Positions 1-64,000 of a stretch of 64,000 nt of DNA are shown piece after piece. Where the stretch lies: the NCBI RefSeq assembly GCF_004209775.1, contig NZ_CP035914.1, forward strand, positions 2,356,001 to 2,420,000, given 5' to 3'. The position numbers were made by a program, and so were the translations under genes. The notes beneath the pieces were generated by a model, which was given only the letters and a program-made list of their open reading frames with translations, made no database searches and had not been told where the DNA came from. This DNA is from Synechococcus sp. WH 8101. GTDB taxonomy: Bacteria > Cyanobacteriota > Cyanobacteriia > PCC-6307 > Cyanobiaceae. Numbering within the stretch: the stretch's first letter is position 1; every line of letters starts with the position of its first letter.

Positions 1-722
1 ACTTTCAGCAGATCCTTACCCGTGAAGCTGGTGTCGAGATCCAGCTGCTGGTCGTAGTTGAAGACAGTGGCACCGAGGTTGGAATTGGCCAGGGTGGCCA
101 TTTTTTCGGTGTTCTTCGTGTCGCCCGCCGCAGTGATGGCTCGGTTGAAGATTCCGCGAACGGTTGTTGACTTCGGCATGGGATAACCGCCCACCAAGTC
201 GCCGCTGGCATCAAACACGTTGATGTTCTTAGCGTTGCCACCGAAGGCATTGGCGCCAATCACGAAGGTGGTCTTGCCCTTCAGTTTGGTGGTGGTGGAG
301 AACTGAGTTGCTTCAAGCTCGCCCACTTTGGCTTCGAGGCCATCCACGCGGCCCTTGAGGATGGCGAGCTCCTTCTCGAATTCCTTCATCAGGCGCTTGA
401 GCTCGTCGGTCACTTCGGTGACGCGGTCGAGACAGGCGTTCAGCAGGGCGGCCGCTTCAAAGCGGGTCATGGCGCGCTGACCGCGGTAAGTGCCGTTGGG
501 GTAACCGGCAACGCAGCCGTAGCGCTCGATCAGGTTGCTCAGAGCCTGGTAGGCCCAGTCGGTCGGATACACATCCGAGAACTGGGTGATGCTGGTGACC
601 TGCTCGCTGGAGCTGGCGTAGTCGGAAACGCCATTGATGTTCAGCTCAGCGGCATTCGCGGCCACAGGAGCCAGAAGGCCCAGGGCTGCAGGCGCCACCA
701 GCAATTGCTGGAAGAGTTTCAT
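1..722 (-). CDS. SLH-domain outer-membrane porin (partial, N-terminal 240 residues)
   Basis: The reverse strand is open from an ATG at 722 to the window edge, so only the N-terminal part of the gene is present. The start has a good GAGG Shine-Dalgarno six bases upstream. Residues 1-24 form a signal peptide (MKLFQQLL start, hydrophobic core, AANA cleavage site). Residues about 45-100 form one SLH domain with DWAYQAL and MTRFEAAALL motifs. A charged coiled-coil follows (about 100-140: DELKRLMKEF, GRVDGLEAKVGELEA), then the first beta-strand region (KLKGKTTFVIGANAF). This order is that of the cyanobacterial SomA/iron-uptake porins, whose SLH domain binds peptidoglycan and whose C-terminal barrel forms a channel in the outer membrane. 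Solute specificity cannot be told from this part. Confidence 0.93.
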   Translation of the reverse strand, partial: MKLFQQLLVAPAALGLLAPVAANAAELNINGVSDYASSSEQVTSITQFSDVYPTDWAYQALSNLIERYGCVAGYPNGTYRGQRAMTRFEAAALLNACLDRVTEVTDELKRLMKEFEKELAILKGRVDGLEAKVGELEATQFSTTTKLKGKTTFVIGANAFGGNAKNINVFDASGDLVGGYPMPKSTTVRGIFNRAITAAGDTKNTEKMATLANSNLGATVFNYDQQLDLDTSFTGKDLLK

Positions 723-898
723 TGGGGTCCTCACACAGAACGGGCGCGATGCGCCAATCCGCAATGTGGGGGATTACCTGCCGTTAACCATCCCGGGATG
801 TGACAGAGATTGCGATGTCCTGTAACAACGAGAACCAAAACCCAGGCAAACGGCTCGATCTGATACCAAATGCAGCGCGTCATCGAAACGCTCTGTGC

Positions 899-932
899 AA
901 AACGATACCCCCGACCGAAGACCGGCCGGGGG
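899..932 (-). terminator. Rho-independent terminator downstream of the 17-codon ORF
   Basis: In the minus-strand transcript a 10-bp stem starting CCCCCGGCCG closes with CGGTCGGGGG around a 5-nt loop and is followed by a short TTTT run. One pair is G-U on this strand and would be an A-C mismatch on the other, so the hairpin is better formed in minus-strand RNA. It lies between the micro-ORF (986-1039) and the porin start (722), so it could end the micro-ORF transcript or attenuate readthrough into the porin gene. Confidence 0.7.
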
Positions 933-985
933 CTCTCGCCGGGTCCGCTCTGGCGCGGAACCGAATGATCAGTCAGATGGTGCCG

Positions 986-1039
986 TCAGCCGGCGTTCTC
1001 CGCGATCAGCAGACCCTGCATGAAAGAACTGGAACTCAT
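986..1039 (-). CDS. Putative 17-residue peptide with strong Shine-Dalgarno
   Basis: A short ORF, MSSSSFMQGLLIAENAG, starts at an ATG at 1039 and stops with TGA at 986. It is preceded, six bases before the ATG, by AGGAGGAGGT, a near-perfect ribosome binding site that is stronger than those of most genes in this window. A terminator-like hairpin follows about 55 bases after the stop. The peptide has four serines and a short hydrophobic centre. I do not recognise a family. It is co-oriented with and upstream of the porin gene, so it may be an independent micro-gene or a leader peptide. The support is the ribosome binding site plus the terminator, not homology. Confidence 0.5.
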   Translation of the reverse strand: MSSSSFMQGLLIAENAG

Positions 1040-1073
1040 GGACACCTCCTCCTGAATGGATGGTTGAACGCCG

Positions 1074-2717
1074 GTGTTGCTTTCGAAGCCAACCTCACCT
1101 CGGAAGGTTGAGGATGGCTTCACATCACTGCGATCTGGACGTTTGAACCCTAACGGAACTGGCGTCGTTTCGGGACGCAGGGCTGCCGTCACACCGCTCC
1201 TGCTGTGGAGCCTCACCCTGCTGCTCTGGCTCCCCTGGCTGGGGAACCAGCCCCTCCGCGACTGGGATGAGGGCCTGGTGGCCACAGTTTCGCGATCCAC
1301 TGTTTCGCGATCCACCGATGGACTGCTGGCCTTCAAATGGGAGGCGGCCTATCTGAACAAACCGCCGGGCTTGCATTGGCTGATCGGCGGGGCTGTCCAA
1401 CATTTCGGAGAGGCGGACGGGGTGGTGCGTCTGGTGCCCTGCCTGCTCTCAAGCCTCGCCGTGCCCCTGATCTACTGGCTGCGCTGCGGTCTGAATCCGA
1501 CACCGGCAACCCCGGACGCACGCCGCCAGCGGGATCGCCGGGCCCTGATGGCGGCGCTGATCCTGATGACCCTGCTGCCGATGGCACGCCATGGTCGGCT
1601 GGCGATGCTGGATGGCACCCTCGTGAGTTGCTCCCTGCTGCTCTGGAGCGGCTGGATCACCAGCAGAACAACCCCTTGGCATGCCCTGCTGGCGGGGCTG
1701 GGAGGCAGCGGCGTTCTGCTGCTCAAACCGCCGGCGCTGCTGGGATTTCTCCTGATCGCGCTGGCGATCAGCCTCTGGGAACGGCGGCCCTGGCGCACCC
1801 CGGCGCTCGGCTGGTTCGGCCTTGGCCTGCTGCCCGGGATCGGATGGCATGGCTGGCACCTGCACCAACGGGGTGCCGATGCCCTGGTGATGTGGGGTGG
1901 TCAGGGTCTGGGACGGATCACCGAGGTGGTGGGCGAAAACCAGGGCGCCTGGGTGATGCCGATCACGGAGGTGCTCGAGGGTGGCTGGCCCTGGTTGCTG
2001 CTGCTGCCCACGGGGTTGGCCTGGGCCTGGCGCCACCGGCAGCAGAGCAGCGGTCGCTGGGAACTGGGACTGCTGATCGGCAGCGCCGCCCTGGTGCTCC
2101 CCCTGCGCACCCAGCTGCCTTGGTACAGCCATCTGCTTTGGGCTCCGATCGCCCTGCTCTGCGGCGAGGGCCTGGCCCAGCTGCTGCAGACGGGCAAGCC
2201 GCGCTGGCTGAGCTGGGGCTTTCAGCTTCTCGGAGTGCTCAGCCTTGTGCTGGCTGGATTGACCAGCCTTTTCGCTTCAAGCAATCAGCTGCCGATCGCC
2301 GCCCTCCTGCTCGCTGGGCTCGGGCTGCTGATCGGTGGCGCTGGGCTGCGCGGCGCCTCGCTGCGCTCGCGGCACCGCGGACTGGTGGCCGTGCTGGTGG
2401 GCTGGGGGCTGGCCCTGCTGATGCTCTGGCAGAGCCAGCTCTGGCTCTGGGAACTGAACGAAAGCTGGGATCCCAGGCCTATCGCCGGTCAGATCCGCCA
2501 GCTCCCCGAGGATGCCGTGGTCGTTCTCAAAGGCCCGACCCGTCCGTCGCTGGGCTGGTATGCCGGCCGGGAGTTGCGTCGTTCCAGCGAGACAGACAGC
2601 GACACAAGCGCCAACGAGCACTGGCGGGTGAGTCGGCAACAGGAATCCGATTGCGACAAGGTCGGCGCCACCCAGGAGGGGGACTGGGCCCTCTGGCATT
2701 GCCCCGCAACACCTTGA
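1074..2717 (+). CDS. GT39/ArnT-like polytopic membrane glycosyltransferase
   Basis: A 547-residue membrane protein with many hydrophobic segments. The first periplasmic loop holds DWDEG (about residues 63-67) followed by NKPPG (about 95-99), the acidic signature of the ArnT/PMT (GT39/GT83) superfamily, which transfers sugars from polyprenyl phosphate donors to lipid or protein acceptors. The acceptor is unknown. Just after DWDEG the protein has a duplicated VSRST, encoded by a 15-bp tandem repeat at 1287-1316. The start is uncertain: GTG 1074 gives the longest frame, but a TTG at 1143 would leave room for the promoter of the opposite micro-ORF. The stop is 12 bases before the next membrane protein, which suggests an operon. 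Confidence 0.8.
   Translation: MLLSKPTSPRKVEDGFTSLRSGRLNPNGTGVVSGRRAAVTPLLLWSLTLLLWLPWLGNQPLRDWDEGLVATVSRSTVSRSTDGLLAFKWEAAYLNKPPGLHWLIGGAVQHFGEADGVVRLVPCLLSSLAVPLIYWLRCGLNPTPATPDARRQRDRRALMAALILMTLLPMARHGRLAMLDGTLVSCSLLLWSGWITSRTTPWHALLAGLGGSGVLLLKPPALLGFLLIALAISLWERRPWRTPALGWFGLGLLPGIGWHGWHLHQRGADALVMWGGQGLGRITEVVGENQGAWVMPITEVLEGGWPWLLLLPTGLAWAWRHRQQSSGRWELGLLIGSAALVLPLRTQLPWYSHLLWAPIALLCGEGLAQLLQTGKPRWLSWGFQLLGVLSLVLAGLTSLFASSNQLPIAALLLAGLGLLIGGAGLRGASLRSRHRGLVAVLVGWGLALLMLWQSQLWLWELNESWDPRPIAGQIRQLPEDAVVVLKGPTRPSLGWYAGRELRRSSETDSDTSANEHWRVSRQQESDCDKVGATQEGDWALWHCPATP
1287..1316. repeat. 15-bp tandem duplication inside the GT39-like gene
   Basis: GTTTCGCGATCCACT at 1287-1301 is followed directly by GTTTCGCGATCCACC at 1302-1316, with one mismatch. 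The unit is five codons long, so the frame is kept and VSRST is duplicated in the loop after the DWDEG motif. The near-identity suggests a recent duplication. Confidence 0.9.
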
Positions 2718-2729
2718 AAAACCACAGCC

Positions 2730-4109
2730 ATGAACCAACACCCCCCGCATCGCGCTCCGGCGCCGCCCCCCGGCGCGCTCTGGCTCTGGTCTGTGCTGCT
2801 CGGCCTGCTCGCCTGGGGAACTTCAGCCCTGCGCCACGCGCTGCTGCAAAGCAACGCCTACGACCTCGGCCTGTTTGATCAATGGGCCTGGCTGATCGGC
2901 TCCGGGCACGTCCCGATCTCGTCGATGGAAGACGTGCATGTGCTGGCCGACCACGGCGCCTGGCTGTTCTATGCCGCCGGCGCAGCCTACGCCCTGCTGC
3001 CCTCGGTTCAATCGCTGCTGGCCAGTCAGGCCCTGGCCCTGGGGCTGACGGCGGTACCGATCTGGATGCTCGCCAGCCAGGCAGCCCTGTCGCGGCAACG
3101 CTGCTGGCTCGCCTGCGGACTCTGGTGGCTGCAGCCGGTGGTGTTCAACGCCAGCTTGTTCGACATGCATCCGGAAACCTGGGTGATGCCGGCCTTTGCC
3201 CTCGCCCTCTGGGCGGAGCGGGCTGAACGGCCCCGGCTCTGGCTGGCGCTGCTGCTGTTGATGCTGGGGGCCCGCGATGGCCTGGTGCTGATCACGGCGG
3301 GGATGGCGCTCGATCTGGGCTGGCGACGGCGCTGGCGCTGGAGTGCAAGCGCGGCTGCCCTCTCGGGCCTCTGGCTGCTGCTGCTGAGCCGCTGGCTCTA
3401 CCCCCTGCTGCGCGATGGCGAGGGGCCGAAAGCGGCTGGGCGCATGTTCAGCCATCTGGGCGGGGCACCGGGCACGGTGCTGCAGAGCATCGACTGGAGC
3501 GGCGGAGGCCTGTATCTGCTGCTGCTGGCCTTGCCCTGCCTCTGGCTCTGGCGACGGCGCTCCCTGCCCACCCTGCTGATCGCCGTGCCGCTCTTGCTCA
3601 CCAACCTGCTGTCGGCATCGCCCAGTTACCGCACCTTGATCCACCACTACAGCCTGCCCCTGGCGGTGGTGGCGGTGGTGGCCGCCATCGATGGCCTCAA
3701 GGAAAGGAAAGCCGAAGCGACCCACCCTTTCCCCTGGACCCTCACCTGGGCTGTGGTCTGCTGGTTGGCCCTGGCCAAACCCTGGTTTTTCACCGGCCCC
3801 TACCTGGAGCGGCTCAACGTTTTGCAGGACGCCCGATCGGCCATCGCGCAAGTGCAAGCCGACGATGCCGTATTGACCACCAGCTATCTGGTGCCCCACC
3901 TGAGCCATCGCCAACAGATTGCGTTTCCCAAAAAAAGCTTCAGCGATGCACTCCAAGGCGACCAGTGGACAACATTGGTGTTGCACCCAGACGACCCCGG
4001 CTGGGGTTCAAGCCGCCGCATCCAACAACAGCTGCTCGACATTGCCGCTTCTCAAAACTGGAACTGTCGAGCCTGGCCTTCAGGGCTGACACTCTGCCGC
4101 CGCCCTTAA
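2730..4109 (+). CDS. DUF2079 family polytopic membrane protein
   Basis: A 459-residue protein with roughly ten hydrophobic helices. The N-terminal region after the first helix reads NAYDLGLFDQWAW followed by ADHGAWLFY, which matches the conserved first loop of DUF2079 proteins (LGIFDQ, then a histidine-containing segment). The family resembles GT-C glycosyltransferases, but no reaction is established. It lies 12 bases downstream of the GT39-like gene on the same strand, and the pair may act on the same envelope glycan or lipid. The ATG at 2730 is the natural start. The gene converges on psbD. Confidence 0.8.
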   Translation: MNQHPPHRAPAPPPGALWLWSVLLGLLAWGTSALRHALLQSNAYDLGLFDQWAWLIGSGHVPISSMEDVHVLADHGAWLFYAAGAAYALLPSVQSLLASQALALGLTAVPIWMLASQAALSRQRCWLACGLWWLQPVVFNASLFDMHPETWVMPAFALALWAERAERPRLWLALLLLMLGARDGLVLITAGMALDLGWRRRWRWSASAAALSGLWLLLLSRWLYPLLRDGEGPKAAGRMFSHLGGAPGTVLQSIDWSGGGLYLLLLALPCLWLWRRRSLPTLLIAVPLLLTNLLSASPSYRTLIHHYSLPLAVVAVVAAIDGLKERKAEATHPFPWTLTWAVVCWLALAKPWFFTGPYLERLNVLQDARSAIAQVQADDAVLTTSYLVPHLSHRQQIAFPKKSFSDALQGDQWTTLVLHPDDPGWGSSRRIQQQLLDIAASQNWNCRAWPSGLTLCRRP

Positions 4110-4128
4110 GTGACCAGCACATCAATGC

Positions 4129-4155
4129 AAAAGAAAAGCCCACCTTGCGGTGGGC
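4129..4155 (-). terminator. Rho-independent terminator of psbD
   Basis: On the minus strand GCCCACC pairs perfectly with GGTGGGC around a GCAA tetraloop, followed by CTTTTCTTTT. It lies 28 bases beyond the psbD stop. The forward strand lacks a T-run after the stem, so it serves psbD rather than the DUF2079 gene. Confidence 0.88.
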
Positions 4156-4182
4156 ATCGAAACGCAATGGCCAACCTCTCGA

Positions 4183-5238
4183 TCAGAGCGCGTTACCACG
4201 GGGCAGAACCTCTTCGGGGAAGACGAAGTTTTCGTGCGGCTGATCAGCCGGTGCCATCCAGGCACGCAGACCTTCATTCAGAAGGATGTTCTTGGTGTAG
4301 AAGGTCTCGAATTCGGGATCTTCTGCAGCGCGGATTTCCTGTGACACGAAGTCGTAGGCGCGCAGGTTGAGGGCCAGGCCGATGATGCCGATGGAGCTGG
4401 TCCACAGGCCCATCACAGGCACGAACAGCATGAAGAAGTGCAGCCAGCGCTTGTTGGAGAAGGCGATCCCGAAGATCTGGCTCCAGAAGCGGTTGGCGGT
4501 GACCATCGAATAGGTCTCTTCTTCCTGGGTGGGCTCGAACGCCTTGAAGGTGTTCGACTGCTCACCGTCCTCAAACAAGGTGTTTTCCACGGTGGCGCCA
4601 TGGATAGCGCAGAGCAGAGCACCGCCAAGGATGCCGGCCACGCCCATCATGTGGAAGGGGTTCAGGGTCCAGTTGTGGAAGCCCTGCAGGAAGAGCAGGA
4701 AGCGGAAGATCGCTGCCACACCGAAGCTGGGCGCAAAGAACCAGCTGCTCTGGCCGAGGGGGTACATCAGGAAGACGCTGACGAACACCGCAATCGGACC
4801 GGAGAAGGCGATGGCGTTGTAAGGACGGATGCCGACGAGACGGGCGATCTCGAACTGACGCAGCATGAAGCCGATCAGGGCGAAGGCACCGTGGAGAGCC
4901 ACGAAGGCCCAGAGGCCACCGAGCTGACACCAGCGCACGAAGTCACCCTGGGCCTCAGGGCCCCAGAGCAGCAACAGGCTGTGGCCCATCGCATCAGCGG
5001 GGGTGGACACCGCAGCGGTGAGGAAGTTGCAACCTTCCAGGTACGAGGAGGCGATGCCGTGGGTGTACCAGGAGGTAACGAAGGTGGTGCCGGTGAGCCA
5101 ACCACCGATGGCCAGATAGGCCGTGGGGAAGAGGAGAATGCCGGACCAGCCGACAAAAACGAAGCGGTCGCGCTTGAGCCAGTCATCGAGGACGTCGAAC
5201 CATCCCCGCTGTGGCGCGCGTCCTACAGCGATCGTCAT
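4183..5238 (-). CDS. psbD: Photosystem II D2 protein (solitary psbD copy)
   Basis: A 351-residue D2 reaction-centre protein, full length for the family. It starts [15 protein letters not shown], contains the helix segments typical of D2, the [12 protein letters not shown] region with the chlorophyll/iron-ligand histidine, and ends [15 protein letters not shown]2 pairs with D1 to bind P680, pheophytin, QA and the non-haem iron in the thylakoid membrane. No psbC follows: downstream is a terminator and a convergent gene. It is therefore the stand-alone psbD of a two-copy system, in which the other copy normally overlaps psbC. No Shine-Dalgarno is visible before the ATG; a 12-bp palindrome lies there instead. 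Stand-alone psbD copies in other cyanobacteria are induced by high light. Confidence 0.97.
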
Positions 5239-5245
5239 GAGAGGC

Positions 5246-5257
5246 GCTTCATGAAGC
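5246..5257. promoter_or_regulatory. 12-bp palindrome in the psbD leader
   Basis: GCTTCATGAAGC is a perfect 12-bp palindrome that ends eight bases before the psbD ATG (5238), where a Shine-Dalgarno would be expected. It could be an operator or part of a leader RNA structure. A chance palindrome of this size is possible. Confidence 0.35.
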
Positions 5258-5411
5258 TTTACGTGCCGAGCCTAAGGGGTGTCGTCCCATCTGTGGGGAC
5301 GGAGTTCCGGGCAAGCCGCGGCAGTTGAGTGGAAATACTCAGGAGAGCCTGAACGCCTGAGCGAAAGCCTGTGCCGATTGGCGACAATGACAGCAGTGAC
5401 GTGGATCCGCT

Positions 5412-5675
5412 GTGTACATCGTTGAATTGGCCTTGAGGATGAGCCCCGTGCCGGTCTCGGTGCAACGCAAGGAACTCCACGATGCCGAGGCCCTCTATCA
5501 GCAGGTGCGCCAAAGCATGGAGCAGGGGCAACCAAGGTTGATGGAACTGAGCTGCGAAAAGGTCGATGGCAAGCGGGTGAGCGTGCTCACCAACGACGTT
5601 CTCGCTGTGCAGATTTACGAAAAGGCGGCCGCCAGCGGCGGCAGCAAGCGCCCCGGCTTTGCATTTGATTCCTGA
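5412..5675 (+). CDS. UPF0367 family conserved cyanobacterial protein
   Basis: An 87-residue protein matching the small cyanobacterial UPF0367 family: [19 protein letters not shown] at the start, then DAEALYQQV, a central [12 protein letters not shown] and a [14 protein letters not shown] segment. The family is conserved in cyanobacteria and has no assigned function. The start is a GTG (5412), chosen because family members begin at this point. It lies eight bases before the ABC ATPase gene and is probably co-transcribed with it. Confidence 0.85.
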
Positions 5676-5683
5676 GGCTGAGA

Positions 5684-6388
5684 ATGCCTGAGGCCACGGA
5701 TGAGTCCACACGTCGGGGCAGCGTTCGCATTGAACGCCTGAGCTACAGCTGGCCCTGTGGAACCAGGGCCCTGGACCACTGCAGCCTGGAGATCCCCGGT
5801 TCCGGCCTCTGGATGTTGGTGGGCAGCAATGGCAGTGGCAAAAGCACGCTGTTTCGCTTGCTTGCCGGGCTGCTCACGCCGCAGCACGGACGGATCAGCC
5901 ATCACCTCCGCCCGGCTTTGGTGTTTCAGAACCCCGACCATCAGCTGTTGCTCCCCAGCTGTGGCAGTGAGCTGCTGCTGCATCTGCCGCCAGGCTGCCC
6001 GGCCGATCAGCGCCCCCACAGAATTGAACAAGCCCTGGAACAGGTGGGTCTTGCAGGCATGGTGTCTCGTCCGATCCACACCCTCAGCGGCGGCCAGAAA
6101 CAGCGGCTGGCGATTGCCGGCGCCCTCGCCAGCGAAGCCAGCCTGCTCCTGCTCGACGAACCCACCGCCCTGCTCGACCCCGCCAGCCAGCAGACGGTGC
6201 TGGGAACCGTGCAGCAGCTCTGCCATCGCTCCCGGGCCCCCCTCACAGCCCTCTGGGTGACCCATCGGCTCGATGAGCTCGACCATGCCGATGGAGCCGC
6301 CCGCATGGAACAGGGACGGATCGGCGCCTGGCAATCAGGCCGCCAGCTGCGGCAACGGCTTCAGGCCCTTGCCGGTCGGCGGGGCTGA
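5684..6388 (+). CDS. ECF/CbiO-type ABC transporter ATP-binding protein
   Basis: A 234-residue ATPase with every ABC motif: Walker A GSNGSGKST, a Q-loop in FQNPDHQLLLPS, signature LSGGQKQRLAIAGAL, Walker B LLLLDEPTALLD and the switch histidine in WVTHRLDE. The FQNPDHQ Q-loop is characteristic of the energy-coupling-factor (CbiO/EcfA) group, which powers uptake of vitamins or metal ions with a separate transmembrane T component and substrate-binding S component. Neither partner is encoded here, so the substrate is unknown. The tRNA-Asn gene follows 23 bases after the stop. Confidence 0.85.
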   Translation: MPEATDESTRRGSVRIERLSYSWPCGTRALDHCSLEIPGSGLWMLVGSNGSGKSTLFRLLAGLLTPQHGRISHHLRPALVFQNPDHQLLLPSCGSELLLHLPPGCPADQRPHRIEQALEQVGLAGMVSRPIHTLSGGQKQRLAIAGALASEASLLLLDEPTALLDPASQQTVLGTVQQLCHRSRAPLTALWVTHRLDELDHADGAARMEQGRIGAWQSGRQLRQRLQALAGRRG

Positions 6389-6411
6389 GGGGTAAGTTCT
6401 TCGGGTGCCAT

Positions 6412-6483
6412 TCCTCGGTAGCTCAGCGGTAGAGCGGTCGACTGTTAATCGATTGGTCGCAGGTTCGAATCCCGCCCGGGGAG
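6412..6483 (+). tRNA. tRNA-Asn (GUU)
   Basis: The 72-nt sequence folds as a cloverleaf: a 7-bp acceptor (TCCTCGG/CCGGGGA), a D arm GCTC/GAGC, an anticodon stem GTCGA/TCGAT with loop CTGTTAA (anticodon GTT), a 5-nt variable loop and a T arm GCAGG-TTCGAAT-CCCGC. The discriminator is G and CCA is not encoded. The middle pair of the T stem is an A-C mismatch (A51-C63), which is unusual. A strong terminator follows 13 bases downstream. Confidence 0.95.
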
Positions 6484-6496
6484 CTTCATCACTATT

Positions 6497-6525
6497 GCCG
6501 CAGCCATGAGCTGCGGCTTTTTTTT
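6497..6525 (+). terminator. Rho-independent terminator after tRNA-Asn
   Basis: GCCGCAGC (6497-6504) pairs perfectly with GCTGCGGC (6510-6517) around a CATGA loop, followed by eight T residues (6518-6525). It ends the tRNA-Asn transcript and probably the UPF0367/ABC operon. The 259 bases from here to rpaA carry no recognisable gene and presumably hold the rpaA promoter and leader. Confidence 0.93.
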
Positions 6526-6784
6526 GGCTAACGATCGCGCGCTTTTTCCTCGACAGGCGGAAAATTCGTCATAAAGGCGACGGGATTCGAAAGACTTTCT
6601 GAAGAGCCTTGGAAGGTCTTGACGCCGCCACAGCGGCAAATCCCTTGCCCCGCCTGAGATCAATCACTGAGGGATCGCTCTGTCGCCGCGGTGACCACCC
6701 CTGCATGGGCCTACAAATCTTGGGAGAATCCGCACAACGATTGATTCGCGTTTCGTTTCCCTGTTCGCCCGCGTCTGACGTCTG

Positions 6785-7579
6785 ATGAAACCCTGCATCC
6801 TGCTGATTGAAGACGACAGGGATATGCGCGAGCTCGTGGGCGGGCACCTCGAGCACAACGGCTTTGATGTGCAACGCGCCGAAGACGGCATCAAGGGTCA
6901 GGCCCTAGCGCTGCAGTACTCCCCCGATCTGATCCTGCTCGACCTGATGCTGCCGAAGGTCGATGGCCTCACGCTCTGTCAGCGACTCCGCCGCGATGAA
7001 CGCACCGCTGGCATCCCGATCCTGATGCTCACGGCCCTGGGCGGCACCAAAGACAAGGTGAGTGGCTTCAACTCCGGTGCCGACGACTACCTCACCAAAC
7101 CCTTTGACCTCGAAGAACTGCAGGTGAGGATCAAAGCTCTGCTTCGTCGCAGTGATCGGGGGCCCGTCGGCAGCGGAACTCACCAGGAAATCCTCAGCTA
7201 CGGCCCGCTCACCCTGGTGCCGGAACGTTTCGAGGCGATCTGGTTTGACAATCCCGTGCGCCTCACCCACCTGGAGTTCGAGCTGCTGCACTGCCTGCTG
7301 CAGCGTCATGGTCAAACCGTGGCGCCATCGTTGATCCTCAAAGAGGTGTGGGGGTACGAACCAGACGACGACATCGAAACCATCCGGGTGCATGTGCGAC
7401 ACCTGCGCACCAAACTCGAGCCCGATCCGCGCAAACCGCGTTTCATCAAAACCGTGTATGGCGCCGGCTACTGCCTGGAATTACCCACCGGCGCTCAACT
7501 TGAAGATCTGGGCGATGTGTTGGCCCAGGCCCGCCAAAACCGCGAGGAGCACGAGCAGGCCAAACGGGCCAGCGCCTGA
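6785..7579 (+). CDS. rpaA: Response regulator RpaA (OmpR family)
   Basis: A 264-residue regulator. The receiver domain (about 1-125) has the acidic pair E9-D10, phospho-acceptor D53 in LLDLMLP and K in [11 protein letters not shown]. The C-terminal OmpR-type winged helix (about 135-240) contains [18 protein letters not shown] and [20 protein letters not shown]. The [11 protein letters not shown] and [17 protein letters not shown] segments are typical of RpaA rather than RpaB. RpaA is the main output regulator of the KaiABC clock, phosphorylated by SasA, and also affects phycobilisome energy transfer. The C-terminal tail after ELPTG is Gln/Arg/Glu-rich and looks variable. It converges on holB with only 16 bases between the stops. 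Confidence 0.95.
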
Positions 7580-7595
7580 GGGGTACCCACCCTGA

Positions 7596-8561
7596 TCAGG
7601 CGTTCACAACGAGCAGATCCAGCAGCGCCACCTCCCAGGCCAAGCGCGGCTGCACATAGGCCAGCAACTGCTGGCGCAGACGCTGCAACCGTTGCAGATC
7701 CTGCTCACGGCCCTGCTGCCGCCAACGCACCTGCTCCCACCAGGCAAGCAGCCAGAGCTGTTGCTCACCATTGAGCTCTTCACTGAGCTCCCGCGCCAGC
7801 GCCAGGGCCTCCACCGGTTGTTGTGGCGGCTGCTCCAGCCTCTGACGCAGGGTTTCCGGCACCGCCTGCCATTGCGCAGCGTGATGCAGGAGCGCACCGG
7901 GTGATCCCGCTGCCAGGGCGGCCAGATCCGGCTGCTTCAGGGCCTCAAGGGCCGACGACGCCAGCGCTGGATCCAACCGCTCCAGCACCTGATGCATCGC
8001 CTCAGCGCTGAGCCTCACAAAACGGATCTGCTGACAGCGCGAACGAATGGTGTCGAGCAACCGCTCGGGGGCCGCCGACACCAGGATCAACAAGCCATGC
8101 CCGGGTTCCTCCAGGGTTTTGAGCAGAGCATTCGCTGCGGCCTCCGCCATCGCTTCCGGCTCCTCCAGCACCACGAGACCACGCCGTGCCTCCAGCGGCT
8201 GCCGTGCCAGGAAGCGGCCGAGCTCCCGGATCTGCTCCAGACGCACCTGGGGAGGGGAGCGTCGATTCACTCCGGCCTCCTCCGCTTCGGAGCGGGGCAC
8301 GAGGCGCCCCTGATGGCTGTAGGTGGGTTCCACCCAGAGCAGATCGGGGTGATTGCGGGCCTCCAGACGCCGGCGTTGCCTGGAATCCGGCTCACCATCG
8401 GCCAGCACCCCCTCGAGGAAACGGAGCGCCGCCAGGCGACGGCCCACACCGTCGGGGCCATGCAGCAGATAGGCGGGAGCGATCCGGTCGCAGCGGAGGG
8501 CCGCCTCGAGCAGAGACACGGCCAGCGGCTGCCCCACCAGGTCGGCAAACAACGCCGTCAC
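7596..8561 (-). CDS. holB: DNA polymerase III subunit delta'
   Basis: A 321-residue AAA+ clamp-loader subunit. It begins FADLVGQPLAVSLLEAAL, has the P-loop-like GPDGVGRR, a central LLKTLEEPGHGLLILVS and the sensor-1 motif SRCQQIRF. Delta' is the stator of the clamp loader that places the beta clamp on DNA. The P-loop-like motif lacks the usual GKT lysine, as expected for a delta' subunit that does not hydrolyse ATP. The start overlaps the tmk stop by ATGA (8558-8561), indicating translational coupling; tmk-holB is a common bacterial pair. Confidence 0.93.
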   Translation of the reverse strand: MTALFADLVGQPLAVSLLEAALRCDRIAPAYLLHGPDGVGRRLAALRFLEGVLADGEPDSRQRRRLEARNHPDLLWVEPTYSHQGRLVPRSEAEEAGVNRRSPPQVRLEQIRELGRFLARQPLEARRGLVVLEEPEAMAEAAANALLKTLEEPGHGLLILVSAAPERLLDTIRSRCQQIRFVRLSAEAMHQVLERLDPALASSALEALKQPDLAALAAGSPGALLHHAAQWQAVPETLRQRLEQPPQQPVEALALARELSEELNGEQQLWLLAWWEQVRWRQQGREQDLQRLQRLRQQLLAYVQPRLAWEVALLDLLVVNA

Positions 8562-9211
8562 AGGCGTGCCCAGCGCCGGGCCTGTTGGCTGAGCAGCGCC
8601 TCCAGGGACTCACGCACCTCGGCCAGGGGGCGATCCGCCCGCACCTCCAGCCACCCCTGCTCCGCTGCCTGGGCAGCAAAACCATCCGCCACCCGCTGCA
8701 GAAAGGCCAGGCCCGTCGCCTCGATCCGATCGGCACGGCGGCCCCCTCGGCGCTCCACACTCACCGCCACAGGCAGCGAGAGCCAAATGGTGAGATCCGG
8801 TGTCAATCCGCCGGTGGCGATCAACGCCAACTGACGGATTAGGGCCTGATCCAATTGGCGCCCAAACCCCTGATAGGCCATGGTCGATCCGGTGAAACGG
8901 TCACTGAGCACCCAGTCACCCCGCTCGAGGGCGGGCCGAATCACCTGAGCAACATGCTGGGCTCGATCCGCTGCATAGAGCAGCAACTCCGCCACCGCTT
9001 CCGGTGCCGCCGCCTCGGGAGGATGGAGCAGCAGCTCGCGCAGGGCCTGCCCCAGAGCGGTGCCTCCAGGCTCCCGGGTCTGAATCAGGCGAGCCGTTGA
9101 TGGCATCAACCCACTGATTGGCAACCAGGCGACCAGATGGGCCATCTGGGTGGTTTTGCCACAACCATCAATCCCCTCCAGCACCAGCAGCCGGCCGCGC
9201 TGGATGGTCAT
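8558..9211 (-). CDS. tmk: Thymidylate kinase
   Basis: A 217-residue dTMP kinase that makes dTDP for DNA synthesis. The P-loop is GIDGCGKTT, the nucleotide-binding motif is DRFTGSTMAYQGFGR, and the lid contains RRGGRRADRIEATG. I chose ATG 9211 because it gives the family N-terminus (MTIQRGRLLVLEGIDG) and overlaps the stop of the upstream copper ATPase gene by ATGA. A longer frame upstream runs inside that ATPase gene and is not supported. The gene is the middle member of the copA-like/tmk/holB operon. Confidence 0.95.
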   Translation of the reverse strand: MTIQRGRLLVLEGIDGCGKTTQMAHLVAWLPISGLMPSTARLIQTREPGGTALGQALRELLLHPPEAAAPEAVAELLLYAADRAQHVAQVIRPALERGDWVLSDRFTGSTMAYQGFGRQLDQALIRQLALIATGGLTPDLTIWLSLPVAVSVERRGGRRADRIEATGLAFLQRVADGFAAQAAEQGWLEVRADRPLAEVRESLEALLSQQARRWARL

Positions 9212-11595
9212 GGCAGCCGCAGGCTGAGGGCATTGAGCACCACCGTGATCGAGCTGAGGGCCATCAGGAGGGCAGCGAGCGGAGGCGAGAGCAGCACACC
9301 GAAACCGGGCAACAACACCCCGGCCGCCACGGGCAGGGCAATCAGGTTGTAACCGAAAGCCCACACAAGGTTCTGACGCACTTTCGCCATCGTGCGGCGC
9401 GCGAGCAGCAGCGCTTCGGGGACACCCTCCAAGCGATCGCCGAGCAACACCAGATCAGCCGTGTCTTGAGCGATCTGCGTGCCTGTTCCCACCGCGATCC
9501 CCAGATCGGCCGCGGCGAGAGCGGGGGCATCGTTGATGCCATCCCCCACCATCGCCACCGCCCCCTCCGTTCGGAACGCTTCCAACCGTTCCAGCTTCTG
9601 CTCGGGCAGGAGTCCCCAGGCCAACTGCTGGGGGCCAAAACCGAGCTCACCACCCAGACGCTCCACCGACTGACGCCGATCGCCACTGAGCATGGCTAGC
9701 TGCAACCCTTGATCCGCCAGCCGGCGCACCGCCGTGGCGGCATCGGGCCTGGGGCGGTCATCGACACTGATCAGGGCCAGAAAGCGCGCTTCCAGTGCCA
9801 CCGCCACCAGGGAAGGGCCCGCTGCCGCCAGCTGGTCGAGCTGCTGCTGTTCGGCCTTCCCCCAGGCCACGCCCTGGCGTTGCAACCACTCGGGTGTGCC
9901 AACCAGCACGGTGCCGTCCACTCCTGCGAGGCGGCCGGACACCCCGGCGCCTGGGATGGTGTGGCTGGCTTCCACAGACAGCAGCGGCAGCTGACGGCGC
10001 TGGGCCTCCTGAAGCAGGGCGTGGGCCAGGGGATGGCGACTGCTCTGTTCCAGGCTCGCCGCCAGCTGCAAGGCCCGAGACGGATCGTCAACGGCCAGCA
10101 CTTTGGACACCAGGGGGCGCCCCAGGGTGAGCGTGCCGGTTTTATCGAAGACCACTCGGGAGAGGTCGGCGGCCTGCTCGATCACATCGCCGCCGCGGAA
10201 CAACCAGCCCTGACGGGCCGCCAAGCCCGAGGCCACGGTGATCACCGTGGGCGTGGCCAGGCCAAGGGCGCAGGGGCAGGCGACCACCAGCACGGCGATC
10301 GCCAGCTGGATCGCCAGACCCAGCGGTGTTTCCGCCCCGGCACCCAACGGCGCATGCAAGCCATGGGCCATGCCGTGCTGCATTCCGTTCTGCATGCCAT
10401 GGCCAGAAGCAAGCAACTCCGGCCAGAGACGGGCGCCGATCCACCACCAGAACAGCAGGGTGATCAGCGCCAGGGACACCACCCCGTAGCAGAAGAGGCC
10501 AGCGACCCGATCGGCCAGCCCCTGGATCGGGGCCTTGCGGGCCTGGGCCTGCTCCACCAGAGCGATGATCCGGGCCAGGGCTGTTTCCGCCCCCACCCGC
10601 TGCACCTGAAGCACCAGGGGCGCCTCCAGGTTGAGGCTGCCCGAGGAAAGCTCGGTGCCGGGTGCGGCCTCCAAGGGCAGCGGTTCACCCGTGAGGCTCG
10701 ACACATCCACCGCCGAGCCGCCATCCACCACCAAGCCATCCACCGGCACCCGATCGCCCGCCAACAGCTGCACCCGCTCACCGGGGCGGAGATCGGACAC
10801 TGGTACTTCCCGCACCGTGCCGTCATCCATCAGCAGCCGCGCCACATTCGGTTGCAGCGACGCCAGCTCCTGCAGGGCACGGCCCGTGCGCAACCGCGCC
10901 CTCTCCTCGAGGAATCGCCCCAGCAGCACAAAGCCGAGCAGCATGACCGGCTCATTGAAGAAACAGGGCCAGCCCACCTGGGGCCACAGCAGAGCCACCA
11001 CACTGGCCAGGTAGGCACTGCCCACCCCGAGAGCCACAAGCGTGTCCATGCTCGGTGCGCCGGCCCGGGCAGCCGCCCAGCCACCCAACAGGATCGACCG
11101 GCCCGGACCCAGCAGCGCCACCGTGGCCAAAGCGGCATGAAAGGGCAAGGCACCGAGAATCGGCACCTGGAGTTGGCCGCCTTCGGCCAGATGTCCCAGC
11201 ACCGACAGCAGCAGGAGTACCAGCGCCACCATCAACTGACGCCACTGGCGCCACCAGCCCCAAAGCCGTTCAGGATCGTCGGCCTCCACAGGAGACACCC
11301 CCCTGGGTTTGGCGGGGAAGCCCCGATCGGCAAGGGCCTGGAGCACGGGCTCGAGGCCGTCGTCCCGCCCCGGCCGATCGTCGGCCAGCTGCACCCAGGC
11401 GCTGCGGGTGACCAGATTCACGCTCGCGTCGCGCACGCCGGGCTGCTCCAACAGCGTGCGTTCCACCGCGCGCACACAGCCTCCGCATTTCATCCCTTCC
11501 ACATCCAGCAGCACGGTGCCGCTGGAGGCACCAGGCCCAGACGGTGTGAGCCTGGACGCGGCAGGCGACGAAGTGGGGGCCGGATGGGTGGTCAC
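9208..11595 (-). CDS. Copper-transporting P1B-type ATPase (PacS/CtaA/CopA-like)
   Basis: A 795-residue P-type ATPase. The N-terminal metal-binding domain has GMKCGGCV (34-41, C37 and C40). Further on come the actuator TGEPLPLE, the transmembrane CPC in VVACPCALGLATP, the phosphorylation site DKTGTLT, the HP motif (SSRHPLAHAL) and the hinge GDGINDAPALAAADLGIAVG. The last two helices carry YN and MALSS, the pattern of Cu(I) pumps. Cyanobacteria use one such pump in the cytoplasmic membrane (CtaA) and one in the thylakoid (PacS) to supply plastocyanin and cytochrome oxidase; which one this is cannot be decided here. The helix pair before CPC is joined by an unusual His/Met-rich loop (10354-10404). 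The start is GTG. Confidence 0.92.
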   Translation of the reverse strand: MTTHPAPTSSPAASRLTPSGPGASSGTVLLDVEGMKCGGCVRAVERTLLEQPGVRDASVNLVTRSAWVQLADDRPGRDDGLEPVLQALADRGFPAKPRGVSPVEADDPERLWGWWRQWRQLMVALVLLLLSVLGHLAEGGQLQVPILGALPFHAALATVALLGPGRSILLGGWAAARAGAPSMDTLVALGVGSAYLASVVALLWPQVGWPCFFNEPVMLLGFVLLGRFLEERARLRTGRALQELASLQPNVARLLMDDGTVREVPVSDLRPGERVQLLAGDRVPVDGLVVDGGSAVDVSSLTGEPLPLEAAPGTELSSGSLNLEAPLVLQVQRVGAETALARIIALVEQAQARKAPIQGLADRVAGLFCYGVVSLALITLLFWWWIGARLWPELLASGHGMQNGMQHGMAHGLHAPLGAGAETPLGLAIQLAIAVLVVACPCALGLATPTVITVASGLAARQGWLFRGGDVIEQAADLSRVVFDKTGTLTLGRPLVSKVLAVDDPSRALQLAASLEQSSRHPLAHALLQEAQRRQLPLLSVEASHTIPGAGVSGRLAGVDGTVLVGTPEWLQRQGVAWGKAEQQQLDQLAAAGPSLVAVALEARFLALISVDDRPRPDAATAVRRLADQGLQLAMLSGDRRQSVERLGGELGFGPQQLAWGLLPEQKLERLEAFRTEGAVAMVGDGINDAPALAAADLGIAVGTGTQIAQDTADLVLLGDRLEGVPEALLLARRTMAKVRQNLVWAFGYNLIALPVAAGVLLPGFGVLLSPPLAALLMALSSITVVLNALSLRLP
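10354..10404 (-). repeat. 12-nt repeats encoding a His/Met-rich loop in the copper ATPase
   Basis: The loop reads GHGMQNGMQHGMAHGLH, made of four-residue units (GMQN, GMQH, GMAH, GLH) coded by degenerate 12-nt repeats. It lies in the short extracytoplasmic turn immediately before the CPC helix. His and Met side chains can bind Cu(I), so the loop may catch or release copper. Confidence 0.7.
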
Positions 11596-11681
11596 CAGCG
11601 GGGCTCAGATCAACGTTAACAGGCTCACCACGCTAGGCAGGCCTGGTTGCCCCAGGATGGAGGCACCTGAGCAGGCGCGCC

Positions 11682-12203
11682 GTGCCCCGCAGCAATCGCA
11701 ACGACAACTTCATCGACAAAAGCTTCACGGTGATGGCCGATCTGATCGTGAAGCTGCTGCCGATCAATGCACGCGCGAAGGAGGCCTACGTGTATTACCG
11801 CGATGGTCTCTCGGCCCAGAACGACGGCGATTACGCCGAAGCTCTGGAGAATTACGAAGAGAGTCTGAAGCTGGAGGACAACCCGATCGATCGCGGCGAA
11901 ACCCTCAAGAACATGGCGATCATCTACATGAGCAACGGCGAGGAAGAGCGGGCGCTGGAGACCTATCAGAAAGCACTTGATGAAAACCCCAAGCAACCGT
12001 CCTGCCTCAAGAACATGGGCCTCATCTACGAGAAACGGGGCCGCACGGCGGAAGAGGAAGGGCGACGCGACGACGCCGACCGCTGGTTCGACCGCGCCGC
12101 CGATGTGTGGACCCAGGCCGTGCGCCTCAATCCGGGTGGCTATCTCGACATCGAGAACTGGCTCAAGTCGACGGGCCGCAGCAACGTGGATGTGTATTTC
12201 TGA
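11682..12203 (+). CDS. ycf3: Photosystem I assembly protein Ycf3
   Basis: A 173-residue protein, full length. It starts [19 protein letters not shown], contains three TPR repeats ([51 protein letters not shown]) and ends [20 protein letters not shown], all diagnostic of Ycf3. Ycf3 is a thylakoid-associated chaperone that binds PsaA/PsaD during photosystem I assembly. The start is GTG 11682. It is divergent from the copper ATPase and convergent with radA, only three bases separating the two stops. Confidence 0.97.
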
Positions 12204-12206
12204 GGA

Positions 12207-13619
12207 TCAGGCGCGATCGTCGGCCGGATCCACGCCGAGAGCCAGCACCAGGGCTTCCGTGATCCGAGCCGCTTCCAACAGTTCGAGATCCAGGGCCGCC
12301 GCTGCAGCGCCGAGTCCGCTGCCCCTGGGCACCACGGCCCGCCGGAAGCCGAGTCGGGCCGCCTCCTGCAGGCGCAACTCCAGCTGCGTCACCGGACGCA
12401 GCTGGCCTCCGAGCCCTAGCTCCCCCAGCAACACGGTGCCGGCCGGCAGGGTGAGATCGCGATAACTGGCCACCACGGCGGCCGCTACCCCCAAATCCGC
12501 GGCCGGTTCCTCCACCTCGAGCCCGCCGGCCACGGCGAGATAGCAGTCGAAGCGCGAGAGGGGCAACCCCATGTGCTTTTCGAGCACCGCCAGGATCTGA
12601 TGCAGGCGATTCACAGCAATGCCGGTGGCGGTGCGGCGCGGACTGGCATAGCTGGTGGTGCTGACCAACGACTGCAGATCCACCACCAGCGGCCGTGTGC
12701 CTTCGCAGGCCACGATCGTGGCCACACCGCTGGCCTGATCACCACTGAGAAACAGCTCGCTCGGATTGCCCACTTCCGCCAGGCCCTGCCCACGCATCTC
12801 GAACACGCCCAGTTCGTGGGTGGCACCGAAGCGGTTCTTCACGGCCCGCAGCAGCCGGTGGCTGGCGAAGCGATCCCCCTCGAAGGTGAGCACCGCGTCC
12901 ACCAGATGCTCGAGCACCTTGGGCCCGGCCAGCACCCCTTCCTTGGTGACGTGCCCCACCAGCAACAGGGCCGTGTTCTGGCGTTTGGCGAGTCGTTGCA
13001 GAGCGGCGGCGCACTCCCGCACCTGGGCCACGGAGCCCGGAGCGCTGGACAGCTCCCCATCGTGGAGGGCCTGAATGCTGTCGATGATCGCCACATCCGG
13101 CTGCAGCGCCTCCAGTTCCTCGAGCACCAGCTCGAGATCGGTCTCGGCCAGGAGCTGCAGGCTCTGAACGGCCTCCACCCCCACCGGATCCTGCAGGCGC
13201 TGCCAACGCAGCTTCACCTGCGCCGCAGACTCCTCCGCACTCACGTAGAGCACCGAGCGCTGCACAGCCATCGCCGCAGCGCTCTGCAGCAGCAAGGTGC
13301 TCTTGCCGATGCCGGGATCGCCGCCCACCAGCACCAGAGAACCGGGCACGACGCCACCGCCGAGCACGCGATCCAGTTCTCCATAGCCACTCGCCAAGCG
13401 CTGCAGAGGCTGATCCGCGAGCGCATCGATGGCCATGGACCGGCGCGCTGTCGGTGTGGTCGCCGGATCGGCGGAAGCCCGCCGGCGACGGCCGTCAGAT
13501 TTGGGCGCAGCCTGCTCCACCAGGGAGTTCCAGCTCCCACAGCTGTTGCAGCGACCGAAGAACTGACGGGTCTGGGCCCCGCAGCTCTGGCAAACAAAGA
13601 AGGAGCGCGACCGTGACAC
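12207..13619 (-). CDS. radA: DNA repair protein RadA
   Basis: A 470-residue RadA (Sms). The N-terminus has a four-cysteine zinc finger (CQSCG and CNSCG), followed by a RecA-like ATPase with Walker A GGDPGIGKST, the RadA motif KNRFGATHELGVFEM, and a C-terminal Lon-protease-like domain (about 300-460). RadA is a hexameric helicase that drives branch migration of recombination intermediates. Its promoter shares about 75 bases with the divergent rpaB gene. Confidence 0.95.
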   Translation of the reverse strand: MSRSRSFFVCQSCGAQTRQFFGRCNSCGSWNSLVEQAAPKSDGRRRRASADPATTPTARRSMAIDALADQPLQRLASGYGELDRVLGGGVVPGSLVLVGGDPGIGKSTLLLQSAAAMAVQRSVLYVSAEESAAQVKLRWQRLQDPVGVEAVQSLQLLAETDLELVLEELEALQPDVAIIDSIQALHDGELSSAPGSVAQVRECAAALQRLAKRQNTALLLVGHVTKEGVLAGPKVLEHLVDAVLTFEGDRFASHRLLRAVKNRFGATHELGVFEMRGQGLAEVGNPSELFLSGDQASGVATIVACEGTRPLVVDLQSLVSTTSYASPRRTATGIAVNRLHQILAVLEKHMGLPLSRFDCYLAVAGGLEVEEPAADLGVAAAVVASYRDLTLPAGTVLLGELGLGGQLRPVTQLELRLQEAARLGFRRAVVPRGSGLGAAAAALDLELLEAARITEALVLALGVDPADDRA

Positions 13620-13694
13620 GTCGAACTGTGAAGAAACTTGGCGCTGAGTGAATGATGGGCACCCCCATCAACTTATGTGTGACGAGATCTTGTA

Positions 13695-14456
13695 ATGGCT
13701 GCTGATCACATGACAGCCTCCGGTTCTGCCAAGGAAACCATCCTGGTCGTCGATGACGAGGCCAGCATCAGGCGGATCCTGGAGACGCGCCTGTCGATGA
13801 TCGGTTACAACGTCATCACTGCCAGCGACGGCAACGAGGCCCTCGAGTGCTTCCGCGCCAGTGAACCGGATCTGGTGGTGCTCGACGTGATGATGCCGAA
13901 GCTCGACGGCTACGGCGTCTGCCAGGAGCTGCGCAAGGAATCGGATGTGCCGATCGTGATGCTCACCGCCCTGGGCGATGTGGCCGACCGGATCACGGGG
14001 CTGGAGCTCGGTGCCGATGACTATGTGGTGAAGCCCTTCAGTCCCAAGGAGCTGGAGGCCCGCATCCGCTGCGTGCTGCGCCGGGTCGACAAGGAGCAGG
14101 TGGCGGGTATCCCCAATTCCGGCGTGATCCAGGTGGCCGACCTGCGCATCGACACCAACAAACGCCAGGTGTTCCGTGGCGATGAGCGGATCCGACTCAC
14201 CGGAATGGAATTCAGCCTTCTGGAGCTGCTGGTGAGCCGCTCAGGCGAGCCCTTCAGCCGCGGTGAAATTCTCAAGGAAGTCTGGGGCTACACCCCGGAA
14301 CGCCATGTGGATACGCGGGTGGTGGATGTTCATATCTCCCGACTTCGCTCCAAACTGGAAGACGATCCGGCCAACCCCGAGTTGATCCTCACGGCTCGCG
14401 GCACCGGCTATCTGTTCCAGCGCATCGTCGACTCCGTTGCCTCCGAAGGACCCTGA
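13695..14456 (+). CDS. rpaB: Response regulator RpaB (Ycf27)
   Basis: A 253-residue OmpR-family regulator. The receiver has DD (about 20-21), phospho-acceptor D64 in VVLDVMMPKLDGYG and K in VVKPFSPKELEARI; the winged helix contains RLTGMEFSLLELLVSRSGE and VDVHISRLRSKLEDDP. These segments match RpaB/Ycf27, which is conserved in cyanobacteria and red plastids. RpaB pairs with the kinase NblS (Hik33) and binds HLR1 repeats to repress high-light genes and support photosystem I genes in low light. The final codons overlap the start of plsX by 20 bases. Confidence 0.96.
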   Translation: MAADHMTASGSAKETILVVDDEASIRRILETRLSMIGYNVITASDGNEALECFRASEPDLVVLDVMMPKLDGYGVCQELRKESDVPIVMLTALGDVADRITGLELGADDYVVKPFSPKELEARIRCVLRRVDKEQVAGIPNSGVIQVADLRIDTNKRQVFRGDERIRLTGMEFSLLELLVSRSGEPFSRGEILKEVWGYTPERHVDTRVVDVHISRLRSKLEDDPANPELILTARGTGYLFQRIVDSVASEGP

Positions 14457-15795
14457 CTCCGCCGCGACCTCCTCGCCCCGGAGCAAACCCCGCCGATCCC
14501 GCGCCGTGCGACGGCTGGTGATCTGGTATCGACGCAACGCTGCCGTCACCAGCCTGGTGGGCACCGCCGCCACATCCGCCAGTGCCGCAGGAACGGCAGC
14601 CGGCCAGGTGGCCGGTTCGGTCGGCTCCATGGCGGGAACGGTGGTGTCCAGCGCCGGGACGATGGCCGGCAGCATGCTGCAGCCGCTGGTCTTCGATCCC
14701 CTGCGACGACTGCAGGGTGGTAGCGGCACCGACGATGCGGTGATCGAGGACAGCGCCCGACTCTGGGTGGCCGTGGATGGCATGGGCGGTGACCATGCCC
14801 CGGGCCCGATCCTGGAGGGCTGCCTGGAGGCGATCGAGCGACTGCCGCTGCGGATTCGCTTTGTGGGAGAAACCGATCGAGTGCTGGCGGCCGCGGCCGC
14901 CATGGACCTGAGCGATGCCCTGGAGCAGGCGATCGCCCTGGGCCATCTGGAACTGGTGGCCAGCGGCCCCTCGATCGGCATGCATGAAGAGGCCACCACC
15001 GTGCGCCGCAAGCGGACAGCCAGCATCAACGTGGCCATGGACCTGGTGAAACGCGGCGAGGCGCTGGCGGTGTATTCCGCCGGGAATTCCGGTGCCGTGA
15101 TGGCGTCAGCGATCTTCCGCTTGGGGCGGCTCGCCGGCATCGATCGACCGGCGATCGGCGCCCTGTTCCCCACCAAGGATCCAGGCCAGCCCGTGCTGGT
15201 ACTCGATGTGGGCGCCAACATGGATTGCAAGCCCGCCTACCTGCACCAGTTCGCCCTGCTGGGCAACATCTATTGCCGCGATGTGCTGCAGGTGAAGCAG
15301 CCCCGCATCGGACTGCTCAACATCGGCGAGGAGGAGTGCAAGGGCAATGATCTCGCCCTGCGCACCCATGCGCTGCTCAAGGAGGAGTCGCGCCTGCATT
15401 TCGCCGGCAACTGTGAAGGCCGCGACGTGCTCTCCGGTGCCTTTGATGTGGTGGTCTGCGACGGCTTCACCGGCAACGTGCTGCTGAAATTCCTCGAGTC
15501 GGTGGGCAGCGTGCTGCTCGATGTGCTCAGGGCGGAGTTGCCACGGGGGCGGCGCGGCAAGGTGGGCTCCGCGTTCCTGCGCAGCAATCTGAAGCGCATC
15601 AAGAAGCGCTTGGACCACGCCGAACACGGAGGCGCCCTGCTGCTGGGGGTGAATGGCATCTGCGTGATCGGTCACGGCAGCAGCCGGGCCCTTTCGGTGC
15701 TGAGTGCCCTGCGGCTGGCCCACTCGGCCGCCAGCCATGGCGTGATGGACGACCTCGCCGCCCTCGGCGAGCCAAAGCAGGCCGTGCAGGCCTGA
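14437..15795 (+). CDS. plsX: Phosphate acyltransferase PlsX with N-terminal extension
   Basis: A 452-residue protein whose canonical PlsX part starts about residue 109 (VAVDGMGGDHAPG) and is about 345 residues, normal for the family. PlsX converts acyl-ACP to acyl-phosphate for glycerolipid synthesis. Motifs include NSGAVMASA, DVGANMDCKP, CDGFTGNVLLK and GHGSSRALSV. The first 108 residues are extra: a basic segment (RSKPRRSRAVRRL), then a Gly/Ala/Ser/Thr/Val region at about 41-80 with GTAA, AGT and MAG repeats. The start TTG 14437 overlaps the rpaB end; a later start would shorten the extension. It heads plsX-fabH-fabD-plsC. Confidence 0.92.
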   Translation: MPPKDPDSAATSSPRSKPRRSRAVRRLVIWYRRNAAVTSLVGTAATSASAAGTAAGQVAGSVGSMAGTVVSSAGTMAGSMLQPLVFDPLRRLQGGSGTDDAVIEDSARLWVAVDGMGGDHAPGPILEGCLEAIERLPLRIRFVGETDRVLAAAAAMDLSDALEQAIALGHLELVASGPSIGMHEEATTVRRKRTASINVAMDLVKRGEALAVYSAGNSGAVMASAIFRLGRLAGIDRPAIGALFPTKDPGQPVLVLDVGANMDCKPAYLHQFALLGNIYCRDVLQVKQPRIGLLNIGEEECKGNDLALRTHALLKEESRLHFAGNCEGRDVLSGAFDVVVCDGFTGNVLLKFLESVGSVLLDVLRAELPRGRRGKVGSAFLRSNLKRIKKRLDHAEHGGALLLGVNGICVIGHGSSRALSVLSALRLAHSAASHGVMDDLAALGEPKQAVQA

Positions 15796-15832
15796 CTGTG
15801 GTTGACTGACGCCGACCCTGCGACCGTGTCTC

Positions 15833-16861
15833 TTGGCTGGATCAGCTCCACTCTCCGGTGCGACCGGTGGCGTGGCCCTGGTGGCCAGCGGCAGCGCCAA
15901 GGGTGAGCAGACGATCCGAAACGAGCAGCTCGGGCTGCGGGTCGACACCAACGATGAATGGATCCGCAGCCGCACCGGCATTCGTGAGCGCTGCATCTGC
16001 GGACCACAGCAGAGCCTGGCCGACCTGAGCCACGAGGCAGGCGATGCAGCGCTGACCATGGCTGGCTGGTCGCCCGAGAGTGTCGACCTGGTGCTGCTCG
16101 CCACCTCCACTCCCGACGACCTTTTCGGCACAGCACCCAAAGTGCAGGCGCTGCTCGGCGCCAGGCAGGCCGTGGCCTTTGACCTCACGGCCGCCTGCAG
16201 CGGTTTTCTGTTCGCTCTGGTCACCGCTGCCCAGTTCCTGCGCACCGGGGCGATGCGCCGAGTGCTGGTAATCGGGGCGGATCAACTGAGCCGCTGGGTC
16301 GACTGGGATGACCGCCGCACCTGCGTGCTCTTCGGTGATGCGGCCGGCGCGGTCGCGCTCGAAGCCACCACACCGGCCGAGGATGGGTTACTCGGCTTTG
16401 CCTTACGGAGCGATGGCCTTCGGGGCGACTGCCTCAACCTCTCCCAACATCAGCAGCGACAAGCATTGGTGGACGGCACCAGCCATCAGGTGGGGGGCTT
16501 TGCACCGATCAGCATGAACGGGCAGGAGGTGTATAAGTTCGCGGTGCGCGAGGTGCCGGCGATTCTTCATCACCTCCTGCAAAGCACAGAGACGGCAGCA
16601 GACAGCCTCGACTGGCTGCTGCTGCATCAAGCCAACCAGCGCATCCTCGATGCGGTGGCCGATCGCTTCAAACTTCCCCACGCCAAGGTGCTCAGCAACC
16701 TGGCCCACTACGGCAACACCTCCGCCGCCACGATTCCGCTGATGCTCGACGAAGCGGTCCGTGACGGGCGCATCCAACCCGGCCATCGGATCGCCAGCAG
16801 TGGCTTTGGCGCAGGACTCAGCTGGGGCGCCGCCCTGTTCCGCTGGCAAGGCCCCTCGTAG
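15833..16861 (+). CDS. fabH: 3-oxoacyl-ACP synthase III
   Basis: A 342-residue KAS III, which condenses acetyl-CoA with malonyl-ACP to start fatty-acid synthesis. The catalytic Cys is in LTAACSGFLFA, the His in LLLHQANQRILDA and the Asn in HYGNTSAATIPL. Family landmarks TNDEWIRSRTGI and VLFGDAAGAVAL are also present. The start is a TTG 37 bases after the plsX stop; no in-frame ATG is available close by. The gene is part of the plsX-fabH-fabD operon. Confidence 0.96.
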   Translation: MAGSAPLSGATGGVALVASGSAKGEQTIRNEQLGLRVDTNDEWIRSRTGIRERCICGPQQSLADLSHEAGDAALTMAGWSPESVDLVLLATSTPDDLFGTAPKVQALLGARQAVAFDLTAACSGFLFALVTAAQFLRTGAMRRVLVIGADQLSRWVDWDDRRTCVLFGDAAGAVALEATTPAEDGLLGFALRSDGLRGDCLNLSQHQQRQALVDGTSHQVGGFAPISMNGQEVYKFAVREVPAILHHLLQSTETAADSLDWLLLHQANQRILDAVADRFKLPHAKVLSNLAHYGNTSAATIPLMLDEAVRDGRIQPGHRIASSGFGAGLSWGAALFRWQGPS

Positions 16862-16887
16862 GCTCGCCGCACAGCTGCGCTTGGTTG

Positions 16888-17796
16888 ATGTCGATCGCCT
16901 GGGTGTTTCCCGGTCAGGGTTCTCAGAAGACCGGGATGGCCGATCCCGTGCTCAACCTTCCCGGCGCCGAGGAACGCTTCGCCCTCGCCTCACGCCTGCT
17001 CGGACGCGATCTGCTGGCGATCTGTCGGGGCGAGCCCGGCAGTGACGATCCCGAACGGCACGGGCCCAACGATCTCAACGACACCCGCAACACCCAACCG
17101 GCCCTGTTTGTGGTCGAATCGCTGATCGTGGACGAACTGCGGCGGCAGCAGCGCGAGCCGGCTCTGGTGGCTGGCCACAGCCTGGGGGAGCTGGTGGCGC
17201 TCTACGCCGCTGAGGTTTTTGATGCCGCCACCGGGCTGGAGCTGATGCTGCGCCGCTCCGAGCTGATGGCCGCCGCCGGGGGTGGCGCCATGACTGCCGT
17301 GATCGGCTTCGACCGCGATCAACTCCTGGCGCTGGTGGCCGCCAACGACGCTGTGGTGATCGCCAACGACAACAGCGCCGCCCAGGTTGTGCTCTCCGGC
17401 ACCCCGGAGGCCCTGCAGCACGTGAGTGAGCAGCTGACCTGCAAACGGGCCATTCCCCTGGCCGTCTCCGGGGCGTTTCACTCGCCGTTCATGGCGGAAG
17501 CCGCCGAAGCCTTCGCCAGCCACCTCGAGGCTGTCGCCTTCGAAGACGCTCGCTTCCCGGTGCTGAGCAACACCGATCCAACCCCCAGCTGCGATGCCGC
17601 CGTGCTCAAGCAACGCCTCCGGCAGCAGATGACCACCGGGGTGCGCTGGCGGGACACCATGGCGGCGATGCAAGCCGCCTCGATCGACACCATGGTGGAG
17701 ATCGGGCCTGGCAACGTGCTCAGCGGCTTGGCGAAGCGCTCCATGCCGGGAGTGACGCTCAGCTCCCTGGCCGGAGCGGCCGATCTGGGGCTCTGA
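16888..17796 (+). CDS. fabD: Malonyl-CoA:ACP transacylase
   Basis: A 302-residue FabD that loads malonyl groups on ACP. The N-terminus is WVFPGQGSQ, the active-site serine is in GHSLGELVALYA, and the catalytic His is in SGAFHSPFM. A TTG at 16885 lies directly before ATG 16888; the ATG is the simpler start. It follows fabH after 26 bases and precedes plsC after three bases. Confidence 0.96.
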   Translation: MSIAWVFPGQGSQKTGMADPVLNLPGAEERFALASRLLGRDLLAICRGEPGSDDPERHGPNDLNDTRNTQPALFVVESLIVDELRRQQREPALVAGHSLGELVALYAAEVFDAATGLELMLRRSELMAAAGGGAMTAVIGFDRDQLLALVAANDAVVIANDNSAAQVVLSGTPEALQHVSEQLTCKRAIPLAVSGAFHSPFMAEAAEAFASHLEAVAFEDARFPVLSNTDPTPSCDAAVLKQRLRQQMTTGVRWRDTMAAMQAASIDTMVEIGPGNVLSGLAKRSMPGVTLSSLAGAADLGL

Positions 17797-17799
17797 TCC

Positions 17800-18516
17800 T
17801 TGGCACTCCCCGTTCCCAGGCCAGGGTCTGCAGCACCGGTGCTGCTCACGCCGCGGCCGAGCCTCACCTATCGCCTGGTGAGCTCAATGCTCGTCTTTCC
17901 CGTGTTCCGCGGTCTGTTCAGAGGCCGCACCGTGGGGAACGAGAATGTGCCGATGCAGGGCCCTGTTGTGGTGGTGGCGAACCATGGCTCCCATCTGGAT
18001 CCGCCGCTGCTGGGCCATGCCCTCGGGCGTCCGGTCGCCTTCATGGCCAAATCGGAACTGTTTGACGTTCCGGTGCTGGGGCCGATTATCCGCGCCTGCG
18101 GCGCCTACCCCGTGCGGCGCGGAGCCAGTGATCGCGAGGCAATCCGCACCGCCACGGCCCGCCTCGAGCAGGGATGGGCCACCGGCGTGTTTCTGGACGG
18201 CACCCGCCAAGCCAATGGCCGGGTCAATGAGCCGATGCCAGGCGCTGCCCTGCTCGCCGCCCGCAGTGGCGCCCCCCTCCTCCCCGTGGCGATCGTGAAC
18301 AGCCACAGAGCCTGGGGCCCGGGCCAGAGGCGCCTGCGCGCCGTGCCGATCCTGCTCCGAATCGGCACCCCGATCCCGGCTCCAGCCAGTCGCCGCAAAC
18401 CCGATCTGGAAGCCACCACCCGGGAACTCCAGCAACGGATCAACGGCCTGCTCGATCAGGGCCTCCTGGATCAAGGTCTGCTGGGCCAGGGTCTGCCGGG
18501 CCGGCCCCCCCACTGA
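17800..18516 (+). CDS. plsC: 1-acyl-sn-glycerol-3-phosphate acyltransferase (PlsC family)
   Basis: A 238-residue acyltransferase with the HX4D motif NHGSHLDPPLLG and a third motif FLDGTRQ, where the usual Glu of FPEGTR is Asp. It probably makes phosphatidic acid from lysophosphatidate and completes the plsX-fabH-fabD-plsC operon. The C-terminus ends in repeated GLLDQ units (GLLDQ, GLLDQ, GLLGQ, GLPG) coded by 15-bp repeats. This tail overlaps the 3' end of the opposite ydcF-like gene by 77 bases. The start TTG at 17800 lies three bases after the fabD stop. Confidence 0.88.
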   Translation: MALPVPRPGSAAPVLLTPRPSLTYRLVSSMLVFPVFRGLFRGRTVGNENVPMQGPVVVVANHGSHLDPPLLGHALGRPVAFMAKSELFDVPVLGPIIRACGAYPVRRGASDREAIRTATARLEQGWATGVFLDGTRQANGRVNEPMPGAALLAARSGAPLLPVAIVNSHRAWGPGQRRLRAVPILLRIGTPIPAPASRRKPDLEATTRELQQRINGLLDQGLLDQGLLGQGLPGRPPH

Positions 18517-19084
18517 GCCATCGCCCCCACGACATCCGCGCCCAGGGTTTGAGATCCCGACCGGTGAGCACCCAGGCGAGAGCGCGCAGACCATCGCCCA
18601 CCTGCTTCCCCAGGCTCTCCTCGAGGCAACGGGGCGCACAGGCCACCGGCACGGCGGTGAGGCGGATGCCCCGACTGCCAGCCACCAGCCGCCCCACCAC
18701 GATCGCCCGGGGCAGATGGTCGCGACTGGTGACCAAAAGCACGTGTTGCACGCCCTCACGCTTGAGATCATCCACCAGAGAGGTGAAGTTGCCCAGGGTG
18801 TCTTTGGCCCGGTAATCCAGGCGCACCCGGCTCTGGCTCAGGCCCTCGCGATCCATCAGCCAATGGGCGTATTCGGGATTGCTGCCGCCACTCACCACCA
18901 CAGGAAGTGCGAGGCGACGGCCAAGCTGCAGACCGGCCTTTTCCCGATCCACATCGCCGCCCAGCACCAAAACGCGCTGGGGAGGCTGACGCGTGAACCA
19001 GGCCTGGCGATAGGGCCGCAACGGCCAGGCGCTGAGCGCGCCGAGCAGCGCCGCGGCGCTCAGGATCACAAGGCGGCGCCCCAT
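18440..19084 (-). CDS. YdcF-like DUF218 protein
   Basis: A 214-residue protein with one N-terminal hydrophobic segment (VILSAAALLGALSAW), then a DUF218 fold: VLVLGGDVDREKAGLQLGRRL, VVVSGGSNPEYAHW and LVTSRDHLPRA. DUF218 proteins bind nucleotides or SAM and some act in envelope polysaccharide metabolism; the function here is not known. I chose ATG 19084, four bases after the tsaB stop. The C-terminal tail is Gly/Pro/Asp repeats antisense to the plsC repeats, 77 bases of shared coding DNA. Confidence 0.8.
   Translation of the reverse strand: MGRRLVILSAAALLGALSAWPLRPYRQAWFTRQPPQRVLVLGGDVDREKAGLQLGRRLALPVVVSGGSNPEYAHWLMDREGLSQSRVRLDYRAKDTLGNFTSLVDDLKREGVQHVLLVTSRDHLPRAIVVGRLVAGSRGIRLTAVPVACAPRCLEESLGKQVGDGLRALAWVLTGRDLKPWARMSWGRWLSGGAGPADPGPADLDPGGPDRAGR
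18445..18501. repeat. 15-bp tandem repeats shared by convergent plsC and ydcF ends
   Basis: Three full 15-bp units starting GGCCTGCTCGATCAG at 18445, 18460 and 18475, plus a partial fourth unit. They encode GLLDQ-type repeats on the plus strand and Gly/Pro/Asp-rich repeats (PADPG, PADLDPGG) on the minus strand. Confidence 0.85.
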
Positions 19085-19088
19085 CGGC

Positions 19089-19724
19089 TCACACCACACC
19101 CACCGGCGACATGGGATACAGGGGGAGTACCTCCGACCAGGCGGCCGGGAGCCGCTGCTGATCGGCCTGGTAACAGAGAGCGAGCAGATGCTGCACATCC
19201 GCTTCCACGCCCGTTGCCATGGGCAGGGCCGGACGGGGCTGGGCATCAGCAGCGAGCAGGCGAGGAGCCTCCAGCTCCACCGCACCGAGCTCAGCCGGGT
19301 TGCAGCGATAGCAGCCGCCGACGCGACCGCGGCGAGGCAGGTCTTGCACGATCCAGAACGGTTGCACCGGATCGAAGCAATCGACCCCGGCCGCAGCATC
19401 TCGGGCTAGCCGGGGCGCCATCAGGGCAAAGCTGCTCACCCCATCGAGGGGAACCTGCAGCTGCTGCGCCAGGGTGCGCGCCATCACCACCGTCAATCGG
19501 GTGCCGGTGAACCCGCCCGGCCCTGTGGCCACCGCCAGGCGAGTGATTGACGACCACTGCTCAGACGGCAGCAGCAGCTGCACGGCCGGGATCAGATCGT
19601 TGGTCAGTCGGCGGCCACAGGAAAGCACGAGATGACGCCGCGTGTCGGAGGGGTGGTCGGCGTCGAGCACGGCCACCCCAAGATCGGGGGTCGAACTGTG
19701 CAGCGCCAGGAGCCAGCGGGTCAT
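19089..19724 (-). CDS. tsaB: tRNA threonylcarbamoyladenosine biosynthesis protein TsaB
   Basis: A 211-residue actin-fold protein: LLALHSSTPDLGVAVLD at the N-terminus and ATGPGGFTGTRLTVVMARTLAQQL in the core, the TsaB signature. TsaB dimerises with TsaD and TsaE to make t6A37 in ANN-decoding tRNAs. The start overlaps the ycf34 stop by ATGA (19721-19724), so ycf34-tsaB-ydcF form one operon. Confidence 0.93.
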   Translation of the reverse strand: MTRWLLALHSSTPDLGVAVLDADHPSDTRRHLVLSCGRRLTNDLIPAVQLLLPSEQWSSITRLAVATGPGGFTGTRLTVVMARTLAQQLQVPLDGVSSFALMAPRLARDAAAGVDCFDPVQPFWIVQDLPRRGRVGGCYRCNPAELGAVELEAPRLLAADAQPRPALPMATGVEADVQHLLALCYQADQQRLPAAWSEVLPLYPMSPVGVV

Positions 19725-19972
19725 GGAGGGAGCTTCGCACCCGGACGCAGACGCTGCCAGCGCCCAGGCTCAGCCTCAAAGCTGTCGCAGGCGCGGACGT
19801 CCCACTCCACCCCCACACGCCCGCCCTCCAGATCGCGCACGCTGATGTGAATCCGGGGCTTTCGGGGCTCCAGATCCGGAGCCGGATTGAGGTGCTCGGC
19901 TCCGTGCTGCCGCTCCACCGCGTGATAGGCCTGGCAGCGATCCACCCAGCGGCAATCCACGCAGATGCACAT
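19721..19972 (-). CDS. ycf34: Ycf34 iron-sulfur protein
   Basis: An 83-residue protein starting MCICVDCRWVDRCQAYHAVE, with cysteines 2, 4, 7 and 13 and the ERQH segment that define Ycf34. In Synechocystis, Ycf34 binds an iron-sulfur cluster and affects photosynthetic electron flow. The ATG at 19972 is fixed by the MCIC start. It overlaps or abuts the divergent cca start (19965 or 19971), so one gene's promoter must lie inside the other. Confidence 0.94.
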   Translation of the reverse strand: MCICVDCRWVDRCQAYHAVERQHGAEHLNPAPDLEPRKPRIHISVRDLEGGRVGVEWDVRACDSFEAEPGRWQRLRPGAKLPP

Positions 19973-21218
19973 GCCTCGCCATGCCGCTGAGCCATCCATT
20001 CTGGAGGCGGAGCCCCGCGCATGGGCCTCGCTGCTCTGGCAGCGGTTGGCACCGGAGCGCTGGCCGATCCCACTCACGGCCCTGCCACCGGGCGCGGCCC
20101 TCGTGGGGGGAGCGATCCGAGATGGACTGATCGGGCGGCTGCGCCCCCAACCGGATCTCGATCTGGTGGTACCCGAGAGCGCCCTGGAGCTCACCGCCCA
20201 GCTGGCCCAAGAGCATGGCGGCGCCTGCGTGGTGCTCGATGCCCAACGCGACATGGCCCGCCTGGTGCTGAAGGGCTGGACCCTCGATCTGGCCCGGCAG
20301 GACGGGGCCGACCTGGAGGCGGATCTGTGGCGGCGGGATTTCCGGCTCAATGCGATCGCCCTGGTGGTGGATTCCCAGCCCCAGTTGCTCGATCCCACCG
20401 GCGGCCTCGACGATCTACGCGCCGGGCGCCTCTCGGCCATCCATGAAAACAACCTGATCGACGATCCGCTGAGGCTGCTGCGAGGCGTGCGACTGCTGGC
20501 GGAACTGTCCTTCAGCATCGACACCGCCACCATGGCGATGCTCAGGCGGCAGCGCGCCCTGCTGCCCAGGGCGGCACCGGAGCGCATTCAGGCGGAACTG
20601 CTGCGGCTGGTGGCAGGCCCCCAGGCCGACCAGGCCCTGGAGGTGCTCGACAAGCTCCAACTGCTGAGGCCTTGGCAGGAGCTGGAGGGGCCGCCACCGG
20701 CAGCTCTGCCGGTGCGGGGGGCTGGCCTGCAACAGGCCGCCGCGGCCCTCAACCCAGACGAACGCGACCACGCCTTGCCCCTGCTCCGGCTCACCGCCTG
20801 CCTGGGGGATCAGGGACTGCAGAGCCTGCGCTTCAGCAAAAAACAGTGGCAACGCTGTGCCCGGCTGCGTCACTGGCTGACACGCCTGGAGGAAGCGGCA
20901 TTCGACACGCTTCCTGAACTTGAACGCCTCCAGCTGCATCTGGAGCTGGAAGACGACCTACCAGCCTTGATTCTGCAACTGCCCCCCGAGAGGCGAGATC
21001 ACTGGTTGATGCGCTGGCGGGATGACACTGACCCTTTATTCCATCCCCGAGCCGCTCTGGATGGACGCACCCTGCAACGCGAACTGGAGCTGCCCCAGGG
21101 CCCCCTGCTGGGGCGACTGCTGCATCACCTCAAGCGTGAACGCGCCTTCGGGCGCATTCACGATCGCGAGGACAGCCTCGCCGCAAGCCGGACATGGCTG
21201 AAGCTTCAATGTGATTGA
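19965..21218 (+). CDS. tRNA nucleotidyltransferase / poly(A) polymerase family protein
   Basis: A 417-residue class II nucleotidyltransferase: LVGGAIRDGLIGR, the metal-binding DLDLVV, RRDFRLNAIAL and NNLIDDPLRLLRGVRL. It adds or repairs the 3' CCA (or A) of tRNAs; CCA is not encoded by the tRNA-Asn gene in this window, so such an enzyme is needed. The start is uncertain: ATG 19965 and ATG 19971 both overlap the divergent ycf34 start region, while a TTG near 20046 would leave about 20 residues before LVGGAIRD. Confidence 0.88.
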   Translation: MHMPRHAAEPSILEAEPRAWASLLWQRLAPERWPIPLTALPPGAALVGGAIRDGLIGRLRPQPDLDLVVPESALELTAQLAQEHGGACVVLDAQRDMARLVLKGWTLDLARQDGADLEADLWRRDFRLNAIALVVDSQPQLLDPTGGLDDLRAGRLSAIHENNLIDDPLRLLRGVRLLAELSFSIDTATMAMLRRQRALLPRAAPERIQAELLRLVAGPQADQALEVLDKLQLLRPWQELEGPPPAALPVRGAGLQQAAAALNPDERDHALPLLRLTACLGDQGLQSLRFSKKQWQRCARLRHWLTRLEEAAFDTLPELERLQLHLELEDDLPALILQLPPERRDHWLMRWRDDTDPLFHPRAALDGRTLQRELELPQGPLLGRLLHHLKRERAFGRIHDREDSLAASRTWLKLQCD

Positions 21219-21285
21219 CTGGCCTTTCAATGACGACCCCGATCGGCCTGACCGGATCTTCACGTTTCCATTTCCCCCTCCCTTC

Positions 21286-21720
21286 ATGAGTGTTCGCCTC
21301 TACATCGGCAACCTGCCGCAAGACTTCGACAGCAAAGCACTGGAGTCTCAGCTCGCCAATGTGGGAGAGGGGATTCGCTTCAAAGCTGTGCTCGACCGGG
21401 AGACAGGCAGCTGCCGGGGCTTCGGCTTTGCCAACGTGAATGACGAGAAAGTCGCTGATGCTGTGATCGAGCAGTTCAACGGCAAGGAGTTCGGTGGCCA
21501 GACCCTCCGGGTGGAACGGTCCGAGCGCCGCGACAGCAATGCCGGCGCCGCTGGTCGCCGTGGTGGTCGCGATCAGGGCCATCCGCCTGGCTCAGCCCGC
21601 AAAGCAGTGAACAAAGTGGTGCACAGCGATGCGAAGGCCGAGGAAGCTCCCGACCCTCGCTGGGCGGGTGAACTCTCCAAGCTGAAAGACCTTCTCGCCA
21701 ATCAGAAGGCAGCGGTCTAA
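21286..21720 (+). CDS. RRM RNA-binding protein (cyanobacterial Rbp)
   Basis: A 144-residue protein with one RRM: RNP2 LYIGNL near the start and RNP1 RGFGFANV about residues 45-52. A basic Gly/Arg-rich stretch (AAGRRGGRDQG) and a C-terminal helix follow (PRWAGELSKLKDLLANQKAAV). Cyanobacterial Rbp proteins bind RNA and several are cold-induced or localise mRNAs to the thylakoid. ATG 21286 was chosen over an upstream GTG because it gives the canonical MSVRLYIGN start and leaves a 67-base leader after cca. A strong terminator follows. Confidence 0.93.
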   Translation: MSVRLYIGNLPQDFDSKALESQLANVGEGIRFKAVLDRETGSCRGFGFANVNDEKVADAVIEQFNGKEFGGQTLRVERSERRDSNAGAAGRRGGRDQGHPPGSARKAVNKVVHSDAKAEEAPDPRWAGELSKLKDLLANQKAAV

Positions 21721-21744
21721 GCGAAGACCGCACAATAATTACAG

Positions 21745-21771
21745 CCCGGGATTCAACATCCCGGGTTTTTT
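21745..21771 (+). terminator. Rho-independent terminator after the RRM gene
   Basis: CCCGGGAT pairs with ATCCCGGG around TCAAC, followed by six T residues. The stop codon of the convergent crtB gene lies in the T-run, so the same stem may also serve crtB, though its downstream tract on that strand is weak. Confidence 0.92.
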
Positions 21772-22717
21772 AGCGTGCCTGGGCAATCACAAAGGAGCGA
21801 GGCAGCTCAAGCAATTTGCCGAGGCGACTCACGTAGGCCCGATGGTTGAACACGTCGTAATCGAGCCGTTCAATCGCATCAAGAATGCCGCGATACAGAC
21901 GCAGAGACGTCCACACCGGCCAGCGTGCATCACCTGACAACCAACGCACGCCCGCCTCGGAACGAGCAAACCACAGGCGAGCACGCTCCAGCTGGAACAC
22001 CATCAGGTTGCGCCAGGCGTCATTCAGGCGACCAGCCAGGAGATCGGCCTCGGAATAGCCGAAACGGTCCAGATCTTCCAGGGGCAAATAGATGCGACCA
22101 CGGGAACGGTCTTCACCGACGTCGCGAAGAATATTGGTGAGCTGATTGGCGATGCCAAGGGCCACAGCAGCATCGGAGGTGTTGGGATCATCGCTCCAGG
22201 GTGCCGTGGTGTAGGCCGGATCCAACCCCATCACGCCCTGGGTCATTAAGCCCACCGTGCCCGCGACGCGATAACAGTAGAGACGTAGATCCTCAAATGT
22301 GGGATAGCGGGTCCAGGTGAGATCCATCCGCTGCCCCTCGATCATGTCGAGATAGGGCTGAATCGACTGTGGGAAACGCTCCAAGGTGTCGACCATCACC
22401 GCATCAAGATCGCTGCCAACCCGCCCGGCAAACACTGCGCGGGTGTTCTCCTCCCAGCGATCGAGCCGCTCAGCCAGTTCCGCCTGGGGACGGGCCTGAG
22501 CTTCGGCACTGTCCATCAGTTCATCAGTGCGACGGCACCAGACATAGATCGCCCAGATCGCCCGCCGCTTCTCGGGAGGCAGCAGCAGCGTGCCGAGATA
22601 AAAGGTTTTGGCCCACTCCGCCGTTTCCTGACGGCAGGCCTCATAAGCCCGCCTCAGAGCCCCGCTGAGGGCCTGACTCCCGTGAGCCTGGGAGGGTTCG
22701 GGCGGCGCGAGGGTCAT
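21770..22717 (-). CDS. crtB: Phytoene synthase
   Basis: A 315-residue squalene/phytoene synthase that joins two GGPP molecules, the first carotenoid step. Motifs: KTFYLGTLLLPPEKR, the first acidic region CRRTDELMD, YCYRVAGTVGLM and the second acidic region NILRDVGEDRSRGRIYLP. The gene follows crtP after three bases and the two form the usual cyanobacterial crtP-crtB operon. Confidence 0.96.
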   Translation of the reverse strand: MTLAPPEPSQAHGSQALSGALRRAYEACRQETAEWAKTFYLGTLLLPPEKRRAIWAIYVWCRRTDELMDSAEAQARPQAELAERLDRWEENTRAVFAGRVGSDLDAVMVDTLERFPQSIQPYLDMIEGQRMDLTWTRYPTFEDLRLYCYRVAGTVGLMTQGVMGLDPAYTTAPWSDDPNTSDAAVALGIANQLTNILRDVGEDRSRGRIYLPLEDLDRFGYSEADLLAGRLNDAWRNLMVFQLERARLWFARSEAGVRWLSGDARWPVWTSLRLYRGILDAIERLDYDVFNHRAYVSRLGKLLELPRSFVIAQAR

Positions 22718-22720
22718 GAT

Positions 22721-24166
<1,446 letters not shown>

Positions 24167-24242
24167 TTAAAAGGACCGCTTCCCCGGCCGCTTCCTAAAG
24201 TCGATTTCAACAGCCACCGGAGCCTCCGCTCGCCCCCCTGCC

Positions 24243-24590
24243 ATGGCCGAGACCCTGCTGAAGTGCACCACCCGCCACGTACGGCTGTTCACTGCCCGGG
24301 TGGAGAACGACAACCTGGTGCCAGCTGACGACCAGCTCACCCTGGATCTCGACCCCGACAACGAATTTCTCTGGGATGACACCACCATCGGCACGGTGCA
24401 GCAGCGGTTCCGTGAACTGGTGGACAGCCAGGCCGGCCAGGAACTGAGCGATTACACCCTGCGGCGCATCGGCACCGAGCTTGAGGGCTGCATTCGCGAC
24501 CTGCTGCAGAGCGGCGCCCTGAACTACAACCCGGCCTGCCGGGTGCTCAATTACTCCATGGGACTACCCCGCACCCCAGAACTGCTGTGA
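24243..24590 (+). CDS. ndhM: NDH-1 subunit M
   Basis: A 115-residue Ndh[20 protein letters not shown] at the start, [18 protein letters not shown] in the middle and [21 protein letters not shown] at the end. NdhM is an oxygenic-photosynthesis-specific subunit of the hydrophilic arm of NDH-1, which accepts electrons from ferredoxin. The next gene starts at the stop codon (GTGA overlap). Confidence 0.96.
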
Positions 24591-25183
24591 GCCGTTCCCC
24601 CTACGACCGCCCCCGGCCCACCCGTCGCAGCGGTGAACGTCGCTACGAGGAGAGCCGTTACGGCCCACCACCGACGGGTGGTGGCGGTCCGGGTGGGCTC
24701 AAATTCAACGGGGCCACCGCCGCCGTGCTCGCCGGCGTTCTCGTGATCGGCATCGGCATCGGCAGTGCCGTCACCAGCACCACCCAAGGCGATCAGGGCA
24801 ACATCGCCAGCAGTCAACAGCTGGATATGGCAGTGCCGGATCCGGAGTTCTGCAGGCAATGGGGTGCCAGTGCCTATGTCATGGACGTAGAGATGTACAC
24901 GACGATGAACCCGGTGAGCAGCTTCGTGACCCAACCGGCGCTGCAGGCCGGTTGCGTGATCCGCCGGGAGAACTGGGCCGTGCTCCGCAAGGAGGGAGCG
25001 ATCACTCCCGCCCAGGAGCGGGAATGCAAGCAACGGATGAACACCTTCGCTTACATCGGCTCCATCCGCGACAAGCCCGTGGTGCGCTGCGTCTATCAGA
25101 CCGATATCCGGGAGAACAAGTTCATCACCAAGGGCGTCGCCGACGATTCCGTGGGCATCACCCCGGAAGCCGATCAGTTCTGA
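24587..25183 (+). CDS. DUF3172 membrane-anchored protein
   Basis: A 198-residue protein: a basic, Arg/Gly/Pro-rich N-terminal 45 residues, one hydrophobic helix ([19 protein letters not shown]), then a soluble domain with cysteines in [24 protein letters not shown] and RCVYQTD. This matches the cyanobacterial DUF3172 family, of unknown function. The start GTG overlaps the ndhM stop by four bases, so it is translationally coupled to an NDH-1 gene, which makes a thylakoid role plausible but unproven. Confidence 0.82.
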
Positions 25184-25196
25184 TCCTTCGGTCTGA

Positions 25197-26183
25197 TCAC
25201 CCCGCTTCCACCACCGCTTCCCCCTCCTCCACGGCGCTCCGGCTCTGACGCAGCGGGCTGTCGGCACTGGCAAACACTGGAAGCACATCGCGACGGAACG
25301 CTTCCGCTGCTCTGGAGCAGTAGCGGGCGGGGTGGCTGATCAGCTTCAGTTGTCGCCGCACCTGCAGATCCACCACCGAGGGTTTATGCAGGGTGCCGGC
25401 ATTGAGCTCCCGCTCAATCGAGACCACCGGCAGAAAGGCGGCACCAAGACCGGATTGCACCGCATTCTTGATCGCTTCCAGGGAATTGAGCTCCATCTCA
25501 ATCCGCAACCGCTGCACATCAAGGCCGGAGCGTGCCAGCAATTGATCCACCATCTTTCGGGTGGTCGATTGGGCATCGAGGCAAACGAAGCCGAGTCGGT
25601 AGAGGTCGTCTTTACTCAGCTCCAGCAGGCGGGCCAGCGGATGCTTCACCGGCAGCACCAGGGCCAGTTCATCGCTGGCATAGGGCACCACCTGCAGCAG
25701 CTCGTTGAGCTCCGGGGGCAGTTCACCACCGATGATCGCCAGATCGATCTGACCGTTGGCCACACTCCAGCCGGTGCGCCGGGTGCTGTGCACATGCAGC
25801 TGCACGGCCACATCGGGGTATTTCTGCCGAAACAGGCCGATCATCCGAGGCATCAGATAGGTGCCTGTGGTCTGGCTGGCGCCCACCACCAGGGAGCCGC
25901 CTTTGAGGTTGTGCAGATCGTCGAGGGCGCGGCAGGCCTCGTGGCACTGACTCAGGATTCGGTCGCAGTAACCGAGCAGCAGGTGACCGGCCTCGGTGAG
26001 CTGGGCCTTGCGACCACCACGGTCGAAGAGGGAGACCTCAAGCTGCTTCTCAAGATTCTGGATCTGCAGGCTCACCGCCGGCTGGGTGACGAAGAGGCTG
26101 TCAGCGGCCTTCTTGAAACTGCCCTCGCTGACGATGGCACGAAGGATGCGCAGCTGATCCAGGGTGAACGGGAGATCGGCCAT
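25197..26183 (-). CDS. rbcR: LysR-type regulator RbcR (Ycf30)
   Basis: A 328-residue LysR regulator. The N-terminal HTH reads [20 protein letters not shown]; the effector domain begins [17 protein letters not shown] and contains [22 protein letters not shown]. This close match to RbcR/Ycf30 suggests control of RuBisCO and carbon-fixation genes in response to metabolites. I chose ATG 26183 ([14 protein letters not shown]). It is divergent from the NnrU/Z-ISO, ndhF and ndhD genes and may control them, as LysR proteins often act on the neighbouring divergent promoter. Confidence 0.92.
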
Positions 26184-26297
26184 GGGGCCCAGCCACCCGG
26201 GCAACGAAGACCAAAACTGTAGGTGGGATGCCCGCTGCAGGAACGACCGTTCACGGACCGCCAGAATCGCCGCTTGCGATGGCTGTGAGATCCAACC

Positions 26298-27044
26298 GTG
26301 CCGCTGAGCGCCCCTCCCAATCTTCACCACAGCAGCCTGGTGATGCTGGCCCTGCTCCTCGCTTTCGCCCTGATTCACAGCGGCGGCGCGGCCCTGCGCA
26401 GCCGCGCCGAAGCCCGCATCGGTGCCCGCGCCTGGCGCCTGATCTTCGCGGCTCTGAGCATTCCCTCAGCCGTGGTGGTGATCGGCTACTTCCTGGCGCA
26501 CCGCTACGACGGCCTGCAGCTCTGGAACCTCCAGGCGGTGCCGGGCATGGTGCCCCTGATCTGGACACTGACGGCGATCAGCTTTCTGTTTCTCTATCCG
26601 GCCACCTACAACCTGCTGGAGATTCCTGCCGTTCTCAAACCCCAGGTGCGGCTCTATGCCACGGGAATCATTCGCATCAGCCGCCACCCCCAGGCGGTGG
26701 GTCAGATCTTGTGGTGCTTCAGCCACGCCCTCTGGATCGGCAGCAGCTTCATGCTCGTGACCTGCGCCGGCCTGATCGGCCACCATCTCTTCGCCGTCTG
26801 GCATGGCGATCGCCGCCTGAAGGAACGCTTCGGCACCGCCTTCGACACCCTGCGAGACAGCACCTCGGTGGTTCCCTTCGTGGCCGTGCTCGATGGGCGT
26901 CAGCAGCTCGACTGGCGCGAACTGCTGCGTCCGGCCCAACTCGGCATCGCCATCGCCGTGGGGGTGTTCTGGTGGGCCCATCGCTACATCCCGATCGGCG
27001 GCATGGTCTTTCTTCACTCACGGCTCGAGGGCCTGTTGAGCTGA
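26298..27044 (+). CDS. NnrU-domain membrane protein, 15-cis-zeta-carotene isomerase (Z-ISO)-like
   Basis: A 248-residue protein with about six membrane helices. The NnrU family pattern is clear: [43 protein letters not shown] and [16 protein letters not shown]. Plant Z-ISO is an NnrU-family haem b protein that isomerises 9,15,9'-tri-cis-zeta-carotene, and its cyanobacterial homologues have this form. The histidines in IHSGG, SRHP and GHH are candidate haem ligands. It is encoded 2.2 kb from crtP-crtB, which fits a carotenoid role. The start is GTG 26298; ATG 26343 is possible. Confidence 0.75.
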
Positions 27045-27079
27045 GCTGCCTACACTCGGCATCAGCCTGATTCGCCCGG

Positions 27080-29092
27080 ATGCACTCGGCCGCTGACTTC
27101 GCCTGGTTGATCCCGGTGCTCCCCCTGCTCGGTGCCGTCATCACCGGCCTGGGGCTGATCAGTTTCAACCGCACGATCAATCGGTTGCGCAAACCGGTTG
27201 CCGTGCTGCTGCTCAGTTGCGTGGGGGCAGCTGCTGCCATCAGTTACGCGGTGCTGCTGGAGCAACTGGCTGGTGCGGCTCCCGTGGAACATCTTTTCGT
27301 GTGGGCCAGCGCCGGCAGTTTCAGCCTGCCGATGGGGTACGTGGTGGATCCACTCGGGGCCGTGATGCTCGCCCTGGTCACCACGATCGCCCTGCTGGTG
27401 ATGCTCTATTCCCATGGCTACATGGCGCACGACAAGAGCTACGTGCGCTTTTTCACCTATCTCGCCCTGTTCAGCAGTTCGATGCTCGGGCTGGTGTTGA
27501 GCCCCAACCTCCTCGAGATCTATGTGTTCTGGGAACTCGTGGGGATGTCGTCGTATCTGCTGATCGGCTTCTGGTACGACCGCGACGGTGCCGCCCATGC
27601 CGCCCAAAAAGCTTTCGTGGTGAACAGGGTCGGGGATTTCGGGCTCCTGCTCGGCATCCTCGGTCTGTTCTGGGCGACTGGCAGCTTTGATTTCCAAGGC
27701 ATCGCCGATGGTCTCTCGGCTGCGATCAGCTCAGGAGTGGTGCCCGGCTGGGCCGCTCTCGCCCTCTGCCTGTTCGTGTTCATGGGGCCCATGGCCAAGT
27801 CGGCCCAGTTCCCACTGCACGTGTGGCTGCCGGACGCGATGGAAGGTCCCACACCGATCTCCGCCCTGATCCACGCCGCCACGATGGTGGCCGCCGGCGT
27901 GTTCCTGGTGGCTCGCCTCGAGCCGCTCTACGCCCAGTTCCCATCGGTGGGCCTGGTCATTGCCGTGGTGGGCACGATCACTTGCTTCCTGGGAGCATCG
28001 ATCGCCCTCACCCAGATGGATCTCAAGAAAGGTCTGGCTTACAGCACCGTGAGCCAACTGGGCTACATGATGCTGGCCATGGGCTGCGGTGCCCCGGTAG
28101 CCGGGATGTTCCACCTGGTGACGCACGCCTTCTTCAAGGCGATGCTCTTCCTCTGCTCCGGCTCGGTGATCCACGCCATGGAAGACGTGGTGGGGCATGA
28201 ACCGGTGCTGGCGCAGGACATGCGCCTGATGGGCGGCCTGCGCGGCAAGATGCCGATCACGGCGATCACCTTCCTGATCGGCTGCATCGCCATCAGCGGC
28301 ATCCCGCCCCTCGCCGGCTTCTGGAGCAAGGATGAAATCCTCGGCCAGGCCTTCGGCACATTCCCGCTGTTGTGGGCCGTGGGCTTTCTCACCGCAGGCA
28401 TGACAGCCTTCTACATGTTCCGCCTTTACTTCCTCACCTTCGAAGGGGAGTTCCGCGGCACGGATACGGCGCTGCAACACAGCCTGCTCGAAGCCGCCGG
28501 CAAAACTGCTGACGAAGACCATGGCCATCACGCCGGCAGCGTGCATGAATCCACCTGGTCCATGACCCTGCCCCTGGCGATCCTGGCGGTGCCGTCGGTG
28601 CTCATCGGCCTGCTCGGCACCCCCTGGAACAGCCGCTTCGCTGCCCTGCTGAATCCAGAGGAGGCGGCTGAGATGGCTGAACACTTCAGCTGGGGAGAAT
28701 TCCTGCCTCTGGCCGGTGCCTCTGTGGCCATCTCGTTGGCGGGCATCAGCATCGCTGTTCTTGCCTATCTGCTGCATCGCCTTGATCTGAGCCAACTCGC
28801 GGCCGCTCGCTTCCCGGCGATCAATGCCTTCCTCGCCAACAAGTGGTATCTCGATGCGATCAACGAGAAGCTCTTTGTTCGCGGCAGCCGCAAGCTGGCA
28901 CGCGAAGTGCTGGAAGTGGACGCCAAGGTGGTGGATGGCGTGGTGAATCTCACCGGCCTGCTCACCCTGGGCAGTGGCGAAGGCCTGAAATACTTCGAGA
29001 CCGGCAGGGCTCAGTTCTATGCCCTGATCGTGTTCGGTGGCGTCATCGCCCTGGTGGTGCTGTTCGGCGTGCTCGGCAGCCCGATCACCTGA
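27080..29092 (+). CDS. ndhF: NDH-1 subunit 5 (NdhF1 type)
   Basis: A 670-residue antiporter-like subunit of the NDH-1 membrane arm. It has the FWELVGMSSYLLIGFWYDR segment, the proton-channel residues in HAATMVAAGVFLVARLEPLY, KGLAYSTVSQLGYMMLA and a C-terminal extension. Pairing with ndhD in an ndhF-ndhD array is typical of the respiratory/cyclic NDH-1L form; CO2-uptake forms pair with cupA/cupB, absent here. The gene follows the NnrU-family gene after 35 bases. Confidence 0.94.
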   Translation: MHSAADFAWLIPVLPLLGAVITGLGLISFNRTINRLRKPVAVLLLSCVGAAAAISYAVLLEQLAGAAPVEHLFVWASAGSFSLPMGYVVDPLGAVMLALVTTIALLVMLYSHGYMAHDKSYVRFFTYLALFSSSMLGLVLSPNLLEIYVFWELVGMSSYLLIGFWYDRDGAAHAAQKAFVVNRVGDFGLLLGILGLFWATGSFDFQGIADGLSAAISSGVVPGWAALALCLFVFMGPMAKSAQFPLHVWLPDAMEGPTPISALIHAATMVAAGVFLVARLEPLYAQFPSVGLVIAVVGTITCFLGASIALTQMDLKKGLAYSTVSQLGYMMLAMGCGAPVAGMFHLVTHAFFKAMLFLCSGSVIHAMEDVVGHEPVLAQDMRLMGGLRGKMPITAITFLIGCIAISGIPPLAGFWSKDEILGQAFGTFPLLWAVGFLTAGMTAFYMFRLYFLTFEGEFRGTDTALQHSLLEAAGKTADEDHGHHAGSVHESTWSMTLPLAILAVPSVLIGLLGTPWNSRFAALLNPEEAAEMAEHFSWGEFLPLAGASVAISLAGISIAVLAYLLHRLDLSQLAAARFPAINAFLANKWYLDAINEKLFVRGSRKLAREVLEVDAKVVDGVVNLTGLLTLGSGEGLKYFETGRAQFYALIVFGGVIALVVLFGVLGSPIT

Positions 29093-29110
29093 TCCGTTCG
29101 CCCCCTTGGG

Positions 29111-29149
29111 GCCTCGATAGGCGTTGTGTGTGTCAACGCCTATCGAGGC
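29111..29149. repeat. Perfect 16-bp inverted repeat between ndhF and ndhD
   Basis: GCCTCGATAGGCGTTG (29111-29126) and CAACGCCTATCGAGGC (29134-29149) are perfectly complementary around TGTGTGT. Neither strand has a T-run after the stem, so it is not a standard terminator. It lies in the 112-base ndhF-ndhD gap and could act as an mRNA processing or stabilising hairpin, or as an operator for a dimeric regulator. Confidence 0.93.
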
Positions 29150-29204
29150 GATGCGAACCGGGCCAGGATTTCTACACTCCAGCCAGTGCTGAAAAGGCCT
29201 GGCC

Positions 29205-30869
29205 GTGCTGGATTTCGCCGTCAGTCCACCCTTCGATCCCACGTCGGCTCTGGTGCCTGACGCCCTCGAAGCCGGTGTTCCCTGGCTGAGCCTTTCGATT
29301 CTGTTTCCAATCGTTGGCGCCCTGATCGTGCCTTTTGTTCCCGACAAGGGAGACGGCAAACAGGTGCGCTGGTTTGCCCTAGGCATCGCCCTGATCACTT
29401 TCCTGATCACCGCTGCGGCCTATCTCAATGGCTACGACCCGAGCGTCAGCGGCCTGCAGCTGTCGGAACGGGTGAGCTGGCTGCCGCAGCTCGGACTCAC
29501 CTGGGCCGTCGGCGCTGATGGGCTCTCCATGCCCCTGATCCTGCTCACAAGCTTCATCACCTCCCTGGCCGTGCTAGCCGCCTGGCCGGTCACCTTCAAA
29601 CCGAAGCTGTTCTTCTTCCTGATCTTGGCGATGGATGGCGGTCAGATCGCCGTCTTCGCTGTGCAAGACATGCTGCTGTTCTTCCTGGCCTGGGAGCTGG
29701 AGCTGATTCCGGTGTATCTGCTGCTGGCGATCTGGGGGGGCAAGAAACGTCAGTACGCGGCCACCAAATTCATCCTTTACACCGCCGGAAGCTCCTTGTT
29801 CATCCTGCTGGCAGCCCTGGCCATGGGCTTCTTCGGGGGTGGCACACCGAGTTATGAATACAGCGTGCTGGCGCAGAAGGGCTTCGGCACCGGCTTCCAA
29901 TTGCTCTGCTACGCGGGTTTGCTGATCGCCTTCGGCGTCAAACTGCCGATCGTGCCCTTGCACACCTGGCTCCCCGATGCCCACGGCGAAGCCACCGCTC
30001 CGGTGCACATGCTGCTGGCCGGCATTCTGCTCAAGATGGGTGGGTATGCCCTGATGCGCTTCAACGCCGAGATGCTTCCGGCAGCGCATGCGCAATTTGC
30101 TCCCCTGCTGGTGGTGCTCGGCGTGGTGAACATCATCTATGCCGCCCTCACCTCCTTCGCCCAGCGCAATCTCAAACGCAAGATCGCCTACAGCTCCATC
30201 AGCCACATGGGTTTTGTGCTGATCGGCATCGGCAGCTTCAGTGCCCTCGGCACCAGTGGCGCCATGCTGCAGATGATCAGCCATGGTCTGATCGGGGCCA
30301 GCCTGTTTTTCCTGGTGGGAGCCACCTACGACCGCACCCACACGCTCCAGCTCGATGAGATGGGCGGCGTGGGCCAGAAGATGCGGATCATGTTCGCCCT
30401 CTGGACGGTCTGCTCCCTCGCCTCCCTGGCCCTTCCCGGCATGAGTGGCTTCGTGAGTGAGTTGATGGTGTTTGCCGGTTTCGCCACCGACGAGGCCTAC
30501 AGCCTCACCTTCCGCATCGTCATCGACGGACTGGCTGCCGTCGGCGTGATCCTGACCCCGATTTATCTCCTCTCGATGCTGCGGGAGATTTTCTTCGGAA
30601 AAGAGAACAGCCAACTGGTGACCAACACCAACCTGGTGGATGCCGAACCGCGCGAGATTTACATCATCGGCTGCCTACTGGTGCCGATCATCGGCATTGG
30701 CTTGTATCCCCGGCTGATGACCGACAGCTACCGCAGTTCAATCGAAGCGCTGGTGGATCGGGATGTGGTGGCGATGGAACGGCTCAAACAACCCACGGCG
30801 CCGATGATTCGCAGCCTCTCACTGGCGCCGGCGCTGCTGCAGGCTCCGGCACTCGCCGCGGGCAACTAA
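29205..30869 (+). CDS. ndhD: NDH-1 subunit 4 (NdhD1 type)
   Basis: A 554-residue antiporter-like membrane subunit: [71 protein letters not shown] and [16 protein letters not shown] are NdhD/NuoM landmarks. It pumps protons in the membrane arm with NdhF. The start is GTG 29205 with AAGG nearby. The gap to ndhF contains the 16-bp inverted repeat. Confidence 0.95.
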
Positions 30870-30937
30870 ACAGCACAGGATGGGAGCTGGCATCTGCTGG
30901 TTCCTATCGATACCTTGAGCGGAGTGATGTCACAGCG

Positions 30938-31840
30938 TTGTCGGATGCCGAGCTGATCCGCGGAAGCGAGGGGGGAGCGCGCCTGGCGATCCGCCTGCTC
31001 CAGGATGCGGCGCAGCGCGGCGATCTCGATCCCTGGGATGTGGATGTGATCGCCGTTGTGGACGGCTTTCTCGATCAGCTGCGTCAGCGCATTGCCGTGC
31101 CCCGCCAGGTGGCGCGTGCCCTCCAGGGTCGTGGTGGTAGCTACGAGCAGGATCTGGCCGACAGCAGCGAAGCCTTTCTGGCAGCTTCCGTGCTCGTGGG
31201 CCTGAAAGCAGAGGTGCTCGAAGCCCAGACCTTCCCCCCGGAGCCAGTGCTGGAAGAGTGCTGCGAACCGGAGCTGGGGGATCAGGGCTGGTTAAATCCC
31301 GACTTCGATCTACCCCGTCGACCGGAACGCTTGCTGGAGCGCCGCCCGGTGGCCCCACCACCGTTGCGGCGACCGGTCACCCTCGGCGAACTGATCGAAC
31401 AGCTCGAATCGATCGCTGAACAACTCGACTCCGATGAGCTGGAGCTGCGGCGACGCCAACGGCAGAAGCGCTTCAGTCGTCGCGAAGCGATTGCCCAGGT
31501 GGCCGCCCTCGCCCACCGGGAGAAACTGCCGGAAACCACCGCCGCCCTTGGCGTGTTCCTGAGCCATTGGGAGGCAGCCCTTCACTGGACCGATTTCGAA
31601 GCCCTCGTTGAACACTGGGCTGACGCTGCCGCTGCGGATCTAGACACCGATCGGGTGGGGGTGTTCTGGGCCCTGCTCTTCCTCTCCTCCCAGGGGCAGG
31701 TGGAGCTACAGCAGGAGGGACACCTGCATGCCCCACTCCGGCTGAAACGAGTGCTGGCTCCAGGCAGTGCGGCCCAGTTGCCGCTCACGACGCTGCAGGT
31801 GCCAGCTGTCATGCCGGCCAAGGAGGCGAGGGCGGCGTAG
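30938..31840 (+). CDS. scpA: Segregation and condensation protein A
   Basis: A 300-residue kleisin: ARLAIRLLQDAAQRGDLDPWDVDVIAVVDGFL near the N-terminus matches the ScpA helical region, followed by EAFLAASVLVGLKAEVL and a C-terminal winged helix (VGVFWALLFLSSQGQVELQQEG). ScpA bridges SMC heads with ScpB for chromosome organisation. The middle (about 115-145) is Pro/Arg-rich and variable. The start is a TTG (30938); no in-frame ATG lies upstream. Confidence 0.87.
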   Translation: MSDAELIRGSEGGARLAIRLLQDAAQRGDLDPWDVDVIAVVDGFLDQLRQRIAVPRQVARALQGRGGSYEQDLADSSEAFLAASVLVGLKAEVLEAQTFPPEPVLEECCEPELGDQGWLNPDFDLPRRPERLLERRPVAPPPLRRPVTLGELIEQLESIAEQLDSDELELRRRQRQKRFSRREAIAQVAALAHREKLPETTAALGVFLSHWEAALHWTDFEALVEHWADAAAADLDTDRVGVFWALLFLSSQGQVELQQEGHLHAPLRLKRVLAPGSAAQLPLTTLQVPAVMPAKEARAA

Positions 31841-31886
31841 GCGGCCCTTTATGTTGATGCATCCGAACTGAGGCCTCGAGACGTCG

Positions 31887-33065
31887 ATGAAGGCGATGAT
31901 CCTGGCGGCGGGCAAGGGAACGCGGGTCCAGCCGATCACGCACGTGATCCCCAAGCCGATGATCCCGATCCTGCAGAAGCCGGTGATGGAGTTTCTGTTG
32001 GAGCTGCTCAAGGAGCACGGCTTCAAGGAGGTGATGGTGAATGTGTCGCACCTCGCCGAAGAAATCGAGAATTACTTCCGCGACGGCCAACGCTTCGGTG
32101 TGGAAATCGCTTACAGCTTTGAGGGCAGGATTGAAGATGGCGAACTGATCGGCGATGCCCTGGGGTCGGCCGGCGGCCTCAAGAAGATCCAGGATTTCCA
32201 ACCCTTTTTCGATGACACCTTCGTGGTGCTCTGCGGCGATGCCCTGATCGACCTGGATCTCAGCGAGGCGGTGCGTCGCCACAGGGAGAAGGGGGCGATC
32301 GCCAGCCTCGTCACCAAACGGGTGCCTCGCGATCAGGTGAGCAGCTACGGCGTCGTCGTTACCGACGAGCAGGACTGCATCCGCGCCTTCCAGGAAAAAC
32401 CGAAGGTGGAGGAAGCCCTCAGCGACACGATCAACACCGGCATCTACATCTTTGAGCCGGAGATCTTTGCCCACATCCCCTCCGGGCAACCATTCGACAT
32501 CGGCTCCGACCTGTTCCCGAAGCTGGTGGAGCTGGGGTCACCCTTCTATGCCCTGCCGATGGATTTCGAATGGGTGGATATCGGCAAAGTGCCCGATTAC
32601 TGGCAGGCGATTCGCAGCGTGCTTCAAGGCGAGGTGCGTCAGGTCGGCATCCCGGGCAAGGAGGTGCGACCAGGGGTGTACACCGGCCTGAATGTGGCTG
32701 CCAACTGGGACACGATCAAGGTGCAGGGCCCTGTGTACGTGGGTGGAATGACCAAGATCGAAGACGGCGCGACGATTCTCGGCCCGTCGATGATCGGCCC
32801 CAGCTGTCACATCTGCGAAGGCGCCGTGATCGATAACTCGATCATTTTTGATTATTCACGAATCGGCCCCGGGGTGCAGCTGGTGGAGAAGCTGGTGTTC
32901 GGCCGCTACTGCGTCGGCAAGAACGGCGACCACTTCGATCTGCAGGAAGCAGCCCTCGACTGGCTGATCACCGATGCCCGTCGTCAGGATCTGGTGGAAC
33001 CCTCGCCCCAGCAGAAGGCGATGGCTGAGCTGCTCGGCACCGATCTCACGACTGCAGCGACTTAA
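31887..33065 (+). CDS. cugP: CugP-type sugar nucleotidyltransferase (probable UDP-glucose pyrophosphorylase)
   Basis: A 392-residue enzyme. The N-terminal nucleotidyltransferase has MILAAGKGTRVQPITHVIPKPMIPI (signature GxGTR and PKPM), LCGDALIDLDL and INTGIYIFEPE; the C-terminal part (about 265-350) is a left-handed beta-helix (VYVGGMTKIEDGATILGPS). The sequence closely follows the cyanobacterial CugP family, a non-GalU UDP-glucose pyrophosphorylase first shown in Synechocystis. UDP-glucose is needed for sulfo- and galactolipids, sucrose and polysaccharide. The ends of cugP and metF overlap by 20 bases. Confidence 0.82.
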   Translation: MKAMILAAGKGTRVQPITHVIPKPMIPILQKPVMEFLLELLKEHGFKEVMVNVSHLAEEIENYFRDGQRFGVEIAYSFEGRIEDGELIGDALGSAGGLKKIQDFQPFFDDTFVVLCGDALIDLDLSEAVRRHREKGAIASLVTKRVPRDQVSSYGVVVTDEQDCIRAFQEKPKVEEALSDTINTGIYIFEPEIFAHIPSGQPFDIGSDLFPKLVELGSPFYALPMDFEWVDIGKVPDYWQAIRSVLQGEVRQVGIPGKEVRPGVYTGLNVAANWDTIKVQGPVYVGGMTKIEDGATILGPSMIGPSCHICEGAVIDNSIIFDYSRIGPGVQLVEKLVFGRYCVGKNGDHFDLQEAALDWLITDARRQDLVEPSPQQKAMAELLGTDLTTAAT

Positions 33066-33984
33066 CAGCCTGCGACTTAACTGCCTGGAAATTCACAGCA
33101 TCCGAGCTGACGCCTGCCTGGCGGAGGATCTCAGGGATCCGCTCCTCCGCTTTCACCGCCATCAGGTGCACCCCCTGGGCGATGCCCAGATAGCGACGCA
33201 CCTGCTCGGCGGCAATGGCCACTCCTTCGGCCGCAGGGTTCTCGGCGTTGGCCAAACGCTCGATCAGAGCTTCGGGAATGCAGGCTCCGGGCACCATCCG
33301 ATTGATGAACTGGGCGTTGCGGGCCGATTTGAGCAGAAACACTCCAGCCAGCACTGGCAGCTCTAACGGTGCCGCCAACTCACGGCAGAAGCGCTCCAAC
33401 ACAGCGGCATCCATCACCATCTGGGTCTGCACAAACTGGGCACCGGCCTTGCGCTTGCGTTCCAACCGCCTGGAGAGGCCGCTCCAGCTGGAGGCATGAG
33501 GATCGGCGGCAGCCCCCGCAAACAGGCTGGTGGGCCCATCCGCCAGGGTCTCCTTCACTGGATCCATGCCGCTGTTAAAAGCCGTGACCTGCTGGAGCAG
33601 ACGCACCGATTCGAGCTCGTTGACAGGCCGGGCTCCGGGCTGATCCCCCGCCTTCACAGGGTCACCGGTGAGGCATAGAAGGTTGCGGATCCCCAGAGCA
33701 TGGGCCCCGAGCAGATCCGCCTGCAGCGCAATCCGATTGCGATCGCGGCAGGCCATCTGCAGCACCGGTTCATGGCCTGCATCCAGAAGCAAGCGGCAGA
33801 GGGCGAGGCTGCTCATCCGCATCACGGCCCGGCTGCCATCCGTCACATTGATGGCATGCACCCGGCCCCGCAGCAGCTCCGCCATCGCCAGGGCATGGCT
33901 GGGATCCCCTCCCCGTGGCGGCATCACCTCCGCCGTGATCGCTGCCTCTCCAGACAGCAGGACGCGCTGCAGCGCACTCACCAA
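33046..33984 (-). CDS. metF: Methylenetetrahydrofolate reductase
   Basis: A 312-residue MTHFR-family TIM barrel: AITAEVMPPRGGDPSHAL (Glu of the active site), VLQMACRDRNRIALQ, LLCLTGDPVKAG, QFVQTQMVMD and PVLAGVFLL. It makes 5-methyl-THF for methionine synthesis. The C-terminus carries a duplicated QAVKS coded by a 15-bp tandem repeat (33058-33087) that overlaps the end of cugP. The start is TTG 33984 or GTG 33981. Confidence 0.93.
   Translation of the reverse strand: MVSALQRVLLSGEAAITAEVMPPRGGDPSHALAMAELLRGRVHAINVTDGSRAVMRMSSLALCRLLLDAGHEPVLQMACRDRNRIALQADLLGAHALGIRNLLCLTGDPVKAGDQPGARPVNELESVRLLQQVTAFNSGMDPVKETLADGPTSLFAGAAADPHASSWSGLSRRLERKRKAGAQFVQTQMVMDAAVLERFCRELAAPLELPVLAGVFLLKSARNAQFINRMVPGACIPEALIERLANAENPAAEGVAIAAEQVRRYLGIAQGVHLMAVKAEERIPEILRQAGVSSDAVNFQAVKSQAVKSLQS
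33058..33087. repeat. 15-bp tandem repeat at the cugP/metF junction
   Basis: CGACTTAACAGCCTG (33058-33072) is followed by CGACTTAACTGCCTG (33073-33087), one mismatch. The first unit contains the cugP stop codon TAA; on the other strand both units encode QAVKS in the metF C-terminus. Confidence 0.88.
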
Positions 33985-34074
33985 ACCGATTCACCCTTGA
34001 ACCCCGGCCACTATGGGGGATCAGGTCACTGCCCCGCGCCTAGGATAACAAGACAGGCGTGGGAATCGGTGACC

Positions 34075-34353
34075 ATGGCCCATGGCAGCGACTCCGGCTC
34101 CCCATCGATCGATCTCTCGACCAGGGAGATCGAAATCGTGGAGCTGGTTGCGGAGGGACTCACCAATCAGGAAATCGCGGAACGCCTCACCATCAGCAAG
34201 CGCACGGTGGATAACCACGTCAGTAACGTGTTTACCAAAACCGGTGCCAAAAACCGGGTTGCCCTCCTGAACTGGGCCATGGATCACGGCAAAATCTGCC
34301 GCGATGGGTTCAATTGCTGCTCCCTGCCTGACGCGACACCCGGCGCGTCCTGA
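34075..34353 (+). CDS. pedR: PedR-like small LuxR-type redox regulator
   Basis: A 92-residue protein that is almost only a LuxR helix-turn-helix: LSTREIEIVELVAEGLTNQEIAERLTISKRTVDNHVSNVF, then WAMDHGKICRDGFNCCSLP. The size and the cysteine-containing tail (KIC, NCC) match PedR of Synechocystis, a thioredoxin-controlled regulator that loses activity when photosynthetic electron flow rises. The Cys residues here are C82, C87 and C88 by count. Start ATG 34075; the ORF upstream is a shadow of metF. The 3' end overlaps a small ORF on the opposite strand by 44 bases. Confidence 0.85.
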   Translation: MAHGSDSGSPSIDLSTREIEIVELVAEGLTNQEIAERLTISKRTVDNHVSNVFTKTGAKNRVALLNWAMDHGKICRDGFNCCSLPDATPGAS

Positions 34354-34501
34354 TCGGCGAGCGGATCACCCGGGGGATCGCCAACAGAGAGCAATTCGCC
34401 AGAGATAGCTCAAACAGCGCGGCATAGTCTTCGCAGGCTTCCCTGCACCCTCCCATGAAGCGCAGGATGCCATCGCTGTCGTAAAGGCCATACATGGCCA
34501 C
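34310..34501 (-). CDS. Small conserved-looking protein, function unknown
   Basis: A 63-residue ORF starting MAMYGLYDSDGILRFMGGCRE, continuing ACEDYAALFEL and ending in a basic tail. An AGGGGG Shine-Dalgarno lies five bases before the ATG. The composition (acidic first half, no long low-complexity runs) looks protein-like, and I believe similar short proteins occur in marine picocyanobacteria, though I cannot name a family. Its 3' end overlaps pedR by 44 bases. It lies downstream of the CYTH gene on the same strand. Confidence 0.55.
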   Translation of the reverse strand: MAMYGLYDSDGILRFMGGCREACEDYAALFELSLANCSLLAIPRVIRSPIRTRRVSRQAGSSN

Positions 34502-34556
34502 CCCCTGCAGATTGCTCTGCGACCTGAGCCGGCGGCACCGACCCTGTCATTCAAAT

Positions 34557-35072
34557 CTAAAGCAAATCAAAAGCTTTCAGCCACTCCCGGGGCCTGCTTG
34601 CCAGAGGCTGGTGCGCCAGCGCCGCATTGCTCCAACGATCGTCGCCCGTCAGCTCGCGACCACACCAGGGGGGAAGATCCAACGGCGCATCAGCCGCAGG
34701 CAATTCCACCTCCGCCAACACCAGCGGCGCATTCTCCGCTGCAAACACATCCACCACCCAATCCCCGCCTGGACAGGCGATGGCAAAGCGCGTCTTGGTG
34801 AGCCGATGGGGCGCGAGCTGCCAGAGAGCCTCCGCATCGGCCACGGGAATGGCGTATTCGAACTCATGGCGCGCAAAACCCGCCGCAGGGGCTTTAAGAG
34901 TCAGCCAGGCCTGCTCGGCCCGCCCCTGATCGCTGTCGCGCAGACGCAGTCGCACGGTGACACCCTCGCGCGAACCGGCGAGATAGCCCTGACGCAATGG
35001 CTGGGCAGCACCGGCCAGAGGCCTCCATCCATCCGTTGCGACAAGAAAGCGACGTTCGATCTCGAGTGCCAT
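34557..35072 (-). CDS. CYTH-domain protein (triphosphate tunnel metalloenzyme family)
   Basis: A 171-residue CYTH protein: MALEIERRFLV (the ExExK signature with Arg in the Lys position), VTVRLRLRDSD, AWLTLKAP, EFEYAIP, LTKTRFAI, VDVFAAENAPLVLAEVELP. CYTH enzymes bind triphosphates in a beta-tunnel and include triphosphatases and class IV adenylate cyclases; the substrate cannot be told. It follows nadK after 12 bases and is probably the last gene of the gltA-ndhAIGE-nadK run. Confidence 0.87.
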   Translation of the reverse strand: MALEIERRFLVATDGWRPLAGAAQPLRQGYLAGSREGVTVRLRLRDSDQGRAEQAWLTLKAPAAGFARHEFEYAIPVADAEALWQLAPHRLTKTRFAIACPGGDWVVDVFAAENAPLVLAEVELPAADAPLDLPPWCGRELTGDDRWSNAALAHQPLASRPREWLKAFDLL

Positions 35073-35084
35073 GGCGGTGCGGGA

Positions 35085-36038
35085 TCAGTTCGGCGACGGA
35101 GCGCTGTCCACCAGGCTGCCCGCCCAATGGAGCTTGTAGGCCAGGGTGCGGTAATAGGACGGCCGCTGATCCAGCTGCACCATCAGGGCGTGGTGGGGAG
35201 CCCGCTGAATCACACAGCACTCACCTGGCTCCAGCACAGGGCCACTGGCACCGTCTTTCCAGAGCTTCACCTGACTGCTGGGCTGCCCCAGGGGCCAGAT
35301 CACCAGCCTGGAGCGGGGTGGCACGACCACCGGCCGACTGGACAGGCTCATCGGGCAGATCGGGCTGATGATGATCGCCTCCATGCCCGGATGGAGGATT
35401 GGCCCCCCTGCCGCCATCGCATAGCCGGTGGAACCGGTGGGGGTGGCCAGGATGAGCCCGTCGCCCCGGATCTGATCCACCACTTCGCCATCGATCTCAA
35501 GCTCGAGCATGCAGGTGGGCGCAATTTCATCGCGATAGGGGCGCAGATAGAGATCATTGAGGGCCCAGTGCCGCTCCACATCGGGGGTCGCAGCATCGGC
35601 CCTCGGCCCCGATGAGGCACCCACCGGACAATTGAGATCCGGCCGACGATTGACCGTGGCCTGCAGCATCATGCGCCGTTCCATGGCGTAACGGTCGTCG
35701 AGCAGGCGCTGCCAGAGCTCCTGACCGCCGAGGAGGCTGGGCTCATGGGTGAGAAAGCCGAGGTGGCCACCCACGTTGAAGCAGAGGATTGGGACCTTGA
35801 GCACCGACAGATGGCGCGCCGCGCCAAGCACGGTGCCGTCGCCACCCAGCACCACCGCCAGATCGGGAAGCTCAGATTCCGAGGCCAGGAGGCCTGGAAA
35901 AGGGTCGGCGCTGGCGCCGCTCATCGCCAGGGAAACGGTCACGCCGAGCGCCGTCAACGCATCGGCGCAACGGCGGGCCTCACGCAAGGCAATCGGACTG
36001 TCAGCCCGATAAATCAGCCAGACCCTTTGGAGCTGCAT
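35085..36038 (-). CDS. nadK: NAD kinase
   Basis: A 317-residue NAD kinase: [16 protein letters not shown] (GGDGT motif), [22 protein letters not shown] and [19 protein letters not shown]. It makes NADP, the terminal acceptor of photosynthetic electron flow. Two NAD kinases are usual in cyanobacteria; this one sits directly behind ndhE, 18 bases after its stop. Confidence 0.94.
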
Positions 36039-36056
36039 GGACGTGGGGCACCGGGA

Positions 36057-36386
36057 TCACCAGCGCAGCAGGTTGAAGCGTTCCATATCCACTGTGACCC
36101 GATTCCGATACAGCGACAGCAGAATCGCCAGACCCACCGCCGCCTCCGCCGCCGCCACGGTGATCACGAACACGGCAAACACCTGACCGCGGATGAGATC
36201 GCCATCCACATACGAGGAGAACGCCATCAAGTTGATGTTGACGGCGTTCAGCATCAACTCGATGCTCATCAGCACGCGCACCGCGTTGCGGCTGTTGATC
36301 AGGCCCCACACCCCCGTGCAGAAGAGCACCGCCGCCAGGAGCAGGTAGGCCTCAAGAGGTACGGAACCGCTCAGCAGGTCGGACAT
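36057..36386 (-). CDS. ndhE: NDH-1 subunit 4L
   Basis: A 109-residue, three-helix membrane protein. It has [44 protein letters not shown] and [17 protein letters not shown], with the conserved membrane glutamates of the NuoK/NdhE proton path. Last gene of ndhA-I-G-E. Confidence 0.96.
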
Positions 36387-36425
36387 GGGGAAAGAGAGCA
36401 GACAAGGAAAGGGTGATGGCCGGGA

Positions 36426-37028
36426 TCAGGAGGGACCCTGATCGACAAGCAGAGGTGTGCGCGCCTTTTCAATCAAGCCCTGATCGGCCACAGCGCCGGT
36501 GCCCAGGTCGGTGGACTGCACATCGCGACGGGCCAGAACGATCGCCCCGATCATCGCCATCAGCAACAAAACAGACGCGAGCTCGAAGGGAAGCAGGTAA
36601 TCCGTGAAGAGATGCTCGCCGATCCGCTCGGTCGCCCCCTCACCGATCGCCGCCGGACCTGGCACAGCCCAGGGAGTGGTGACCACCACCCGCACCAATA
36701 GGGCGAACAAACCGGCACAGACGCCGGCGGAAAGCAGCCGCCGAATCGGCAGACCCTGAATCGGCGCCAGGTCTTCCCGTTTGTTGACGAGCATGATCGC
36801 GAACAGGATCAGCACGTTCACCGCCCCCACATAGACCAACACCTGGGCCGCAGCCACAAAGCTGGCATTGAGGAGGAGATAGAGACCGGCAACCGCCAGA
36901 AACACGCCACCCAACAGGAAGGCGGAATACACAATGTTGCTCAGGAGCACGACGCCGAGAGCGCCGATCACTACCACTGCAGCAAGCGCAACAAAACAGA
37001 TGAGCTGGGTGGACGCTGCGATCGTCAT
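36426..37028 (-). CDS. ndhG: NDH-1 subunit 6
   Basis: A 200-residue NuoJ/NdhG subunit with five membrane helices: LGVVLLSNIVYSAFLLGGVF, AGLYLLLNASFVAAAQVLVYVGAVNVLILFAIMLVN. The start ATG (37028) overlaps by ATGA the stop (37025) of the displaced ndhI tail, not the stop of the in-frame ndhI ORF. Confidence 0.96.
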   Translation of the reverse strand: MTIAASTQLICFVALAAVVVIGALGVVLLSNIVYSAFLLGGVFLAVAGLYLLLNASFVAAAQVLVYVGAVNVLILFAIMLVNKREDLAPIQGLPIRRLLSAGVCAGLFALLVRVVVTTPWAVPGPAAIGEGATERIGEHLFTDYLLPFELASVLLLMAMIGAIVLARRDVQSTDLGTGAVADQGLIEKARTPLLVDQGPS

Positions 37029-37177
37029 TCCGCGCTCTCCTCCTTGGCAGGGGCCGTTGCAGAGGATTCTCCACCATCCGCCGCATCGGCACCATCCGAA
37101 GGGGCAAGGTTGGCCAGAACCTGCTCCGGCAGCTGACCTGCCCTGGGCTGATCCGCTGGCACGTCGTGGGGATCAGC
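37025..37177 (-). pseudogene. ndhI: Displaced C-terminal tail of NdhI (frameshifted, 50 residues)
   Basis: In the frame offset by one base from ndhI, the minus strand reads [15 protein letters not shown], then LPEQVLANLAPSDG and an Ala/Glu/Ser-rich end, stopping at 37025. This is the kind of tail that follows LPAG in full-length NdhI of related cyanobacteria (about 215-220 residues in total). Joined to the 168 in-frame residues it would give 218. The stop overlaps the ndhG ATG by four bases, a normal operon junction. The tail has no start codon or Shine-Dalgarno of its own. Confidence 0.8.
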
Positions 37178-37187
37178 CCAGGGCAGG
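37137..37187. repeat. Perfect 18-bp inverted repeat at the ndhI frameshift
   Basis: CCTGCCCTGGGCTGATCC at 37137-37154 is the exact reverse complement of 37170-37187, with a 15-base spacer. Position 37175, where the in-frame ndhI ORF hits its premature TGA, lies inside the right arm. As RNA it would form a very stable hairpin within the coding region. Confidence 0.95.
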
Positions 37188-37679
37188 CAGATAGCCGAGT
37201 TCGCGCAGCGGCTGCACGGAAGGGTCGGTGGTGACGCTGGTCGGCAGGCGGCCGAGGGCGACATTGTCGTAATTGAGGCTATGGCGATCAAAGGACGCCA
37301 GCTCATATTCCTCCGTCATCGAGAGGCAGTTGGTGGGGCAATACTCCACACAATTGCCACAGAAAATGCAGACCCCGAAATCAATGGAATAATTGCGCAG
37401 CTCTTTTTTCTTCGTCTCCTTGTTCATCACCCAGTCGACGACGGGCAGGTTGATCGGGCAGACCCGCACGCACACCTCACAGGCAATGCACTTGTCGAAC
37501 TCGTAGTGAATCCGGCCGCGATAGCGCTCTGATGGAATCAGCTTCTCGTAGGGATACTGAACCGTGACCGGCCGACGCTTCATGTGGTCGAAGGTGACCG
37601 CCAATCCCTGGGTGAGATTGCGGGCTGCATCCACGGCATCCCTGGTGTAGTCACCTACCTGCTTGAGAAATCCGAACAT
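37173..37679 (-). CDS. ndhI: NDH-1 subunit I, prematurely ended by an apparent frameshift
   Basis: The in-frame ORF has 168 residues: an amphipathic N-terminus ([20 protein letters not shown]), and two 4Fe-4S motifs, [12 protein letters not shown] and [12 protein letters not shown], which carry electrons in the peripheral arm. It ends [11 protein letters not shown] and TGA at 37173, about 50 residues short of relatives. The missing tail is open in the next frame (37025-37177). Both cluster-binding motifs are intact, so the short protein could still work. Explanations: a real indel, a sequencing error in the GC-rich hairpin, or ribosomal frameshifting. Confidence 0.9.
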
Positions 37680-37771
37680 GGCCTGGCAGCGGTCAGATGG
37701 TCAGTGAAACGTCATGATGCCGCTCGCAGCGGCGCGTTGTCGGTGCGAAGCCAGGCCTCGTCCCGACAGGG

Positions 37772-38932
37772 TCAGCCTCCGAAGGCAACGGGGAAGGCGA
37801 GCTTGAGGGCGGCGGTGACCAGCAGATTCACCAGTGAGAGGGGAAGCAGGAACTTCCAGCCCAGGTCGAGAAGCTGGTCAATGCGCACCCGTGGCGTGGT
37901 CCAGCGCAACAGGATGGCGAGGAACACGAGCAGGTAGGCCTTCAGCACCGTCATCACGATGCCCACGGTGCCGGTGATCACCTGCACCACAGGGGCATCG
38001 ACGGATTGACCCAACCATCCGGCGAGCCACTCGACGGGAATCGGGAAGCCCCAGCCCCCGAGGTAGAGCACCGAGACCAGAAGCGCCGACAGCACCAGAT
38101 TGATGTAACTGCCCAGGTAGAAGAGGGCGAATTTCATACCGGCGTATTCGGTTTGATAACCGGCGACCAGTTCTTCCTCCGCCTCTGGGAGGTCGAAGGG
38201 AAGTCGTTCGCACTCGGCGAGGGCACAGATCCAGAAGATCAGGAAGCCAACCGGTTGCCGCCACACGTTCCAACTGAGCAACCCGGCGCCGGTCTGCTGA
38301 TCGACGATGTCAATCGTGCTGAGTGAGTTGCTCATCATCACGATCGCCAGCACAGAGAGCGCGAGGGGAATCTCGTAACTGATCGATTGGGCAGCGGCGC
38401 GCAGACCGCCCAGGAGCGAGTATTTGTTGTTGGAGGCGTAGCCACTCATCAGCAGGCCGATGGGTTGCACGCTGCTTAGGGAGATCCAGAGAAAAATCCC
38501 CACACCCACGTTGCTGATCAGCAGGTTCTGGCCAAAGGGAACAATCAGCCAGGACAGGATCACCGGCACCACCACCAGCACGGGGCCGAGGGTGAAAAGC
38601 AGGCCGTCGGCGCGGGCCGGAATCACGTCTTCTTTCACCAGCAGCTTCAGGCCATCGGCCAGGGGCTGCAGGACACCGAGGGCACCGGCATATTCGGGAC
38701 CGATGCGCTGCTGCACAGCCGCGGAGATCTTGCGCTCCAGCCAGACGGTGACCAACACGCCCACGACCGCAGCCACCAGCACCAGCAGCATGGGCAGCGG
38801 CAACCAGAGCAGATGGGCCGCCTGGGGGGACAGCCCGAATCCCTGCAACGCCTCGCTGAAGCTGAGTTCCAGATCCAGACCTGGACTCACCAGGGCCGGC
38901 GCGGCAGTGGCAAAGGGAGTCACCATAATCAC
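37772..38932 (-). CDS. ndhA: NDH-1 subunit 1
   Basis: A 386-residue NuoH/NdhA subunit that forms the quinone-binding site at the junction of the two arms. Landmarks: [67 protein letters not shown] and [14 protein letters not shown]. It is 18 bases downstream of gltA. The 92-base gap to ndhI contains only a weak GCCGCT/AGCGGC hairpin (37719-37733). Confidence 0.96.
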
Positions 38933-38950
38933 GGGTGAGTTGCCAGCAAC

Positions 38951-40159
38951 TTAGGCGCCCGCAGCCGGAACGCGGCTCTCGCGCGCAACCCAGCTGCGCA
39001 GAGGGCGTCCGGTGTAGATCTGCGATGGACGAAAAATGCGATTGGCACCGAGCTGTTCCCGCCAGTGCGCCAACCAGCCGGCGACCCGGGCGATGGCGAA
39101 CACCGGTGTGAACAGATCCCTGGGGATCCCAAGCTTGCGATACACCAGGCCGGAGTAGAAATCGACGTTGGGATAAATACCCTTTGGACCGAGGCGGCTG
39201 TCGGCGGCCTCCTCCAGGGCTCGGGCGACGTCATAGAGATCATCGTGACCGAAACGGGCGAACATCTCCTCCGCCAGCGACTGCAGGATCACGGCACGGG
39301 GATCCTTGACGCGATATTCCCGGTGACCGAAGCCCATCACCTTGCGCTTGCTGGCGATTGCCTCATCGAGATAGGCGGCGGCATTGGCGGGTGAGCCGAT
39401 CTCTTCGAGCATGGCAAGCACATCCTCATTGGCGCCCCCATGCAACGGGCCGGCCAGCGTGCCGACGGCCGAGGCCACCACGGCATAGGGGTCGGTAAGG
39501 GTGCTCGCGGTGACACGGGCGCTGAAGGTGCTCGCATTCAGGCTGTGCTCGGCGTGCAGCATCAGGCAGCGATCGAAGATGCGGGCCGCGAGCGGATCCG
39601 GTTCCCGCTCGGTGAGCATGTAAAGGAAATTGGCCGAGTAGGCCAGGTCGTCCCGCGGCTGAATCGGATCCTGCCCCTTCCGGATCAGCTGGAACGCAGC
39701 CACCATCGTGGGGATCTTGGCGATCAACCGCACCACGGCGTCGTAGATGTATTGGGGATCATCGATCGCCCTGCGGGAATAGAAGAGCCCCAGGGATGCC
39801 GCACTCGACTGCAGCGCATCCATCGGATGACCGCTGGCAGGAAAACACTTCATCATGTCGCGCACCCGGAAACTGACGCGCCGGTGCATCTGCACTTCCT
39901 CTTCGAAGTCCCGCAGTTGCTGCGGCGAAGGAAGCTCGCCCCAGATCAGGAGATAGGTGGTTTCCAGGAAGGTGCTGTGAACCGCCAGATCCTCCAGGGG
40001 ATAACCGCGGTAAGAAAGACGCCCGAGCTGGCCATCGATGTCGCAGATCGCCGACTGGGTGGCAGGCACGCCTTCCAGGCCGGGCCTGAACACAATCCCG
40101 GTTTTCTCATGGCGAATCTCCTCGTTCTGTGCCACCCCCACTCCGCTGCTGCAGGGCAA
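38951..40159 (-). CDS. gltA: Citrate synthase
   Basis: A 402-residue citrate synthase. Landmarks: FRPGLEGVPATQSAICDIDG, SYRGYPLEDLA, the active-site histidines in HAEHSLNASTFSARV and GFGHREYRVKDPRA, PLHGGANEDV, and Asp in NVDFYSGLVYRKLGIP. It makes citrate from oxaloacetate and acetyl-CoA for 2-oxoglutarate and nitrogen assimilation. Its place before ndhAIGE is a conserved cyanobacterial arrangement. The longest start is TTG 40159; GTG 40135 is equally plausible. Confidence 0.95.
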   Translation of the reverse strand: MPCSSGVGVAQNEEIRHEKTGIVFRPGLEGVPATQSAICDIDGQLGRLSYRGYPLEDLAVHSTFLETTYLLIWGELPSPQQLRDFEEEVQMHRRVSFRVRDMMKCFPASGHPMDALQSSAASLGLFYSRRAIDDPQYIYDAVVRLIAKIPTMVAAFQLIRKGQDPIQPRDDLAYSANFLYMLTEREPDPLAARIFDRCLMLHAEHSLNASTFSARVTASTLTDPYAVVASAVGTLAGPLHGGANEDVLAMLEEIGSPANAAAYLDEAIASKRKVMGFGHREYRVKDPRAVILQSLAEEMFARFGHDDLYDVARALEEAADSRLGPKGIYPNVDFYSGLVYRKLGIPRDLFTPVFAIARVAGWLAHWREQLGANRIFRPSQIYTGRPLRSWVARESRVPAAGA

Positions 40160-40160
40160 C

Positions 40161-40661
40161 CTAAACCGGGCCTGGCAGGAGAAACCGTGGCCTCAGCAAC
40201 GCTTCGAGGCGCGCTGTCCCGAAGCTGTGGACGCCTGGCCTCGACCAATGCAGATGACAGAGGCCGGCTTTCCGCATCCGCAGACTGCCGGCGGGCGCAC
40301 CGACCAAGGCCGCTGCCAGGTCGCTGAGATCCGGCTCGTGCCCCACCAAAAGGCAGCGACCGCCAAGCTCGGTCACCAGGGCGCGATGGTCGCCGCCGGG
40401 TTGGAGGCGTGGCTCGAGTTCCAGCTGGGGCGCCATGTCGGCCTGCACCGCCAGCTCGGCCGTCTGCAGGGCCCGGCGATAGGGGCTGGTGAGCAGGCGG
40501 TCCGCCTGAAAGCCCAGGCTGCGCAACCGCCGCATCACGGCCAAGGCGCGTTGCTGACCCACCCGGGTCAGGGCCCGCTCCGGATCATCCGCCCCTTGAA
40601 CGCGCTCCGCGGCGATGCCATGACGCAGCAAATAAAGATCAACCGAGGCTGAGGTGGGCAC
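40161..40661 (-). CDS. sixA: SixA-like phosphohistidine phosphatase
   Basis: A 166-residue histidine phosphatase: LYLLRHGIAAE (nucleophile H14), LTSPYRRALQTAEL and CLLVGHEPDLSDLAAALVG. The pattern and short length match SixA, which removes phosphate from phosphohistidine in signalling proteins. The start is a GTG (40661) within the end of the upstream DUF3352 gene (23-base overlap); the stop is one base before the gltA start. Its target is not known. Confidence 0.83.
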   Translation of the reverse strand: MPTSASVDLYLLRHGIAAERVQGADDPERALTRVGQQRALAVMRRLRSLGFQADRLLTSPYRRALQTAELAVQADMAPQLELEPRLQPGGDHRALVTELGGRCLLVGHEPDLSDLAAALVGAPAGSLRMRKAGLCHLHWSRPGVHSFGTARLEALLRPRFLLPGPV

Positions 40662-42306
40662 GCAATCGCAGGGTGTCGCTGGCTGAAGCCTGGTCCGATC
40701 CCGGCGGACTGTCAGCAGCCACAGGCTCACCCGGCACAACAGCCATGGCCATCCCCTGCACCGTGGGCAGCAAGGAGCGACCGGCAACGACCTGGAGCAA
40801 CGTCCAGGGACGCCACCGCTGCAACTGGTCCCGGGCCAGCTGATCGTCCAAAGCCAGTTGCTGCAGCGCACCAACGCCTCCCGCCCAGGCCTCGGCCGCC
40901 AGGGCATCGAGTTGTTCGAGGCGGGGGCGCAACGCCTTGGTCTCACGACGCTGCCCGAGAGCCTGCAGCGAGAGTCCCCACCAGGCAGCGCCATCGCTCG
41001 CTTCACGGGCCACGGCCAATTCGGTGGCGAGCGACTCCTTGCCATGGCTGCGCTGGCGCTGCAGTCGCGTCCAGACGCTGAGCGGCCCCTGGTCCCCTTC
41101 CAGCGTGGAGCGCACTAGATCGCTCTCCTGCAACGCCGCATCCACCACCCCGGCCTCCGGCTCAGCCGAGTCGGTGCCCAGCAGCCAGCCGTCAGCAAGC
41201 CGCTCCCAGAGCAAGGGGCCGGCATCGAGCGTTGCCACCGCCCGCAGGGCAGGAGAGCCGGCCTGATCCAGCTGACCCCTGAGCAGGGGGCCGAGCCACT
41301 GCACCAGGGGGTCGTTGGCTGTGGTCATCAGGTTCGCCGGTGCTTCCAGCACCGCCAGGGCCTCAGCCGGGCCACCGGCAGCCTGGATCAGAGCGTGGCC
41401 ATCGGCATTCGCGCGCACAGAGCGCACCACAGGCGCTCGGAAACGGAGCAGGCCATCCAGTTGCAGGTCGGCTCCTTCAGGCTTCAGGGCCGCCACCATG
41501 CCGTTGAGATCACCGCGCTGGCTCACGGCCGCCGGCAGGCCGAGCCATTGCTCGAGCGCCTGCGGGCTGGCGGTGAGCAGCGCCACACCCCGACCGAGCT
41601 CCTGCACCTGAGCCTGCAGTTGCGGATCACCCAGCTGATGCACGGCATCCAGCTGGGAACTGTCCAGGGCCTGCTCCAGAGCACCCCGGCCCGAGGCGAG
41701 CAGCAGCAGGTCGTCATCGATCAGCGCCGTCGCGATCGGCTGAGGATCACGACCGAGTAGCGCCCCCCGCCCACTGATCACGCCAATGCCGCGGTAGCGG
41801 CTGATTTGCAGGTCGGTGCCAGCGAGACTGCGGGTCTGCCAGAAGCGTTGCAGGAAGCGGCGGGCGCCATCCTGATCACGGCTGGCCAAGGCCAACACCC
41901 AGCCGGTCGCTCGATCCGATCCCCGTGGTTCCAGCAGAGCCACGCTCACCTGGGGCCCGAGCCAATCGGCCAGCTCCGCCTCGAAATCAAGCCCGGCAAG
42001 CGCGAAGACCCCTTGACGCAGCTGGGTCATCCCCTCCCGCACCGCACGTCGCTGACCGATGGGCGCCACGGCTTCGGCATAGGCGGGCAGACGGGCGGGA
42101 TCCACCAGCCAATGCAGGCTGAGGGCCGCATCCCTGGGCACAAAACGGGCCGCCCGCGGCAAGGCGAGGGGGCGATCGACGAGGCGGATCGGACTTTGCC
42201 GGGCCATCGCCCAGCCGATGCCAAGGGCAGATCCGAGCAGAACGAAGGCCGCCAGGGCAACGGCGAGCAGAAATGGGCGGGCCTTCATGGGCCGGCGAGC
42301 GGTCAC
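40639..42306 (-). CDS. DUF3352 family membrane-anchored protein
   Basis: A 555-residue protein with an N-terminal membrane anchor or signal (FLLAVALAAFVLLGSALGIGWAM) and a large extracytoplasmic domain. It includes FVPRDAALSLHWLVDPARLP, MTQLRQGVFALAGLDFEAELADWLGPQVSVAL and later repeats of the same type, as in cyanobacterial DUF3352 proteins of unknown function. Start GTG 42306 or ATG 42288. It is the first gene of the DUF3352-sixA-gltA-ndh run. Confidence 0.82.
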   Translation of the reverse strand: MTARRPMKARPFLLAVALAAFVLLGSALGIGWAMARQSPIRLVDRPLALPRAARFVPRDAALSLHWLVDPARLPAYAEAVAPIGQRRAVREGMTQLRQGVFALAGLDFEAELADWLGPQVSVALLEPRGSDRATGWVLALASRDQDGARRFLQRFWQTRSLAGTDLQISRYRGIGVISGRGALLGRDPQPIATALIDDDLLLLASGRGALEQALDSSQLDAVHQLGDPQLQAQVQELGRGVALLTASPQALEQWLGLPAAVSQRGDLNGMVAALKPEGADLQLDGLLRFRAPVVRSVRANADGHALIQAAGGPAEALAVLEAPANLMTTANDPLVQWLGPLLRGQLDQAGSPALRAVATLDAGPLLWERLADGWLLGTDSAEPEAGVVDAALQESDLVRSTLEGDQGPLSVWTRLQRQRSHGKESLATELAVAREASDGAAWWGLSLQALGQRRETKALRPRLEQLDALAAEAWAGGVGALQQLALDDQLARDQLQRWRPWTLLQVVAGRSLLPTVQGMAMAVVPGEPVAADSPPGSDQASASDTLRLRAHLSLG

Positions 42307-42362
42307 GTGCCGTCATCTTTGTCCATCCGCCGACCCTTGCCAGGAGCAACCAGACTTCAGCC

Positions 42363-42725
42363 ATGACCGATCTCACACCTGACGCACGCCCAAAACCGCT
42401 CTCTGCCAGGGATCTCAGCCTCTGGCTGCAGAGTGAGCAACCGCTGCGATTGGTGGATGTGCGCGAGCAGCAGGAACTGGCGCTCGCCCCCTTCCCCCAC
42501 CCCGTGATCCACTTGCCCCTGAGCGAGTCGGAACGCTGGCTGCCCGCCTTGCCAGGTTTGCTAGGCGAGGACGCTGACCTCGTGGTGCTCTGTCATGCAG
42601 GGGTGCGCAGCTGGCAGTTCGGCTGTTGGCTGCTGGCCAGGGATCCACAGCGCACCGTCTGGAATCTCGAGGGCGGGATCGATGCCTGGAGTGTGGACGT
42701 GGATCCAAACGTCCCCCGCTACTGA
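42363..42725 (+). CDS. Rhodanese-like domain protein
   Basis: A 120-residue single rhodanese domain: LVDVREQQELALAPFP, HLPLSE, the active-site loop VLCHAGVRSWQ with its Cys, and WNLEGGIDAWS. Such proteins carry sulfane sulfur; the acceptor is unknown. ATG 42363 is chosen; the longer frame is not supported. hrcA follows 38 bases later on the same strand. Confidence 0.9.
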   Translation: MTDLTPDARPKPLSARDLSLWLQSEQPLRLVDVREQQELALAPFPHPVIHLPLSESERWLPALPGLLGEDADLVVLCHAGVRSWQFGCWLLARDPQRTVWNLEGGIDAWSVDVDPNVPRY

Positions 42726-42763
42726 CACGCCGCCCGTACCATCGCCCTGACGCTCGGGCTGCC

Positions 42764-43762
42764 GTGGACACCCTCCCCAACCGACAACAGGAGGTCCTGC
42801 GGGCCACGGTGCATCACTACGTGGACACGATCGAACCGGTGGGCAGCCGCACCCTGGTGCAGCGCTTCGGCCTCAAAGCCAGCTCCGCCACGGTGCGTTC
42901 GGCGATGGGGGCCCTGGAACAGCGGGGGCTGTTGACCCAACCCCATACCTCCGCCGGCCGGGTTCCCAGCGCCCGGGGCTATCGCCACTACGTGGATTGC
43001 CTGCTGCCGAAACCCGGTGCCGCCGCCCAGCACCTGGAACACGAACTCACCCAGCTCAGCCTGCGTTGGGCGGCGCTCGATGATCTGCTGCAGCAGATGG
43101 CCAGGCGACTCACCGACTTCACCGGTCTGATGAGCCTGATCACCCGACCCCATCGCAGCACGCCGAGCCTGCAGGCGGTGCGACTGGTGTGCAGCGGCGA
43201 TCGCTTGCTGGTGATGCTTGTGGAGAGCAGCAACCAGGCCAGCCACCTGAATCTGCGCCTCCCCCATGGCTCAGGGCACCAGCTGGAGGCCATGGAAACC
43301 TGGACCCGCCGCCAGCTCGACAGCAGCACGGATGGAAGTCTGGACTGGAACAGCCTGCCCCTGCAGCTCCAGCCCTTCGGGCGGGTGCTCGAGGATGCCA
43401 TCAGCAGCCACCAACAGCTGAAACAAGCGGAAGAGACGTCCGCTCTCGTCCATGGGGTCTCCCGTCTGATCGCCCAGCCGGAATGTATCGACAGCAGCCT
43501 GGTGCGGCCCCTGCTCGAATTGGTGGACCAACGACCGGGCGCCCTGGTGCCGGCGGACCATCCGCCCGAACGGGGGGTGTGGATCGGCGAAGAGCATCCG
43601 GAACAAGCCCTGCAGCAGTTCTCAGTGGTTCAGGCGCCCTACCGCAGCGGCAGTGAGGGCATCGGCCATGTGGCCCTGATCGGACCGATGCGCATGGCCT
43701 ACGCCACGGGTCTGGCCGCGGCTCGCTCCGTGGCTCGAGCCCTGGAGCGCCTGCTGTCCTGA
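42764..43762 (+). CDS. hrcA: Heat-inducible transcription repressor HrcA
   Basis: A 332-residue HrcA: an N-terminal winged helix (LPNRQQEVLRATVHHYVDTIEPVGSRTL, SSATVRSAMGALEQRGLL, HTSAGRVPSARGYRHYVD) and a C-terminal GAF-like domain ending VALIGPMRMAYATGLAAARSVA. HrcA represses groE and related chaperone genes by binding CIRCE. No CIRCE element was seen in this window. The start is GTG 42764. Confidence 0.94.
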   Translation: MDTLPNRQQEVLRATVHHYVDTIEPVGSRTLVQRFGLKASSATVRSAMGALEQRGLLTQPHTSAGRVPSARGYRHYVDCLLPKPGAAAQHLEHELTQLSLRWAALDDLLQQMARRLTDFTGLMSLITRPHRSTPSLQAVRLVCSGDRLLVMLVESSNQASHLNLRLPHGSGHQLEAMETWTRRQLDSSTDGSLDWNSLPLQLQPFGRVLEDAISSHQQLKQAEETSALVHGVSRLIAQPECIDSSLVRPLLELVDQRPGALVPADHPPERGVWIGEEHPEQALQQFSVVQAPYRSGSEGIGHVALIGPMRMAYATGLAAARSVARALERLLS

Positions 43763-43769
43763 AGGCGCG

Positions 43770-45026
43770 TCAGCCGCCGAGGGCGTCCCCCAGCTTCTCG
43801 GCCACGGTGTTCACGTCCTTGTCGCCTCGCCCGGAACAATTGAGCACCACTTCGGTGCCCTCCGGCAGGGTGGGGCAGAGCTGGTCCAGCCAGGCGAAGG
43901 CATGGGCGGTTTCCAGGGCGGGAATGATGCCCTCACAGCGGCTCACCAGCTGCAGTGCATCGAGAGCCTGGGCATCGGTGACGGCGCCGTACTCGGCGCG
44001 TCCGATCTCGCGCAGATAGCTGTGCTCCGGCCCGACACCGGGGTAATCCAGACCCGCGCTGATCGAGTGGGCTTCCTGCACCTGACCGTCCTGATCCTGC
44101 AGCAGCAGACTCATCGCCCCGTGCAGCACCCCCACCCGGCCTTCCGTGATCGTGGCGGCGTGCCGGCCCGTGTCGACACCATCTCCGGCAGCTTCCACGC
44201 CGACCAAACGCACGTCGGTGTCGCCCACAAATGGGTGAAAGAGCCCCATGGCATTGGAGCCCCCGCCCACACAGGCCACCAGCACGTCGGGGTTGCGACC
44301 GAAGGCCTCATGGCACTGACGCTTGGTCTCCTCACCGATCACGGCATGGAAGTCGCGCACCAACATCGGATAGGGATGGGGACCCGCCACCGATCCGAGG
44401 ATGTAATGGGTGGTCTCCACGTTGGTGACCCAGTCGCGGATCGCTTCGCTGGTGGCGTCCTTGAGGGTGGCGGTGCCGGCGGTGACGGGCTGCACCGTGG
44501 CGCCCAGCAAGCGCATGCGGAACACATTCAGGGCCTGCCGGCGCATGTCTTCGGCGCCCATGTAGACGACGCACTCCAGGCCGAAGCGAGCGCAGACGGT
44601 GGCGGTGGCGACACCATGCTGGCCGGCACCGGTTTCAGCGATGATCCGCTTCTTGCCCATGCGCAAGGCGAGCAAGGCCTGGCCGAGGGCATTGTTGATC
44701 TTGTGGGCGCCGGTGTGGTTGAGGTCTTCGCGCTTCAGCCAGATGCGCGGGCCACCCTCGCTGCGGCGGTAATGCTCCGTGAGCCGTTCGGCTTCATACA
44801 GCGGGTTGGGGCGCCCCACATAGGTGCGCAGCAGGTGGTGGAAACGATCGGTGAACGCCGGATCCTTCCAGGCTTCCGCCGCGGCCTGCTCCAGTTCGGC
44901 CAGCGCCGGCATCAGGGTTTCTGGCACGTATTGCCCGCCGAAGCGACCGAAGCGGCCCAGGGGGCTCGGCCTGGAGCTCACGGCCAGATCCGCGTCGGTG
45001 GGCTTGGGAGGCAGGGTGCTGGTCAC
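43770..45026 (-). CDS. trpB: Tryptophan synthase beta subunit
   Basis: A 418-residue Trp[21 protein letters not shown], the PLP lysine in [48 protein letters not shown], and the phosphate loop [11 protein letters not shown]. It makes tryptophan from indole and serine with TrpA, which is not in the window. The start is GTG. It converges on hrcA with seven bases between the stops. Confidence 0.97.
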
Positions 45027-45159
45027 GGAGCAGCCGACCGCGGAACGATCGTTGAAGCGTGGGGTCAGCGTAAGCAGGCGATCAGGCGATGCCGTGAGTC
45101 ACGGGCGGTCTGGCGCCGATCCCGGAAACGGCAGGATGGGCAGGGTTGGGATCTCGAGG

Positions 45160-45486
45160 ATGCCGAAGGGAGGCTGGCAGGAATTCAGCAGCGCCGACAG
45201 CCTGGCGCGCGCCCCTAACCCGGCGAAGGCCTCCACGCCGAAAAGCCAGCAGATGGTGCGAGTGCAACCGACCCGGGGGGGCCGGGGCGGCAAAACCGTG
45301 ACCGTGATCCGGGGCCTCGAGCTCGATGCGGCCGGTTTCAAGACCCTTCTGAAAACGCTGAAAAGCCGCATCGGCAGTGGCGGCACGGCGAAAGACGGCA
45401 TCGTGGAACTTCAGGGCGATCAGGTGGAGTTGGTGCTGGAGCTTCTCAGCAAGGAGGGCTACCGGCCCAAGCGCGCCGGCGGCTGA
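45160..45486 (+). CDS. SUI1/YciH family translation initiation factor
   Basis: A 108-residue protein with an unstructured N-terminus and a SUI1 domain: VRVQPTRGGRGGKTVTVIRGLEL, LLKTLKSRIGSGGTAKDGIVELQGDQVELVLELLSKEGY. SUI1 (eIF1-like) proteins in bacteria influence initiation fidelity. ATG 45160 is used; a longer frame lies antisense to trpB and is not supported. cysC follows 45 bases later. Confidence 0.9.
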   Translation: MPKGGWQEFSSADSLARAPNPAKASTPKSQQMVRVQPTRGGRGGKTVTVIRGLELDAAGFKTLLKTLKSRIGSGGTAKDGIVELQGDQVELVLELLSKEGYRPKRAGG

Positions 45487-45531
45487 CGCCTCAAGCTGGG
45501 CAACAATGACGGGCCGCCATCGCCCCTCGCC

Positions 45532-46164
45532 ATGACCGCTGCTCGCGCCGAGACCCCCAAGGCCACCAACATCGTTTGGCATCACGCCTCGGTCGATCGG
45601 GCCGCCCGGGCTGAACAGCGCGGCCATCGCAGCGCCATCCTCTGGTTCACCGGCTTGAGCGGTGCCGGCAAGAGCACCCTGGCCAATGCGGTGAATCAGG
45701 CCCTGTTCGAGCGGGGGCTGGCCACTTATGTGCTCGATGGTGACAACATCCGACACGGTCTCTGCAAAGACCTGGGCTTCTCCGATGCAGACCGGGAGGA
45801 GAACATCCGTCGCATCGGCGAAGTGGCGAAGCTGTTCCTCGATGCCGGCGTGGTGGTGCTCACCGCCTTCGTGTCTCCCTTCCGCGCCGATCGCGACCGG
45901 GCCCGCCAGCTTGTGAGCGCCGGCGATTTCATCGAGATCCACTGCGCCGCCGACCTGGAAACCTGTGAGCAGCGCGACACCAAAGGGTTGTATGCCAAGG
46001 CCCGGGCTGGGGAGATCAAGGAATTCACCGGCATTTCCAGCCCCTATGAGGCACCGGAACAGCCCGAGCTGAAGGTCGACACCGGCAGCAGCGATCTAGA
46101 GGCCTGCGTGAATCAGGTGGTGCATCACCTGATTCAGCAGGGCATCATTCCGGCTCAGTCCTGA
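45532..46164 (+). CDS. cysC: Adenylylsulfate kinase
   Basis: A 210-residue APS kinase: P-loop [87 protein letters not shown]. It phosphorylates APS to PAPS for sulfation or sulfate assimilation. The last 20 bases overlap the convergent transporter gene. Confidence 0.96.
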
Positions 46165-47206
46165 AATCGACCCAGGCATCGAGCAGGGTCTTGAAACAAC
46201 TGGCGACCGGAACCGCCAGCAGCAGGCCCAACAGTTCGCCCACCCCCAGTAGATCGCCCGCCCTGGCCCCGAGGGGGAGGGCGATCAGCAGCCAGGCGGG
46301 TTGCAGGCCAACGATGCTGCCCATCAGGCGGGGCTGGATCACCTGATCCACCACCTGGCCCACACCGATCGCGGCCGCAAGGATCTCCAGCCCGGTGCGC
46401 GGATCCTGCACCGCTAACAGGGCGCTGACAGCGACGATGGTGAGGGCACTGGCGTAGGGAATCAGGGTGGTGAACCCGATCACCACCGCAAACAGCACGC
46501 CGTAGGGGATGCCGAGAACCGTGAACACCACGATCTGACCAGCGCTGAGGATCAGAGCAAGCAACACCTGGCCGGCGAAATAGCCCCGGAAGGTGCGGGT
46601 GATCGTGCTGACCACCAACTGACGCCAACGTTCCGGCAGCCAGCGCGCCAGACCGGCGGTGATCGCATCGCCTCCCAGCAGGAAGAACACCGCGAGCACC
46701 AGCACGATCACGGTGTTGATGGTGATGCCGAGGGTGGCTCCCAGGATCGCCAGCAAGCGCTGGCTGAGCTGGCTGGCCACCCGACTGACCCGAGTGAGCA
46801 GATCGCTGCTCAGATCACCGAATTCACTGGGCAAGCCGCGGGAGGCCGCCAAATCCTGCAGCCGATTAACCCAGGCCTCCGCCGCCACCAGCCAGCCGGG
46901 GAGGGCATTGATCAGCTGGGCGAGCTGGTCGATCAGGCGAGGCACCAGGGTGATGCCGGCCAGCACCACGCCACCCACGGTCACCAGCGTCACAATCAGG
47001 ATCGCCAACCAGCGCGGCAGGCCGCGGCGGTTGAGCCAGCGACTGGGAATGTCGAGCAGAAAGGCGATCAGGGCCGCGGTGAGAAACAGCCCCGGAAAAG
47101 GCGCCAGCGGCAGCAACAACTGCCGGAGCACATAAAGATTCAGGGTGAGCAGCGGCAGGGCCAACCCCCACCGCAACCAGCTGGGCCAGGCCATGCGCAT
47201 TCGCAC
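46145..47206 (-). CDS. AI-2E/PerM family membrane transporter
   Basis: A 353-residue protein with about eight hydrophobic segments: [35 protein letters not shown], a central soluble segment, [45 protein letters not shown] and [31 protein letters not shown]. This matches the AI-2E transporter-like (UPF0118/PerM) family; some members are Na+/H+ antiporters. The substrate is unknown. Start GTG 47206, ATG 47200 or ATG 47194. Confidence 0.88.
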
Positions 47207-47250
47207 CTTGGGCCATTGTGAGGGGAGGCCACCACAGCTGGCAGGGCCGG

Positions 47251-47784
47251 TCAGCGTCCTGGCATCGCCTCGAGATAGCGGGCGGCTCCGATCGACTGGA
47301 GGCGCGCATCCTTGGCCACCACCGTGGCGTGCAACGCCTGGCGATAGTCGGCCAGGCGTTGCGTCAGCTCCCCATCGGTGGTGGCGAGAATCTGGGCCGC
47401 CAGCAGGCCGGAATTGAGGCCACCACCGATCGCGACTGTGGCCACGGGAATCCCGCCGGGCATCTGCACGATTGAATGCAGTGAATCCACACCGGAGAGA
47501 GCCCGGCTCTGCACCGGCACGCCGATCACCGGCAGGGTGGTGAGGGAGGCGACCATGCCGGGCAGATGGGCCGCACCACCGGCACCGGCCACGATCACCC
47601 GCAGGCCGCGATCCCTGGCCTGCTGAGCAAAGTCGACCATCTCCAACGGCGTGCGATGGGCCGACAACACGCGCACCTCCACCGCCACACCCAAACGCTC
47701 CAGCACCTCCACAGCAGGTTGCAGGGTGGGCAGATCGGAATCACTGCCCATGATCACCGCCACCTGGGGTGCAGTCGTAGCCAT
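47251..47784 (-). CDS. purE: N5-carboxyaminoimidazole ribonucleotide mutase
   Basis: A 177-residue class I Pur[83 protein letters not shown]. It converts N5-CAIR to CAIR in purine synthesis. PurK is not in the window. The gene is divergent from nagA with 63 bases between the starts. Confidence 0.95.
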
Positions 47785-47847
47785 GGCGTTGTCGTCAATG
47801 AAGCGAGACTGTCATCGTGTCGCACCCACCGCTGCCGGTCAGGCCCC

Positions 47848-49014
47848 ATGCAACGGATCACCGATGTGCGACTGCCCCGCCGACCGGGTGATGCCTCCAG
47901 CCCGACGCTGTGGTGGCTGCAGCTGGATGCAGCGGGCTGCATCGACGCCCTGGGTCCCATGCCGGAGCGGGCGGCCTTGAGCGGCCAAAGCTGGAACGGT
48001 GACTGGCTCAGCCCGATGGGCGTGGATCTTCAGATCAATGGCGGCCTCGGACTGGCCTTCCCGGAACTGACGGAAGCGGATCTGCCTCGGCTGCTGCAGT
48101 TGCTGGACCAACTCTGGAGCGACGGTGTGGAAGCGATCGCCCCGACCCTGGTGACCTGTGCGGTGGAGCCGCTGCGCAGGGCGCTGGCGGTGCTGCGGCA
48201 GGCGCGCGAGCAGCACCAACCCCAGCGCTGCTGCCTGCTCGGGGCCCATCTGGAGGGTCCGTTTCTGGCGGAGGCGCGCCGGGGGGCCCATCCACGCGAG
48301 CATCTCTGCGCGCCGAGCCTTGAAGCACTTGAGCAACGCATCGCCGGCTTCGAGCATGAGATCGCCCTGGTGACCCTGGCACCGGAGCTGGCGGGCGCTG
48401 AAGCGGTGATCGAACGCTTGCGGGCGCTGGGCATTGCGGTGGCACTCGGTCACAGCGCCGCCAATGCCGACCAGGCCAATGCCGCGTTCAACGGGGGTGT
48501 GGCCATGCTCACCCACAGCTTCAATGCCATGGCCGGCCTCCATCACCGTTCGCCCGGACCTGTCGGCGAAGCCTGCCGCCGTGGCGATGTGGCCCTCGGT
48601 CTGATCGCCGATGGTGTGCATGTGTCCGCCACGATGGCGGTGCTGCTGCAGCGTCTCGCGGGCGACCGGCTGGTGTTGGTGAGCGATGCCCTGGCGCCCT
48701 ATGGCCTCAGCGAAGGGCGCCACCGCTGGGATGATCGGGTGCTGCTGGTGCAGGACGGCACCTGCCGCCTCGAGGACGGCACCCTGGCTGGGGTGACCCT
48801 GCCGCTGCTGGAAGGTGTGCGGCGCCTGGCGCGCTGGGGTGGCGACTGTGAGGGGGCGATCTGGGCCGCCACCCTGGCGCCGAGAGCAGTGCTCGCGGGC
48901 TCAGACGCGGACGCGATCGCCTGGCGCAGCCTTTTGCTGCACCAGCCACTCGCCAACCTTCTGCGCTGGAGCGCCGGACCAAATGGTGATCTGCACTGGC
49001 TACACGCTGCTTAG
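47848..49014 (+). CDS. nagA: N-acetylglucosamine-6-phosphate deacetylase
   Basis: A 388-residue amidohydrolase: GVDLQINGGLG, HLEGPFLAEARRGAH, ALGHSAANADQANAA, LTHSFNAMAGLHHRSPG, IADGVHVSATM and LVSDALAPYGL. These give the metal and substrate ligands of NagA, which recycles cell-wall GlcNAc-6-P. ATG 47848 was chosen; the upstream frame is antisense to purE. chlM follows after 32 bases. Confidence 0.93.
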   Translation: MQRITDVRLPRRPGDASSPTLWWLQLDAAGCIDALGPMPERAALSGQSWNGDWLSPMGVDLQINGGLGLAFPELTEADLPRLLQLLDQLWSDGVEAIAPTLVTCAVEPLRRALAVLRQAREQHQPQRCCLLGAHLEGPFLAEARRGAHPREHLCAPSLEALEQRIAGFEHEIALVTLAPELAGAEAVIERLRALGIAVALGHSAANADQANAAFNGGVAMLTHSFNAMAGLHHRSPGPVGEACRRGDVALGLIADGVHVSATMAVLLQRLAGDRLVLVSDALAPYGLSEGRHRWDDRVLLVQDGTCRLEDGTLAGVTLPLLEGVRRLARWGGDCEGAIWAATLAPRAVLAGSDADAIAWRSLLLHQPLANLLRWSAGPNGDLHWLHAA

Positions 49015-49046
49015 GATCCCGCCGATCTGCCCGCCCGTTCACCCTG

Positions 49047-49760
49047 ATGGCCCCCGATCAGCTGCTGGAGCAAACCAAGGCCGAGAAACAGGAGGTGAAG
49101 GGTTACTTCGAATCCACTGGTTTCGATCGCTGGAACCGCATCTACAGCGACAGCGATGATGTGAACAAAGTGCAGCGGAACATCCGCATCGGCCACCAGA
49201 AAACGGTGGATGAAGTGCTGCATTGGATCCAAACCAGCGGCGTGTTCCGCGACGTGAGTTTCTGTGATGCAGGCTGCGGCGTCGGCAGCCTCGCCCTGCC
49301 CCTGGCGGCCATGGGAGCTGGCTCCATCCAAGCGAGCGACATCTCCGAGGCGATGGTGCAGGAGGCGAAACGACGGGCGGAGGAGGCGGGGCTGGCCATG
49401 GACACACTCCACTTCCATACGTCCGATCTGGACAGCCTCAGCGGCTCCTTCCACACCGTGTGCTGCCTGGATGTGTTTATCCACTACCCCCAGGCCCCGG
49501 CTGAGGCCATGGTGCGCCACCTCTGCAGCCTCTGCGAAGAACGCCTGATCGTGAGCTTTGCCCCCTACACCCCTCTGCTGGCCCTGCTCAAGGGGATCGG
49601 CCAGCTGTTCCCCGGGCCGAGCAAAACCACCCGTGCCTACACCCTCAGAGAAGAAGGCATCGTGAGGGCGGCGATGGCCTGCGGCTTTCAACCGATGCGC
49701 CGCAGCCTGAACAAAGCCCCGTTCTATTTCTCCCGCTTGATTGAGTTCAAACGAGCCTGA
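49047..49760 (+). CDS. chlM: Magnesium-protoporphyrin IX methyltransferase
   Basis: A 237-residue SAM-dependent methyltransferase: KGYFESTGFDRWNRIYSDSDDVNKVQ, the SAM motif FCDAGCGVGSLALPLAAMGA, ASDISEAMVQEAKRRAEEAG, FHTVCCLDVFIHYPQ, and C-terminal FYFSRLIEFKRA. This is the ChlM/BchM pattern; it methylates Mg-protoporphyrin in chlorophyll synthesis. The end overlaps the convergent RluA-type gene by 37 bases. Confidence 0.96.
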   Translation: MAPDQLLEQTKAEKQEVKGYFESTGFDRWNRIYSDSDDVNKVQRNIRIGHQKTVDEVLHWIQTSGVFRDVSFCDAGCGVGSLALPLAAMGAGSIQASDISEAMVQEAKRRAEEAGLAMDTLHFHTSDLDSLSGSFHTVCCLDVFIHYPQAPAEAMVRHLCSLCEERLIVSFAPYTPLLALLKGIGQLFPGPSKTTRAYTLREEGIVRAAMACGFQPMRRSLNKAPFYFSRLIEFKRA

Positions 49761-50752
49761 TCGCGCAGGGGCTCGGGCAACGGCGCCTCCAGCTCCAGCA
49801 GGCCTCCATCCGGACAGGCCAACCGCAACCGATGGGCATGCAAGTGGTAGCCCCCCTCCCCTGGCAGGGACTGATCAAAAGCGGCCCCACCAGGCAGGTA
49901 AAGCGGATCACCAGCCAACGGCGCCCCAATGGCAGCGGCATGAATGCGGATCTGATGGGGGCGGCCCGTGGCAATCGCCACCTCCACAAGGCAGCCCCCC
50001 GACCGCCGCTCCAGCAGGGTGAAGCAGCTGCGGGAGGGCAGCGCCTTGGCAACCGATGGATCGGCGGCGCACCAGATCTCCCCCAGCAACGGATGGGGAT
50101 GCCGACCGATCGCAACGGTGACCTCGCGGGATTCACCCAAGGGCCAGTCGGGTGGCAGAGGCTCCGTGAGGGCGCGGTACACCTTGCGACAGGCCGAGGG
50201 GGCGCCGTCCGCGGTGCTGTCGCGCAGCAACCGACTCAGCCAGGCGCGGCTGTCGGGCCGGCGGGCACACACCAACAGGCCGGAGGTGAAACGCCCAAGC
50301 CGGTGCACCGGCTTGGGCGCCAGCGGCTCCCCCTGCTCCCGGCTCCACAGCACCAGCTGATGGCTGAGGGTATGCACCAGAAAGCCTCCGGCCGGCATCA
50401 CCGGCAGCCCCGAGGGCTTGTTGATCACCAACACATCGCCATCGTCGTGCAGGGTCTCCCAGTGCTCGGGAATCGCCGGCTCGCACCAGGGGGGACGATG
50501 CCACCGAATCCGATCGCCAGCGGCGACCACGACATCCCCCTGCAGCACCCGGCCATTGAGGCCCAGCTCGCCGCTCTGCAACCGCTGCCGCCAGATCGCA
50601 GCAGAGGAGTGGCGGTAGCGGGCCGCCAGCCACGCACTCAGCAGCTGGCCCGACTGACCAGCGGCCACACGATCGCGATAAATCCAGCCTCGATTGAACG
50701 CCGCCGGTCGCCATGCCGGCAGAACGCGCCCCGCCGGGCCAGCCCCACTCAC
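49724..50752 (-). CDS. RluA-family pseudouridine synthase with HRLG in place of HRLD
   Basis: A 342-residue protein with an S4-like RNA-binding segment (about 34-85: GQLLSAWLAARYRHSS, GELGLNGRV) and an RluA fold (about 100-340): VLVINKPSGLPVMP, PVHRLGRFTSGLLVCAR and GRPHQIRIHAAAIGAPLAGDPLY. RluA-type enzymes use the Asp of HRLDxxTSG as catalytic residue; here the position is Gly153. I checked the codons (CGG CTT GGG CGT). Either this subfamily uses another residue or the protein is an RNA-binding relative without synthase activity. The start is near 50752; its first four bases overlap the upstream regulator gene (ATGA). Confidence 0.88.
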   Translation of the reverse strand: MSGAGPAGRVLPAWRPAAFNRGWIYRDRVAAGQSGQLLSAWLAARYRHSSAAIWRQRLQSGELGLNGRVLQGDVVVAAGDRIRWHRPPWCEPAIPEHWETLHDDGDVLVINKPSGLPVMPAGGFLVHTLSHQLVLWSREQGEPLAPKPVHRLGRFTSGLLVCARRPDSRAWLSRLLRDSTADGAPSACRKVYRALTEPLPPDWPLGESREVTVAIGRHPHPLLGEIWCAADPSVAKALPSRSCFTLLERRSGGCLVEVAIATGRPHQIRIHAAAIGAPLAGDPLYLPGGAAFDQSLPGEGGYHLHAHRLRLACPDGGLLELEAPLPEPLRDQARLNSIKREK

Positions 50753-51501
50753 TCCACCAGGCGGTGCTGCAAGGCAAAGCGCACCAGCTCGGTGCGACTG
50801 GAGGTGCCGGTCTTGATGAACAACCGGCTCACGTATTTCTCGACATTGCGGATCGAGGTTTCCAACTGGCGGGCAATCTCTTTGTTCATCAGCCCCTCCG
50901 CCACCAGCTGCAACACACTCGCCTCCCGTGGCGTGAAGCTCAGCTGCGGCGCCTCCGCCGCAGCGACCGCCTCCGCCGCCGCTCCAGAGAGCATCGAACG
51001 GATCTCGTTGATCTGCCGCGCCATCTGGCCCACATCCGCATCGGCGAAGCGAGCCGCTTCGGCCAAGAGCCGGTCCTGACGCCGCACCACATTGCGCACG
51101 CGTGCCACCAGTTCCTCGGGATCAAACGGCTTGGGGATGTAGTCATCCACGCCGGCCAGATATCCCTGGGTGCGATCGGCCGTCATCCCCTTGGCGGTGA
51201 GAAAGATCACCGGGGTGCCGCCCAGACGCTCGTCCTCGCGCATGCGACTGAGCAAGCCGTAACCATCGCAACGGGGCATCATCACGTCGCTGATCACCAG
51301 ATCGGGCAACAACTGCTGGGCCTTGGCGAAACCCTCCTCGCCATCCACCGCGGTGGTCACGTCAAAGCCCTCGTCCTCGAGGTAGGCCTGCACGGCGCTG
51401 CGCAAGCCGGGTTCGTCATCGACCAGGAGCAGGCGGGGGGTGGGCTGGGACGCCTCCGCGTTTGCCGGCGGTTCCTGATCGGCAGGACGGGGAGTCGTCA
51501 T
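50749..51501 (-). CDS. NarL/Ycf29-like response regulator
   Basis: A 250-residue regulator: a 20-residue Pro/Ala/Glu-rich lead, a receiver domain (LLLVDDEPGLRSAV, phospho-acceptor D72 in VISDVMMPRCDGYG, K in YIPKPFDPEELVARV), a linker, and a C-terminal LuxR helix-turn-helix (FTPREASVLQLVAEGLMNKEIARQLETSIRNVEKYVSRLF). The pattern fits the cyanobacterial/plastid Ycf29 group; its kinase and targets are not known. ATG 51501 chosen. It is coupled to the pseudouridine synthase gene by ATGA. Confidence 0.87.
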   Translation of the reverse strand: MTTPRPADQEPPANAEASQPTPRLLLVDDEPGLRSAVQAYLEDEGFDVTTAVDGEEGFAKAQQLLPDLVISDVMMPRCDGYGLLSRMREDERLGGTPVIFLTAKGMTADRTQGYLAGVDDYIPKPFDPEELVARVRNVVRRQDRLLAEAARFADADVGQMARQINEIRSMLSGAAAEAVAAAEAPQLSFTPREASVLQLVAEGLMNKEIARQLETSIRNVEKYVSRLFIKTGTSSRTELVRFALQHRLVE

Positions 51502-51535
51502 GGCCGGATGCTGCACTGGCGAAAATCTAGAAGCG

Positions 51536-52069
51536 TCAGGGACCTGGCACACGCAGGGTTTCCGTGGTTTCCGTGAGCAAACCGCTGTAACCGAGTTGCC
51601 GTGCCTGGTCGGCCAGCGTCGCCGGGTCCTTGCCCGCCTCGGCAGGCACGCAGGCCGCCCACCACACGAGATGGTCCTCCCGGTTGCTGTCGTTCACCAC
51701 CCCGCCCGGGTTGAGGCGGCGGATGTAGATCGCTTCCTGATCGCGGGTGACCCGCAGGGGCTCCGTGGTGCTGCAGTTCACCGATTCGGTGGGCACCACC
51801 AGATCGTTGGGATATTCCTTCCAGAGCTTGTAGCGACGCAGATCCGGATCCGAGTCGTCACCCTTGATCGCAAAGATCGCCAGCGTGTAGTCGCCACCAG
51901 CCATCGGCTTGGTCTCCAGCACGATCAGATCGGCGGGACGCATGCGCTTCATCTGCTCCAGCAGCTCCCCCCGCTCGATCGCTTCCGCAGGGCCAGCCCC
52001 CACGGAGAGGGCACTCAGCGAGAGCCCGGCAGCCAGGCCCAGACTGCAGAGGCGGAAAACGGTGTCCAT
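51536..52069 (-). CDS. Secreted conserved protein of unknown function
   Basis: A 177-residue protein. Residues 1-30 are a signal peptide (FRLCSLGLAAGLSLSALSV, cleavage near AEA). The mature part is soluble, with DLIVLETKPMAGGDYTLAIFAIKGDDSDPDLRRYKLW, three cysteines in all (C8 in the signal, then NCSTTE and AACVPAE) and RRLNPGGVV. I know no domain for it. The start is ATG 52069; the next gene (a cysteine desulfurase) starts 25 bases away on the other strand. Confidence 0.65.
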   Translation of the reverse strand: MDTVFRLCSLGLAAGLSLSALSVGAGPAEAIERGELLEQMKRMRPADLIVLETKPMAGGDYTLAIFAIKGDDSDPDLRRYKLWKEYPNDLVVPTESVNCSTTEPLRVTRDQEAIYIRRLNPGGVVNDSNREDHLVWWAACVPAEAGKDPATLADQARQLGYSGLLTETTETLRVPGP

Positions 52070-52094
52070 CCCGATCAGGAGCAAACGCCACACC

Positions 52095-53267
52095 ATGCTG
52101 CCAAGCCCGGCCAAAACGGATCCGATCTGCCTCGACTACCAGGCCACCACCCCCTGCGCCGCCGAGGTCATCGAAGCGATGGCACCGTGGTGGCGTGAGC
52201 AGTGGGGCAATCCCTCCAGCCGCCAGCACCGCCTCGGGCTCCTGGCCGCCGCTGCCGTGAGCGAGGCTCGGGAGCGTCTGGGCCGCTGCCTTGGTGTGAC
52301 ACCGGAGCGGATCGTCTTCACCAGCGGCGCCACGGAGGCCAACAACCTGGCCCTGCTCGGCCATGCACGCGCCCTGGCGCGTCGACGCAGCAGACCCGGC
52401 CATCTGATCAGCGTGGCCACAGAACATCACGCCGTTCTCGATCCCTTGCGCCAGCTGGAACGGGAGGGCTTTCAGCTCACCCTGCTCACACCGGCTGAGG
52501 ATGGTCTGCTCCAACCGGCCCAGGTGGAAGCGGCGCTACGCGACGACACCCAGCTGGTGAGCGTGATGGCAGCCAACAATGAAATCGGCGTGCTGCAGCC
52601 GATGGCAAGCCTGGGCCGGTTGTGCAGGGAGCGGGGCATCACCTTGCACAGCGATGGTGCCCAGGCCTTCGGAGCCATGCCTTTTGAGCCCGATGCGCTC
52701 AACATCGATCTGACCAGCCTCAGCGCCCACAAGATCTACGGCCCCAAGGGCGTCGGCGCCCTCGTGCGCCCCCTTGCCTTGCCGATCGAACCGTTGCAAT
52801 GGGGCGGAGGCCAGGAGGGGGGGCTGAGACCAGGGACGCTGCCCGTGCCCCTGATCGTGGGCTTCGCAACAGCCGCCGAGCTGGCCCTGCGCGATCAAGA
52901 CCGGCGCATGCAGCGGCTGCAACAGTGGCGCGACCGGCTCTGGATGGGCCTACGGACCGCCCTACCGGATCTGCTCTGCAACGGCAACCTGGAGCAGCGC
53001 CTGGCCCACAACCTCAACATCACCATCCCAGGGGTGAGCGGCAGCCGCCTGCATCAGCACCTGCGGCGGCATGTGGTCTGCAGCAGCGGTTCCGCCTGCA
53101 GCCGCGGCGAACCCTCGCATGTGTTGATGGCACTCGGCCGCAGCCGCCAGGAGGCTGAGGCCTCACTGCGACTCAGCCTCGGTTGGGCCACCACGGAGCA
53201 TGACATTGACGCAGCCATTGCAGCGATTGCCGAAACGGTCACCAGGCTGCGCGCGTCAGCGTTGTGA
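52095..53267 (+). CDS. Cysteine desulfurase (IscS/NifS family)
   Basis: A 390-residue PLP enzyme: CLDYQATTPCAAEVIEAM, FTSGATEANNLALLG, ATEHHAVLDPL, VMAANNEIGVLQP, the PLP Lys in SLSAHKIYGPKGVGAL, and the catalytic Cys loop VVCSSGSACSRGEPSHVLMAL (group I). It supplies sulfur for Fe-S clusters and thiolated tRNAs. ATG 52095 gives the canonical N-terminus. Confidence 0.93.
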   Translation: MLPSPAKTDPICLDYQATTPCAAEVIEAMAPWWREQWGNPSSRQHRLGLLAAAAVSEARERLGRCLGVTPERIVFTSGATEANNLALLGHARALARRRSRPGHLISVATEHHAVLDPLRQLEREGFQLTLLTPAEDGLLQPAQVEAALRDDTQLVSVMAANNEIGVLQPMASLGRLCRERGITLHSDGAQAFGAMPFEPDALNIDLTSLSAHKIYGPKGVGALVRPLALPIEPLQWGGGQEGGLRPGTLPVPLIVGFATAAELALRDQDRRMQRLQQWRDRLWMGLRTALPDLLCNGNLEQRLAHNLNITIPGVSGSRLHQHLRRHVVCSSGSACSRGEPSHVLMALGRSRQEAEASLRLSLGWATTEHDIDAAIAAIAETVTRLRASAL

Positions 53268-53331
53268 CAGGAAACCTGAAAAAAACAGTTAAACCCGCTA
53301 CTTTCCGCCCAGATCCGCATTGCCCCAGAGC

Positions 53332-54087
53332 ATGGCCGACACTCCCGTCAGCACCAGGCTGCACGTTCTCAAAGCCGTTGAAGACGGCTGGAATGCCTTC
53401 ACCAAGGCCCCCTGGCCCTTCGTGTTGTTCGCCCTGATCGTGGGGGTGCTCTCGGTGGTGTTTCAACTGATCGGCAATGCCGCCACGGGCGGAGGCGACA
53501 ACACCACGGTTGGGATCAGCGGAGTCATCCTCACGATCGTGGCCCTGGTCGGTTCGTGGATCGTGAGCCTCTGGGGCGTCACTGGGATGGTGCGGGGCTC
53601 CTGGATTGCGCTCGATGGGGGCAAACCCTCCTTCGCTGATTTCAGCCGTTGGGATGGTGCCGCGGCCGGGCGCCTGTTTGTGCGCTGGATTGCCCTTGGC
53701 ATCGTCTTCTTGGTGATCGCCATCATCTGCGGACTGGTGGGTTTCGGTCTCGCCCAGCTCAACCAGGTGCTGCTCTGGATCCCCGCCGCCGTGGGCCTGA
53801 TCCTGTTCATTTACCTGTCTGTCAATCAGAAATTTCTGCCCTATGTGGCCCTGCTCGAGCAGCGCGGGCCATTTGAAACCGTGCAGCGCGGCCGTGATGT
53901 GGTCGACCCATCCTGGTGGTGGGTGGTGCTGCTGCTGATCGTTGATGCCGTGATCATTGTGATCGGCACCCTGCTCTGCGGCGTTGGACTTCTGGTGGCT
54001 GCACCTGTGGTGGCCTGCATCACCACAGCGGCCTACCGCCAACTGTTCGGCAACGAGGATCAGACCGGTCTTCTCAGCGGAAACTGA
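53332..54087 (+). CDS. Multi-pass membrane protein, function unknown
   Basis: A 251-residue protein with about six hydrophobic segments: FVLFALIVGVLSVVFQLIG, GVILTIVALVGSWIVSLWG, WIALGIVFLVIAIICGLVGFG, VLLWIPAAVGLILFIYLSV, VVLLLIVDAVIIVIGTLLCG. The loop after the second helix reads GMVRGSWIALDGGKPSFADF, and the fourth is followed by LLEQRGPFETVQRGRDVVD. It resembles the DUF975-like membrane proteins that flank many bacterial operons, but I cannot place it. Its end overlaps the convergent DUF456 gene by 14 bases. Confidence 0.7.
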   Translation: MADTPVSTRLHVLKAVEDGWNAFTKAPWPFVLFALIVGVLSVVFQLIGNAATGGGDNTTVGISGVILTIVALVGSWIVSLWGVTGMVRGSWIALDGGKPSFADFSRWDGAAAGRLFVRWIALGIVFLVIAIICGLVGFGLAQLNQVLLWIPAAVGLILFIYLSVNQKFLPYVALLEQRGPFETVQRGRDVVDPSWWWVVLLLIVDAVIIVIGTLLCGVGLLVAAPVVACITTAAYRQLFGNEDQTGLLSGN

Positions 54088-54610
54088 GCGCCACAAACCC
54101 AGCGATTCCGACAAGGGCTAGCAACACCTGAGCCACGCGGCTCACCAGCAGGCCCGCCACAACCGCCACACCGACCACGGCACCACGCTTCATCGCCTGC
54201 GGCCATCCCATGGGCTGGGTTGACCGCAGGCACACCACCATTTCCGTTCCAGCCGCTGCCAGCCAAGGGCCAAACAGGGCACCAACCACCGGCCCACCCA
54301 CGGGGAGCGCTGGCAACAGGCCCACGAGGCCCAGCAACAGACCAACCCCAGCCGCCACTGGAGCCCAACGGCTGGCACCGAGGCGGGCCGACGCCAGGGT
54401 GAGAGCCACCACATCGGCGCTGAGTCCGAGGCCGAAGACGGCAAGGGCCAGCACCACAGCGGGCCAGGCCACCGACCAGCCCGCTGCCAACCACCACAGC
54501 GCCGCTCCGATCGGCAGCCAGATCAGCCCTGGCAACAGGGGCAGCAGGGTGCCAGGAAGCGCCAGACACTGCACCAGCAGGGCCAGCCACCAGAAGCCTT
54601 CCACCGTCAT
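54074..54610 (-). CDS. DUF456 membrane protein
   Basis: A 178-residue protein with five hydrophobic helices. It begins WWLALLVQCLALPGTLLPLLPGLIWLP and contains GLGLSADVVALTLASARLGAS, VGGPVVGALFGPWLAA and KRGAVVGVAVVAGLLVSRVAQVLLAL, the DUF456 pattern. The function is unknown. Its start overlaps by ATGA the stop of the TPR gene upstream, making rsmH-TPR-DUF456 an operon. Confidence 0.83.
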   Translation of the reverse strand: MTVEGFWWLALLVQCLALPGTLLPLLPGLIWLPIGAALWWLAAGWSVAWPAVVLALAVFGLGLSADVVALTLASARLGASRWAPVAAGVGLLLGLVGLLPALPVGGPVVGALFGPWLAAAGTEMVVCLRSTQPMGWPQAMKRGAVVGVAVVAGLLVSRVAQVLLALVGIAGFVALSFR

Positions 54611-55842
54611 GGCAACCCATCCTGTCCAGCACGGGTTCGCTCCAGGCTGCGAACGGTCTGATGGAGAACCCGCGCCTGGGCATCACTGCCGCCGGCGTGA
54701 TCGATCCAGCCACGGATTGGCGCCAGCAGCTCCCAGGCTGTCGCCCGCCGGCCGCAGGCCGCGGCCCCGACCGCTTCCACCAGGGTCAGCCCAGCCGGTC
54801 GCCAGCACCACCCCGCCTCCGGTCCGGCCACCCGAGCCTGATCGCGGCAATGGTCGAGCAGGGTCTCCAGGTCCTGCTGCTGCCCGGCTCGCCCGAGGCA
54901 CCAGGCGTAATGACAGGCGATGAAAGGAATCAGCGGCAGGCAAAGACGCTCTTGCACAAGCGGCACCAGCGCAGACCAGAGCGTCTCCTGGGGTTCTGCA
55001 GACAGATCAAGCCACCAGCCGAGGGCGATCGCATCGAGGAGGGGGCCGGTGCCCGTTTCGCCACGGAACTCCGCCAGAACATGGATCGCCCGGTCCGGCT
55101 GCCCCATCTCCAGGGAGAGGACGGCGGCATGCCAGCGGTTGTGCAGCCGCATCGCCGGCAAGGCCTCCGCCCAACTGGCCCGTCGCTGCCCGGCCCAGTC
55201 CAGAGCCCGATCCAGATCGCCCTGGCGTTGCCAGGCATGCAGCAGCGCGTGGTCGGCCCAGGGGTTGAGGCTGCGGGCGCCGATGGCCGTTTGGGCCGCT
55301 GCGATCGCCTCGGGACAACAGCCGCAGAGCTCCAGCGCGAAGGCATGAATCGCCAACCAGTCGGGATCGGTGCCATGACTGGCTTCGAGGATGAGGGTCA
55401 GATCGAGCAGGGCAGGGCCGTGGAGCTCCTGACCGCGGAGATAGGTGAGCCACTCAGCGATCTTGAGCACCAGCAAACCGTCCGGCGCGCGCTCCGCCAG
55501 ATCCACCAGCCGCCGCAACGCCGAGCCCAGAGCGCCAGCACTCCAGAGCAGACCGGCTTCCAGCAGCTGCTGCCCCCAGGGATCCAACCGCTGTCGCTGG
55601 GCTTGGCACTGCTGCAGGCGAGCCATGGCACGCTCCTGTGCGTCAGGCACCTGCGCGGTGAGCTCCACAAGGGCGGCCAACAGTTGCAGCGGGATCACAT
55701 CGACGCGCTCGGCCGCTTCGCCAACCAGCGCCATTCCCGGGCAAAACGACAACCAGCCTCGGGCGATCCGCTCGCCCAGGGCCGCGTCCGCAGACGCCAT
55801 CGAGCCAAGAAAGGACGCCGGCAGGGATGGGCCTGTCATCAC
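54607..55842 (-). CDS. TTC38-like tetratricopeptide-repeat protein
   Basis: A 411-residue, mostly helical protein with degenerate TPRs: [46 protein letters not shown] and [22 protein letters not shown]. Two residues patterns, FALELCG...NPWADHAL and [21 protein letters not shown], resemble the TTC38 family, whose members are hydrolase-like or TPR scaffolds of unknown role. It overlaps rsmH (ATGA) and DUF456 (ATGA) on the same strand. Confidence 0.6.
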
Positions 55843-56756
55843 GACTCACTACGGCGCCTGGCGATTCGCAGTTTGGCGCTTCTACTGCGCGGGTTCCGTT
55901 CCTGCTCCTGCTCAGAAGCCACCAAGGGGCGACGGGTGATCCGCTCCAAACGCTCATCCTGGAGAAACGCCGTTTTCACGCGCCGATCCTCGAGGGAATG
56001 AAAGCTGATGATCGCCAGCAGCCCTCCGGGCTGGAGCCAATCAGGAGCGGCGCTCAGCAGCTTGTCCAGCACCCCCAGTTCATTATTGATGGCGATGCGC
56101 AGAGCCTGAAACGTGCGAGTCGCCGGATGGATCCGCCCACGCCTGGCCTTGGGTGGGTAGCAGCCGGCGATCGCGTAGGAGAGGGAGGCCGTGCCTGCAT
56201 AGGCCCCCTGGGCCGCCAGATCAGCCTTGATCCGCCGGGCGATCCGACGAGACAGGCGTTCCTCGCCATAGGCGTAAATGAGATCGGCCAGGTCGGATTC
56301 CTCCAACCGCGCGATCAACTCCGCCGCCGTCTCAGCCCCACCCTCTGGATTCATGCGCATGTCGAGGGGACCGTCGTGGCGAAAGCTGAACCCCCGCTCC
56401 GCCACATCGAGCTGGGGACTGCTGACGCCGAGGTCCGCCAGCAGCAGCGCCACGGGCTCCTCCGGCCGGTAGGTGGCGAAGTTGGTGGCAACGATGCGCA
56501 CCCTCTCCGCGCAGGGCAGCAGATGCTCGGCCGCTGCAGCGCGGGCTGTGCTGTCCTGATCGAGCCCGATCAGGTACAGACCGGGGTAATGCTCCAGCAG
56601 CAGGCGACTGTGACCACCGCCGCCGAGGGTGACGTCGAGAAGGAGGCCCTGCTGCCAGCGTGGATCGGCGTGCTCCTGCAACGCCTGCAGCAGCACGTCG
56701 GCCAACACGGGAACGTGGCTGAAGGCGTGGGCGGACGTTGAGGGCTGATCCGGCAT
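55839..56756 (-). CDS. rsmH: 16S rRNA (cytosine(1402)-N4)-methyltransferase
   Basis: A 305-residue RsmH (MraW): [35 protein letters not shown] (SAM motif), [68 protein letters not shown]. It methylates C1402 of 16S rRNA. It is divergent from ndhH and heads the rsmH-TPR-DUF456 operon. Confidence 0.96.
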
Positions 56757-56799
56757 GGGTCCTTCCTAAGATCAGATGCGATTGCTTTGCCACGGCCCC

Positions 56800-57984
56800 A
56801 TGACGCAGCTGGAAACGCGCACGGAGCCGATGGTGGTCAACTTCGGCCCCCATCACCCCTCGATGCATGGCGTGCTGCGGCTGGTGGTGACCCTCGACGG
56901 CGAAGACGTGGTGGATTGCGAGCCGGTGATCGGCTATCTCCACCGCGGCATGGAAAAGATCGCCGAAAACCGCACGAATGTGATGTTCGTGCCCTACGTG
57001 AGCCGCATGGACTACGCGGCGGGCATGTTCTACGAGGCGATCGTGGTCAATGCGCCGGAGCGGCTAGCCGACATCCCTGTGCCGAAGCGGGCCAGCTACA
57101 TCCGGGTGCTGATGCTGGAGCTCAACCGCATCGCCAATCACCTGCTTTGGCTTGGCCCCTTTCTGGCCGACGTGGGGGCGCAAACGCCATTTTTCTACAT
57201 CTTCCGCGAGCGGGAGATGATCTATGACCTCTGGGAAGCCGCCACCGGCCAACGCCTGATCAACAATAATTATTTTCGAATCGGTGGTGTGGCAGCCGAT
57301 CTACCGTTCGGCTGGCTGGAGAAGTGCCGTGATTTCTGCGACTGGTTCGGCCCGAAGATCGACGAATACGAAAAACTGATCACCAACAATCCAATCTTCC
57401 GTCGCCGGATCGAGGGGCTGGGCACCATCGGGCGCGAGGAAGCGATCAATTGGAGCCTCTCCGGGCCGATGCTGCGTGCTTCAGGCGTGCCCTGGGATCT
57501 GCGCAAGGTGGATCACTACGAGTGCTACGACGATTTCGATTGGGATGTGGCCTGGGAAAAAGAGGGTGACTGCTTCGCGCGCTATCGCGTGCGCATCGAA
57601 GAGATGCGCCAGTCGCTGAAGATCCTGCGCCAGGCCTGCGACATGATCCCCGGCGGCCCCACCGAAAACCTTGAGGCCAGGCGCATGGCCGAGGGCAAGA
57701 GCAGTGACTTCGCCGGTTTCGATTATCAATATGTGGCCAAAAAGGTGGCGCCCACTTTCAAGATCCCGGAAGGAGAGCTCTACACCCGGCTCGAATCCGG
57801 CAAAGGGGAGATCGGTGTGTTCATCCAAGGCAGCAACGATGTGACCCCCTGGCGCTTCAAAATCCGCGCAGCCGACAGCAACAACCTGCAGATCCTTCCC
57901 CACATCCTCAAGGGCCACAAAGTGGCCGACATCATGGCGATTCTTGGCTCCATCGACGTGATCATGGGATCCGTTGATCGTTGA
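56800..57984 (+). CDS. ndhH: NDH-1 subunit H (49 kDa)
   Basis: A 394-residue Ndh[82 protein letters not shown], and C-terminal [29 protein letters not shown]. It lies at the quinone cavity of the hydrophilic arm. ATG 56800 was chosen ([11 protein letters not shown]); the longer frame adds only nine codons. The next gene starts inside its end (11-base overlap). Confidence 0.97.
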
Positions 57985-58444
57985 CGCTTCCAGCTGGCTG
58001 ACCCTGTCGAGAACGGTGCGCTTCGGCGATACCGATGCCGCTGGCGTGATGCATTTCCATCAACTGTTGCGCTGGTGCCATGAGTCATGGGAGGAGAGCC
58101 TGGAGCGCTATGGCGTTGAAGCCGCCGTGGTGTTTCCCGGCTGTCGCCAGCAGGAGCGCTGGCCCGAAGTGGCCTTACCGGTCGTGCATTGCAGCGCCGA
58201 CTTTCTGCGCCCGGTGCATGGCGGCGATCACCTGACCGTGAAGCTAAAGCCCCAGCGTCTCGACCCGGGCAGCTTTGCCGTGCGTTATCGGTTTCTGCTC
58301 AACCACCAGGATGTGGCCCGCGGCCAGATCCGTCAGGTGGCGATCAGCACTGTCTCGCGTCAACGCTGCCGCCTGCCGGAAGCGATTGATCGCTGGCTGG
58401 AAGCCTCAGGCCTCGGTCAGATCGGAGAACTTTCAGACGGTTGA
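57974..58444 (+). CDS. 1,4-dihydroxy-2-naphthoyl-CoA thioesterase (hotdog fold)
   Basis: A 156-residue 4HBT-type thioesterase: [33 protein letters not shown], with the catalytic Asp in GDTDAAG, then [20 protein letters not shown]. The cyanobacterial DHNA-CoA hydrolase (Slr0204 type) has this form. The location beside menE, menC, menA and menF supports a phylloquinone role. The start is TTG 57974 inside ndhH. Its end overlaps a small opposite ORF by 28 bases. Confidence 0.88.
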
Positions 58445-58656
58445 CTTTCAGAGGGTGGAGTTGCGGGCGATCGGCCCTGATGGATCCAAACCCAAACCAA
58501 GGCAGCCAACTGAAGGGGCAACAGACAGGCCAAGACGGGACGCAGAAACAGTTGCGAGCCCTCGGAGAGGTTGCCACCCATCGCAGCAGCGCTGCAGGTG
58601 GCACATCCCAGCAACAGGATGGTCGCTGCGGGGCGCGCCAATCGAGAGCGAGGCAT
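58417..58656 (-). CDS. Small hydrophobic protein coupled to the TM2 gene
   Basis: A 79-residue ORF with two hydrophobic stretches (TILLLGCATCSAAAMGG and FLRPVLACLLPLQLAALVWVWIH) and a Ser/Pro-rich end ([11 protein letters not shown]). Its ATG overlaps the TGA of the TM2 gene by one base (TGATG at 58654-58658), the sign of translational reinitiation. Its 3' end lies within the thioesterase gene. I do not recognise a family. Confidence 0.55.
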   Translation of the reverse strand: MPRSRLARPAATILLLGCATCSAAAMGGNLSEGSQLFLRPVLACLLPLQLAALVWVWIHQGRSPATPPSESQPSESSPI

Positions 58657-58934
58657 CAGAACCAGGCCTTCTGCCCATCGAGATACAGCTCCCGGAATTC
58701 CTCCGGCGTTTTGGTGAGATAAATCACTCCCTCGATCAAACCGATCACACCCATCACAAACGACGCTGCCCCACAGGTCACAACGCCACCGGCAATGCTC
58801 ACCACCAGCATGATGATGCCGGCATTGTGATAACCGAGCACAAATTTGTGCACCCCAAACGAACCGAGAAAGACACCCAGCAAACCCGCGGCCAACTTCT
58901 TATTGCTGATTTCCGTCTCGGACAGGCTGGTCAT
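58656..58934 (-). CDS. TM2-domain membrane protein
   Basis: A 92-residue protein with a TM2 domain: NKKLAAGLLGVFLGSFGVHKFVLGYHNAGIIMLVVSIAGG, with the GxFGxHKF-like turn and a second helix (CGAASFVMGVIGLIEGVIYL). TM2 proteins are small two-helix membrane proteins of mostly unknown function. I chose ATG 58934 (MTSLSETEIS); the gene overlaps the end of menE by 35 bases on the same strand. Confidence 0.82.
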   Translation of the reverse strand: MTSLSETEISNKKLAAGLLGVFLGSFGVHKFVLGYHNAGIIMLVVSIAGGVVTCGAASFVMGVIGLIEGVIYLTKTPEEFRELYLDGQKAWF

Positions 58935-60207
58935 CACAAGCACGGGGCTGTTCCGCTTCTAGCGACTGAAGCCAGGCCTGCCAACGCGACCGTTGCCATT
59001 TTCCAGCCGCCGTGGGGGCCAGATCGGGGCAACCATGCCAGGCGATCGGCCGCTCCGCCGGCAACCAGTCAGCCACCAAAGCCTGCAACGCCCGCATCCG
59101 CTCCATGGCGCCATCACCAGAATCACCAGATCCCGGCGACCAGCGCACCAACGCCACCAGCCGCTCGCCCCACTCCGGATCTCTGACCCCCAGCAGCAGC
59201 AGGGCCTGCACAGGCAACTGATTCGCCCGCACCGATGCCATCAGCCGCAGCTCCAACTGCTCGGGGAACACCGTGACGCCGCCAGAATGAATCGCGCCAT
59301 CCAGACGTCCGAGGATCCGCCAGCTCACACGCCCCTCGAGCTCACGCGGCGTCGCCAGATCACCGGAGCGCCACCAGCCACCCCCATCCGCCAGGGGCTC
59401 AAGCGACCCATCCGCCTGACAACGCGCCAGCGCCAGGCGCGGACAACGCACGGCCAGGCCCCCCTGGGCATCGACCCGCAGCTCCACATCATCCAGCGGC
59501 GCACCACAGCCATCGTCACCCCTGAGAAACGCCGCCGGGGTCTGGGCCGCCACCATCGCCGCCGTTTCCGTGGCGCCATAACAGGGCGACAGGGGAAGCC
59601 GGGCCTGCCGAGCCCGTTGCGCCAGGTCGTCAGGCAAGGCGGCACCCCCGACCCAGATCACCGTCATGGCACGCAACCACTCGATGCCAGCGGGATCCTT
59701 CAACAGACGGGCGAGTTGGGTGGGCACCAGCGACAGCAGCATCGGCCCATCGCGCCAGCGGCGCTGCTGATGGCACCACTCCAGCAGCGCACGGGGTTGT
59801 TTCATCAGGGCCGGAGGAAGCCAACCATGACCGGCCCCCCACTGCTGCGCCCTCCACCAAGGCATCAGGCCGCTCACGTGCTGCAGCGGCAACGGATTCC
59901 AGATCTGCACCTCCGAAGGGGTGAGGCCGAGGGTCTCCAACCAGCGACCTGTCGCGGCAGCCGATCGATCGCAGTGGGCGATCGGCTGCAGACAGTGCTG
60001 ACGACCGCCACTGCTGCCACCACTGGCGAGCACCAGACCAGGCCCGGGCGGTAGATCCACAGACCGAGGCACCAACTCCGGATCTCCGGCCGAGGCACGG
60101 GGGCCCAGCAGCTGCAGCCAGCCACCAGCGGCGAGCTCCAGCGTCAAGCGTTCCGCCGCCTGGTCGAAGGCCTGCGGATCACAGCGCAACTGACGCCAAG
60201 CCGTCAT
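58900..60207 (-). CDS. menE: o-Succinylbenzoate-CoA ligase
   Basis: A 435-residue adenylate-forming enzyme: LVLASGGSSGGRQHCLQP (P-loop-like, in place of STGxTGxPK), LQHVSGLMPWWRA, VWVGGAALP-type region (VIWVGGAALPDDL), PCYGATETAAMVA, WWRSGDLATP and the C-terminal Lys in TAAGKWQRSRW. It makes OSB-CoA for phylloquinone. The assignment to MenE comes largely from the neighbours menC and menA. The start ATG 60207 overlaps the menC stop (ATGA). Confidence 0.9.
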   Translation of the reverse strand: MTAWRQLRCDPQAFDQAAERLTLELAAGGWLQLLGPRASAGDPELVPRSVDLPPGPGLVLASGGSSGGRQHCLQPIAHCDRSAAATGRWLETLGLTPSEVQIWNPLPLQHVSGLMPWWRAQQWGAGHGWLPPALMKQPRALLEWCHQQRRWRDGPMLLSLVPTQLARLLKDPAGIEWLRAMTVIWVGGAALPDDLAQRARQARLPLSPCYGATETAAMVAAQTPAAFLRGDDGCGAPLDDVELRVDAQGGLAVRCPRLALARCQADGSLEPLADGGGWWRSGDLATPRELEGRVSWRILGRLDGAIHSGGVTVFPEQLELRLMASVRANQLPVQALLLLGVRDPEWGERLVALVRWSPGSGDSGDGAMERMRALQALVADWLPAERPIAWHGCPDLAPTAAGKWQRSRWQAWLQSLEAEQPRACDDQPVRDGNQQ

Positions 60208-61220
60208 GCCCCCTCCATCACCGTGGCGTTCTCCGCCGCCGCGTTCCACACCTGCTGCGGATCCTGGCTGAACAGAGGGCCCGGCGGACACCAGCCCGGG
60301 GCCAGGCCGGGAGCCGTGGGGGTGGGGCCCTGTTGCTGCAGCGCCGCCAACAAGGCGAGCCACCGCGCACCGATGCCGGTTTCAAAGGCGGTGCTCAACA
60401 TCAGCCGCGGGGCACCCGCCTGCAACTGCCGCAGCAATGGGCGGGGGTCGCCCTCCAGCAGCGGCCGCCGCACCTGCCAACCGTGCCAGTGCTGCCGCCA
60501 GGACGGATGCACCTGCAACGTTTCATCCAGCGCCACGGGCACACGCTCCGCCAACTGCCCCAGTCCCTGCAGGTCATCCAGCGCCAGGGGCTGCTCCAAC
60601 CACTCGAGCCGAGGATCACCCCTCAGCGCCTCAGCCCAGCGTTCAGCGGTTGGGCGATCCCACCCCGCGTTGGCATCCAGGCGCAACCGCACCTGGGGCG
60701 GCAGCCGCTCCAGCAACTCCGCCAACAACGCCCACTCGCGTGCGGGATCTGCCGCGGCCACTTTCCACTTCAGCGTTCCCCCCTCCCTGGCCTGACCTGC
60801 AGCCAGCCAGTGCTCCAGAGCCGCTGGCATCGCCTCGCCGGCTGGCAACAGCTGGGCCGAAGGGGGAGCCGGCAGCCAGGGTTGCCCATCACGGGCGGAA
60901 GATCCCACCACGCCATCCAGTTCGGCCAGGGCAGCACCAAGGGCAAAGGCCAAGGGCGGTGGCCCTTGGTGCAACCGGTCGTTGAGCATCGGCCGATCAC
61001 AGCACACAGCAGCCGGTTGCAACCACCCGTCGAGGGCTGCAGCGCAGCGTTGCCCCATCCCCGGATCCAATGGCGCCAGCTCACCCCAGCCCAACCGACC
61101 CGTCGCGGGTTCCTCCAGGCGCAGCAACCAGCCGGAGCGCTTCCGCCAACAGCCGTGGGCCGTTTGCAGCGGCCTGTGGAGCGCAAAGCGATAGGGCCGG
61201 ATCTGCAGCCGCAGCGTCAT
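60204..61220 (-). CDS. menC: o-Succinylbenzoate synthase
   Basis: A 338-residue enolase-superfamily enzyme. Catalytic Lys in TLKWKVAA (KxK), metal ligands in RLDANAGWD, EQPL (LEWLEQPLAL) and ALDETL, and STAFETGIG at the C-terminal site. It dehydrates SHCHC to OSB. It is coupled to menE and follows menA after four bases. Confidence 0.93.
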   Translation of the reverse strand: MTLRLQIRPYRFALHRPLQTAHGCWRKRSGWLLRLEEPATGRLGWGELAPLDPGMGQRCAAALDGWLQPAAVCCDRPMLNDRLHQGPPPLAFALGAALAELDGVVGSSARDGQPWLPAPPSAQLLPAGEAMPAALEHWLAAGQAREGGTLKWKVAAADPAREWALLAELLERLPPQVRLRLDANAGWDRPTAERWAEALRGDPRLEWLEQPLALDDLQGLGQLAERVPVALDETLQVHPSWRQHWHGWQVRRPLLEGDPRPLLRQLQAGAPRLMLSTAFETGIGARWLALLAALQQQGPTPTAPGLAPGWCPPGPLFSQDPQQVWNAAAENATVMEGA

Positions 61221-61224
61221 CGCT

Positions 61225-62214
61225 TCAACCGGATGGCCCCAGCCCCAGCACGGGCTCCAACACAGGCCCCAGGGCCAGGCCGAGGCTCAGACCCAGGCCA
61301 TTGAGCGCCTGAAAACGCAGGGCCAGAAATTTGCTTTGGGTGATCCGCTCCGGCACGTGATGGTGATCCCGCAACAGGCGAATCAAGGCGGCACCGGCCG
61401 GCAGCCCTGCGGCCGCCAACAAGGCGGAGACAGGCCAGTCGCCCTGCAGCACGGGCGCCCACTCCAAAGCGAGGGTGCCGGCCACCATCCAGGGGATCAG
61501 GGCTGCAGCGCGGGCCGTGCCCAACCGCACCACCGGCGATCGCTTGCCATGGGCCGCATCCTCCTCCACCTGATGAAAGTGGGAACAGAAGAGCACCAAG
61601 GTGGTGGCCAGGGCAGGGCCGGCGCCCAGGCTCAGGGCCGTTCCCCAGGGCACCGCAGCTCCAGCGGTTGCGCCAACCGCGGCAGGGGAGAGAACAAGCA
61701 AGGCTGCCGCGGTCGCGAACGGACCGAACGCCAACCAGCAGAGTGGTTCTCCCAGCCCCAGATAGCCCAACCGGAACGGTGGCCCCTGGTAGAGATAGCC
61801 CAGGCCGCAGCTCATCAGCACCAGCACCAGCACGGCAGGGCTGCTGCGCCAGGCCAGGGCCAGCATCAGCATCAGACCGCTGAGCAGAGCGCCATGGGCG
61901 AGGCGGCGCACCGGACGGCGCCGCCCGAGCAAGGCCACCACCGAGTGGGGTTTGGCGACGGTGTCGACCCCGGTGTCGGCATCAAACAGGTCATTGCTGA
62001 GGTTCTCCCAGAGGAGCAGGAGCACCGCCGCAACCAGAAAGCCGAGAAACTGGCCCCAGCGCACCGTCTGGGCACTACCGAGACGCCAGCCCGCCGCCAG
62101 CACCACCGGCATCACGGCCACCGAATACATCGGCCACTTGATGGCGGCTTTCCACAACCGCCGGCGATCGCCTGCAGGGGCGTGAAGGGATGCAACAGCC
62201 TGGCGATCTGGCAT
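61225..62214 (-). CDS. menA: 1,4-dihydroxy-2-naphthoate phytyltransferase
   Basis: A 329-residue UbiA-type prenyltransferase with about eight membrane helices. Its two Asp-rich sites are ENLSNDLFDADTGVDTVAKPHS and a second segment HFHQVEEDAAHGKRSPVVRLG. It attaches phytyl to DHNA. The start ATG 62214 (MPDRQAV) is 68 bases from the divergent menF start. The gene leads the menA-menC-menE run. Confidence 0.93.
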   Translation of the reverse strand: MPDRQAVASLHAPAGDRRRLWKAAIKWPMYSVAVMPVVLAAGWRLGSAQTVRWGQFLGFLVAAVLLLLWENLSNDLFDADTGVDTVAKPHSVVALLGRRRPVRRLAHGALLSGLMLMLALAWRSSPAVLVLVLMSCGLGYLYQGPPFRLGYLGLGEPLCWLAFGPFATAAALLVLSPAAVGATAGAAVPWGTALSLGAGPALATTLVLFCSHFHQVEEDAAHGKRSPVVRLGTARAAALIPWMVAGTLALEWAPVLQGDWPVSALLAAAGLPAGAALIRLLRDHHHVPERITQSKFLALRFQALNGLGLSLGLALGPVLEPVLGLGPSG

Positions 62215-62282
62215 GGACTGGACCCCTGAGGCCCGCATGAAGGCCCATACATTTGAGCAGCATCCCTTTCCCCGCCGCCCGG

Positions 62283-63698
62283 ATGACGGCCGCGCCCGCC
62301 AATCCCCACGCTGTCTGCAGCTTCAGTGATCTGCTGGATCAGGCCCTGACGGCCTGGCGCGGGCGCCAGGGGGAGGAAGGGGTGGTCAGCCTGGCCTTGC
62401 CGCTGCATGGGGTCGATCCCCTGCTCCAGCTGCCGTTGCTGAGTGCCGCCGATCCGTTCCGCTTCCTGTGGGACAGCGCACCAGGCCTGAGCCTGGCCGC
62501 AGCTGGACGCTGCCATCACCTCGACCTGGCTGGCCCGCGTCGGTTTGAACTGGCCCAGCGCTTCAGCGATACAACCCTGTCGCGAATTCTCGATGCAACG
62601 CCGGAGGCCCCGGCACAGGCGCGCTCGCGAATCCTGTTGGCCTTCGCGTTTTTCGAGAGCAACAGCGAACAGCACCCCAAACCAGCCATGCCATCGGTGC
62701 AGGCGGTGCTGCCGCGCTGGCAACTCAGTCGCCATGGCCGCCAGGGCTGGCTGCGACTGCATGGCAGCGTCAGCCAGAGTGCGGATGTGCGCCACCTGGC
62801 GGAAACCCTCTGGCAGATGGCCCAACGGCTGGAGCAGAGTGTTCACGCCCCCTTGCCCGCGTGGTCAACTGCCGTCAGTGGCACCACCACGCCTGGAGCC
62901 TGGCAGGAGCGCTATGCCCCGGCTCTGCGCCGAGGCCTGGATCTGGTGAATGGGGGCGACCTGCACAAACTGGTGCTGGCGGTGCGCCAGTCGATTCAGC
63001 TCCGGGCCCCGCTCGACCCCCTGCCACTCCTGCAGCGTCTGCGGCAGCAGCAAGCCGGCAGCTGCCGGTTCCTCTGGCAACGCAACAGCGACGACAGCTT
63101 CTTCGGCGCCTCGCCAGAACGGTTGCTCTGCCTGCGCAGCGATCAGCTGCGCAGCGATGCCCTGGCAGGGACAGCCGGCCAAGGCGATCGCGGTGATGCC
63201 CTGCTCCGTTCCGACAAAGATCGGCGCGAGCACGAGCTGGTGGTGCAGGCAATCACCGACCACCTGCGCGCCCAGGGGCTCAGCCCCCGCAGGCCGCGCC
63301 GCCCCCAGCTGGCGCGCCATGGCCAACTGGTGCATCTCCACACCCCGATCACGGCCGCTGCCGCTGGGCGGGCACCGCTTGCTCTCGCGGAGGCCCTCCA
63401 CCCCACACCCGCCGTGGCCGGCCTGCCACGGCGGGAGGCGATCAGCTGGCTGCGCAGCCTGGAGCCCTTTGAACGCGGGGGCTATGCGGCACCGATCGGC
63501 TGGATCGACAACGCCGGCGATGCCGACCTGCGTGTGGCCATCCGCTGCGGCCATGCCAATGGCTGCCAGCTCGATCTCACCGCGGGGGCCGGGCTCGTGC
63601 GCGGTTCGGTGGCGGAACGGGAACTGCAGGAAGTGGGCCTCAAACTCACCGTGCTGGCCGATCAGCTGGAGCTTCAGTCCGTTCCGCTCACCACCTGA
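62283..63698 (+). CDS. menF: Isochorismate synthase
   Basis: A 471-residue chorismate-utilising enzyme. The N-terminal half is variable; the C-terminal half has the core: [87 protein letters not shown]. It makes isochorismate, the entry to phylloquinone. The Lys of HKLV fits MenF. It is divergent from menA and overlaps gshB by 25 bases at the 3' end. Confidence 0.93.
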
Positions 63699-64000
63699 GC
63701 CTGAAGCCGTTCGATCACCTGATCCGCAAGCGGTTGATCCATCAGTCGCTCCACCTCTCGAATGCCGGTGGGGCTGGTGACGTTGATCTCACTGAGCATG
63801 CCGCCGATCACATCAATCCCCACGAAGAACAGGCCCTCGGCACGCAGCGATGGGGCCAGCGCCGCACAGATGTGCCGTTCGCGCTCACTCAGTTCCGTGG
63901 CTTCGGGATGGCCCCCGACTGCGAGATTGCTGCGGAACTCCCCCTGTTTCGGGCGGCGATTGACGGCGCCGAGCGGTTCACCGTCCACCAGCAGAATCCG
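63674..64000 (-). CDS. gshB: Glutathione synthetase (partial, C-terminal)
   Basis: The C-terminal 108 residues are present: [65 protein letters not shown]. These are the ATP-grasp C-terminal lobe motifs of GshB (metal ligands in DVIGG and EINVTSP). The frame runs to the window edge and the rest of the gene lies beyond it. The stop overlaps the convergent menF end by 25 bases. Confidence 0.94.

Follow-up and report, generated by a model that had tools for sequence, protein, structure and literature searches.

Why does the ndhI gene of Synechococcus sp. WH 8101 stop at 168 residues when about 218 are expected, and why does its stop codon sit within one arm of a perfect hairpin? The answer we favor is one slip during replication, which most likely created the 18-bp hairpin and removed the conserved tail of a core NDH-1 subunit. 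The strain belongs to clade VIII, was isolated at Woods Hole in 1981, is cultured in SN medium and was re-cloned from one colony; its genome is a circle of 2,630,292 bp (PMC7033273), of which the window analyzed here is a stretch of 64,000 nt. WH 8101 is kept in culture and was sequenced for work on cyanophage resistance; the truncation of its NdhI should be known to those who use it to study the physiology of photosynthesis or carbon uptake.

The ndhI locus and its hairpin

As present in the window, ndhI (37173..37679, minus strand) encodes an NdhI of 168 aa that ends in ...LGYLPALG and is closed by a TGA at 37173-37175. A repeat search of the window returned a perfect inverted repeat with arms at 37137-37154 and 37170-37187 (18 + 18 nt, 100% complementary, 15-nt spacing), and the TGA falls within the second of these. 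Read in gene sense, the 5′ arm, CCTGCCCTGGGCTGATCC (37170..37187, minus strand), carries the new stop and is the arm that appears to have been overwritten; the 15-nt spacer (37155..37169) separates it from the 3′ arm, GGATCAGCCCAGGGCAGG (37137..37154, minus strand), the putative donor. Beyond the stop, the orphaned 3′ end of the old gene is still open in its old frame (37025..37174, minus strand; 49 codons plus a stop, ...KEESAE) and includes the peptide AGQLPEQVLANLAP. Its terminal TGA overlaps the start codon of ndhG as ATGA. The preliminary description of this DNA had reported the perfect 18-bp repeat, the end of NdhI after LPALG at a TGA inside an arm, and the tail open in the next frame with a four-base overlap with the ndhG ATG; all of these hold, the repeat to the nucleotide.

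The downstream gene, ndhG (36426..37028, minus strand), is intact at 200 aa. Its start once overlapped the ndhI stop and now lies 144 nt downstream of the new one, which uncouples the two genes. A Shine-Dalgarno-like AGGAGG (37039..37044, minus strand), 10 nt ahead of the ndhG ATG, may permit initiation independent of coupling to ndhI. After the shift, ndhI and ndhG share one frame with a single TGA between them (37026-37175, minus strand), such that one readthrough event would yield an NdhI-NdhG fusion; we assign no function to this shared frame.

Perfect arms of at least 18 nt (loop 3-60) are expected from composition at 0.0003 per window and 0.0016 per 400 kb, and the longest arms in 40 first-order Markov windows were 10-14 nt. 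The ndhI hairpin is the longest perfect one (loop 3-60) in the surrounding 400 kb of the genome, where only one other has arms of at least 15 nt. When the corresponding 100 nt were examined in 28 relatives, their longest perfect inverted repeats measured 4-9 nt; that of G018, the closest relative found, measured 5 nt, versus 18 in WH 8101. The predicted RNA folding energy of the region is -46.7 kcal/mol (z -6.0) in WH 8101 versus -31.4 kcal/mol (z -1.7) in G018. Two functional identities for the hairpin were rejected: an intrinsic terminator, because inspection by eye shows no run of T after it in gene sense, and a conserved element, because it is missing from the 28 relatives.

Comparison with relatives and a probable template-switch origin

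G018 is probably RS9917, which is named as the sole other sequenced clade VIII strain (PMC7033273). NB0720_010 was considered as a second nearby strain and set aside because the available part of its description places it in subcluster 5.2 (PMC9387257). The preliminary description had called for an alignment with close relatives, and this alignment reveals copying of one arm onto the other. In gene sense, the G018 sequence reads CTG CCTGC-AGGCGTGATC-GATCC CCACGACGTGCCGGC GGATCAGCCCAGGGCCGG and that of WH 8101 reads CTG CCTGC-CCTGGGCT-GATCC CCACGACGTGCCAGC GGATCAGCCCAGGGCAGG. The 20-nt G018 counterpart of the overwritten arm is CCTGCAGGCGTGATCGATCC. Ten nucleotides are thus exchanged for eight, with an edit distance of 7 and a net change of -2, and the eight new bases reproduce a portion of the donor arm in reverse complement. 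The derived tract matches the inverted donor exactly over 18 of 18 nt, with the arms 15 nt apart. Flanks, spacer and donor arm are nearly identical between the two strains: the spacer carries one difference, the donor arm one synonymous base (GCC to GCA, Ala), and the upstream 498 nt are 92.6% identical. The ancestral sequence is read mainly from G018, at this identity over the core, together with more distant relatives.

WH 8101 represents the derived state, because the loci of relatives run on with a full-length NdhI. A genus search matched ndhI in 29 of 31 genomes, WH 8101 counted among them; two incomplete genomes (70% and 73%) gave no match and a third (58%) gave a partial one. NdhI is intact at 213-223 aa in 28 of 28 relatives scored, from 32 loci scanned for length (three were WH 8101 and one was missed by the start motif). 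In a larger set of 110 loci (one WH 8101, eight lacking the exact anchor motif, two cut by contig ends), all 99 scorable loci continue beyond the WH 8101 stop point in one frame and none carries the change; both cut loci also read beyond the stop point before the cut. Some genomes are represented more than once in these sets. The earlier expectation that NdhI of related cyanobacteria is longer and continues past this point is thereby borne out, and no scorable locus of a relative ends naturally at the same place (0/99). The tract is found in WH 8101 alone, with no perfect repeat above 9 nt at this position in any of the 28 relatives. Among the best 120 of 1562 protein matches there is no 168-aa form; that set was clustered at 90% and also lacks the WH 8101 protein itself, which leaves room for other truncated strains. 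Over 50 codons, the orphaned tail differs from G018 by seven synonymous and three non-synonymous codons, and an open tail with so few changes fits a recent loss.

At the level of sequence, these alignments establish the replaced tract, its donor, the derived state and the absence of the change from the relatives examined. We consider it highly probable (about 0.9) that one quasi-palindrome template switch was responsible for the perfect repeat as well as the net -2 frameshift. The preliminary description had suggested such a switch, with one arm copied onto the other; that proposal agrees with the G018 comparison, whereas the one-base shift it assumed is in fact the exchange of 10 nt for 8. 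The event would have taken place in an ancestor of the sequenced clone, where synthesis of the nascent strand had passed through the donor arm and the spacer and extended over the first five bases (GGATC) of the other arm. The strand would then have folded back and paired this 5-nt end with the donor's GATCC; extension on the donor by about 8-13 nt would have preceded its return to the proper template at CCTGC/GCAGG. The outcome would be ten ndhI bases turned into eight, an 18-bp perfect hairpin, a -2 frame and translation that stops at 168 residues. We infer the simultaneous origin of all the edits from the improbability of the alternative. The direction of copying can be read, from the near-ancestral downstream arm (gene sense) onto the upstream arm, and the likely jump points would be the 5-nt end matches, GGATC/GATCC on the inner side and CCTGC/GCAGG on the outer side. 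A counterpoint is that the prior pairing is short, being 5 nt on the inner side and 5 nt on the outer side only if the GCC to GCA change in the donor came beforehand. The sign of the GC skew, positive over 300-620 and 680-760 kb and negative over 1.8-2.6 Mb, suggests an origin near coordinate 0 and a replication fork that probably moves right to left at ndhI; a self-templated event would therefore be a lagging-strand one. An inter-strand jump would fit equally well.

Mutation of this type is already known. Quasipalindrome template switching is established in E. coli, with the Ripley 1982 model, the thyA hotspot and lacZ reporters (PMC7202029). As described there, an imperfect inverted repeat is perfected by copying arm onto arm, as in WH 8101, to which the present case adds a frameshift. 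It differs in being cyanobacterial, in affecting a core bioenergetic gene and in starting from a poor repeat with 5-nt end matches. Short-range template switches have also been traced by comparative genomics in great apes (PMC7954356), yeast coding genes (PMC8604942) and rRNA hairpins (PMC8794818). The likeness to ndhI is that a cluster of mutations is a local reverse-complement copy and that perfect hairpins appear at once, whereas the ndhI case concerns a bacterial protein gene and a frameshift. The yeast study, in its available portion, left indels unconsidered (PMC8604942), and the ndhI event includes one that shifts the frame. No earlier report of the WH 8101 case was found among the titles and opening abstract lines of the open-licence papers listed. 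The ndhI locus supplies a clean natural case from bacteria, in a core gene, and there is evidence that such switches recur in this genome pair.

The shortened NdhI and competing explanations

The truncated NdhI still scores 318.9 bits in a profile search against NCBIfam TIGR00403 ndhI (cut-off 302.35; profile positions 1-165 of 183), and its translation retains both 4Fe-4S motifs (CIACEVC...C and CIFCGNC...C), as do the NdhI chains of NDH-1 from cyanobacteria and plastids. The truncation removes a conserved C-terminal PH...PRAG..P segment together with a variable tail. The P, H, R, G and P of this segment are present at 98-100% in the 99 loci, so it appears to be under constraint in cyanobacteria, and Thermosynechococcus NdhI (PDB 6hum_I, 196 aa) retains it as the relatives' loci do, unlike WH 8101. 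The plastid NdhI chains (7wfg_I, 7eu3_I, 9grx_I) are 163-172 aa long and seem to be without the segment, because their alignments to the G018 protein end at residue 157-160; a short NdhI can therefore work in a related complex. Lys86, Lys89 and Lys91 of T. elongatus NdhI contact ferredoxin, and deletion of ndhI in Synechocystis nearly abolishes NDH cyclic flow (PMC7021789). The accessible portions of the NDH-1 structure literature, including PMC7021789, name roles for the N-helix and hairpin loop of NdhI and none for its C-terminal tail. Since both Fe-S motifs and the lysine loop are kept and the plastid chains are also short, we infer that the shortened NdhI would still be functional in NDH-1.

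The template switch may have been real and the truncation nevertheless selected, in culture or in nature, if a short plastid-like NdhI were beneficial rather than neutral or mildly harmful. This possibility concerns fixation only and is compatible with the template switch. It gains some plausibility from the history of the strain, kept in SN medium since 1981 and re-cloned from a single colony (PMC7033273), and from the 163-172 aa of the PDB plastid chains. We nevertheless regard selection as unlikely: the lost segment is conserved in cyanobacteria at the five positions given above, there is no sign of an advantage, and a single-colony bottleneck suffices to fix a neutral change.

Two further accounts, both offered in the preliminary description, would leave the gene unbroken, and we find each very improbable. 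In the first, the hairpin is a sequencing or assembly artefact, through the compression named there or, as a further route, through copying of the hairpin in vitro, and the real ndhI is intact. Hairpins are hard to sequence, and the genome was assembled from PacBio data first, with indels corrected by hand; coverage was 175x PacBio and 45x MiSeq, from a single colony, with MiSeq reads used for the indel correction (PMC7033273). Compression drops bases from a genuine hairpin and would predict relatives with this hairpin minus one base, yet it is absent in 28 of 28. Moreover, the change is a 7-edit block replacement, so that deleting one base does not recover the sequence of the relatives, and the same signature is present in the independently assembled G018 (see below). 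A gene-breakage comparison meant to gauge assembly errors proved too noisy for that purpose in this GC-rich DNA, being dominated by spurious long frames and by the choice of starts. With a codon-position filter it gave frameshift-like results for 23 of 639 reference genes in WH 8101 and 33 of 648 in G018, which says only that frameshifts do not look commoner in WH 8101 than in G018.

In the second account, ribosomal (+1) frameshifting at GGC-TGA yields a full-length NdhI. The 49-codon open tail, with its few codon differences from G018, speaks for this account, but a recent mutation would account for that tail just as well. Signals of the prfB type serve as a yardstick for reading such sites, and just before the TGA neither a Shine-Dalgarno-like stimulator nor a slippery codon is apparent by eye. 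The 99 scorable loci need no shift, and the frameshifted arrangement is not conserved in relatives.

Recurrence between WH 8101 and G018

We scanned an alignment of WH 8101 with G018 (964,887 columns, 94.0% identity), which covers 300-620 kb, 680-760 kb and 1.8-2.6 Mb of WH 8101 where alignable (0.96 Mb), for tracts bearing at least three edits and matching an inverted template no more than 120 nt away. At a length of at least 14 nt there were nine hits at seven distinct loci, one terminator-like hairpin being counted in both directions and two hits being inverted copies of each other; four hits were taken as WH 8101-derived and five as G018-derived. Controls at this length gave 1 and 1 hits for reversed-only templates, 0 and 0 for complement-only templates and two hits in 12 runs for templates shifted by 400-1200 nt, together four hits over 16 runs in a single direction, from which about 0.5 would be expected when both directions are scanned. 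The excess is weaker at a length of 12 (15 hits versus about 5), and we therefore claim only the longer tracts. Ordinary substitutions do occur at the ndhI locus, as the GCC to GCA change in the donor arm attests, but given nine scan hits against about 0.5, and seven edits within 10 nt that all fit a local inverted template next to a core 92.6% identical to G018, a chance origin of the repeat from separate point mutations plus a 2-nt deletion is extremely improbable.

Two of the seven loci are terminator-like by eye, and there selection on pairing could have acted in place of a template switch. Three further loci were compared in eight relatives, and outgroups help to polarize two more events, one in each strain. 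At WH 8101 1803285, a 34-nt tract carrying 10 edits is an inverted copy of the end of an opposing ABC-transporter gene (...YAELAELQERGLAKL) and has overwritten the 3′ end of a convergent hydrolase-like gene, both names coming from a reading of the sequences alone. The putative hydrolase gene (genome 1802468-1803883) now reads ...SHATELAELQERGLASEL... and encodes 471 aa versus 292 aa in G018; the 4-nt gain at this site is absent in G018, G028 and the other aligned relatives. Around G018 2214252, a gene start is three bases longer than in WH 8101 and also carries several substitutions. G028 and G015 have the shorter form; because G008 and G012 share the longer length with a different sequence, polarity here rests mainly on G028 and on sequence unique to G018. 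A perfect 20 + 20 hairpin lies at this gene start (G018 2214216-2214269) and probably arose by a similar template switch.

Seven loci in 0.96 Mb lead us to propose, tentatively, that short inverted template switches are a regular gene-altering source of mutation in marine Synechococcus, with at least two genes affected in WH 8101: ndhI, leaving a viable NDH-1 on a tail-less, plastid-like NdhI, and the hydrolase-like gene. Judging from this small census, such events may be common enough in natural bacterial genomes to matter for the interpretation of multi-base mutations, apparent pseudogenes and new hairpins.

Elsewhere in the window, the third of the loci compared in relatives is a perfect intergenic hairpin (16 + 16, loop 7) at 29111-29149 (genome 2385111-2385149). 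Its arm CAACGCCTATCGA, which may be a regulatory site, is largely common to G028, G022 and G004, and the other arm has been homogenized to it in WH 8101; in the spacer region at 2385120 the outgroups are too diverged for one arm to be aligned well. Finally, six 250-aa frames with equal statistics recur at a spacing of 2,437 bp between genome positions 531971 and 544906, suggesting a long tandem repeat.
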